From Saprospiraceae bacterium (GTDB taxonomy: Bacteria; Bacteroidota; Bacteroidia; Chitinophagales; Saprospiraceae), in the NCBI GenBank assembly GCA_020629965.1, contig JAHDCG010000041.1, positions 1-39,537 of the forward strand: a stretch of DNA of 39,537 nt, written 5' to 3'. Of this stretch, positions 1 through 39,537 are shown piece after piece. The position numbers and the translations under genes were made by a program. Numbering within the stretch: position 1 is the stretch's first letter; the number at the start of each line of letters is the position of its first letter. The notes beneath the pieces are model-generated. The model made no database searches, had not been told where the DNA came from, and was given only the letters and a program-made list of their open reading frames with translations.

Positions 1-3000
1 GCGTCCGTGGCGCGGATGACCTCGCTCGGGATGACCGTCGGGCTGCCGTCTTTGCTGAGGAAAGTGTTTACGCCGATAATCGGAAACTCGCCGGTGTGTT
101 TCAGCATTTCGTAGTAGTGACTTTCCTCTTGGATTTTGCCGCGTTGGTAGCCCGTTTCCATGGCGCCGAGTACGCCGCCGCGCTCCGTGATACGGTCGAA
201 TTCCGTGAGTACCGCCTCCTCGACGAGGTCGGTCAGCTCTTCGATGATGAAGGCGCCTTGCAGCGGATTTTCGTTACGGGCGAGACCCAATTCGTGATTG
301 ATAATCATCTGTATCGCCATGGCGCGGCGTACCGACTCCTCGGTCGGGGTGGTGATGGCCTCGTCGTAGGCGTTGGTGTGCAGACTGTTGCAGTTGTCGT
401 AAATGGCGTAGAGCGCCTGCAAGGTGGTGCGGATGTCGTTGAAGCTGATTTCCTGTGCGTGCAGCGAGCGTCCGGAGGTCTGAATGTGGTATTTTAACTT
501 TTGACTGCGGGCGTCGGCGTTGTATTTTTCGCGCATGGCTTTCGCCCATATTCTGCGGGCGACGCGACCGATGACGGCGTACTCGGGGTCCACGCCGTTG
601 CTGAAAAAGAAGCTGAGACTGGGGGCAAATTTATTGATGTCCATGCCGCGACTCAGGTAGTATTCTACGAAAGTAAAACCGTTGGAGAGCGTGAAAGCCA
701 ACTGCGAAATCGGGTTCGCGCCCGCCTCGGCGATGTGGTAGCCGGAGATGCTGACGGAGTAAAAATTGCGGACGTTGTGGTCGATAAAATACTGCTGCAC
801 GTCGCCCATGAGTTTTAAGGAAAACTCGGTGCTGAAGATGCAGGTATTTTGCGCTTGGTCTTCTTTCAGGATGTCGGCCTGCACCGTACCGCGCACGGCG
901 GCAAGGGCGGTTTTCTTGCACTCGGCGTAGGCGTCGGCGGGCAGTACCTCGTCGCCGGTGATGCCTAAGAGGAGCAGTCCGAGTCCGTTATTGCCGGCGG
1001 GAATGTCGCCGCGATAGGTCGGTCGGGTAATGTTTTTATCGTCGTATTTGGCTTTTTTGACGGCTTCGACTTTATCTTCCAAGCCGTGTTCGGCGATGTA
1101 TTTTTCGCACTGTTGGTCGATGGCGGCATTCATAAAGAAAGCACAAATGGTCGCCGCCGGACCGTTGATGGTCATGGAAACGGAGGTCTTTGGGTCGCAC
1201 AAATCAAAACCCGAATACAGCTTTTTGGCGTCGTCGAGACAGCAAACCGACACGCCCGAGTTGCCGACTTTTCCGTAGATGTCGGGACGGAAATCGGGGT
1301 CTTCGCCGTACAGTGTCACCGAGTCGAATGCGGTCGAAAGGCGGTTAAAGGGCATATCCGCACTCACGTAGTGAAAGCGGCGATTCGTCCGCTCGGGACC
1401 GCCCTCGCCGGCAAACATCCGCGTCGGGTCTTCGCCCTGTCGCTTAAACGGAAACACGCCCGCCGTGTAGGGGTATTCGCCCGGCACGTTTTCCTGCAAT
1501 GACCAACGCAGTATTTCGCCCCAATCTTCGTACTTGGGCAGGGCAACGCGCGGAATGCGAGTGTGCGACAGTGAGGTGGTAAAAGTCGGCACGCGGATTT
1601 CGCGGTTACGCACATTGTACACAAATTCGTCGGCGGTGTAGGCGGCTTTTTTCTCTTCCCAGGCCTGCAAAATGCGGAGGCAGCGACCGTCCATGTCTTG
1701 TTCGAGTCGCTCGAAGGTGCTTTGCAAGGCGGCTGTAATTTCGGCTTTATTTTCGGTGTTCGCGGCTTCGACGGCTTCGATTGATTTTTTTAAACCGAAA
1801 AGGCGACGCGCGATTTCGACCTGTTTTTCGACGTAGCGGTCGTAGTTGCGGTTCGACTCCGAAATCTCGGACAAATAACGCGTCCGATTGGGCGGAATGA
1901 TGTAGATTTTTTCGGACATGCCCGCCGATACTTCAAAAGAAGTCGGCAAATCCGCACCCGTTTTTTCGACCAACAGTTCGATGACCGAACGGTACAGATT
2001 ATTCATGCCCGGGTCGTTGAATTGCGAAGCGATAGTACCGAAAACGGGCATTTCCGCCGGGTCGGTGTCCCACAGATTGTGGTTGCGTTGGTACTGTTTT
2101 TTGACATCGCGCAGGGCATCGAGGGCACCGCGTTTGTCAAATTTATTGAGCGCGATAATGTCGGCAAAATCGAGCATGTCGATTTTTTCCAACTGCGTCG
2201 CCGCGCCGTATTCGGGGGTCATCACGTAGAGCGAGGCGTCGGAGTGGTCCACGATTTCGGTGTCCGACTGCCCGATGCCGGAGGTCTCCAAAATGATTAA
2301 ATCGAAGCGGGCGGCTTTCAGAATATCGACCGCCGTTTGTACGTGTTTGGAGAGAGCGAGATTGGACTGACGGGTCGCCAAAGAGCGCATATAGACCCGC
2401 TCGTTTATCGCCGCGTTCATGCGGATACGGTCGCCGAGCAGTGCGCCGCCGGTCTTGCGCTTGGAGGGGTCCACGCTGATGACGGCAATGGTTTTGTCGG
2501 GAAAATCGGAGAGAAAACGGCGTACCAACTCATCGACGAGCGAGGATTTGCCCGCGCCGCCGGTGCCGGTGATACCCAAAACCGGTATCGGTTTTTTCGC
2601 GCCTTCGACCTCCTCGCGCAGTTTTTGCAACCAATTTTCGTTCTCTTCCGGAAAGTTTTCCGCCGCCGAAATCAAGCGGGCAATCGAGTGATTGTCTTTG
2701 CTTTTGTATTTTTTCAACTCGCCGTTAATCGCCTTACCGACAGGAAAATCACACATTTGCAGCACGTCGTTAATCATGCCCTGCAAGCCCATGCTGCGTC
2801 CGTCGTCGGGAGAGTAAATGCGGTCCACGCCGTACTCGTGCAGTTCCGCGATTTCGGTCGGCAGGATGGTACCGCCGCCGCCGCCGACTATCTTGATGTG
2901 TCCCGCGCCTTTCTCGTGCAGCAGGTCGTACATATATTTGAAAAACTCGTTGTGACCGCCCTGATAAGAAGTCATGGCGATGCCCTGCACATCTTCTTGA

Positions 3001-3179
3001 ATGGCGGTGCGCACGATGTCCTCGACGGAGCGATTGTGACCGAGGTGGATGATTTCCGCGCCGCTGCGCTGCATGACGCGGCGCATGATGTTGATGGCGG
3101 CATCGTGCCCGTCAAAGAGAGAGGCTGCGGTGACGAGGCGGACTTTGTTGGCGGGTTGGTATGGTGGTGGTTGTTGCAT
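1..3179 (-). CDS. icmF: fused isobutyryl-CoA mutase / G-protein chaperone (IcmF), 3' end outside window
   Basis: Adenosylcobalamin-dependent mutase that interconverts acyl-CoA isomers such as isobutyryl- and n-butyryl-CoA, fused to its own MeaB-like GTPase. About 1059 residues are visible without a stop, and the C-terminus lies beyond the left edge. Domains in order: an N-terminal B12-binding domain (LFDGHDAA near residue 22, SYQGGH, then a GGGGG loop near residue 100); a P-loop GTPase ([13 protein letters not shown] near residue 201, NKFDKRG near residue 343); a linker; and the large mutase TIM barrel from about residue 513 ([14 protein letters not shown]). This order is diagnostic of IcmF rather than of separate MutA/MutB/MeaB. 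The start at 3177-3179 places the B12 domain at the usual distance. No Shine-Dalgarno is evident, as is common in this phylum. Substrate (isobutyryl, pivalyl or another acyl-CoA) cannot be read from the sequence. Confidence 0.95.
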
Positions 3180-3195
3180 TGTTGGTTGGACTTTA

Positions 3196-3240
3196 GATTT
3201 TAGCCCCGATAGCTATACGGGGTAGATTTTAGATTTTCAG
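3196..3240. repeat. short palindrome within TTAGATT-type repeats
   Basis: The gap between icmF and the DUF4276-like gene holds a near-palindrome (CCCCGATAGCTATACGGGG, 3203-3221) flanked on both sides by TTTAGATTTTAG-like words of about 7-bp period. A related palindrome, TTCCGATAGCTATCGGAA, lies at 29761-29778. These look like dispersed intergenic repeats. No gene is visible here. Confidence 0.6.
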
Positions 3241-3290
3241 CGGCTTTCTCGTTGTGGATTAACCCCCTCTTAGTAGTCGGTTTTCGCTGT

Positions 3291-3878
3291 TTATTTATAG
3301 TCAAAAATATCTTGCTTGAGATAAGTTTCTAACTTTTGAAACGAAGGACAGCGTTGCGAAATTTTCCCGATGTCGATAGACTCTGCGAGTGAGGTATTGT
3401 GTACCGTATTGATGTATCGTTTTCTCTTTCTGGACAGTTTGATAATCAATTTTTCTAAGTTTTCTTTGGGGGATTTTATCGTTTCGGGATGATGAAATTC
3501 CTGTACATTTTTCTTCAGCTTAAAAACTTCTTTGATGTTCGGGCTGTCGCTGTGCAGCCATGCCTCTACTTCCTCTATCGGAATGCACACAAAGTTATGA
3601 GGCGCGGGGCTTTTTTCCGTTAAAGCCTGCAATTCCGCTTGTAATTTTATCAAATCATTCCTGTCCAAGTCGTGAACAAGGATAACAATTTCACAGCCTT
3701 TTTGAAACAGCAGCTTGGCATAAGAAACCGCTTTGCGCTTCATTTTTCCGCAGCCGCCGCCCGCGAATTTACTGAATTTGAATTTCTCTTTTTCAATAAT
3801 TTTCAAAATCAAAAGACGAAAAACTTCGTAGTCGCTGTTGTCTTCGACGATAAGTCCTATTTGCGAAATTTTACTCAT
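3291..3878 (-). CDS. DUF4276-like (TOPRIM-like) protein paired with ATPase
   Basis: Predicted 195-residue protein. Its N-terminal stretch (GLIVEDNSDYEVFRLLI) carries an acidic residue after a beta strand, followed by a DLD motif in VHDLDRND near residue 90 and by EEVEAWLHSD. This is the pattern I associate with DUF4276-type, TOPRIM-like proteins that are encoded next to AAA/ABC ATPases; the assignment is from memory of the family. The ORF is open upstream to 3908, but the ATG at 3876-3878 is preferred because AAGGAGGG lies 7 bases before it, an unusually good ribosome binding site for this genome. The start overlaps the ATPase stop by 8 bases (ATGAGTAA), implying translational coupling. The enzymatic activity is unproven; a nuclease acting with the ATPase is the likely role. 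Confidence 0.7.
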   Translation of the reverse strand: MSKISQIGLIVEDNSDYEVFRLLILKIIEKEKFKFSKFAGGGCGKMKRKAVSYAKLLFQKGCEIVILVHDLDRNDLIKLQAELQALTEKSPAPHNFVCIPIEEVEAWLHSDSPNIKEVFKLKKNVQEFHHPETIKSPKENLEKLIIKLSRKRKRYINTVHNTSLAESIDIGKISQRCPSFQKLETYLKQDIFDYK

Positions 3879-5064
3879 AGCCAAACCCTCCTTCTCTCCA
3901 ATATTCACCGAGATTTCCGGCTTCGGCTAAGTAAGTTTTTAAGGCGGCGTAGTCTTTTTTCGATAACAATTTACGCAAAGAATTTGCTTTGGTTCCCGCA
4001 CCGTTTTTTTGCACTAAGACTACATTTTCGGGTTCGACTTCATCCAAAATTACTTCGGAATGCGTGCTTAAAATAATCTGCTTATTTCGGCTTTCCTGTA
4101 AAATCAACTGCATCATACTCTCCAAAAGACCGGGATGTACGGAAACTTCCGGCTCTTCAATGAGCAGCATTTTATTGTCATCGCGGATAATGTAAAAAAT
4201 CAAAGCTAAAGTCCTGAAAGTCCCGTCGCTCAATTGGTTCGGAGACAATTTCTGCTTGTCGATAATAAAATACGGAACGATGAGTCTGTTGAGTTTTTCC
4301 GTTACTATCGTGTCCGCTGCGGGCTGTAGACTGTAAGACTTAGAAGGTAGATTTTTCTCGACAATTTCGATTTCATCCACCAATTCAATTCCCGACCGAC
4401 ACACAAGACTGATGTACTGCCGGAATATCGGCGATTGCTTTTTATATTCCTCATACAATGCAAAAATGAACCGGGTGTAGGGTTTTGCAGCCCGATTATT
4501 TCTGTCGAACAGAGTCAAATCTTCCAAATCAATAACCGAGGGACACTGACTCGGGTCGGTAAAAAGTGACGCACCGTAATAACTCACGCTCTGCAACTCT
4601 TTAAGCAAACCGACCGCTGTTTTATCAAGTTTACGGCTCGTTTTTTCGCTCGAATTTATTTTAGCTTTTGAATTTTTTAAATAAGACGTGTACTCTATCG
4701 TGTCTTTGTCAATAATTTGGTAGCTTCCTTTACCCGATATTTCTTTGTATTTAATTGCAGCCGACTGTACATCATCTGTTTTGTTATCATCAAGTCGGTA
4801 AACCAAAGTCGATTTTAAGGCAAATTTACCGGCATTTTCAATTTCTATGCTCGCATTAAAATCAGCTTTAAATTCGAGATTTTCCGCCGAGGATCTTAAG
4901 TAAGCGGGTCGGAGTCGGTCGATGCCCGAAAATATTTTAAGCGCATTGAGAATATTAGTTTTACCCGCACCGTTAGCCCCAATCAGTACCGTCAGTTGCG
5001 GGTGAATATCGACTTTCGTGTCGATACAGGATTTGTAATTTTTTATCTCAAATTTTTCAATCAT
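3871..5064 (-). CDS. RecF/SMC-like AAA ATPase (OLD/RloA-like)
   Basis: 397-residue ABC-class ATPase. Visible motifs: Walker A GANGAGKTN near residue 31 after an IKNYKS strand, a signature-like QLSDGTFRTLAL, Walker B LLIEEPEVSVHPG, and an H-loop in ILSTHSEVILDE. The middle third is variable and mostly polar. This is the architecture of AAA_15/AAA_21 ATPases found in OLD-like, RloA and similar anti-phage modules. No TOPRIM domain is fused to it; the partner encoded immediately downstream, with an 8-base overlap, supplies a TOPRIM-like candidate. The ORF opens at 5112, but the ATG at 5062-5064 starts the conserved strand and is preferred. A defence role is inferred from gene pairing. Confidence 0.85.
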   Translation of the reverse strand: MIEKFEIKNYKSCIDTKVDIHPQLTVLIGANGAGKTNILNALKIFSGIDRLRPAYLRSSAENLEFKADFNASIEIENAGKFALKSTLVYRLDDNKTDDVQSAAIKYKEISGKGSYQIIDKDTIEYTSYLKNSKAKINSSEKTSRKLDKTAVGLLKELQSVSYYGASLFTDPSQCPSVIDLEDLTLFDRNNRAAKPYTRFIFALYEEYKKQSPIFRQYISLVCRSGIELVDEIEIVEKNLPSKSYSLQPAADTIVTEKLNRLIVPYFIIDKQKLSPNQLSDGTFRTLALIFYIIRDDNKMLLIEEPEVSVHPGLLESMMQLILQESRNKQIILSTHSEVILDEVEPENVVLVQKNGAGTKANSLRKLLSKKDYAALKTYLAEAGNLGEYWREGGFGYE

Positions 5065-5224
5065 GCCTTGTAAATTCGTAACACCGAATATCGAGTTTTC
5101 GTTTTTCTGCAAAAATAGGGAAAAGGCGGGGAAAGTTTGTTTTTGTCAAACCGGTTAAAACGATAATAATTTGATTTTGGTAAATTCATTGAGTCCGCAA
5201 AAAAAAATTGTTACCGCCGTAAAG

Positions 5225-5250
5225 CAAAAAAAGCCCCTTACGGAGCTTTC
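5225..5250 (-). terminator. intrinsic terminator after the 5263-6159 gene
   Basis: On the minus strand a 7-bp stem (AAGCTCC/GGGGCTT, one G-U pair) with a GTAA loop is followed by a run of seven T. It lies 13 bases past the stop of the hypothetical gene. Confidence 0.7.
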
Positions 5251-5262
5251 TCATGACGTGCT

Positions 5263-6036
5263 TTATTTGACAACCGACTCACAACTTAAAATAATAAACC
5301 CCCTCCGCTTTCCCTTTCCCAACATCGCCGCCGCCTGCTTCTCCGTTGCCGCTTTCGTTTTCGCCGAGGTCAAAACCGTATCGAAATACACCGCAAAATG
5401 ATAACCTTTTACGCCCGCTTCTTTCAGGCGTTTTTTGAGGGCGCGGGCATTGACTTTGCCCCACAGATGTGTGTACAGATTTTGCAAACCGGGATTTTTC
5501 TCCACCAAGTTTTCGATTTCATAGTAGTACCTATCGCGTGAAGCGGCGGTTTTCATGTACAGTTCCAACTTGTCCGCCGCGTCGAAAGATTGATTTTTGA
5601 CAGCCGCGGAAATCGGCAGCGACTCAATTAAGCCGTATTGAGCAGTCACTTTTTCATACTTCAGTTTCAGAGTAGATTTAATGCCGCCGCCAAAGTAAAT
5701 ATTGTAGGATGACAGCATTCCGTCGTAGATAATTTTGTCTTTGAAAGGCAGCAAGACGGCATTAACGGCAACGGGCAAACGCATCCCGCCCAATACCTGA
5801 TTTATCGGGTCTGCCAAAGCAAGTACCGCGTAGGCACGGTCGTCATCCACAAAAACGGCGTGTTTTTTCAGGGTTTTGTAAATGTAAAACATCCCTTTCT
5901 TAAAGTTCTTGTAGCCGCGCGCAAGTTCTAAATCCTCGGCGTTCAACTCGCGCGGATTCTCTCTGACAAAGCGGTCGATTAAAGCGGGCTTTTCGTATAT
6001 ACGGTCGCGGGAAGGTTTGATGGTTTGGACACGCAT
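5263..6036 (-). CDS. hypothetical protein, remaining open part of a gene split by an in-frame stop
   Basis: 257 residues from the ATG at 6034-6036. I do not recognise the family. The sequence is soluble in character, with mixed alpha/beta composition, a Lys/Arg-rich C-terminal third and no signal peptide or membrane segment. The same frame continues upstream as plausible coding sequence through a single TAG at 6061-6063 to an ATG at 6157-6159, so the annotated start is probably not the ancestral one. There is no convincing ribosome binding site at 6036, which supports this being the 3' piece of a longer gene. A terminator follows it. Function unknown. Confidence 0.6.
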   Translation of the reverse strand: MRVQTIKPSRDRIYEKPALIDRFVRENPRELNAEDLELARGYKNFKKGMFYIYKTLKKHAVFVDDDRAYAVLALADPINQVLGGMRLPVAVNAVLLPFKDKIIYDGMLSSYNIYFGGGIKSTLKLKYEKVTAQYGLIESLPISAAVKNQSFDAADKLELYMKTAASRDRYYYEIENLVEKNPGLQNLYTHLWGKVNARALKKRLKEAGVKGYHFAVYFDTVLTSAKTKAATEKQAAAMLGKGKRRGFIILSCESVVK

Positions 6037-6159
6037 GTTGTCTTCAAAATCTTCGTAAGTCTAAGTAGCGGGCAGCAGTTTTTCTTCCTTGCCGACAAAG
6101 AAAATGAGGGCTTGATGTACGCGGAGTTGTTGGTAGTATTCTGCTTCGGTGAGGCGCAT
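6037..6159 (-). pseudogene. 5' segment of the same hypothetical gene, cut off by TAG
   Basis: In the same reading frame as the 5263-6036 ORF, the minus strand reads a start ATG (6157-6159), then MRLTEAEYYQQLRVHQ, ALIFFVGKEEKLLPAT, a TAG at 6061-6063, then TYEDFEDN leading into the downstream Met. Composition on both sides of the TAG is coding-like, so the break is a recent nonsense mutation, a sequencing error or a recoded stop. A TAACTTTG -7-like element lies at 6191-6198, upstream of this ATG. Confidence 0.6.
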
Positions 6160-6273
6160 ATAGTGGTATGTTTAGTAGGTTTATTTTTGACAAAGTTAGG
6201 GATTTTGACTTTACGATATAAAGCAAATTCCGATTTTTCTTCCTACCTTCCCCGCACAAAAACAAACTACACC

Positions 6274-7350
6274 ATGCCTCAAGAGAATTTACACGACAAA
6301 CTGTTTAAACAAACTTTTTCTTCCGTCAAAGAAATACGCGCTTTCATTCTGCATTTTTTGGACGAAAAAATTTACAAAGAACTCGACCTTTCAACTTTAC
6401 AACTCGCCAATGTGTCTTACATCGACGCGCAGTTGCAGGAGTACTTCTCGGACATCGTATGTACCTGCCGCACCCGCGCAGGCGGCACCGCCGAGGTCTC
6501 CTTTTTGTTAGAACATAAAAGCTACTACGACGAGCGGCTTTCCTTACAAATGCTGCGGTATTTACTGAAAATGTACGACTACCAAAATCGACAAAGCAAG
6601 CACAAACCCTTCGATTTTGTCCTGCCCGTTTTGTTGTATCACGGCAGACCAAACGTGACGCATAAAGAGTTTATCGACTTAATAAACGTGCCGTCGCCCG
6701 AACTAAATGCCTACATTCCGACGTTTAAATACGAGGTCGTGGACTTGAATAAACTGTCGGATGAGTTCATTCTGTCCGTCGAGTACGGTTATTTTATGCA
6801 AAGCACCTTATTGCTTTTCAAGCACAAGAACGACAAAGAGTATCTTTTGCAAAACTCCGATAAAATCTTTACTTTTGTCAAACGCGACCTCGCAAAAGAC
6901 GAACTCGATTTGATTATTCACAGTTTATTGACGTATATTTTCCGCGTGTTCGAGTTCAAAAATCCGGAATACGAAAATTTTCACAAAAAATTAGATGATA
7001 TGGTACAGGCAAAAGCAGGCAGTATGTATGCGAAGTGGCAGGCGGAGGGCCGGCAGAAGGGTCGGCAGGAGGGCCGGCAGGAAGGTAAAGAGACCGGAAA
7101 AAATTTGACGTCGGTTTTAGTACTGATAAAAATTTTCAAATCTATGCCGGATATCGACAAAGAAGCAGCAGCGAATTTAGCTAATATTTCGAAAAAACAA
7201 GCTGAAAAGCTATATGCTTTGCTTACTAAAAATAAAGTAAAAAAAGCAACAGAGCTTATTGTTAAAGAATTTTTCGTCGTTGGCGAATTAAATATGAAAG
7301 ACATAGCGGAGTTAAAGAAAGGCGTTACTGCATTTTACAAAAATGCCTGA
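6274..7350 (+). CDS. Rpn family recombination-promoting nuclease / putative transposase
   Basis: 358-residue member of the Rpn (YhgA-like) PD-(D/E)XK group, whose characterised members promote RecA-independent recombination. N-terminal features match: HDKLFKQTF at residue 6, then the catalytic set with Asp in YFSDIVC and the Glu/Lys pair in FLLEHKSYYD, followed by LSLQMLRYL and LPVLLYHG. Near residue 255 there is a low-complexity EGRQKGRQEGRQEGKETGK tract, common in this family and prone to length change, then a Lys-rich helical tail. The frame is open upstream to 6025, but the ATG at 6274 precedes the family's conserved HDKLFK start. It is divergent from the split gene on its left. A 54-bp piece of this gene (6973-7026) is duplicated just downstream. 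Confidence 0.88.
   Translation: MPQENLHDKLFKQTFSSVKEIRAFILHFLDEKIYKELDLSTLQLANVSYIDAQLQEYFSDIVCTCRTRAGGTAEVSFLLEHKSYYDERLSLQMLRYLLKMYDYQNRQSKHKPFDFVLPVLLYHGRPNVTHKEFIDLINVPSPELNAYIPTFKYEVVDLNKLSDEFILSVEYGYFMQSTLLLFKHKNDKEYLLQNSDKIFTFVKRDLAKDELDLIIHSLLTYIFRVFEFKNPEYENFHKKLDDMVQAKAGSMYAKWQAEGRQKGRQEGRQEGKETGKNLTSVLVLIKIFKSMPDIDKEAAANLANISKKQAEKLYALLTKNKVKKATELIVKEFFVVGELNMKDIAELKKGVTAFYKNA
6973..7026 (+). repeat. 54-bp direct repeat, copy 1 (inside the Rpn gene)
   Basis: Matches 7374-7427 at 53 of 54 positions (t at 6992, c at 7393), exactly 401 bases apart. Copy 1 lies in frame within the Rpn ORF. Confidence 0.95.
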
Positions 7351-7373
7351 CAGGTAAAAGCTGCTGTCGAAAG

Positions 7374-7427
7374 GAAAATTTTCACAAAAAATCAGATGAT
7401 ATGGTACAGGCAAAAGCAGGCAGTATG
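7374..7427 (+). repeat. 54-bp direct repeat, copy 2 (after the Rpn stop)
   Basis: Copy of 6973-7026 with one mismatch, starting 23 bases after the Rpn stop codon. It ends precisely where the type IX sorting-domain remnant begins, so its right edge is a recombination junction. Confidence 0.95.
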
Positions 7428-7672
7428 ATGCGGCGTCGCGTACTATCTCTGTATTTCCCAACCCTGCCCGAGATTGTGTACGTTTGATTTATGCCGTCGA
7501 TGCTGCCGAATTACACATTTACGACACTGCGGGACGATTGATGTATGTTGAGAGTAATTTTACCGGCAATATGCAACTGACGCGCGGTAATTTACCGGCA
7601 GGTACCTATTTCGTCATTTTGACAGAAGTCGAAACGGGTGAGCAAGCAACCGGGAAGTTTGTTTTGTTATAG
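7428..7672 (+). pseudogene. orphan type IX secretion C-terminal sorting domain (type A) remnant
   Basis: The open frame reads ISVFPNPARDCVRLIY, then LHIYDTAGRLMY, then NLPAGTYFVIL and GKFVLL before a TAG at 7670-7672. This is the canonical type A sorting domain carried at the extreme C-terminus of secreted Bacteroidota proteins; compare FSVFPNPAHD in the GH10 xylanase of this window. No secreted passenger domain precedes it: upstream is the 54-bp duplicate of the Rpn gene, and the frame meets a TGA at 7397-7399. It is therefore the 3' scar of a lost secreted-protein gene. A TTG at 7484 could begin a 62-residue ORF, but that would cut off the FPNP motif. Confidence 0.85.
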
Positions 7673-7730
7673 CGGGTCAGGAATGCAAAACACAAGGAAC
7701 CTTTGCTTTATTTAAAAGTAATCGTACAAA

Positions 7731-7766
7731 AACGCCGAACAGCGCAAAGCTGTTCGGCGTTTTTTT
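7731..7766. terminator. bidirectional intrinsic terminator
   Basis: A perfect 13-bp stem (7731-7743 with 7749-7761) and GCAAA loop, followed on the plus strand by a T run. It separates the sorting-domain remnant (plus) from msrB (minus) and is suited to both. Confidence 0.9.
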
Positions 7767-7799
7767 CTTCAAAAGATTGTTCGTAAAGGCAAAATCACT

Positions 7800-8168
7800 C
7801 TACTCCTTTTCCTTCGGCACAAATTTCATCGAAATACTGTTCACACAGTGCCGTGTATTTTTTGCCGTAAAGCGTTCGCCCTCGAAGACGTGACCGAGGT
7901 GCCCTTTGCAGTTGCTGCAAATAATCTCGACGCGGCGACCGTCGGCATCGGGTACGCGCTCTACCGCGCCTTCGATTTCATCGTCAAAAGAAGGCCAGCC
8001 GCAGTTACTTTCAAATTTATCTTCACTGTGATACAGCGGCTGCTCGCAGCGACGGCAGATGTAAGTTCCCGCCTCTTTCATATTCGTATATTCACCGATA
8101 AACGGGGCTTCGGTGCCTTTGTATTCGATGACGCGCTCTTCGGCGGGTGTCAGTTTATTCCAAGCCAT
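7800..8168 (-). CDS. msrB: peptide-methionine (R)-S-oxide reductase MsrB
   Basis: 122-residue cytosolic repair enzyme that reduces the R epimer of methionine sulfoxide using thioredoxin. The single SelR domain is complete: zinc-binding CRRC and CSNC pairs, NCGWPSF with the likely resolving Cys, GHLGHVF, and the catalytic Cys in [12 protein letters not shown] near the end. The catalytic residue is Cys, not selenocysteine. Length matches single-domain MsrB proteins, with no MsrA fusion or signal peptide. It is a stand-alone unit bounded by the terminator at 7731-7766 and the hairpin at 8249-8280. Thioredoxin reductase is encoded about 8.5 kb away. Confidence 0.97.
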
Positions 8169-8244
8169 GACAGTTGTTTTATTGTTTGAGAATTTTTATT
8201 ACTTTCTCAATTAACACATAAGCCGAGGTCAATGTTTTACTACA

Positions 8245-8280
8245 TAAAAACAGCCCGCAAAACTTAATCCGCGGGCTGTT
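8245..8280 (-). terminator. intrinsic terminator (minus strand)
   Basis: A 10-bp stem AACAGCCCGC/GCGGGCTGTT with a 12-base loop. On the minus strand it is followed by TTTTTATG, so it would stop transcripts coming from the sigma-factor gene before msrB. Confidence 0.75.
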
Positions 8281-8406
8281 GAAACAAATTTTTGGTTAGA
8301 ATAAATTTTAAATTAAAATACAGTCATAAAAAAAACAGTCAGGTTAATTAAAAGTCGGTGTAATTAAAAGTCGAACAGTCAACGACCGTAAAGCCGTTGT
8401 TAGTTT

Positions 8407-8440
8407 GTCGGTCGGTCGAGTCTAAACTCAACCGACCGAC
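8407..8440. repeat. strong hairpin between sigma-factor gene and msrB
   Basis: Arms GTCGGTCGGT and ACCGACCGAC, extended by an inner GAGT/ACTC pairing. On the plus strand GCGTTTTTGA follows. It may be a second terminator or a processing element downstream of the sigma factor. The rest of 8169-8511 holds no supportable gene. Confidence 0.6.
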
Positions 8441-8511
8441 GCGTTTTTGAAGTCGGGAAACTCAAAAGGGGGACTTAGGCAGAATCGTTGTCAAACGGAT
8501 TCGTTCATTAT

Positions 8512-9039
8512 TTAAGCTACCTCCGCCAATACATTTTTGCCGTATTTTGCGGTGATGGTTTGTTTTAGTTGCTTACGCGCAAAGAAAATGCGGCTTTTCA
8601 CGGTACCGATCGGCAAGTCCATGTGTGCGGCAATTTCTAAGTAGGTATATCCTTCGTAAAACATGGAAAACGGAATACGGTAGGTGTCGGACAGTTCCGA
8701 CAAAATTGCTTCCAATTCTTCCATCATAATTGAAGAAGAAGCCTTCTCTTTGGTCACCGCTTGGTCTGCTACGTGCAGCATGTCTTCTACGGGCTGCTCT
8801 ACATTGTTGCGGGTGCGCTGCTTCCGGTAGTTATTAATGAAACTGTTGCGCATAATGGTCGTAATCCACGCTTTAAAATTCGTACCGTTTTGAAAGCGGT
8901 CTTTATTTTTGTAAGCACGCATCACCGTCTCCTGCATCAAGTCACGCGAGCGGTCACGGTTTTTGGTCAGTTTCATGGCAAAGCCGAAAAGTAAGTCTTC
9001 TAATTTGTTAAATTGGGTGTTGAATTCAGTAACAGTCAT
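8512..9039 (-). CDS. ECF-type RNA polymerase sigma factor
   Basis: 175-residue sigma-70 family factor of the extracytoplasmic-function type. Region 2 is seen as LFGFAMKLTKNRDRSRDLMQ followed by ETVMRAYKNKDRFQ and WITTIMRNSFINNYRK. Region 4 follows a short linker as LSDTYRIPFSMFYEG and YLEIAAHMDLPIGTVKSRIF, a clear helix-turn-helix for -35 recognition. Regions 1 and 3 are absent, as expected. No anti-sigma gene is adjacent: upstream is a 680-bp AT-rich non-coding stretch and downstream are hairpins. Its signal and target promoters cannot be read from the sequence. Confidence 0.93.
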   Translation of the reverse strand: MTVTEFNTQFNKLEDLLFGFAMKLTKNRDRSRDLMQETVMRAYKNKDRFQNGTNFKAWITTIMRNSFINNYRKQRTRNNVEQPVEDMLHVADQAVTKEKASSSIMMEELEAILSELSDTYRIPFSMFYEGYTYLEIAAHMDLPIGTVKSRIFFARKQLKQTITAKYGKNVLAEVA

Positions 9040-9574
9040 CGTTGTAAAATTTAGTCGGTTAGAAAATTTTTAAATTGTCGGGTATGAAATTGCGCTTATT
9101 TATTTGAGAACTTTTGGTTAGAAAATAAAATTTTAAAAACCCGATCACACTAATCCCATCAATCAAACAGCGTGCCAACTTTACAATAAACTGATTATCA
9201 GTTACTTACAAGCATATTTCAAAAAAAATTGAAAATTAAAATTTCCTAAATATCAGAATTTTCTATTATTTAGGACAAAATAAATTGAAACCCGAGAGTG
9301 TAAAAACTTAAATTTTTTATTTCATACACGGTAAAATATTGCCCGAAAATCGTTTATCCGCGGCTTTTTATTTACCTGCCAATATTCCCCGTTATATGAA
9401 ACCAAGACTTAAAACACCTGCTGTCACTTTTAAACTCCGATTACCTACCGTTAAATCAATAAAAAGAAAAAGTTAAACAAAATCCGGCACAAAAGTTAAA
9501 CAAAAAATCGCCGTGTGTATCATTAGTTTACGAAACGCAGTAATATGAAATTACGCTTACGGCATTTGACAAAC

Positions 9575-9617
9575 AAAAAAAAGCGAGCCGCCCGACCGTT
9601 CGGACAACCCGCTTTTT
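9575..9617 (-). terminator. intrinsic terminator downstream of gyrB
   Basis: On the minus strand, AAAAAGCG and CGCTTTTTTTT form the outer stem and GTCCGA/TCGGGC an inner stem around ACGG, ending in a run of eight T. It lies about 100 bases past the gyrB stop. Confidence 0.8.
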
Positions 9618-9693
9618 GTTGTTTAACAGCGTTTAAGAGCTGAATCGTTTAACTGCTCCCAAGCACTCATCCCCTCTAAACAGGGTGCAGCCC

Positions 9694-9717
9694 CTAAACA
9701 ACTAAACGCCTAAACAA
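9694..9717 (-). repeat. post-stop octamer repeat after gyrB
   Basis: Read on the coding (minus) strand it is three GTTTAG-based octamers, GTTTAGGC, GTTTAGTT and GTTTAGGG, beginning a few bases after the gyrB TAG stop. It belongs to the class of short-period post-stop tracts described in the findings. Confidence 0.7.
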
Positions 9718-9720
9718 ATC

Positions 9721-12644
<2,924 letters not shown>

Positions 12645-13448
12645 ATGAAACATTTACCCGACCACCCCGTCTCCACCGCCGCTCAACGTGTTAAATATAT
12701 CAGAAAAGCGAACAAAATTTCTCAAATAGAAATGTCCAAAATCATGGGCGTTTCTCAAAGCACTCTGTCACAGGTCGAAAACGGCAACTATGATATTTCT
12801 TTTGACTCAATAAAAAAAATAAGCAAAAAGTTTAATATCGACTGCAACTGGTTAATAATGGGAAAAGGAGATATGTTTATTACGGCAGAGTCGGAAAAAA
12901 AGGAAGAAAAAGAGAAATCCGAGGACGCTCGACTTGTCGGAGAACAGGGCATTCCTTTGGTAGCGGGCGAAGCGATTGCCGGCTACATCGAAAGCAAAGG
13001 CAGCAACGACTTTGTCAGCACCCTCGACACCTACCGCCTGCCCAATTTTAACGACGACCGAGAACGCCGTATTTTTGAAATGCCCGACAAAAGCATGATG
13101 CCGATTTTTCGGGAAGGCGACTACCTCGTAGCGGGCAGACAGCAAGACTCCGCCCCCCTTCCCAACGGTACGCTTGCGGTCGTCATTAACGGCAAAAATC
13201 TGTACGTCTCCCGTCTCTATAAATATGCGGAGCGCGAAAATTACTACGTGCTCAAACAAGAAAACGGCGCCACGGAAGCCAATATTATTGCTAAAAGCGA
13301 CATCGAGGAAGTATGGGAAATCTCGGGGCGCATCACCCGCCACGCCGACGAAAAATTCCTGCGCAACGACGCCGACAGCATAGAAATTATGAAACGCGAC
13401 CTCGACGATTTGAAAAATAAAATACATTTTCTGCTCAAAGGACGGTGA
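12645..13448 (+). CDS. XRE-family regulator with S24 (LexA/CI-like) domain, catalytic Lys apparently absent
   Basis: 267-residue repressor-like protein. Residues 10-70 form an XRE helix-turn-helix (RVKYIRKANKISQIEMSKIM, then VSQSTLSQVENGNYDIS). An acidic/Lys hinge follows (residues 80-95), then a C-terminal S24 domain: GIPLVAGEAIAGY at the cleavage-loop position, EMPDKSMMPIFREGDYL with the nucleophile-position Ser, and NGTLAVVINGKNLYVSRL. In LexA and UmuD the general-base Lys sits where YVSRL has Ser, so self-cleavage is doubtful. The frame opens at a TTG at 12612; the ATG at 12645 is preferred. It stands divergent from gyrB and 60 bases before the phosphopantetheinyl transferase gene. Target operators are unknown. 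Confidence 0.88.
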   Translation: MKHLPDHPVSTAAQRVKYIRKANKISQIEMSKIMGVSQSTLSQVENGNYDISFDSIKKISKKFNIDCNWLIMGKGDMFITAESEKKEEKEKSEDARLVGEQGIPLVAGEAIAGYIESKGSNDFVSTLDTYRLPNFNDDRERRIFEMPDKSMMPIFREGDYLVAGRQQDSAPLPNGTLAVVINGKNLYVSRLYKYAERENYYVLKQENGATEANIIAKSDIEEVWEISGRITRHADEKFLRNDADSIEIMKRDLDDLKNKIHFLLKGR

Positions 13449-13508
13449 TTATTTTAGGGCTTTCTCTATCTTTCCGACCGAATATTTATCGGAAACAGCT
13501 CTTAATCT

Positions 13509-14147
13509 ATGCCCTTACTCACGCACGAATCCATCGACCCCGTCGGCGAACTCGGTACTTGGCACATCACCGAACCGGAGTCTTTTTTCATTGAAAAACT
13601 CGCCCTCCTCCCCGCCGAAAAAGACTACATAGCCACCCTCAAAGGTCGCCGCAAACTCGAATGGCTCGCCGGTCGCTACCTGCTGCACTATATGTCCGGG
13701 CGTGCCGTGCGCGGTGCCTGCATCAAAGACGAACACGGCAAACCCTACCTCATCGACTCGCCCTACCAAATCTCTATTTCCCACTCCCGCGAAATGGCAT
13801 CCGTCATCGCCGCTCCTTTTTCCGTCGGCATCGACATCCAAAAATTAGTCGCCAAAATCGAACGTATCGCCCATAAATTCATGCGCCCCTGCGAACTCGA
13901 CAGTCTACACCCCGCCACCCGCTTAGAGCATCTGCACGTCTATTGGGGCGCAAAAGAAGCCCTCTACAAAGCCTACGGTCGCCGCGAATTGGACTTCATC
14001 AAACACATCCGCATCGAGCCGTTTGCCTACGACCTCAATCAGGGTTTCTGCTCCGGAAAAATCCAAAAAGGCGACTTCCGCGCCTACTATCAAATTTGGT
14101 ACGAACGGCGCGCGGATTTTATTTTGGTTTGGGCAAGGGAGGTTTAG
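13509..14147 (+). CDS. 4'-phosphopantetheinyl transferase superfamily protein (Sfp type)
   Basis: 212-residue enzyme expected to move phosphopantetheine from CoA onto a serine of acyl or peptidyl carrier proteins. Signature motifs are in order: GKPYLIDSPYQISISHS (CoA and substrate contacts), VGIDIQ (Mg-binding Asp), and WGAKEALYKAYG, the (W/F)xxKEAxxK motif. The length fits a Sfp/EntD-like two-half protein rather than the about 120-residue AcpS. No carrier protein or synthase lies nearby, so the natural partner is unknown. The TAG stop is followed directly by a heptamer repeat tract. Confidence 0.92.
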   Translation: MPLLTHESIDPVGELGTWHITEPESFFIEKLALLPAEKDYIATLKGRRKLEWLAGRYLLHYMSGRAVRGACIKDEHGKPYLIDSPYQISISHSREMASVIAAPFSVGIDIQKLVAKIERIAHKFMRPCELDSLHPATRLEHLHVYWGAKEALYKAYGRRELDFIKHIRIEPFAYDLNQGFCSGKIQKGDFRAYYQIWYERRADFILVWAREV

Positions 14148-14194
14148 TTGGTGGTTGGTAGTATTGGTTGGTGGTTGATGGTTGGTGGTTGATA
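14148..14194 (+). repeat. post-stop heptamer tract (GGTTGAT/GGTTGGT)
   Basis: Begins at the base after the TAG of the preceding gene. Degenerate heptamers such as GGTTGGT, GGTTGAT and TGGTTGG repeat across 47 bases. A tract of opposite polarity lies at 14774-14839, so the two form an inverted pair across the intergenic gap. Confidence 0.85.
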
Positions 14195-14773
14195 GACGGG
14201 CTGTGGTTGTTTTTTTTGTTCTCGGTAGCCTTTTACTACTGATTTTTTTGCCTGATGGTAATTGCTTAGGTGTCTGACGCTGATTTTGGTAAAAGTCGAA
14301 AATATTGCGAATAAACCTAACTTTCAAGCGAAGAAAAGCGTTCCCGACTGAAGTACGGGACAGGCTGACACCGATGTTATGTTCAACGCCGGTGTCAGAC
14401 ACTTTTTTTCTGTCGGATTTAGGTATAACATGATTTTTTCAACACTTGCTTGAGTCAAGTGTCAGACACCTAAGTAGTTACGCCTGATGTTTTTATTTGT
14501 GGTGTTTGCATAACTTTCCGATAATTCCCGAAGCTATCCAAAAACCGGGGATGTTTACATAACTGTGTCTGCACTTTTAATTAACTGTTTTGTTTCTTCA
14601 TAAAAGTCTGACAATCAATAATTAAAGGCTATTTAGAAAAACAGAGGCACAAATTTCTGAACGGTCCCCAAAAACTCTTCTAAAACTTTGAATTAACCAA
14701 AACACGACACTATTTATCAGAAAAAACACGACTCTCGATTAAACCCGCCGAAAATAAAAAAAACGAAAGCCGT
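14195..14773. other. non-coding gap with GTGTCAGACAC palindromes
   Basis: No supportable gene. It contains GTGTCTGAC near 14269 and GTGTCAGACAC palindromes near 14390 and 14459. The outer pair forms TTAGGTGTCTGAC ... GTCAGACACCTAA, a 13-bp inverted repeat spanning about 14266-14476. It also holds an ACACTTG/CAAGTGT hairpin near 14440-14464 and a copy of the TCCCGACTGAAGTACGGGA palindrome at 14342. It resembles a cluster of REP-type palindromes. Confidence 0.6.
14342..14364. repeat. dispersed 23-bp palindromic repeat, copy 1
   Basis: TCCCGACTGAAGTACGGGA plus four more bases, identical to 26399-26421. The arms TCCCG and CGGGA can pair. Confidence 0.8.
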
Positions 14774-14839
14774 CCACCAACCACCAACTATCAACTACCA
14801 ACTAATCCCACCAACCACCAACTACCAACCATCAACCAA
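14774..14839 (-). repeat. heptamer tract upstream of mtaB, opposite polarity
   Basis: Plus strand reads CCAACCA, CCAACTA, TCAACTA-type heptamers, the complement of the tract after the preceding gene. It ends 7 bases before the mtaB -7 box at 14846. Confidence 0.85.
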
Positions 14840-14845
14840 TTTCCC

Positions 14846-14853
14846 TATCTTTG
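14846..14853 (+). promoter_or_regulatory. candidate -7 box for mtaB
   Basis: TATCTTTG fits TAnnTTTG, 33 bases before the chosen ATG. The -33 position is occupied by the repeat tract and has no TTTG. Confidence 0.5.
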
Positions 14854-14886
14854 CGGCAAATTTCAAAAAGACAAAAATCATCGACG

Positions 14887-16245
14887 ATGACACCAAAATC
14901 GGTTGCATTTCATACTCTCGGTTGCAAGTTAAATTACAGCGAAACCTCGACCATTGCGCGGCAATTCGAGGCGGCGGGCTACGCGGCGGTCAAGTTTAGC
15001 GAAGGCGCGGATATTTATGTGATAAATACCTGCTCGGTCACGGAGTTTGCGGACAAAAAATGCCGGCAGCAGGTGCGTAGGGCGTTGCGCAAGAATGAGC
15101 AGGCGTTGGTTGTGGTTATCGGGTGCTACGCGCAGTTGAAGCCCGACGAAATCGCAAATATCGACGGCGTGGACTTGGTACTCGGCGCGGCGGAAAAGTT
15201 TCGCATTTTGGACTATATCGACGAGCTGTCGAAATCGCCCGGCAAAGGCATGGTCGTCGCCGGCGAGGTGCAAACCGCTAAAGATTTTGTCAATGCCTTT
15301 TCTTTCGGTGACCGCACCCGTTCCTTCCTCAAAGTGCAGGACGGCTGTGATTACAAATGTACCTTTTGTACCATACCGCAGGCGCGCGGCGCGAGTCGCA
15401 GCAACACCATCGAAAGCATCGTTGAAAACGCAAAAAGTATCGCGGCGGCGGGTACCAAAGAAATCGTGCTGACGGGTGTAAACATCGGTGACTTCGGCAA
15501 CGGCACGGAAGTAATAGAAGGCACGCGCCCGAAAAAAGAGGCGCTGTTTATCGACTTAATCCGGGAGTTGGACAAAATCGAAGGCATCGAACGCTTCCGC
15601 ATTTCCAGCATCGAACCCAATTTACTGACCGATGAAATTATTGAGTTTGTCGCACAATCCGATCTCTTCGTGCCGCACTTTCATATTCCTTTGCAGAGCG
15701 GAAACAATAAGCAACTCGCACAAATGCGCCGCCGGTACAAGCGCGAACTTTACGCCGAGCGCGTCAAAAAAATCAAACACCTGATGCCGCACTGCTGCAT
15801 CGGCGTGGACATTATCGTCGGTTTTCCCGGCGAGACGGAGGAAGATTTCCGCGAAACCTACAACTTTGTCAAAGACCTCGACGTAACGTATTTTCACGTC
15901 TTCACGTACAGCGAACGCGCTAATACACCCGCCGCAGAAATGGCGGACAGCGTACCGATGCACATTCGCCGCGAGCGCAACGAGCAACTGACGATACTGA
16001 GCGAAAAAAAGAAACGCGCCTTTTACAATCAATTCCTCGGCAGACACCGCGAAGTCCTTTTTGAAAAACACAAAAATCCCGAATTGATGACGGGTTTTAC
16101 GGATAATTATATCAAAGTCGAATTGCCTTACGACTCCTCGCTCATCAATACGATTATGGGTGTGCAACTGATGGGCTTCGCCGACAGCGGCAATGTGACG
16201 GTGGTGGCGCAGGATATTCCGGAAGGGATTTTTGACTACGTTTAG
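14887..16245 (+). CDS. mtaB: tRNA (N6-threonylcarbamoyladenosine(37)-C2)-methylthiotransferase MtaB
   Basis: 452-residue radical SAM enzyme that converts t6A to ms2t6A at position 37 of tRNAs reading ANN codons. The N-terminal MTTase domain has HTLGCKLNYSET, NTCSVTEFADKKCRQQ and a third Cys in VVIGCYAQ, together the ligands of the second cluster. The radical SAM core shows CDYKCTFCTIPQARG (CxxxCxxC), followed by LTGVNIG and PLQSGNN. The C-terminal TRAM-like part runs to FDYV. The HTLGCKLN signature favours MtaB over MiaB or RimO. The frame opens with a TTG at 14851, but the ATG at 14887 is preferred because it directly precedes the conserved start and follows a TATCTTTG box. Confidence 0.95.
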   Translation: MTPKSVAFHTLGCKLNYSETSTIARQFEAAGYAAVKFSEGADIYVINTCSVTEFADKKCRQQVRRALRKNEQALVVVIGCYAQLKPDEIANIDGVDLVLGAAEKFRILDYIDELSKSPGKGMVVAGEVQTAKDFVNAFSFGDRTRSFLKVQDGCDYKCTFCTIPQARGASRSNTIESIVENAKSIAAAGTKEIVLTGVNIGDFGNGTEVIEGTRPKKEALFIDLIRELDKIEGIERFRISSIEPNLLTDEIIEFVAQSDLFVPHFHIPLQSGNNKQLAQMRRRYKRELYAERVKKIKHLMPHCCIGVDIIVGFPGETEEDFRETYNFVKDLDVTYFHVFTYSERANTPAAEMADSVPMHIRRERNEQLTILSEKKKRAFYNQFLGRHREVLFEKHKNPELMTGFTDNYIKVELPYDSSLINTIMGVQLMGFADSGNVTVVAQDIPEGIFDYV

Positions 16246-16271
16246 TTGTCGGTTGTCAGTTGTCGGTTGCC
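16246..16271 (+). repeat. post-stop heptamer tract (TTGTCGG)
   Basis: TTGTCGG, TTGTCAG, TTGTCGG and TTGCC follow the mtaB TAG without a gap, giving an exact 7-bp period. Confidence 0.85.
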
Positions 16272-16382
16272 CGTACCGTAGCATCGACTTTAGTCGATAG
16301 GCTAAATGAAACGGTGGACGGCAAACGGTTTTACGGTGGACGGGTTCCCGCACCGTAGCATCGACTTTAGTCGATGAGCTAA
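16270..16382. repeat. two direct copies of a 36-bp hairpin repeat (ATCGACTTTAGTCGAT core)
   Basis: Copies at 16270-16305 and 16347-16382 share a GTAGCATCGACTTTAGTCGA core and differ at few positions. Each contains ATCGAC-TTTA-GTCGAT, a perfect hairpin. Related copies are at 32891-32923 and, inverted, at 32933-32968. Confidence 0.8.
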
Positions 16383-16649
16383 CAATGAACAAAACTTTTC
16401 CCTCCTCTCACGGGTTTTCCGAGACAAGGCAAAAAACTGCGTCCGCCGGACGTGATATTGACACAAAAGAAACGAATAAAATTACACGTTTTTCTATTTT
16501 TGTGCCGCACTAACGGAATGAAATATCAAAATAAAAAATCAATCCTATAGCAACGGCAATCTTCGTGAAAAAGCGCGCTAAACGACTAAACGAAAATTAA
16601 AGCGCGCTAAACGACTAAACAATTAAACGACTAAACGAAAATAAATAAT
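16383..16649. other. gap upstream of trxB with CTAAAC octamer repeats
   Basis: No gene. AGCGCGCTAAACGACTAAAC occurs twice (16572-16591 and 16601-16620) and is followed by further TTAAACGA and CTAAACGA octamers almost up to the trxB ATG. On the minus strand these read TCGTTTAG, the same family as the tract after gyrB. Confidence 0.75.
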
Positions 16650-17588
16650 ATGGCAGATGCACCACACAATTGCGTAATTATCGGCAGCGGCCCGGCGGGT
16701 TATACGGCGGCTATCTACGCGGCGCGTGCGAATATGGCTCCCGTGATGTTTACGGGTAAAGAGCCGGGCGGTCAGTTGATGATTACCAACGACGTCGAAA
16801 ATTATCCGGGTTATCCCGACGGAATTATGGGACCGGAAATGATGGAAAACTTCAAAAAACAAGCCGAGCGTTTCGGAACGGACATTCGCTACGAGATGAT
16901 TACGCAGGTCGATTTGGGCGGCGAAGTGAAGAAAATTTGGACGGAAAGCGGAACGGAAATTCACGCGCATTCGGTCATTATTTCTACGGGTGCTTCCGCT
17001 AAATGGTTGGGCTTGGAAAGCGAACAACGCCTTATGAATAAAGGTGTTTCAGCCTGTGCGGTCTGCGACGGTTTCTTTTTTCGCGGGCAAGAGGTCATCA
17101 TCGTAGGCGCGGGCGACACGGCGGCAGAGGAAGCGACTTATTTGTCAAAACTCTGCTCGAAAGTACACATGCTCGTGCGCCGCGATGAAATGCGGGCTTC
17201 CAAAATCATGCAGAAACGCGTGATGGATGCCGAAAATATCGAAATCCACTGGAATACCGAGACCCTCGAAGTACTCGGCACGGACGAGGTAACGGGCGCG
17301 CGCGTCATCAATAACATCACCAAAGAAGAGTCGGAAATCAGCGGCGCGGCGTTCTTCGTTGCCATCGGTCACAAGCCGAACACGGGCATTTTCGACGGCT
17401 GGCTGGACATGGAAGACTCGGGCTACCTGATTACCAAACCCGACAGCACCAAGACCAACATCGACGGCGTTTTCGCTTCCGGCGATGCGCAAGACCACGT
17501 TTATCGCCAAGCGGTAACGGCGGCGGGCACGGGCTGCATGGCGGCTTTGGATGCGGAACGCTATTTGACGGCGAAGGAGATTATTTAG
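16650..17588 (+). CDS. trxB: thioredoxin-disulfide reductase
   Basis: 312-residue FAD/NADPH flavoprotein that reduces thioredoxin. The FAD-binding fold opens with CVIIGSGPAGYTAAIYAARA; the redox pair is ACAVCDGFFF near residue 135; the NADPH site is VGAGDTAAEEATYL with a following LVRR; the C-terminal FAD motif is FASGDAQDHVYRQAV and ends GTGCMAALDAERYL. The length is that of low-molecular-weight bacterial TrxB. The start ATG precedes the dinucleotide fold by the usual few residues. It probably supplies reducing power to MsrB through a thioredoxin not seen in this window. Confidence 0.97.
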   Translation: MADAPHNCVIIGSGPAGYTAAIYAARANMAPVMFTGKEPGGQLMITNDVENYPGYPDGIMGPEMMENFKKQAERFGTDIRYEMITQVDLGGEVKKIWTESGTEIHAHSVIISTGASAKWLGLESEQRLMNKGVSACAVCDGFFFRGQEVIIVGAGDTAAEEATYLSKLCSKVHMLVRRDEMRASKIMQKRVMDAENIEIHWNTETLEVLGTDEVTGARVINNITKEESEISGAAFFVAIGHKPNTGIFDGWLDMEDSGYLITKPDSTKTNIDGVFASGDAQDHVYRQAVTAAGTGCMAALDAERYLTAKEII

Positions 17589-17593
17589 GTTGG

Positions 17594-17628
17594 TAAGACG
17601 TTAGATTTTAGACATTAGACGTTAGACT
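17594..17628 (+). repeat. post-stop heptamer tract (AGACGTT) after trxB
   Basis: Heptamers AGACGTT, AGATTTT, AGACATT, AGACGTT start a few bases after the trxB stop. A tract of opposite polarity (CAACTGA-type heptamers) lies at about 17681-17708, just before the next gene. Confidence 0.85.
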
Positions 17629-17717
17629 GCTGTGCTTACCTGCGAGGTTATTGAAGATAAATTTAAGGGGTCGTGAGTCCGGCAACGGGCAACTGACAAC
17701 TGACAACGAAAAAAAAA

Positions 17718-17957
17718 TTGGCAAAAAATCCAAAAGCGGACAATCCGGAAGAATTTGCGGATTTATTCGACCCGACTTACCTCGGTAATATTTTCGGGTG
17801 GAAGATTTCATTTATTTCCCTCGGCATCATACTGTTTTTTGTCGGGCTGATTGTCTATCGACATATCTCTTTAGGCGTTCCGTTTACGGGCGGTGGCGTG
17901 GTGCATCCGGCGGTGACGGATACGCTGGAGCAGGTGGTGCGTGATACGCTGCGTTGA
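17718..17957 (+). CDS. small hypothetical membrane protein
   Basis: 79 residues. A charged, Asp/Glu-rich N-terminal 25 residues are followed by one hydrophobic segment (ISFISLGIILFFVGLIVYRH, residues 30-49) and a short C-terminal region with a GGGVVHPAVTD stretch. This fits a single-pass inner-membrane protein. No ATG is available at the front, so a TTG at 17718 after a poly-A run is the assumed start. It sits between trxB and a strong terminator, so it may be cotranscribed with trxB, although a repeat pair separates them. Family unknown to me. Confidence 0.6.
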   Translation: MAKNPKADNPEEFADLFDPTYLGNIFGWKISFISLGIILFFVGLIVYRHISLGVPFTGGGVVHPAVTDTLEQVVRDTLR

Positions 17958-17980
17958 GTTGTCGGTTTTGTTCCGGTACA

Positions 17981-18024
17981 AAAAATCCCGAACCTTCCGT
18001 TAAGGAAGGTTCGGGATTTTTTTT
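17981..18024. terminator. bidirectional intrinsic terminator
   Basis: A perfect 18-bp stem (17981-17998 with 18004-18021), GTTAA loop, A-rich and T-rich flanks on both sides. It separates the small membrane protein gene (plus) from the OmpA-family gene (minus). Confidence 0.93.
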
Positions 18025-18041
18025 GTTTAATCAATCGCCTT

Positions 18042-20552
18042 TTAGAAAGGACAACCCACACATTCATTCACCTCGACCGCGTCGTTCTGTTGCGAAATGT
18101 TTTGCGTCGCCGGATCCACACAACTGCGGCAGCCGATAACTTTAAACTCGGTGCGGCGATTCAGCTGGTGGTCGCGCTCACTACACGGGATGTTGTTCGC
18201 ACACTCGTTGACGCGCTCCGTCTCGCCGTAGCCACGCGGTACGAGGCGTTCGCGCTCGATGCCGTTGTCAGTCAGCCAACGCACGACACTTTCCGCGCGA
18301 CGCTGTGACAGGCGCATATTATAGCGGTCGCCCGCACGCGAGTCGGTGTGTGAACCGATTTCGACGATAATATCGGGGTTGTCGTTCATTATTGTCACGA
18401 GTTTTTCCAACTCATTAGCCGCATCGTCACGGATGTAGGCTTTGTTGTAATCGTAGTAAATATGCAGTAAAAAAGGGATTGGTTCGTTCGGGGTAAAACC
18501 GTCGCCGATAGTCAAGCTCGAAGGCTCGCGGGTCATCACACCTTTCTCGAAAACCGAGCCGTCCGGGTATTCGCCCTGCGCAAATTCATTGGTACTTTCG
18601 TCGATAAAAAGTCCCGTTACGGGGTCTTCGTAGTAGCCGCGCTCGGTGATATTTCCGGGTGTATCGTTATTGTTTGTAAAGTTATTCGGGCTGCCGACCC
18701 CGCCGCCCTCATTGTTGGTGAAAGGGCTGCCTACTGTCGGTTGCAGATTGATATTGGCTTGCAATATTTCGCTCGCTTCAAAACCTTTGGTACACAGATT
18801 GTCGGCGAAGCCCGCCAAATAGACCGGCTGTTTCAAGGCTTTGACGCGGTAGCAGCATTCCTCGGCGAGTTCAAAAATCACGCGACCGCCTTCGTCCGTG
18901 TAGGCGGGTGCGGCAATTTCCTCGTCGCAGTCATTTTCCAAAGTCACTTCCGCGCCTTCTACCGTCAGTCCGGTTTCCGCATCGAAAACAATGACGCTCA
19001 ACTCGAATTTCTTGCTTTTGCGCAGCGGCAATTCAATGATTTGCGGGTCGGCAAAATCCGCCTCGGTCGCACAGCCTTGTGCCGTATTTTCGTCGTAAGA
19101 CTCCAAACCGGCCGTGAAATCACAGCAGTCGCCGGGTTTGATGTCGATGGTAATTTTACCGTCCGCGCCCGTGGTCATGGTTTCGTTTTTGCAAGCCACA
19201 TCGACCTCCGCGCCCTCTAAAGGCTCGCCCGTTTGCTCGTCAAAAACAAAAACTTCCATCGGTACGGCAATCTTTTTAAAAGTATAAATATCGTCTCCGC
19301 CGACGCCGCCGATGCGGTCGGAAGTGAAGTAACCGTTGCGGCCGTCTTCTTCAAATACCAAACCAAAATCGTCGGAAATGGTATTGACGGGGAAGCCCAA
19401 ATTTTCGGGAGCCGTCCAGTCGTCGTTGCCGCGATTGTCGGTGTAAAAAATGTCTAAACCGCCGAGACCGATAAGTCCGTCGGAGGCAAAGTAAAGACGG
19501 TCGGTGTTGTGATCGACGTTCGGGAACAACTCGTTGCCTTCGGTATTGAGTACCGGGCCGAGGTTCATCGGCGGGCCCCAACGTCCGCTTTCCTTCTTAG
19601 AGTAGTACAAATCCATGCCGCCGAAACCGCCGGGCATATCCGAAGAAAAATACAAAGTATTGCCGTCGCTGCTGAGCGTCGGGTGCGCCACGGTGTATTC
19701 GTCGGAATTGAAAGGCAGGCTTTCCGCCTCGCCCCAGTTGCCGTCGCTGCCGGTCGCGTAATAGACTTTCAGTTTGATAATACCCTCGTCCGATTTTCCG
19801 GTCTTGCCGTCCAACAGGTTGTTGCGGGTAAAAAATACGGTTTTGCCGTCCTTGCTGAATGACACGGCGGCATCGTTGTATTTGGTGTTGATTTCTTTGT
19901 TGTATTTTTCGGGGCGACTGTAAGTAAAGTTACCGCCTTCCTTTTTGCGTGCCACGGTGTACAATTCCAAAAAGGAGCGACCCGTCCAAGTGCTTTCGCG
20001 CTGCACCGGTCCGTTGTTTTCGCGGTCGGAGGCAAAAATGACGTTGTCTTTGTAAATCGCCGGCGTGATGTCATCGGCGTTAGAATTGAAATCCAACTGC
20101 GTGATTTCATAAATTCCCGCGTTTTTTTGCATCAGTTCTTCCTCGTAATCGCAGGCGCGGGCGAGGTACTGACCGCGTTGGTCGTCGGGCACGAGCGAGA
20201 TGTATTTGGCGTACCAGTCACGCGCCAAATCACACTTGCCGTTGCGCTGCAAAGACTGTCCGTAATGCAGGAAGTGAATCGGCTGTGCCTCGGGCAGTTG
20301 CACGACCTGCGAGTACCAAAACTCGGCATTGTCGCTGTCTCCTACCTTGCGGTAAGCCTCGGCAAGATTAATTTTTGCTTCGGCGACGTCGCTTTTTTCC
20401 ACAATGCGGCTGTACTCGGCAATGGCAGCCTGATAATTCAGGTTGTCCATGTGATTTTTGGCACTCTTGAGTGCGCCCGCCTGTGCGAATGCCGTGCTTG
20501 CGGAGAGCAAAACAAAGCAAAACAATAAGGTTATTTGTCCAAAAATTTTCAT
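18042..20552 (-). CDS. OmpA family protein with TPR and PD40 repeats (PorE-like)
   Basis: 836-residue cell-envelope protein. A signal peptide (MKIFGQITLLFCFVLL, cleaved near AFAQ) is followed by TPR-like helices (about 25-140), WD40-like PD40 blades (about 150-400; FASDRENNGP, LYFSSDMPGGFGGMDLYYS, LYFASDGLIGLGGLDIFYT), two carboxypeptidase-regulatory/CNA-B-like domains (about 410-600), a Gly/Asn-rich linker, and a C-terminal OmpA peptidoglycan-binding domain (IYYDYNKAYIRDDAANELEK, SHTDSRAGDRYNMRLSQRRA, PRGYGETE). This resembles PorE-type proteins tied to type IX secretion and gliding. The frame opens at 20642, but the ATG at 20550-20552 begins the signal peptide. It is third in a same-strand set with PorP/SprF and the C-terminal-domain protein. 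Confidence 0.92.
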   Translation of the reverse strand: MKIFGQITLLFCFVLLSASTAFAQAGALKSAKNHMDNLNYQAAIAEYSRIVEKSDVAEAKINLAEAYRKVGDSDNAEFWYSQVVQLPEAQPIHFLHYGQSLQRNGKCDLARDWYAKYISLVPDDQRGQYLARACDYEEELMQKNAGIYEITQLDFNSNADDITPAIYKDNVIFASDRENNGPVQRESTWTGRSFLELYTVARKKEGGNFTYSRPEKYNKEINTKYNDAAVSFSKDGKTVFFTRNNLLDGKTGKSDEGIIKLKVYYATGSDGNWGEAESLPFNSDEYTVAHPTLSSDGNTLYFSSDMPGGFGGMDLYYSKKESGRWGPPMNLGPVLNTEGNELFPNVDHNTDRLYFASDGLIGLGGLDIFYTDNRGNDDWTAPENLGFPVNTISDDFGLVFEEDGRNGYFTSDRIGGVGGDDIYTFKKIAVPMEVFVFDEQTGEPLEGAEVDVACKNETMTTGADGKITIDIKPGDCCDFTAGLESYDENTAQGCATEADFADPQIIELPLRKSKKFELSVIVFDAETGLTVEGAEVTLENDCDEEIAAPAYTDEGGRVIFELAEECCYRVKALKQPVYLAGFADNLCTKGFEASEILQANINLQPTVGSPFTNNEGGGVGSPNNFTNNNDTPGNITERGYYEDPVTGLFIDESTNEFAQGEYPDGSVFEKGVMTREPSSLTIGDGFTPNEPIPFLLHIYYDYNKAYIRDDAANELEKLVTIMNDNPDIIVEIGSHTDSRAGDRYNMRLSQRRAESVVRWLTDNGIERERLVPRGYGETERVNECANNIPCSERDHQLNRRTEFKVIGCRSCVDPATQNISQQNDAVEVNECVGCPF

Positions 20553-20631
20553 GTTTCTTAGTGATTTATCAATGGAAATGTTGAGGGGTGCAAAATCGGT
20601 TTTGAGACAACGGCACTTATTCAACAAATCA

Positions 20632-20639
20632 CAAATATA
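20632..20639 (-). promoter_or_regulatory. candidate -7 box for the OmpA-family gene
   Basis: TATATTTG on the minus strand fits TAnnTTTG, about 80 bases upstream of the chosen ATG. There is no good -33 TTTG. Confidence 0.45.
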
Positions 20640-20654
20640 CAAATGTTTTTTTTT

Positions 20655-20765
20655 AAGATTTTAGATGTTAGACTTTAGACGTTAGACTTCTCGTTTTACT
20701 TCAGCATTACCTAACGCAAAAGTTACGGCAACAGTCTAACATCTAACGTCTACAATCTAACGTCT
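20655..20765. repeat. inward-facing pair of TTAGAC heptamer tracts
   Basis: 20655-20688 reads TTAGATG, TTAGACT, TTAGACG on the plus strand; 20734-20765 reads the same motif on the minus strand and abuts the stop region of the PorP/SprF gene. The two face each other across about 45 bases. Confidence 0.85.
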
Positions 20766-20770
20766 CACCC

Positions 20771-21778
20771 TTAAAAGTAACGCGGTGTCACCGTCGCACT
20801 CGTGCGGTAGTTAAATTCGTAGCCCAGCATCACTTCAAAGGAACCGGCTGTCACCGTATTGATTTCGTTTAAAGGATAATCGTAAGCCGCACCGAGGCGC
20901 AGACCGTTACTCATGTTCCAAGAAAACCATACGTCCGCAGAGTCGTAAGAGGTCTTGGCATTGCTGCCGAAGGCCTGAATACCCGAGCGGAAAGACGCGC
21001 CTATCCAGAATGTCTGTTGGAATAAAAGCGACAAGTCGATGTCGAACTCGGTCGGTGCGCCTACATCCTGAAAGGCTTCTTCCGAAGAAAATTGCTTGTC
21101 AAAACCGACGTTTTTCACCAAAATCGAAGGCTTGAAAATGATATTATCGCCTTTGACGGGAATTGCCGTACCCATCGTGAAGTAGTAGTGCCGGAAGTTG
21201 CGGGCAAAGATTGCGGTTTCCGTATTTGACTGATTCGGCAGCAACTCGTACTCTATCAAATGCGGGCAGGAAACCCCTGCGTAAAAATTTCTTGTGTAAT
21301 AGTACAAACCTAAGCCGAAGTTAGGATTCCATTCGTTCGGATTATCAGCAAAAACATCGTCCGGATTTTCGAGGTTCAACTGTGAAAAGTCCGCGCGATA
21401 ATTTTCTACCCCGCCCGAAACCCCGATGGAGAATTTTCCGCCGTTCTTGCCGACCGGAATGCGGTACGCGTAAGAAAGATTGGCTCCTAAGGAGTTGGTC
21501 GGTCCGATTTCATCGTTGATTAAACTAAAACCTACCCCGACGCGCTCGTTTTTCAGCGGCGTGTGTAAAGTGACGGTTTGCGTAGTAGGTGCGCCCTCAA
21601 AGCCCGCCCACTGGGTGCGGTGCAAAATGCCGACGGACATGTAATCTTTAGAACCCGCATAGCCGGGATTGAAGATTAAGGAGTTAAACATGTACTTCGT
21701 AAACATGGGGTCTTGTTGTGCGTATCCTCCGGTTACGAACAAAAGCAGCATTGCGATAACGGTCAATGTCTTTTTCAT
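20771..21778 (-). CDS. PorP/SprF family type IX secretion system membrane protein
   Basis: 335-residue outer-membrane beta-barrel protein. It has a signal peptide ending GGYAQ and the family's characteristic opening QQDPMFTKYMFNSLIFNPGY followed by AGSKDYMSVGILHRTQWAGF. The remainder alternates short beta strands with turns (SLGANLSYAYRIPVG, LGLYYYTRNFYAGVS) and ends in an aromatic residue (Phe), as barrels do. SprF/PorP-like proteins are paired with secreted substrates carrying type B gliding-motility C-terminal domains, and such a substrate is encoded 708 bases upstream on the same strand. It is likely dedicated to exporting or anchoring that protein; this is inferred from context. Confidence 0.95.
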   Translation of the reverse strand: MKKTLTVIAMLLLFVTGGYAQQDPMFTKYMFNSLIFNPGYAGSKDYMSVGILHRTQWAGFEGAPTTQTVTLHTPLKNERVGVGFSLINDEIGPTNSLGANLSYAYRIPVGKNGGKFSIGVSGGVENYRADFSQLNLENPDDVFADNPNEWNPNFGLGLYYYTRNFYAGVSCPHLIEYELLPNQSNTETAIFARNFRHYYFTMGTAIPVKGDNIIFKPSILVKNVGFDKQFSSEEAFQDVGAPTEFDIDLSLLFQQTFWIGASFRSGIQAFGSNAKTSYDSADVWFSWNMSNGLRLGAAYDYPLNEINTVTAGSFEVMLGYEFNYRTSATVTPRYF

Positions 21779-22486
21779 AATGTGCCTGATTTAAATTTTT
21801 TTGCGTAGTTTTCTCAAATGAGTTTCGGCAACCAATCGTGATTAAATTATAATTTGCCTCCCTCATTTCTTACCGACTATGCGTTAAGTTTGTGTTTATG
21901 GTCGTCTGTTGGGACGAATGTACGGGAGGATTATCTTGAGACATTAGATATTAGACGTTAGACTGCCGTTTTTACTCGGGCACTTTTGCTCTACGCTTAG
22001 CTTCTTTTGTCTCTTACATATTATCATTTTTCAAAAACCGTTCCGTTTGAACGGTAAGGGGTGTTTTTTGAGGAAATAAATTGTCGGGGGGTGGTTTTTC
22101 TCCTCGTCTTCAGCCCCCTAACCCCCGATTCGGGGGAACTTTCTCCGGGCTTGGGTTTACGGTAAATCTTTTGATTTTTTGGTTCTTTTTTATTGTGAAA
22201 ATTTGGATTTTAAGCATGACTTTTTGGAAACGTGTTCCAATTTAAAACGAATTTTAGTTTTAATGAAAGATACTCCCCCGCTCCTGGGGTCTTCATTACG
22301 GCTCTGCTTTACGTCTTCAGCCCCCTAACCCCCGATTCTCGGGGAAACTTTCTTAGGGCTTAAGTCTGTGTTAAATTTTGGTTTCTCTGTCCTTTCTGAA
22401 AAGAAAAAAAAGTAAATACTCAATCAACCGACAACCTCAAAAGAAAACCACTACCCGTCCATCAACTACCAACTATCAACCACCAA
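21779..22486. other. 708-bp intergenic region rich in dispersed repeats
   Basis: No supportable gene. It holds a TTAGAC heptamer tract (21937-21964), two copies of a CAGCCCCCTAACCCCCGATT-type repeat (22105-22152 and 22312-22361, about 207 bases apart) and the heptamer tract at 22455-22486. The region separates the C-terminal-domain gene from PorP/SprF, so these may not be one transcript. Confidence 0.7.
22105..22361. repeat. two direct copies of a CCCCCTAACCCCCGATT repeat
   Basis: Both copies begin CGTCTTCAGCCCCCTAACCC and end near GGGCTT, with a CCCCCGATT(C)TCGGGGG-like inverted core. Similar sequences are common between genes in Bacteroidota, by my recollection. Confidence 0.75.
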
Positions 22487-22489
22487 CTA
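22455..22489 (-). repeat. post-stop heptamer tract (TTGGTGG/TTGATAG)
   Basis: On the minus strand the gene's TAG stop is followed at once by TTGGTGG, TTGATAG, TTGGTAG, TTGATGG. Its first ten bases after TAG are the same as those following the phosphopantetheinyl transferase stop at 14147. Confidence 0.85.
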
Positions 22490-24778
22490 ACGTTTAATCT
22501 CAACATACCCTCGATACTCCCCCACATCTTCCACCGAAAGCAGATAAAAATAAGTGCCGTCGGGGAGGTCGCGACCGCGCCAATTGCCTTGCCAGCCGCT
22601 GCGGTACGATTCTGTTTCGTAAACCGTGTTGCCCCAGCGGTTGATAATTTTCAAGGTATTTTGCGGGTAAAATTCGATGCCTTTGATTCTGAAATCATCG
22701 TTTACTCCGTCGCCGTTCGGGCTGAAGCCGTTCATGACTTCAATCTCGGCATTCTCTTCGTCGATGCAGTCGATTGTGAGATATACCTGCGCAGTGTCGC
22801 AGCCGAATTGGTTGCAAAGGACGTAAGTGAATGCGTCCTCACCACAAAAACCTTGTGTGGGGGTGTACTCGATAGTGCCCGTGTTATTTGCCTGCGCAGT
22901 GCCCTTGCTTGCTGCGCCGCCGCCCATAGCGGGCAGGACATATACCACGATTTGCGAACCCGGAGGAATGGTATCATTGCCTAAGACGTTCGCGGTGAAG
23001 GGTGTATTTTCAAAGGTAGAGAAAGTATCGTCAACTGCTGTGGGAGGGATGTCGGTGACGCCGTTTAGGTTGTCTTCTTCGACGGTAATGTAGTAAAAAG
23101 TCGTGTCACAAATCAGGTTCTCATCGCATACAACGATGCAAGCCGTGTCTGTGCCGATACTAAGTGCGGTTGCATTGAAACATAAAGATACATCTTCTAT
23201 ATTAAAAATCATATTATCTCCCGAAGATTCTTCACAAATATTGAAAATTGTGTAAGATTCGCCCGGTAATTCGCCCGTTTGCGGGCAATATTCGCGCTCT
23301 TCCCCGACAGTCAGTACATCCGTGACGATATCGACCTGCGGGGTGATGACATTTACGGTTAAGTAAGCGGTATCGGTGTTGCCGAGGTCGTCGGTGAGTA
23401 CCAAACAGGCGTTATCCGTGCCGACGGAGAGACCTTCGTAGTCCACACAAAAAGTATTTTCGTCAAGTGTAAATGCAACAAAACCAACGCTTTCGCACAC
23501 ATTTTCGATGCCGACCAAAATGCCGGGCAGGTCGCTCGCTTCAAAGCAAAAATCGTCGAATTGACCTTGATAAATCGTATTTTCTATGTATTCGGGCTGC
23601 GGCTGACAGACGGTGTTATCGACCGTTATTGCTAAAAAAGTCGTGTCACAAATTCCCATGTTATCACACAAAACGATGCAGGCATTTTCCGTGCCGTCGC
23701 ATTCCAATCCCGCGTATTTGACGCAGTTGGTTTCGCTGTCTAAAGTAAAGCTGACAAAATCGCCGCTGCTTTCCGGACAGATATTTTCAAGCGAAACGGG
23801 TTCACCCTGTAATTCTGACAAATCTAAGCATAGCTGATAAACTTCCTGATTAGCGGGAATGGTATTTATAAAGAAAAACGGCTCGGTGGTCATCGGTAAA
23901 ACGTTGACCGTGAAGTAAGTCGTGTCCTGATTTCCCGCCGCATCGGTCGCCACAAAACAAACGGAATCTTCGCCCGCGCCCTCTGCGGTAAATTCTACGC
24001 AAGTGCCGAACTCGACTAAATTAAAGTCGATAATGCCCGTATTGCCCGAATCGCAGCCCGCCGCGATGGTCGCAAAATTTCCGCCCTGCAACTCCGAAAA
24101 ATCCATACAAACCGTTTCGGTCGCGCCTTCTTGTAGAGTCACCTGCATCGTTTCCGTTGCCGGTTGGCATAAAACATTGACCGTAAAATCTTCGGTTTCG
24201 CCCGTTTCGTCGTCCGTCACGGTAACGGCGTGCGTGCCCGTAGGAAAGCGCAAAGTGATACCCTGCGCGGTGATGCCAAAGTTGTAACCGAGATTGGAAG
24301 GCAAGCCGTTCGACATCACCGTGATGTCGAGTGTGCTGTAAGTATTTTCCGTATCGCCGCCGTAAATGAGCAACGCGCCGGGGTCTAACTGCCAGTTGCC
24401 GTCGGCGTCCGCGCCGTTCATCAGGGCGAGCAGACCGTTTAAATCATCAAATTGACCGCTGAAAGTTTCATCGTTGACCGTCCACGCATCGAGCATGTAA
24501 GGCCCCAAATTTCCCTGACCGTAAAAAGAATTGTAGCTGTAATTGAAGACCGTATCGAAATCGCAGCCCGTGATGCCGCCCGCATAAGGCGCACCGTCCT
24601 GCGTAAACGAGTAGTTCGCTGACTCTTCCAGAGAAAGGTCGATGCAGATGCCCGCCTCGGCGTTGCAATCGCTGACCGTGACCGCGTAAAAGTCTTCGAG
24701 TGAAATATTTTGTGCTTGACCGGAGGTCATCCCGAGAAGGAATAAAGCCTGAATCATCAAGGCAATCTTATTTTTCAT
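22487..24778 (-). CDS. secreted protein with gliding-motility-associated C-terminal (type B) domain
   Basis: 763-residue exported protein. Signal peptide MKNKIALMIQALFLLGMTSG precedes the cleavage region QAQ. The body contains repeated modules of about 90 residues, each with a Cys pair and a CDTTFLAITVD- or TAYLTVNV-like ending (NACIVLCDNMGICDTTF, TACIVVCDENLICDTTFYYI), probably Ig-like beta domains. Near residue 590 is an Ig/cadherin-like unit (AVDDTFSTFENTPFTANVLG). The end is the type B domain: NGFSPNGDGVNDDFRIKGIE, LKIINRWGNTVYE, LPDGTYFYLLSV. Such proteins are exported by the type IX system and act as adhesins or surface fibres. PorP/SprF and OmpA-like genes follow on the same strand. 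The ligand is unknown. Confidence 0.92.
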   Translation of the reverse strand: MKNKIALMIQALFLLGMTSGQAQNISLEDFYAVTVSDCNAEAGICIDLSLEESANYSFTQDGAPYAGGITGCDFDTVFNYSYNSFYGQGNLGPYMLDAWTVNDETFSGQFDDLNGLLALMNGADADGNWQLDPGALLIYGGDTENTYSTLDITVMSNGLPSNLGYNFGITAQGITLRFPTGTHAVTVTDDETGETEDFTVNVLCQPATETMQVTLQEGATETVCMDFSELQGGNFATIAAGCDSGNTGIIDFNLVEFGTCVEFTAEGAGEDSVCFVATDAAGNQDTTYFTVNVLPMTTEPFFFINTIPANQEVYQLCLDLSELQGEPVSLENICPESSGDFVSFTLDSETNCVKYAGLECDGTENACIVLCDNMGICDTTFLAITVDNTVCQPQPEYIENTIYQGQFDDFCFEASDLPGILVGIENVCESVGFVAFTLDENTFCVDYEGLSVGTDNACLVLTDDLGNTDTAYLTVNVITPQVDIVTDVLTVGEEREYCPQTGELPGESYTIFNICEESSGDNMIFNIEDVSLCFNATALSIGTDTACIVVCDENLICDTTFYYITVEEDNLNGVTDIPPTAVDDTFSTFENTPFTANVLGNDTIPPGSQIVVYVLPAMGGGAASKGTAQANNTGTIEYTPTQGFCGEDAFTYVLCNQFGCDTAQVYLTIDCIDEENAEIEVMNGFSPNGDGVNDDFRIKGIEFYPQNTLKIINRWGNTVYETESYRSGWQGNWRGRDLPDGTYFYLLSVEDVGEYRGYVEIKR

Positions 24779-25202
24779 GGGTGTTGTTTTTTTGAAAAAG
24801 TCGCCCGTCGTTGACGTGCTCGTTTTTCATCAGAGAAAATAGTTTGCAGTCTCAAAGTGCGTGCGCACAGAGAGCCGTGTTCGGTTTTTGTCGTCTTAAA
24901 AAAGTCTGTAAATCTTGGTATGCGGCGCGTTGTGCGTGTACGTGAGTTTGGTGTTTGCGCCTTACGTTTCGGGGCGTTTTGTCCGTGGTTTGGTAAAAAG
25001 TAAATCGGTCTTCGGGACAAATTGCGTAGTAAAAACCCAAAACGTATTATAAATTATTATAACATTTTACTGTATTTCAAAATGTGTGCCGGTTGCATTA
25101 TAAAAAATTTATATGTGTTTGCTTTTATTTTCCTCGTTTGAAGAAAACCTCTCCGCATTCTCGCAGCCTTTTGAAAATAAATTAAAAATAATCGAACTAA
25201 AG
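24779..25202. other. intergenic region before the tRNA promoter
   Basis: Small ORFs here are compositionally unlike the neighbouring genes and have no motifs; I support none. It must contain the promoter of the 24778 gene, but no clear TAnnTTTG box is visible on the minus strand. Confidence 0.55.
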
Positions 25203-25233
25203 TTTGCCGGAGCGGGTTATTATTGTACCTTTG
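25203..25233 (+). promoter_or_regulatory. Bacteroidota primary-sigma promoter of the tRNA-fMet gene
   Basis: TTTG at 25203-25206, a 19-base spacer, then TACCTTTG at 25226-25233. This is an exact match to the TTTG-N19-TAnnTTTG consensus. The tRNA 5' end is 33 bases beyond the -7 box. Confidence 0.88.
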
Positions 25234-25266
25234 CATCCCGTTGAAAAATACGGGGCTGTTTAACAT

Positions 25267-25642
25267 CGCGGGGTGGAGCAGCTGGTAGCTCGTCGGGCTC
25301 AAGAAATTGCTTTTTTATCGACATTATTTCTTTGTGAGATACGAAACAAAGAAAGTGTTTTTTCAAACTATCGGTAAAATAACTTGGGCTGCTTAGTCGG
25401 AAACGATTAAGTGAATTCTGTCAAATTCGGGGAAGTCTTTAGTATGATAATCCCGAGCTAAGCTTTGATAATTTTTTTATCATTGAAAGTGTAGAGACTT
25501 GATGGCAGACACCTAAATTTTGCATCTGCAAAACACGGTGAAGAGAAAGTCCGGACTCCAAACTCAGAAACTTTCTGAGGCAGTGAAAACTGTAGAAGTG
25601 CGCATAACCCGAAGGTCACAGGTTCGAGTCCTGTCCCCGCTA
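25267..25642 (+). tRNA. initiator tRNA-Met (CAU) interrupted by a group I intron
   Basis: Exon 1 (25267-25299) and exon 2 (25603-25642) join into a 73-nt cloverleaf. The acceptor is 5' CGCGGGG with 3' CCCCGC plus T72 and A73, so C1 faces U72 unpaired, the initiator hallmark. The D arm is GAGCAGCTGGTAGCTC. The anticodon arm is TCGGG-CTCATAA-CCCGA with anticodon CAT, including the three consecutive G:C pairs of initiator tRNAs. The T arm is ACAGG-TTCGAGT-CCTGT. CCA is not encoded. The 33-nt first exon ends exactly at U33, so the intron separates U33 from C34 of the anticodon. A strong promoter precedes it and a terminator follows. Confidence 0.95.
25300..25602 (+). ncRNA. group I intron (IC3-like), 303 nt, without internal ORF
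   Basis: Helices visible by eye. P1: GGCU of exon 1 plus CAAG (25296-25303) pairs with CTTGGGCT (25383-25390), placing U25299 opposite G25387, the canonical U-G pair at the 5' splice site. P2: 25392-25399/25404-25411 with a GAAA loop. P3: 25417-25422/25504-25509. P4: 25427-25431/25452-25456. P7: GACTT 25496-25500/AAGTC 25547-25551. P8: 25510-25540 with TTTTGCA/TGCAAAA. P9: CTCAGA/TCTGAG 25563-25579. Another GAAA hairpin lies at 25581-25592. The intron ends in G (25602). The P/Q region resembles the cyanobacterial tRNA-Leu intron (AAATTCGGGGAA ... AATCCCGAGCTAAGC). The P1 loop (25304-25382) carries an extra TTTCTTTG/CAAAGAAA hairpin. Self-splicing is expected, not shown. Confidence 0.93.
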
Positions 25643-25650
25643 CTGAGTAG

Positions 25651-25686
25651 AAAAGCCTGACAATCAGTTGATTGTCGGGCTTTTTT
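25651..25686 (+). terminator. intrinsic terminator of the tRNA-fMet transcript
   Basis: A 15-bp stem (25651-25665 with 25670-25684, one T-G pair), AGTT loop, then a T run. It starts 8 bases after the tRNA 3' end. Confidence 0.9.
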
Positions 25687-25698
25687 CGTTTTGTGACT

Positions 25699-25737
25699 TG
25701 ATAGATAAGCGGATGATGCGGATATAGCGGATAAAAG
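25699..25737 (+). repeat. GCGGAT tract of 9-10 bp period
   Basis: GCGGATGAT, GCGGATATA, GCGGATAAAA and GCGGATTTG follow one another between the two hairpins. Tracts of complementary ATCCG(T/C) words lie beyond the endonuclease gene (26320-26345 and 26441-26475). Confidence 0.75.
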
Positions 25738-25788
25738 CGGATTTGTTGGACAGGGTTGACAGCAATTGTTGGATTTCTTCTTAACAAC

Positions 25789-25818
25789 AAGCCTGATAAT
25801 CGGTTGATTATCAGGCTT
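25789..25818. repeat. second hairpin, near-duplicate of the tRNA terminator
   Basis: AAGCCTGATAATC, GGTT loop, GATTATCAGGCTT: a 13-bp perfect stem that differs from the terminator at 25651 at a few positions and lacks a long T run. It stands 40 bases before the endonuclease-like gene. Confidence 0.8.
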
Positions 25819-25845
25819 TCTGACATAAAAATACGCGGATTTTTG

Positions 25846-25853
25846 TATCTTTG
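25846..25853 (+). promoter_or_regulatory. candidate -7 box giving a leaderless mRNA
   Basis: TATCTTTG fits TAnnTTTG and ends 5 bases before the ATG at 25859. A start site at the usual distance would fall at or next to the ATG. The -33 element is not evident. Confidence 0.5.
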
Positions 25854-25858
25854 ACGAT

Positions 25859-26323
25859 ATGGAAACCAAACAAAAAGGAGACATTGCCGAACAAGCCACG
25901 GTTTTGCAAGCATTAAAATTAGGATGGGGAGTGTTAACTCCGTACGGCGACAGATTACCTTATGACTTAGTGTTTGATACGGGTGAAAACTTCGTTAAAA
26001 TTCAAGTAAAAAGTGCATGGTTTGACAGTACCAAAGAAAACTATGTAACAGATAATCGCCGTACAAAAACCAACAGGAGAAGAATGATTCGGTCGAATTA
26101 CTCTGCGAATGATTTTGACTTTGCCGTAATTTACCTTCAAGATTTGGAAGTATTTTACATTATGCCCGTAGAAATTTTTAACGCTTACGGCTCCGAAATT
26201 CACTTTGTAGAAAGCGAGAAAAGACAACGGAAGCCGAAATCGGCCGGTTACAGAAATGCTTGGCATTTAATAAATAACAAGAGCCACAAAACAGCGGACG
26301 CGATAGGTCAGAAAAATCCGTGA
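25859..26323 (+). CDS. I-Ssp6803I-like PD-(D/E)XK homing endonuclease (group I intron-associated family), free-standing
   Basis: 154 residues. The N-terminal QKGDIAEQATVLQALKLGWG, then TPYGDRLPYDLVFD and VKIQVKSAW, match the family named after the endonuclease of the Synechocystis tRNA-fMet group I intron (Pfam PDDEXK_5). Candidate catalytic residues are Glu11, Asp36, Gln49 and Lys51; a Gln in place of the usual acidic residue is, as I recall, also found in I-Ssp6803I. A basic stretch (TDNRRTKTNRRRMI, near 64-77) and YSANDFDFAVIYL follow. The last 20 residues are polar and could be drift. Unlike the cyanobacterial gene it is not inside the intron: it starts 216 bases after the intron-bearing tRNA-fMet on the same strand, with a terminator between them. 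The expected target is the intronless tRNA-fMet; this is inference. Confidence 0.85.
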   Translation: METKQKGDIAEQATVLQALKLGWGVLTPYGDRLPYDLVFDTGENFVKIQVKSAWFDSTKENYVTDNRRTKTNRRRMIRSNYSANDFDFAVIYLQDLEVFYIMPVEIFNAYGSEIHFVESEKRQRKPKSAGYRNAWHLINNKSHKTADAIGQKNP

Positions 26324-26507
26324 GCATCTGTTCTAATCCGTAAAATCTGTGTTCCTACTCAAGCCAAAACAGCAATCAGCGAAAATCATAAAGAATCATC
26401 CCGACTGAAGTACGGGACAGGTATCAATCAGCGTAAAAAAAAATCCGTACTAATCAGCCTCATCCGCTAAATCCGCGATTCTGCCCAAGTCAACAAAGTC
26501 AAAAAAA
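26320..26507 (-). repeat. decamer-type tracts (ACGGATT/ACAGATT) and a palindrome
   Basis: On the minus strand 26320-26345 reads ACAGATTTT, ACGGATTAGA, ACAGATGCTC, ACGGATTTTT, a period near 10. More ATCCGC/ATCAGC words occur at 26372-26398 and 26430-26475. A second copy of the TCCCGACTGAAGTACGGGA palindrome lies at 26399-26421. No gene. Confidence 0.7.
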
Positions 26508-28094
26508 TCACCGAAAAGTCAACACCCCGAACCGATACCGCCGTCCGTCTTCCCCGTAAACCGCCATCGTCCGCTTCCCGTTTTGCTTACACACCTTCGG
26601 GCGCGTCGCCACTGAAGCATCGCGTTGACTTTGCAGCGGAAAACTTCTCACCCTGCCCTTCATATCTACCTCCGAGACGGCAATGACCGAACCGCTGCCG
26701 CTGAAATCAAACAGGCGATTGCGGTAATTAGGGTCGAGATTGCGCGCGTCGTCGTTGTAAATAAAAAACAACTTGCCGCGTGTAATACTCATGGCGTAAG
26801 AAGAAAAATAGCCGCCGTCATTCACCGTGCGCTGTCGCTTCGGAATGCGGCTCGCCCACTCTATTTCACCGTCGGGGCGTATGTTGACGACGATGATGTC
26901 GTTATAATTGTAGTAAAAATTTGCGGTAAACCTGCCCGTGTAAAAGTCTTGAAACTCATCGCGGAAAATGTAGTATTGCTCGGCGACCAAAACCGCACCG
27001 CCGTCGCTGCGCAGGATGAGTTCGTCGAGGCTGTAACTCGTCAGCTCGGCTTCTTTGCTCACATCACCGCGCTGTTCGGCTCGCTCGGCACGTCTGATTT
27101 CACGGTTGGATAATTCGGAAGCAATAAACTCGAAATCGAACTCCTTTATCGTACTTTGCTTGATGACTTTCGATTTGCTGTCGATGCGAAAGTAACAAGT
27201 CCCTTTCGCATTTTCGGAGTCTCTTTCGGAGTAAAAACCCGCTAAAATCAAATCGCCGTCATTCGCAATGCGAAAAGTCAAATCGGTGATAAATCGCTGC
27301 CCCAAGTCGATTTTATACTCCTTTTTACGCTCGCCGCTGTCCGTATAAGCAAGCACGACGTAGCGGTAATTTGCCCGTCCGCTGCCGCCGCGACGTGCCG
27401 CTCGGTTCTCATACACGATGCCCAAAACGTACACATTTCCGTCTTTATCCGTGCGATAATCTTCCACCGAAAACACATCGTCGTTGTACGGCAACTTGAT
27501 ATTTTTCTTCCACAATTCGTTCATTTCACTGTCAAAAACGCGAAAAGCAAACTGCTCGGGCGTGTTGCGCTCATAAGGCAACTGATTGTAAATGAGCAAC
27601 TTAGTACTATCCTGCGACAACCGCGTATCAAAATTTCCCTCTTTTACTTTATTTTTAGAATCAATCTCGCCGACCAAAGTCAGCTTGCGACTCGGTTGCA
27701 GCCGCGCACTCAATTCCTGCGCAAAAAGGTAGTTTTTCTTTTTCGCCACATTATTAAAAGAAGTCAGCAAATAGTGCTTGCCGCCGACGGTAATCACATC
27801 CTCGAAATCCCGAATTTTCTTCTTATACTTCAAGTCGATTTCTTCCGAACGCTTCAACTTCATATCGTCCGTATATTGCTCTATCCACACGCGTTCTTTA
27901 GCGGAAATCGCCGTCGGATTGCGCAGTCGCAGCGCCAAAAACCCGCCCGGTATCTGACTGATAATGCGCGAAATATAAGAGTTATTCGGCTCGGAATACT
28001 CGGGTCCCCACTCGATTTGCGCGGGTATGATGTCTTGCTGTGCCGTCACGGAAAACACGGATGAAAAGCAAATAATAAAAAGCAGTTTGTGCAT
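26508..28094 (-). CDS. secreted hypothetical protein, probably beta-propeller-like
   Basis: 528 residues with a signal peptide (MHKLLFIICFSSVFSVTAQ). I do not recognise the family. The mature part alternates beta strands and polar turns. Repeated phrases such as DKDGNVYVLGIVYE, ANDGDLILAGFYSE and RSDGGAVLVAEQYY look like blades of a propeller. A charged RREIRRAERAEQRGDVSKEA-like helix interrupts it near residue 335. There is no lipobox and no type IX sorting domain, so it is probably periplasmic or surface-retained by other means. It lies 80 bases downstream of the 5'-nucleotidase-like gene on the same strand, with an octamer repeat tract between them; cotranscription is possible. Confidence 0.75.
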   Translation of the reverse strand: MHKLLFIICFSSVFSVTAQQDIIPAQIEWGPEYSEPNNSYISRIISQIPGGFLALRLRNPTAISAKERVWIEQYTDDMKLKRSEEIDLKYKKKIRDFEDVITVGGKHYLLTSFNNVAKKKNYLFAQELSARLQPSRKLTLVGEIDSKNKVKEGNFDTRLSQDSTKLLIYNQLPYERNTPEQFAFRVFDSEMNELWKKNIKLPYNDDVFSVEDYRTDKDGNVYVLGIVYENRAARRGGSGRANYRYVVLAYTDSGERKKEYKIDLGQRFITDLTFRIANDGDLILAGFYSERDSENAKGTCYFRIDSKSKVIKQSTIKEFDFEFIASELSNREIRRAERAEQRGDVSKEAELTSYSLDELILRSDGGAVLVAEQYYIFRDEFQDFYTGRFTANFYYNYNDIIVVNIRPDGEIEWASRIPKRQRTVNDGGYFSSYAMSITRGKLFFIYNDDARNLDPNYRNRLFDFSGSGSVIAVSEVDMKGRVRSFPLQSQRDASVATRPKVCKQNGKRTMAVYGEDGRRYRFGVLTFR

Positions 28095-28135
28095 AATTTT
28101 CTTTTAAAAACAAAGAAATATTTTTCGAGTCACCG

Positions 28136-28169
28136 AATAAACAAATAAACACCTAAACGGATAAACAAT
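28136..28169 (-). repeat. post-stop octamer tract (GTTTATCC/GTTTAGGT)
   Basis: On the minus strand GTTTATCC, GTTTAGGT, GTTTATTT, GTTTATTC begin 5 bases after the stop of the nucleotidase-like gene, an exact 8-bp period. Confidence 0.85.
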
Positions 28170-28174
28170 CGAAA

Positions 28175-29719
28175 TTACCTTTTCTTCAAATAATCAATAA
28201 CCAACAAACGAATGTCGGAGCGCAAATCGTCTGTCTCCGTCGGGCTTTCGATATTTAAAATATCCGGATTGTCGGGCGTGAAAAAATCCATGCCGCTTTC
28301 CAGACCCGTCAGCAGAAAATCGGTGGTGATGACGCGGTAAGTTTTTGCGGGGTCGATTGCTTCGCCGCCGGCGTACCAAGTCGCGTTTTCCTGATTATAT
28401 CGGAAGCCGTCCGTTTGCAGAAAGCCGCCCTTGCCTTTGTTCGCTAAGCCCTGACGCAGCATTTTTTCGAGCAGACTGCCGCGCATTTCCACCTCTTCCG
28501 TTCCGCCGCCGAAGGGCAGAGCGCGAAACATGTCGATGGCGTAAATATTGCCTTGTAGTTGGTCGTCGATGCGCACCGAGCCGCTGTTAATGAGCGAACC
28601 GACCACCTCGCCGCGCGCGCCCGCCGTCATGGCACGAGCAAGAATGTCGCCGAAATTGGTGCTGCGGTTGCGAATGCTGCTTTCGCGGGCATCTAAAGGC
28701 ACTTCGGTGGTGTAGATTTTTTCGTAAGGCGTCGGGTAAATTTGCAAAATCAAGTCGTCCTGTACCTGCGTCCATTTTTCGGTCAGTGCCAAAACCGCCG
28801 GGTCGTCGGGCACGGCGTCGGTGACGGCTACGGCTTCCGAGTCGATTGTGACCTGCGGTTCTTTGCCGCTTAAAACGAGCTTGACGCGGTGTATCCAAAC
28901 GGATTTGGCGTTGGCGTCGGCTTTCATGATTGTGGTATTTCTGACCTTGACCTGCATTTGGTCGTGATCGTGACCGCCCATAAAAATCGGCACGGTAACG
29001 GGCATCATTTCGGCGAGTTTTTTGTCCTGCTCGATTTCCAAATGCGTGATACCGAGCACGACATCGCAGGTTGCGGTCAGGGCTTTTGCCTCTTCAATCG
29101 GTCTCCGGTAGAAGTCGTTATACTTCACAAAACTCTTCGGATTGGAGTCGATAGTCGTACCGAATAGTCCGATTTTCGCCTGCGTGCCGTCGCGGTCATA
29201 GACTTCCAAAATCAGGCGGTCGGGCACTGCCTCCGCGCCGTCGGCGGTTTCTTTTTTAAACTTTACTTCTTGATTATCAACCACTTGCCGCACACTCGTA
29301 CCCAGCCACGCAAAGTCGCTTTCATTGATGCGGGCTTGCAATTCGGGCATTTTTACATCGAACTCATGGTTGCCGAAGGTCACCACGTCCACCCCGACCG
29401 CATTCATGGTTTGCACCATTTGCTCGCCGCTGATGCGCTTGCCGTCGCGCTTTAACTGCCCCATCAGCGAGGGATTGAGAAAGTCGCCGGCGAGGACACA
29501 GTAGGTATTTGGGTTTTCTTTTTCCAATCTTTTCAAAATGGTAGCTACACGCGCCAATCCGCCGATTCTGCCGCCGTCGGAAGGGGCGATTTCATAGACA
29601 TCGTTCATTTGCAAAAAGACGACTTCGATTTGTCGGTCGTCGCAGGGCTGCGGGCGGGTGAGGCAGGATGGCAGTAGAAAAATTGTGAAAGCGAGGAAGA
29701 GAAATTTTGTTGTTTTCAT
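28175..29719 (-). CDS. 5'-nucleotidase / UshA-type metallophosphatase lipoprotein
   Basis: 514 residues. The signal peptide ends in a lipobox (LLPSC, Cys19), so a periplasmic lipoprotein is expected. The N-terminal calcineurin-like domain has metal-ligand motifs VFLQMNDVYEI, LAGDFLNPS, TFGNHEFD, LGITHLEIEQD and GGHDHD; a C-terminal 5'-nucleotidase domain follows (IRNRSTNFGDILARAM, LINSGSVRI, GGFLQTDGFRY, TDFLLTGL). It should hydrolyse nucleotides or related phosphoesters outside the cytoplasm. The first motif is NDVYE where many family members have ND-x-H, so one metal ligand is changed; I recall relatives with the same NDVYE. It is shorter than some UshA proteins but complete. Confidence 0.92.
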   Translation of the reverse strand: MKTTKFLFLAFTIFLLPSCLTRPQPCDDRQIEVVFLQMNDVYEIAPSDGGRIGGLARVATILKRLEKENPNTYCVLAGDFLNPSLMGQLKRDGKRISGEQMVQTMNAVGVDVVTFGNHEFDVKMPELQARINESDFAWLGTSVRQVVDNQEVKFKKETADGAEAVPDRLILEVYDRDGTQAKIGLFGTTIDSNPKSFVKYNDFYRRPIEEAKALTATCDVVLGITHLEIEQDKKLAEMMPVTVPIFMGGHDHDQMQVKVRNTTIMKADANAKSVWIHRVKLVLSGKEPQVTIDSEAVAVTDAVPDDPAVLALTEKWTQVQDDLILQIYPTPYEKIYTTEVPLDARESSIRNRSTNFGDILARAMTAGARGEVVGSLINSGSVRIDDQLQGNIYAIDMFRALPFGGGTEEVEMRGSLLEKMLRQGLANKGKGGFLQTDGFRYNQENATWYAGGEAIDPAKTYRVITTDFLLTGLESGMDFFTPDNPDILNIESPTETDDLRSDIRLLVIDYLKKR

Positions 29720-29979
29720 AAAAATTAGTTGTGAGCGGATTTTATTGTTTAAAAGTTTAGTTCCGATAGCTATCGGAATTAAGCGTTTAGGGAGGCGCCG
29801 TTCAACCTCTTTTTTTAGAGGAAATTTCAGAATACTTTCGGCGTGCGGCGGCGAATTTTTCGGGACAAAAATAACAGGATTTGCGGTGATTGAAGCAGAT
29901 TTTTGCAGCCGACCGATTTGTCCGAGATTTTTCCTTAATTTACGGTCTCATTTCACACAAACGGCAAACCGCACTTTCT

Positions 29980-30723
29980 ATGAAAAACAACAACACAAAG
30001 CAGGAAAAGAACGAAACCGACGGAAAAATTTTGCAGGAAAATTACACGAAGGCTTTATTGGAAAACTTCGCCGAAAATCAGGCTGCCGTGCGCTTGACCT
30101 TGATTGACGACCGCACTATCGACCTGTCCGGCGCTGAAGTGCGGGCGCAAATTCGGTCGTTTGCCGACTATTTAAATCACTTGAAAGTCGGAAAAGGAAA
30201 GGTCGTGGCGGGTATTTGTCAGGACTTGCCGGAGCGCATTTTTGCGATTTTAGCCACGCATAGCTTGGGCGGAAAATGGCTGGAAATTTCGACCGCCGCC
30301 ACCGCCTCGGAAGTCGAAACCCTGATGAAAATGTACCGTCCGCACGCTGTCGTTACTATGGAAACTTTGCCCGGCAATCCCGGTTTTTCCAAAAAAATTA
30401 ACAAAGCATTCGACGAAATCGACGAGATGCGCGGTGTGGTCGTGCTGCCCTCCTCGCCGCCGAAACCGGGTGCGATAGAGTACGGTCGCTACTGGAACGA
30501 CACCTACTCTGTGATGCCGCAGCCCTTTGTTTTCCCCGATTATGCCCCCGATGAAGTAATTTTTGAAACTGCCGACCGCAGATACACGCACCGCGATTTT
30601 CTGCAAAAAAATGCAGCAAAGGACGATTTGTACTTTTTGAAAATGGCGGAAGGAAAACTGTTGAAAATCGGAGAGTGGGAGAATGAGGGGATACTTGGGT
30701 TTGTGAAGAGATGGTTTGGATAA
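29980..30723 (+). CDS. truncated AMP-binding (acyl-CoA synthetase-like) N-terminal protein
   Basis: 247 residues. Residues 20-130 resemble the N-terminal part of ANL-family acyl-CoA synthetases, especially the acetoacetyl-CoA synthetase branch: DRTIDLSGAEVRAQIRSFAD, LKVGKGKVVAGICQDLPERI, ATHSLGGKWLEIST, and a PHAVVT strand. After residue 195 (PDYAPDEVIFETADRRYTH) the region that should hold the SSGTTG-type phosphate loop is unrecognisable, and the whole adenylation core and C-terminal lid are missing. It is therefore either a degraded fragment or a re-purposed domain; it has normal start, stop and composition. The frame is open upstream to 29890, but the ATG at 29980 is preferred. No operon partner. 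Confidence 0.6.
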   Translation: MKNNNTKQEKNETDGKILQENYTKALLENFAENQAAVRLTLIDDRTIDLSGAEVRAQIRSFADYLNHLKVGKGKVVAGICQDLPERIFAILATHSLGGKWLEISTAATASEVETLMKMYRPHAVVTMETLPGNPGFSKKINKAFDEIDEMRGVVVLPSSPPKPGAIEYGRYWNDTYSVMPQPFVFPDYAPDEVIFETADRRYTHRDFLQKNAAKDDLYFLKMAEGKLLKIGEWENEGILGFVKRWFG

Positions 30724-31004
30724 ATAAAACTGCTCCAAGAGAATAGAAAACCGAAGTATTCAATTAACCAAGCATTGATACCGGGCACGGAAGCGGAGAA
30801 TAATTCGTTATCAATCTGACTAAAAATCAGGGTGCATAAAAGCAGCAGGAGGGTCGGAAAAAAGACGGATTTTCTGAGGTTTTGCCTGTGCTTTGTCGTT
30901 TATTGTCGGATTTTATGTCGGCGGCTAAAAGATATTGCGGTTATTTGTGTCAAGATACACGTTTTTTACAAACCTTCGTTCATCACCTAAAATCCTTCGA
31001 CTCC

Positions 31005-31583
31005 GTGAAGAATTTACTCTTTGATTTTATCGAAAAATATATGCCGTTGACGCAGACGGAAAAGCAGGCATTGACAGACTTAGATTTGTTTCGCAGTTGT
31101 AAAAAAGGTACGGTTTTACTTGCGGAAGGGCAGCGTTCACCTTACGGATATTTTGTATTGAAAGGCTGTATCAGAAAATATTATGTCATCGACGGCGAGG
31201 AGAAGACGACGGATTTTTATACGGAAATGCAAGGCGAAACGCCCGAATGTGTCGTAACCCGTAAGTCTTCGGGTTACTTTTTGGCTTGTACCGAAGACTC
31301 GCTTATCAGCGTTTCTACTCCCGCCGACGAAGCGAAAATTTTTACTGCTTTTCCGCGCTTCGAGACCTTATGTCGCTTGGTTTCCGAAGATTTAATAATG
31401 AAAAAACAAGCCTCTTTCGACAATTTCAAAAACTCCTCACCCGAGCAGCGTTACGAAAATTTATTAGCCGCAAGACCGGATTTAATTCAACGTGTACCGC
31501 AGCATCAGTTGGCGAGTTACCTCGGTATGAAACCTCAATCTTTGAGCCGCATTAAAAGCAGATTGATGAAGAAAAAATCCTGA
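31005..31583 (+). CDS. Crp/Fnr family transcriptional regulator
   Basis: About 192 residues. A cyclic-nucleotide-binding-like beta roll (residues 25-120; GTVLLAEGQRSPYGYFVLKG, CIRKYYVIDGEEKTTDFY) leads through a dimerisation helix to a winged helix-turn-helix (VPQHQLASYLGMKPQSLSRI). There is no Cys set for an Fe-S cluster like that of Fnr, so the ligand is unknown. The GTG at 31005 gives the length usual for Bacteroidota members; the frame is open to an ATG at 30915 and a TTG at 30882, so a 30-residue extension is possible. It is followed 92 bases later by an outer-membrane-like gene with a dyad operator between them, suggesting local regulation. Confidence 0.87.
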   Translation: MKNLLFDFIEKYMPLTQTEKQALTDLDLFRSCKKGTVLLAEGQRSPYGYFVLKGCIRKYYVIDGEEKTTDFYTEMQGETPECVVTRKSSGYFLACTEDSLISVSTPADEAKIFTAFPRFETLCRLVSEDLIMKKQASFDNFKNSSPEQRYENLLAARPDLIQRVPQHQLASYLGMKPQSLSRIKSRLMKKKS

Positions 31584-31597
31584 CCGCGCCGGTATTT

Positions 31598-31613
31598 GTT
31601 AACTAAAGTGAAC
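31598..31613. promoter_or_regulatory. candidate Crp/Fnr-type operator
   Basis: GTTAACTAAAGTGAAC is an imperfect dyad (GTTnACT/AGTnAAC) located 15 bases after the regulator stop and 22 bases upstream of the candidate -7 box at 31636. Confidence 0.5.
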
Positions 31614-31635
31614 GGTTTCGAGTTCAATTCCGCCG

Positions 31636-31643
31636 CAACTTTG
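31636..31643 (+). promoter_or_regulatory. candidate -7 box for the barrel-like gene
   Basis: CAACTTTG is one base off TAnnTTTG and lies 32 bases before the ATG at 31675. The -33 region is weak, as would fit an activator-dependent promoter with the dyad at 31598. Confidence 0.45.
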
Positions 31644-31674
31644 CATTGTCTTTTAATTCTAAAATTTAAAACTC

Positions 31675-32289
31675 ATGCAAAAGTATTTTTTCTCATTTTT
31701 TTTGCTCTGCAACTCTTTCCATCTGCAGGCACAATACGACCGAACCGAAGCCGACTCTCCAAGATTTTTCGTCGGCAGCAGCCTGTTTGTCTTGTACAAT
31801 TTGATACCCGACGACAATGCCCCTGACTTTGCTCAACTAAATTTCGGCTACCGTCTCGACTCCAAAAATACAGTGTCCATAGAAATAAAAACGTGGAAAT
31901 ATGCGTGGCCGCTCGGCATTCCTTACGGACCGGACAAGGAGGCACCCGCGACAAAATTCCCGGGCATTGTCCGTGAGTTCGGCGCGGCGGCGGCTTATCA
32001 ACATTTTTGGTGGAAAGGGCTGTACACAGGCGTACACGTAATGGCGGCGCGGCAGATTTTTCTAAACGAAGCCGGCAATAAAATCAGCAACGGTTTTCAG
32101 ATTTTTAATACTTACCGCGCGGGTTATCACCTCAAGATTTTCCGTAATCGCTTTTTTATCGAGCCGTCTTTAGCGGTCACGCATCGCCCTTATCACAGCA
32201 AGATGCCGACGGATTTTAAACAACAAGACGACCGTTGGTCTAAGTTTTTTATCGGCGAACCGGGGCTGCATTTCGGCTTTAATTTTTGA
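31675..32289 (+). CDS. hypothetical outer-membrane beta-barrel-like protein
   Basis: 204 residues. The signal peptide (MQKYFFSFFLLCNSFHLQAQ) and alternating amphipathic strands rich in aromatics (FFVGSSLFVLYNL, AQLNFGYRLDSKNTVSIEIK, AAAYQHFWWKGLYTGVHVMA) with a terminal LHFGFNF fit a small 8-10 stranded barrel. No family name comes to mind. It is the only gene directly downstream of the Crp/Fnr regulator on the same strand and is separated from it by a dyad operator, so it is a likely target. Its stop is 7 bases from the stop of the convergent GNAT gene, with no terminator between. Confidence 0.75.
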   Translation: MQKYFFSFFLLCNSFHLQAQYDRTEADSPRFFVGSSLFVLYNLIPDDNAPDFAQLNFGYRLDSKNTVSIEIKTWKYAWPLGIPYGPDKEAPATKFPGIVREFGAAAAYQHFWWKGLYTGVHVMAARQIFLNEAGNKISNGFQIFNTYRAGYHLKIFRNRFFIEPSLAVTHRPYHSKMPTDFKQQDDRWSKFFIGEPGLHFGFNF

Positions 32290-32296
32290 TAAAAAT

Positions 32297-32851
32297 TCAG
32301 CCGAACCACGCCTTCACCCGCGCCCCGAGGCTCTTTTTTTCCCGCGCCCATATCATGCGCCACACTTCGCCCTTGCCGCCGTCGGGATTTTCGGTGACGG
32401 TCAGTTCGGCACACAATCCGCCCGCCCGTTCGTAAAAATTGACGGCGGGCTGATTGTTTTTAAACACCCACAAATACGCGCCTTTATCGGGAAAATTTTC
32501 ACGGATATGTGTCAGTCCTTTTTCCAAAAGTTGCCGCCCGATGCCCTGCCCTTTAGTGTCGGGTCTGACGTGCAGATTGTCGATGAGCGAGCCGTAGTCT
32601 TTGTTTTCATTACCGATGACGCAGATAAAACCCAACAGTTCACCGTCTTTTTCAGCGAGCAAAACCCATTGATTATCAGCCCGTTGTGCGGGGTCGAATT
32701 TCTTTTTCCAATATTGCAATCGTTCCCGTTCGACTTCGTTTTCTAAGAAATCTTCGCTGAGCACGTTTTTGTAGGCGGTCTGCCACGAGCGGGCGTGGAG
32801 GCGGGCGATGTTTTTGAGGTCGGAGGGGTTTGCGAGCCGGAAGTTTAACAT
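32297..32851 (-). CDS. GNAT family N-acetyltransferase
   Basis: 184 residues. The GNAT fold is clear: LANPSDLKNIARLHARSWQT at the start, a VLLAEKDGELLGFICV strand pair, the acetyl-CoA pyrophosphate loop VRPDTKGQGIGRQLL (motif A) near residue 96, and LWVFKNNQPAVNFYERAGG (motif B), where the Asn and Tyr residues are typical of the RimI-like subgroup. Substrate unknown. It is convergent with the barrel-like gene, with only 7 bases between the stops. No signal peptide, hence cytosolic. Confidence 0.92.
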   Translation of the reverse strand: MLNFRLANPSDLKNIARLHARSWQTAYKNVLSEDFLENEVERERLQYWKKKFDPAQRADNQWVLLAEKDGELLGFICVIGNENKDYGSLIDNLHVRPDTKGQGIGRQLLEKGLTHIRENFPDKGAYLWVFKNNQPAVNFYERAGGLCAELTVTENPDGGKGEVWRMIWAREKKSLGARVKAWFG

Positions 32852-32890
32852 GGAAGGTTAGTTTTTATTGAAAATTGAATTTTAGAACCT

Positions 32891-32968
32891 GAGCCGTAGC
32901 GTCGATTTTAATCGACTTGCTAAAAAAATCGCTTAGCTTATCGACTAAAGTCAATGCGACGGTGCGGG
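32891..32968. repeat. inverted pair of the GTCGAT hairpin repeat
   Basis: 32891-32923 matches the orientation of the 16270 and 16347 copies; 32933-32968 is a copy on the opposite strand (TTATCGACTAAAGTCAATGC). They face each other between bioY and the GNAT gene. Confidence 0.75.
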
Positions 32969-32992
32969 AAAATGCTTTGCATTTTAATAAAA

Positions 32993-33523
32993 TTAATCGG
33001 CTTTTTTCCGCACTCTTCGCACCACCCACACCATTCCCGCACTCAAAAAAATCTTAACCGCCGCCCCTTTCCACAGATTGACGAAGCCGTATTCCGTTGC
33101 CGACTCTAAGCCGAAAAGCGTCACTAAGCGCAGCCCGCCGCACAGCAAAATTATCGCCGTGCCGAGAGTCATCAAAGCTAACAAATGCAAAAAATACCGC
33201 TCGGCAGCACGATTGTGCAAATGCGAAACCGCCGCCGCACCTAACAAAAAACCCAATAAATACCCGCCCGAAGACCCCGTAAAGACCTCGATGCCCGACG
33301 CACCGTCCGCAAAAACGGGCAGCCCCGCCGCGCCGAGCAGCAGGTAAAGCAGCACGAAAGCTACCGTTTGCCGCAGCGGTAACAGTGCCGCACACACGAG
33401 CAGCGCGAGCGTCTGCCCCGTGACGGGAATTTGCGCCAAGGGCAAAGTATAGGTCAACTGCGCACTAATGCTCAATATCGCAACGGCGAGTAAGATTTTT
33501 CCGCTGGTTTGGTAGGTCGGCAA
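32993..33523 (-). CDS. bioY: biotin transporter BioY (ECF S component)
   Basis: 176-residue integral membrane protein with six predicted hydrophobic helices. The substrate-binding S component of a biotin energy-coupling-factor transporter. Diagnostic motifs: LPLAQIPVTGQTLALLVCAA near residue 27, then LLYLLLGAAGLPVFADG and GSSGGYLLGF. No BioM or BioN genes are adjacent, so it either works alone, uses a shared ECF module, or has its partners elsewhere. No riboswitch or BirA-like operator was recognised upstream. The Arg/Lys-rich end (VVRRVRKKAD) would be cytosolic. Confidence 0.95.
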   Translation of the reverse strand: MPTYQTSGKILLAVAILSISAQLTYTLPLAQIPVTGQTLALLVCAALLPLRQTVAFVLLYLLLGAAGLPVFADGASGIEVFTGSSGGYLLGFLLGAAAVSHLHNRAAERYFLHLLALMTLGTAIILLCGGLRLVTLFGLESATEYGFVNLWKGAAVKIFLSAGMVWVVRRVRKKAD

Positions 33524-33574
33524 ATTTTTGAATTTTAGTTTAGGTCACGGCTTAAATCGGTCGGTAAAGGTAAG

Positions 33575-33612
33575 TTTACTCAAAAGATGACTTTGAGTCA
33601 CCCTGTGCGTAA
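33575..33612. repeat. 38-bp dispersed repeat, copy 1
   Basis: Matches 38917-38954 at 34 of 38 positions in the same orientation. It contains an ACTCAAAAG ... CTTTGAGT inverted pairing and ends CACCCTGTGCGTAA. It lies upstream of bioY. Confidence 0.85.
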
Positions 33613-33693
33613 ACCCGGCTTCGATTCGCCACCTTAGTCTGTTTATTAAACAGCAGCAACGGAAGCCGCGAAAATAGTCCTTTACCTTAACCT

Positions 33694-33729
33694 AAAAAAG
33701 GCAAGTCCAATTAAGAACTTGCCTTTTTT
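33694..33729 (-). terminator. terminator downstream of the mscS-family gene
   Basis: A 13-bp perfect stem (33694-33706 with 33717-33729) with A and T runs on its outer ends, 38 bases past the stop of the mechanosensitive channel gene. It is symmetric, so it could also act on the plus strand. Confidence 0.88.
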
Positions 33730-33766
33730 AAGCAAACAGAGACGCTAAGCAATCTAAACTCTCAAC

Positions 33767-34816
33767 CTAAGCCTCTTCCTTCTCCCGTCCGTTTTGCTTC
33801 GATTTATCCTTTTCCTTGCGCTCATCCGCGCGCTCTTCGCGCACTTTCCACAGTGGTTTCGGGTCTTCTTTACCTTTTTGCGTTTTTGCCCAGCCTTCGC
33901 GTTGCTTTTCGCGGTCGCCGTCAAATTCATCTGTTTGGTCGTGAATGAGGTTGACCTGCGTTTCATACGGCATGTCGATGCGGGCTTCGTCCATCGCTTC
34001 TTTGACTTTTTTGATGACACGGGCGTGGGTGTGTACGACGTTGGCACGTTCGGAGTTTGTCCACCAGCGAATGCGAATCGTCACCCAACTCGCCGCCAAA
34101 TCCCACGGCAAAATATCGACGTCTTTACTCGTGTCGATGCCCTCGATGCCCTGCATGGCTTTTCTTGCGACCTCGACCGCCTCGCCGATGTCGTCGCCGT
34201 AGCCGATACCCACATCGTACTGCGAGCGAATGAGGTCGTTAGCGGTTTTGACCTTGACGGCATTGGTGTAGATTTCGCTGTTCGGCACGACGATACGTTG
34301 GTTGTCGTATTGGCGAATAATGGTGGCGCGGGTTTCGATACGCTCTACCGTACCTTCAAAGCCTTCGACGATGATTTGGTCACCGATTTCGAAAGGTTGA
34401 CGCAATAAAATGAGCACACCGGCGAGCCAGTTTTGCAGAATATCTTTAAAGGCAAAACCGATGGCTACCGAACTGACACCGAGACCGGCAATTAAATCTC
34501 CGGGTTTCAAAGTCGGCACGACAATGGTCAGCGCGAGCATGATTCCGATAAAAGCGACTATCCATTTGACAAAGCCGCCGAGGACTTCGCCGAGATTTTC
34601 GCGCCCGTTACTGCGCGTTCCTTTAAGGATTAAACGTTGCACGAATTTGGCGAGAAACCAAAAAATGACGGCGACGACGATCGCCACCGCAATATTGGGC
34701 AGCAACCTGACGAAACCGTCCAGCCAGGCATCCAATTTAGAAAAAATGAGAGTGGGGTTAAAATCCACTTCACCCGGTACGTCCGGATTTTTAAGTGAGT
34801 CTTGTTGAAAAAACAT
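33767..34816 (-). CDS. mechanosensitive ion channel, MscS family
   Basis: 349-residue small-conductance mechanosensitive channel that releases osmolytes during hypo-osmotic shock. Three transmembrane segments are seen (about 40-62, 80-103, 108-130). The pore-lining helix is the GLGVSSVAIGFAFKDILQNW region, and the beta domain follows as GDQIIVEGFEGTVERIETRA and IVVPNSEIYTNAVKV. The C-terminal cytoplasmic vestibule runs to about residue 285, and then a highly charged Lys/Glu/Arg tail of about 65 residues follows that MscS of E. coli lacks. Transcribed alone; a terminator lies 38 bases past the stop. Confidence 0.94.
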   Translation of the reverse strand: MFFQQDSLKNPDVPGEVDFNPTLIFSKLDAWLDGFVRLLPNIAVAIVVAVIFWFLAKFVQRLILKGTRSNGRENLGEVLGGFVKWIVAFIGIMLALTIVVPTLKPGDLIAGLGVSSVAIGFAFKDILQNWLAGVLILLRQPFEIGDQIIVEGFEGTVERIETRATIIRQYDNQRIVVPNSEIYTNAVKVKTANDLIRSQYDVGIGYGDDIGEAVEVARKAMQGIEGIDTSKDVDILPWDLAASWVTIRIRWWTNSERANVVHTHARVIKKVKEAMDEARIDMPYETQVNLIHDQTDEFDGDREKQREGWAKTQKGKEDPKPLWKVREERADERKEKDKSKQNGREKEEA

Positions 34817-34889
34817 ATTTATTTGTTTGGTTAATAAACAGGAAAGTTAATGTTTCGGTAAATCGTTTTTTTTAGTGGTTTGTTCAAAA

Positions 34890-34897
34890 TATCTTTG
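34890..34897 (+). promoter_or_regulatory. candidate -7 box for the DUF4139-like gene
   Basis: TATCTTTG with TTTT at the 19-base-spaced -33 position, 76 bases upstream of the ATG at 34974. Confidence 0.5.
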
Positions 34898-34973
34898 CCA
34901 CATTAATGTTTTTTCGGAAAGCCGAAAATAGTCTCGAATATTTGCCGTTTTAGTCATCAAAACTAACCGAATT

Positions 34974-36551
34974 ATGAAAAAAATTACCGCTCTTCTCCTG
35001 TTTCTCACCGCCGGCGTCTTCTCTTTTGCTCAAATGCAGACCGAAAGCATTGCGATTTTTAAAAACGGTCAGTCTTTTGTGACGAAAAAAGGTGATGTCG
35101 CCGCTATCGACGGCAAATATATGATGCAGGAAAATTTGCCGTCCGCGCTTTTCGGTACGCTGTGGTTTTCAGCGCCCGACGGGAAGATTAAGTCGTTGGT
35201 AAGCTATCGAGACAGTATTGAAAACAAGAAAAGTAAGTTGCGTTTTTCGCGCATTGACCTGCTGAAAAGTAATGTCGGAAAAGAAGTTGTGTTTTACTTA
35301 AAAGCGACGGGGGGCAACGAGAACGGAGCGTTTATGAAAGGTTTTTTGCGCTATATCGACTGTGAAGCACGCGGAGAATGCACGGTCATTTTGGAAAACG
35401 AAAAGAAAACTTTTGTATTCGGAACGGAGGATGTTATGAGGTTCAAATTTGAAAACGGCATCAATATTCCCGCTCCGAAAAAATCGCTCGCACCAGTCAT
35501 TGAAGTCGCTTTTACCGACCAAAATGCTACCCAAAATCTGCAAATGATGTACCTGCAAAACGGACTGTCGTGGACGCCGCAGTACCTGCTGCGACTGCAG
35601 GACGAAAAAACCGCAGCCCTCACCATGCAAGCCGTCATTGTCAATAACACCGAAGACATCGACAACGTACCGCTCGATTTGGTCATCGGTGTGCCCAATT
35701 TCAAATACGCGACCGGTCTCGAAAATTTCCTGAATTTTGCGGGTAATACCTCGCTGCCGGGTCGGAATAATACCGCTTTTCCCAACAGTTTTTCCAACGT
35801 TGCAGCACAGCAAATTACCTACGGCATCGACGCCGCACCGACCGCCGATTTTTCCGCCGGAACGGGCGCGGAAGGCAGCGAAAACGAAGATTTATACTTC
35901 TACCGCCTCCCGAATTTTTCGCTGCGCAAAGACGGTCGCGCCATGCACAATATTTTTTCCGATGAAGTCAAAATTCAACACCTATACGAAACCAATCTCA
36001 ACGGCAACGTCGAAAATGCGAACAGCTACCAACCCGAATTTCTCTTTTCCGCCAATCGCCAAAATCCCGTTTTTCACGTCGTAAAATTGGAAAACACCAC
36101 GCAAAATCCGTGGACAACCGCCCCGATTTTGGTGATGAACGAAAAAAACGGCACCGCCCGCCCGCTCAGTCAGGACATACTCAATTACACCGCGAAAGGC
36201 AGCAACGGCTTCGTCAAATTAACGGAAACACCCGAGGTAAAAATCAAACACGCCGAAAAACGCATCGACCTGACACCCAACGCCCTCAAGCGTTACGGTT
36301 ACAATTATGCCCTCGTAAAAGTCGCGGGACAACTAACCGTCAAGTCTTTCAAAAATAAAAAAATCGACCTCAACGTGCGCCGCCAAATCATCGGCAACCT
36401 ACTGAAAAGCGACAAAGAGTGGCTAAAAGCCGAAATGCTCAACACCTCGAATACCCCGAACCGCAAGACGAATGTCTGTTGGGAATTGGAAGTGAAAGCG
36501 GGCGAGGAAGTGACGGTGGATTATGAGTATGAAATCTATTTGCGTAAGTAA
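34974..36551 (+). CDS. secreted DUF4139-like protein
   Basis: 525 residues. Signal peptide MKKITALLLFLTAGVFSFAQ. The central region (YLQNGLSWTPQYLLRLQDEK, then AVIVNNTEDIDNVPLDLVIG and VPNFKYATG) is the conserved core of DUF4139/mucoidy-inhibitor-like proteins, and the end (NVCWELEVKAGEEVTVDYEY) matches their beta-sandwich closure. The coiled coil that often precedes this domain is absent; instead the N-terminal 150 residues are beta-rich. Function is unknown in the family; periplasmic or outer-membrane location is inferred from the signal peptide. Monocistronic. Confidence 0.8.
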   Translation: MKKITALLLFLTAGVFSFAQMQTESIAIFKNGQSFVTKKGDVAAIDGKYMMQENLPSALFGTLWFSAPDGKIKSLVSYRDSIENKKSKLRFSRIDLLKSNVGKEVVFYLKATGGNENGAFMKGFLRYIDCEARGECTVILENEKKTFVFGTEDVMRFKFENGINIPAPKKSLAPVIEVAFTDQNATQNLQMMYLQNGLSWTPQYLLRLQDEKTAALTMQAVIVNNTEDIDNVPLDLVIGVPNFKYATGLENFLNFAGNTSLPGRNNTAFPNSFSNVAAQQITYGIDAAPTADFSAGTGAEGSENEDLYFYRLPNFSLRKDGRAMHNIFSDEVKIQHLYETNLNGNVENANSYQPEFLFSANRQNPVFHVVKLENTTQNPWTTAPILVMNEKNGTARPLSQDILNYTAKGSNGFVKLTETPEVKIKHAEKRIDLTPNALKRYGYNYALVKVAGQLTVKSFKNKKIDLNVRRQIIGNLLKSDKEWLKAEMLNTSNTPNRKTNVCWELEVKAGEEVTVDYEYEIYLRK

Positions 36552-36558
36552 AAGCAAT

Positions 36559-36646
36559 AGTAACCGCGACTTTTAAGTCGTCGTAAAGCATCCGTAGGAT
36601 GCATGAATAACAACTTTTTCCCGACGACCTGAAGGTCGCAGTTACT
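36559..36646. repeat. 88-bp cruciform element between converging genes
   Basis: Outer arms AGTAACCGCGAC (from 36559) and GGTCGCAGTTACT (to 36646) pair across the element. Each arm also folds on itself (CGACTT-TT-AAGTCG and CGACC-TGAA-GGTCG), and GCATCC-GTA-GGATGC sits in the centre. The right arm includes the TAA stop of the xylanase gene (36642-36644). Confidence 0.85.
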
Positions 36647-38783
36647 CAAAAACCACCTTCATAAAATACCGCTCTTCCCCCTGCAGAATTTCCAAAAAGT
36701 ACATGCCGCGTAAATCATTCAGCGGCAAAGTCTCTACGGAATTTTGCAGCGTTTGCGTTAAAATTAACTTGCCCGCAGTGTCGGTCAGGCGCAGCTCCGC
36801 CGGGGCACGGTTGCGTTTTTCTACGGTGATAAAATCGTGTGCGGGATTTGGGAAAACGGAAAAATTCGGGCTTTGATTTACGGGAATATTCTCGATGTCG
36901 GTCGCCAAATTATCGCACTCGATGGTAATTTCCGTGTTGTCGGTGATGCTGCGGGTTTCGGTGATTGTTTCGCCGTTGCAAATGTAAGTTATTTCGTAGT
37001 CGCCTTTAAACACGCGGGTCTCGATGTTTCCGCTCGGGTCGGCGGTGCGGGTTTCGTCTGTCCGCCATTCCTCAAAAACCAAGTTGACAAAGGCATCGCC
37101 GGGGGCGGTCATCGACCAATCTTCGTTGAAGAGATTGGCACCCGGATTCATAAAAGTCGCACCGTCCCAAAAGTTCCAAAATATGAAACCGTCGGTACTT
37201 TCGTGACTGAAAACGGCGGTCAAAAAATCGCGCAGATAGTCGGCTGCCAACTGCTGATTGATACCCGGCGGCAAGTCGAATTCGGTAATTTTGTGCGTCT
37301 TGCCGAAGCTGTCGTAAAAGTCATCCAGAGTGCCGAGTACATCGTAAATCGAATTGGGCGAGCCGCCGATGTGCGCCTGAAAACCGATGCCGTCCAAGGG
37401 TGCGCCGGAGTCGATAACTTCCTGTATTTTATTTTTCAAATCGTCGTACAGCGGGCCGTCGGTATTGCCGAGACTCATGGTTACGTAGTCGTTGATGTAC
37501 CATTTGGTTGCGGGCGAAATTTCTTCGGCGCGGGTGAGAATGTCTGCGTAGATTTCCCGCCCCGTTTCGTTGTCGTTCCAATCCGCAAAGACGGGTTCGA
37601 GGTCGGTATTGACGGCGATTTCGTTGAGGGCATCCCATTCCGAAACATTGCTCTCGAAGTTAGGCAGCGTCAGCATTTCCTCCAAGTGCGCGTCGATTCT
37701 GTTCCACACATAATCGGGGTTATTCTGGTTGGCTTGAATATCGTCCGGCATATACTGAAAACCCGGCCACACCAGCGTATGACCGCGCATCTTAATCCCC
37801 TGTGCCGCCACCCAATCGGCGGCATTTATCACTTCTTCGTGACTCGCCAGCCACATTTGTTCCCAGCCGTCCCATTTCAAATCATTCTCAAAAACCACCC
37901 AATTAAAGCCGTGCCCCGCGCCGTCGAGATTGATGATTTTTTCCTGATAAAGCGGCGTAAAATCATTATTGTCAGCCAGCCGCGATGCCAAAACCGCCGA
38001 GCCGAAAGCGTATTCATGACGCGTCATTTCGATGTCGAAAGCCGCATTGGGTACGGGCGTGCCGTCGGTCGTTTGCGCATTGATAGTCAGGTCGGCTTTG
38101 CGGTAAAGGTCGATGTTGTCCGCCGCCGTTGCCCGCCATTCCGCATCGTCTTCGTAGCCGCCGTAGAGTTCGTTGTAATATTGGCTCGGCATGTCTGCTA
38201 AATCGATTTCCTCTCCGTAGCGCAGCACCGTAAAACCGCCGATGCGCACCGTCTGCGCCTGTCCGCCGAGATGCAGTCCGAAAGCGACCTCGCCCGGCGC
38301 GTAGTCGCCGTGCATCACCTCCACGGGAATGAAATACTGTCGCCACTGCGAGTTGATATTGACCGCCGCGTAAAATTCCTTGGTAAAGTCAGAAACGCGC
38401 TCGATATAGACATTTGCCGTAGCGGAAGCGGGCGGAATGCCTTCGGCTTTGAGCCACACGACGAGCATCAGTTTTTCGCCGTTCGCCACGGGAAGCGTGT
38501 TGGTAATGCCCCAGCCGCTGTCCCATGGATTGGTGCCGCCCGCGCCGACCGTGACCTCGGAATAAAGACTGAAATCCTGTCCGGAAATTTCCTCGGTGGT
38601 CGCCTGTAAATTGTAGCTGAAAACGTTGTTCATGATATCGACCTCATTATCGAAAAGTACAAAATCAGCCTGCGGCAAGTCGTAAGCGACTTCAAAAAAA
38701 GTGCTGATATTTTGGTGGTAAGCATCTTGGGCGAGGGCGAAAGTGACGGTGAAAACGAGGAGAAGGGTAAGTAATTTTTTCAT
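36642..38783 (-). CDS. secreted endo-1,4-beta-xylanase (GH10) with type IX sorting domain
   Basis: 713 residues. Signal peptide MKKLLTLLLVFTVTFALAQ; then a carbohydrate-binding-like beta sandwich (about 20-190, CBM4/9 style); then a GH10 barrel (about 230-570) with GHTLVWPG, the acid/base Glu in WDALNEIAVN, and the nucleophile Glu in HKITEFDLPPG; then a short beta domain; then a type A sorting domain (FSVFPNPAHDFITVE ... LNDLRGMYFLEIL). It should hydrolyse xylan after export through the type IX system. The frame also offers an ATG at 38795, but the MKKLL start at 38781-38783 is the more typical signal peptide. No other polysaccharide-degradation gene is nearby, so it is not part of a visible utilisation locus. 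Confidence 0.93.
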   Translation of the reverse strand: MKKLLTLLLVFTVTFALAQDAYHQNISTFFEVAYDLPQADFVLFDNEVDIMNNVFSYNLQATTEEISGQDFSLYSEVTVGAGGTNPWDSGWGITNTLPVANGEKLMLVVWLKAEGIPPASATANVYIERVSDFTKEFYAAVNINSQWRQYFIPVEVMHGDYAPGEVAFGLHLGGQAQTVRIGGFTVLRYGEEIDLADMPSQYYNELYGGYEDDAEWRATAADNIDLYRKADLTINAQTTDGTPVPNAAFDIEMTRHEYAFGSAVLASRLADNNDFTPLYQEKIINLDGAGHGFNWVVFENDLKWDGWEQMWLASHEEVINAADWVAAQGIKMRGHTLVWPGFQYMPDDIQANQNNPDYVWNRIDAHLEEMLTLPNFESNVSEWDALNEIAVNTDLEPVFADWNDNETGREIYADILTRAEEISPATKWYINDYVTMSLGNTDGPLYDDLKNKIQEVIDSGAPLDGIGFQAHIGGSPNSIYDVLGTLDDFYDSFGKTHKITEFDLPPGINQQLAADYLRDFLTAVFSHESTDGFIFWNFWDGATFMNPGANLFNEDWSMTAPGDAFVNLVFEEWRTDETRTADPSGNIETRVFKGDYEITYICNGETITETRSITDNTEITIECDNLATDIENIPVNQSPNFSVFPNPAHDFITVEKRNRAPAELRLTDTAGKLILTQTLQNSVETLPLNDLRGMYFLEILQGEERYFMKVVFE

Positions 38784-38828
38784 GACTTTTTGCATTTAGA
38801 AGGCGATTTTAAACCTCTAAAAAACGAA

Positions 38829-38865
38829 AAAATCCCGTTATTTCTGATTGAAATAACGGGATTTT
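38829..38865 (-). terminator. terminator downstream of the DUF4252-like gene
   Basis: A 16-bp stem (38829-38844 with 38850-38865), TGATT loop, with a T run on the minus strand. It lies between the DUF4252-like gene and the xylanase, so the latter needs its own promoter in the 45 bases before its ATG, or is reached by readthrough. Confidence 0.88.
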
Positions 38866-38916
38866 CGGTTGTCCGACAAAAATTTAAGCGAGGTTTGGTC
38901 GGGTATCGCTCCGATT

Positions 38917-38954
38917 TTTACTCAAAAGAGGACTCAGAGTCACCCTGTGAGTAA
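38917..38954. repeat. 38-bp dispersed repeat, copy 2
   Basis: Copy of 33575-33612 (34 of 38 identical). It starts TTTACTCAAAAGAGGACT and ends 4 bases before the stop of the DUF4252-like gene. Confidence 0.85.
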
Positions 38955-38958
38955 TCAC

Positions 38959-39537
38959 CTACGCGCGCGGCGTTTTCTTCACCGGCTTTTTCTCCTCTTC
39001 CTTCGGCTTTTCGACTTCGGGTTCGACCTCATCGTAATAATCGTCGCCGCTGTCGTTGGCGTTTTTCACGGTGGTTTTGATTAACTCTGCGATTTCCGAT
39101 TTTTTCAGTTTTGACTTCATGTTCATCAGCATCAGTCCGTTTTCTTCGCTGCGAACCAAAATGACAAGATTTTTGATTTTGTCGCCGTCGTCGCGCATCA
39201 TAAAGTGTACGTCGGTTTCGGCATTTTTAAACATAAACAAATTATCGAAGCCGCTGTCGTACACCCCCTCGGTAAATTTCTTAATGTCGGCATCGTTGGC
39301 GGGGCTGTAATCTTCGACAGCCAACACTCTCATTCCTTTTATTTTTTTCATCAAATCGACACCCATCACCGCCGTCTCGTCGTCTTCATCCACGTGCTTT
39401 TTGGCAATGACGGAGCCGATTTTAAACATAAAACCGGGCACGGCAATCGACCGCGCACCCGCCGAGTTTTTAAATTCGCGGTAAAATTTATTGACGGAAC
39501 GTTGGGCGAAAGTTTGGACGGAAAAGAGGAGACAGAG
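38959..39537 (-). CDS. DUF4252-like exported protein, 5' end outside window
   Basis: At least 192 residues. The frame runs off the right edge; the ATG or GTG near 39441 is internal, because upstream codons read LCLLFSVQTFAQ (end of a signal peptide) followed by RSVNKFYREFKNSAGARSIA, the usual opening of the DUF4252 family. The rest is a small alpha/beta domain (VLAVEDYSPAND, VHFMMRDDGDKIKNLVIL) and a Glu/Lys/Pro-rich tail (VEKPKEEEKKPVKKTPRA). Many members of this family lie next to ECF sigma-factor genes; whether one is present here lies beyond the window. Function unknown. Confidence 0.8.
   Translation of the reverse strand, partial: LCLLFSVQTFAQRSVNKFYREFKNSAGARSIAVPGFMFKIGSVIAKKHVDEDDETAVMGVDLMKKIKGMRVLAVEDYSPANDADIKKFTEGVYDSGFDNLFMFKNAETDVHFMMRDDGDKIKNLVILVRSEENGLMLMNMKSKLKKSEIAELIKTTVKNANDSGDDYYDEVEPEVEKPKEEEKKPVKKTPRA

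Follow-up and report, generated by a model that had tools for sequence, protein, structure and literature searches.

By what steps an intron and a free-standing endonuclease end up targeting one and the same site is a question that is still asked, and it is raised here by a 39,537-nt stretch of DNA from a Saprospiraceae bacterium (GenBank assembly GCA_020629965.1, contig JAHDCG010000041.1; hereafter the window), in which a tRNA-fMet gene interrupted by an intron is followed, outside its exons, by a gene for an enzyme resembling I-Ssp6803I. The relevant passage of PMC1995217 presents I-Ssp6803I as the first PD-(D/E)XK homing endonuclease to be described, encoded within a 655-nt tRNA-fMet intron, and a table in PMC3073962 places the embedded Synechocystis gene in P1 of that intron, overlapping P1/P2. 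A first-pass annotation of the window had proposed that the outside gene is one half of a split, or collaborative, homing arrangement, or else an intermediate state that precedes the invasion of the intron by an endonuclease.

The window locus

The tRNA-fMet gene of the window consists of a 5' exon (25267..25299, +) that ends in ...GGGCT, its last base being U33, and a 3' exon (25603..25642, +) that begins CATAACCC; when joined, the two exons were called tRNA-Met(cat) by ARAGORN. The 303-nt intron between them (25300..25602, +), whose last base is G, splits the anticodon loop between U33 and C34 and was matched by Rfam RF00028 at 59.8 bits (E 7e-13), so that the group I core and the U33/C34 insertion point were both present. 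The longest plus-strand open reading frame (ORF) touching the intron had 46 codons, and exon joining together with this ORF check confirmed that the intron is ORF-less and that the endonuclease gene lies outside the exons, its start codon 216 nt beyond the end of the tRNA. Run without introns, ARAGORN reported zero tRNAs in the window, and its intron mode mislabelled 25267-25642 as tRNA-Leu(caa); because standard tRNA calling misses the gene and intron mode mislabels it, such genomes seem to be without an initiator tRNA. Group I introns in tRNA-fMet are known from several bacteria, Gloeobacter among them. The tRNAscan-SE 2.0 paper, in its passage on this point, counts 36 genomes that miss fMet or Ile2 owing to group I introns, with no mention of an adjacent endonuclease (PMC8450103).

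The spacer between the tRNA and the endonuclease gene holds a terminator-like hairpin with a T tail (25649..25686, +), found by a terminator scan that returned 2 such sites in the region versus 1.5 expected in shuffled sequence. A second, similar hairpin 5' of the endonuclease gene (25789..25818, +) was read in the sequence and is absent from the scan output; the two hairpins flank the spacer, and their likeness may point to a local duplication. The Bacteroidota-type -7 consensus is TAnnTTTG, and by this consensus we take TATCTTTG (25846..25853, +), 5 nt 5' of the ATG, to be a candidate -7 element; it had no obvious counterpart in the other Bacteroidota loci.

The ORF at 25859..26323 (+) encodes 154 aa and carries E11, D36, Q49 and K51, exactly as annotated, and these we take to be the catalytic residues of the I-Ssp6803I family. 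The protein matched Pfam PDDEXK_5 (PF11645) at E 2.1e-49 (167.5 bits; cut-off 26.1), and the sole PDB sequence that it matched was 2ost, I-Ssp6803I itself (E 6.5e-60), with 63% identity over 140 aa. The 2ost chain, reportedly an inactive crystal mutant, has Q at the position matching E11. An AlphaFold2 model of the window protein (pLDDT 81) retrieved the 2ost chains at ranks 1-4 in a Foldseek search of the PDB, the only matches at E<=0.001, with TM-scores of 0.76-0.81 by query length. The similarity to the I-Ssp6803I family is thus far beyond chance, and the family assignment of the first-pass annotation held in both the profile and the structure comparison. Because the gene begins 216 nt after the 3' exon, we class it as a free-standing PD-(D/E)XK homing endonuclease gene, a member of the PDDEXK_5 family that is not intron-encoded. 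It was the only PDDEXK_5 match in its own 6.5-Mb genome. No NCBIfam family was matched by the protein; among PHROGs the best match was phrog_5018 (E 2e-21, function unknown), with three further families at E 0.017-0.21. A phage carrier was not supported, in that a viral-contig collection gave 28 stretches with the peptide pattern, of which 0 encoded a relative.

Recurrence of the arrangement

A profile built from the window protein, one Bacteroidota relative and 2ost was searched against 84,980 species genomes and found 118 relatives, of which the best 80 were kept; all proportions apply to these. Together with the window and L004, a locus from the phylum survey, they made 82 loci, or 81 distinct ones, since L092 is the same record as L004. 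Within this sample 44 of the 81 distinct loci had the enzyme inside a tRNA(CAU) intron, 34 (the window included) had it downstream of the tRNA, and 3 had it elsewhere. The inside position was established by exon positions in a tRNA-fMet intron for 42 loci (41 distinct; intron lengths 602-713 nt in the best 80 of 118), while 2 further loci follow a 5' exon like the embedded ones and are broken off by the contig end, and in L088 the enzyme lies within the intron of a CAU-anticodon tRNA having another anticodon stem. At the 34 downstream loci of this sample, the enzyme gene lies 3' of a tRNA with a 240-340-nt intron, at a median gap of 80 nt (32/34 within 250 nt), and the tRNA is followed by a hairpin and T-run in every case. 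Identical exon boundaries fitted all 75 distinct loci that exon positions placed inside or downstream in this sample; L088, L041 and L042 were the three left unassigned by the exon pattern. Tight linkage is not required, because the enzyme of L041 lies about 8.75 kb downstream of the tRNA-fMet intron, as read on a contig of equal length, and that of L042 is on a different contig from the intron of the same genome. The gene order was reversed at one locus of the best 80 of 118, L076, where the enzyme gene (L076:766-1242) lies upstream of the intron-bearing tRNA-fMet. In L052 a second, truncated enzyme copy (L052:4583-4702; query residues 1-40, 77.5%) follows directly after the outside gene.

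The split tRNA-fMet intron/enzyme arrangement therefore recurs in several bacterial groups; the survey of related genomes called for by the first-pass annotation placed the window's layout in 33 other loci from three phyla (among the best 80 of 118), and for this reason a misassembly at the window is very unlikely. The same recurrence refutes the view that an unrelated PD-(D/E)XK nuclease, e.g., one of a restriction or defence system, came to lie near the tRNA by accident. PD-(D/E)XK folds are indeed widespread and a hairpin does stand between the tRNA and the gene, but 63% identity to I-Ssp6803I and the same kind of place at so many other loci leave such an accident a vanishingly small probability.

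Distant PDDEXK_5 proteins lay inside tRNA introns in 8/8 cases (L005, L006, L007, L008, L009, L183, L184 and L190). The host tRNAs were called by ARAGORN as tRNA-Arg(tct) in seven cases and tRNA-Leu(taa) in L007, so that the PDDEXK_5 family probably has a second target gene, with 0 outside cases among those eight. The window's own genome has a second group I intron (G000:C29:6996-7208 (-), locus L002; length 257) in a tRNA called tRNA-Arg(tct) by the ARAGORN intron mode, and group I introns of 756 and 314 nt were seen in tRNAs called tRNA-Gln(ctg) in L137 and L206.

Relationship between the inside and outside genes

Residues E11, D36, Q49 and K51 were kept in 33/33 aligned downstream proteins (the broken L058 was omitted), and where the embedded group is conserved (59 columns) the downstream rows carried the same residue in 98% of cases on average. 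dN/dS was 0.05-0.35 in 9/11 downstream pairs, namely those for which dS was computable, which indicates purifying selection. Distances between intron cores were correlated with distances between enzymes across 32 downstream loci (Mantel r 0.78, or 0.49 once taxonomy is taken into account), and across 39 embedded loci r was 0.31. Since the outside enzymes also track host taxonomy (Mantel r 0.77), their inheritance may be mostly vertical, with homing perhaps rare or over. The nearest same-state relative was in another phylum for 26/39 embedded versus 1/33 downstream loci, and of the pairs less than 25% different 16/23 embedded versus 0/109 downstream crossed phyla, a comparison within the best 80 of 118 relatives that was unevenly sampled in that 19/33 downstream loci are cyanobacterial. 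A possible reading of this difference is that tRNA homology is all that an embedded gene needs in order to move, whereas an outside gene requires homology in the flanks.

A maximum-likelihood (ML) tree was computed for 79/81 distinct enzymes, L055 and L058 being left out because they are broken. The downstream label changed 7 times on this tree versus a shuffle mean of 25.6, and at least 4 of the changes are forced by well-supported branches; the bootstrap was not fully settled, and the window's own placement was without support. The downstream state was steady within the Nostocales, Spirosoma and Arcicella clades, yet it was interleaved with the embedded state on the tree as a whole.

Introns of the outside loci were further examined for remnants of an enzyme gene by scoring the codons 5' of a conserved GGGC motif, read in the embedded genes' frame, with a profile from 38 embedded loci; 34 outside introns were scored, and 3 embedded loci and L076 were dropped as lacking the anchor. 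Compared with shuffles, 12 of these 34 introns scored at p<0.01 and 20 at p<0.05, a level at which chance would give about 2, and in all 12 at p<0.01 the in-frame score was the top of the five frames tried. Cyanobacteria, whose loci are mutually non-independent, account for 11 of these 12; as an example, the L047 intron reads LNAYQLVLQWAV where the matching place in embedded L025 is RNAWDLILQWAV. The remaining one, from L029 (Bacteroidota), has VWDLILH, and the L029 enzyme falls within a supported clade of mostly embedded enzymes, to whose intron cores that of L029 is most alike. These in-frame remnants are of the enzyme's C-terminus, so the gene was once inside in the cyanobacterial lineage and in L029; the 5' part of the intron thus once housed the enzyme gene in two lineages or more. 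Marginal scores were obtained for L023 (Arcicella; p 0.04) and L037 (a Cytophagales relative; p 0.03), the other Arcicella intron scored at p 0.43, and zero enzyme remnant was found by this test in the Spirosoma introns and in the window intron (shuffle p 0.96).

These results bear on the second proposal of the first-pass annotation, that a free-standing, independent enzyme targets the intron site by coincidence and is heading into the intron, the order proposed for phages. The passage of PMC3984707 on mobile intron origin provides a published model for such an order, and the introns of the window and Spirosoma are without remnant while those of Arcicella are at most marginal. However, one protein family occupies both places, with the two states interleaved on the tree, and the remnants of a formerly embedded gene, seen in L029 and in several cyanobacterial introns, contradict this order in two lineages, where the gene was inside and then outside. 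At the window, whose intron has no remnant, either order may apply, and we regard the pre-invasion stage as improbable overall.

Intronless alleles and the state of the enzyme

Intronless tRNA-fMet, allowing up to 2 mismatches, was found in 0/45 genomes searched (34 downstream, 3 elsewhere and 8 embedded); two weak matches carry other anticodon stems. Among 36 Spirosoma genomes, 29 have the exact intronless gene and 0/29 have an over-cut-off enzyme, while 6/7 genomes without the intronless gene have such an enzyme, all six outside, and the seventh, G448, has the intron alone. (A Spirosoma intronless tally of 30 genomes takes in G402, where the sole match has another anticodon stem, and weak below-cut-off PDDEXK_5 matches in intronless G439, G458 and G461 were left out of the fMet-type count.) The upstream flank is orthologous between Spirosoma genomes, and on a flank tree of 35/36 genomes the presence of intron and enzyme was patchy, with 5 changes and clustering at chance level (130/500 shuffles as low). 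The cleanest empty site was given by L118 versus S. oryzae: both intron and enzyme are absent, the intron junction is exact, the terminator region is 92% shared, and 24 nt replace 562 nt that hold the enzyme gene. The S. oryzae terminator was closer to those of other Spirosoma than to that of its nearest empty relative, on few informative sites. In one Spirosoma pair the enzymes were 82% alike versus 92% for the upstream flank and 97% for the intron, and a recent joint transfer is therefore not suggested in that pair. What bears on transfer is the co-presence and co-absence in Spirosoma, the empty site of L118 and the intron-only G448; no transfer event itself was seen.

In the window's Saprospiraceae-like family, an intronless gene was found in 76 of 100 genomes when 1 mismatch was allowed, and 0/76 have the fMet-type enzyme. 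The remaining 24 comprise 13 with a confirmed fMet intron and 11 in neither class. Enzyme or traces of it were present in 8 of the 13, outside in 4 (one broken) and inside in 4 (one with a stop, one mere remnants), and the enzyme was not found in the other 5, of which 2 loci stop at or near a contig end. Thus the partners can separate, as seen in these 5/13 family genomes and in Spirosoma G448. G484, the only genome of the same genus, has an intron 89% identical to that of the window on a contig that stops 6 bp after the tRNA. Weak below-cut-off PDDEXK_5 matches in G472 and G516 were not counted as fMet-type, and the over-cut-off matches in G513 and G530 sit in introns of tRNAs called Arg(tct).

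In a Nostoc-like genus (11 genomes), both intron-bearing genomes have an intact outside enzyme, and the other 9 are intronless at the orthologous locus (upstream 87-96% identical, reference L036). Broken enzyme pieces occupied the place of the intact gene in 7/9 intronless genomes, L214 retained only the first enzyme codons as judged by eye, and L219 had zero enzyme remains; at those eight loci with pieces or first codons, the longest frames that start with ATG measured 36-81 codons over the 610 bp that follow the tRNA. No enzyme remnant was found at 59 intronless loci of the other groups (29 Spirosoma and 30 Saprospiraceae-like), a search that covered 30/76 intronless Saprospiraceae-like genomes, 5/30 of whose loci hold under 600 bases past the tRNA. 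A remnant match at L108 (Spirosoma) was rejected as an artefact, since the query ORF, L075, was over-long and extended across the tRNA. Intronless Nostoc-like G568 has an open 237-codon PDDEXK_5 protein far from tRNA-fMet (L225:1207-1917 (-)), in which the domain is followed by an apparent helix-turn-helix tail; it was not counted as an fMet-type enzyme, being 31-32% identical to that type in its best matches and having no tRNA intron in its 3.3-kb locus. Intact fMet-type enzyme and intronless tRNA-fMet were mutually exclusive in the genomes examined: a dead enzyme beside an intronless target was seen repeatedly, an intact one in no genome examined.

On another account the outside gene moved or stayed out after homing had ended and is a leftover, vertically inherited cargo in slow decay that no longer contributes to mobility. 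The agreement of outside enzymes with host taxonomy, the 0/109 close downstream pairs crossing phyla (best 80 of 118 relatives) and the existence of broken copies (L058, G523 and the intronless Nostoc-like genomes) all fit this account. It is rendered unlikely, although less so than the pre-invasion order, by dN/dS values well below 1 with full conservation of catalytic residues in the aligned copies, by the finding of intact copies only alongside the intron, and by the 5 flank-tree changes behind the patchy presence in Spirosoma.

Discussion

In the window an ORF-less group I intron and a free-standing endonuclease gene lie side by side, the layout of collaborative homing, and we think it probable that the two form such a split pair, in which the enzyme targets intronless tRNA-fMet and the intron protects its own chromosome. 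This first proposal of the first-pass annotation is supported by the recurrent linkage, by the 0/45 genomes with an intronless gene, and by the broken enzymes beside intronless alleles. From the enzyme family and those broken genes we infer that the enzyme site is the intron insertion site. The window enzyme would thus cut the joined-exon sequence of intronless tRNA-fMet, and the intron, by interrupting the cut site, would shield its own chromosome. Where an intronless allele meets a split one, repair of the break could copy the intron, 3' exon, terminator and enzyme gene together, or the intron only. Precise loss of the intron would in turn restore a site open to attack by the remaining outside enzyme; joined-exon cleavage, co-transfer and protection against intron loss are the predicted activities of the pair. 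Because the outside gene would survive precise intron loss, such loss is expected only after the enzyme has died, and the broken enzymes beside intronless alleles in the Nostoc-like genus fit this sequence of events.

The window enzyme and I-Ssp6803I are alike in protein family, motif positions, tRNA gene and exon boundaries, and differ in that the I-Ssp6803I gene is inside its intron whereas the window gene is outside the tRNA gene and the window intron is only 303 nt. The S. salina locus L093 has a 655-nt intron, the size given for PCC 6803 in the corresponding passage of PMC1995217. Collaborative homing is known from phages, with cyanophage psbA and F-CphI and the ICP1 terminase intron with its neighbouring T5orf172 gene as the cases set out in the passages concerned (PMC3984707, PMC10448857), and these share with the window an ORF-less group I intron and a free-standing endonuclease gene adjoining the interrupted gene. 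The phage cases, however, involve phage protein genes and other nuclease families, whereas the window involves a bacterial chromosomal tRNA and a PD-(D/E)XK enzyme whose family also occurs inside the same intron. A literature search that was thin in subscription papers, among which an earlier account may exist, turned up none in which a bacterial tRNA intron has its enzyme encoded outside; within the literature searched, the bacterial tRNA-intron case may be undescribed.

A further reading of the outside pair, which we offer tentatively and rate somewhat short of an even chance, is that it acts as an addiction-like unit, the intron being the antidote that hides the target and the enzyme the poison. 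If this were true, an embedded gene would disappear along with a precisely lost intron, whereas an outside gene would stay and attack the restored tRNA-fMet, so that the intron of this essential tRNA could not be lost while the enzyme lives; the price would be a need for flanking homology that keeps the outside form within lineages.

The occurrence of one enzyme family in both positions around one essential tRNA includes Spirosoma, Arcicella and Nostoc, named genera with isolates, and because empty sites, part-decayed states and fossils coexist, one can test directly which way the change runs, what separation costs and how it affects loss of the intron. A tRNA intron that looks 'ORF-less' may be accompanied by an enzyme gene close by, which is a caution for the reading of other such introns, and the recurrence of the arrangement opens the origin and death of split selfish elements to study.
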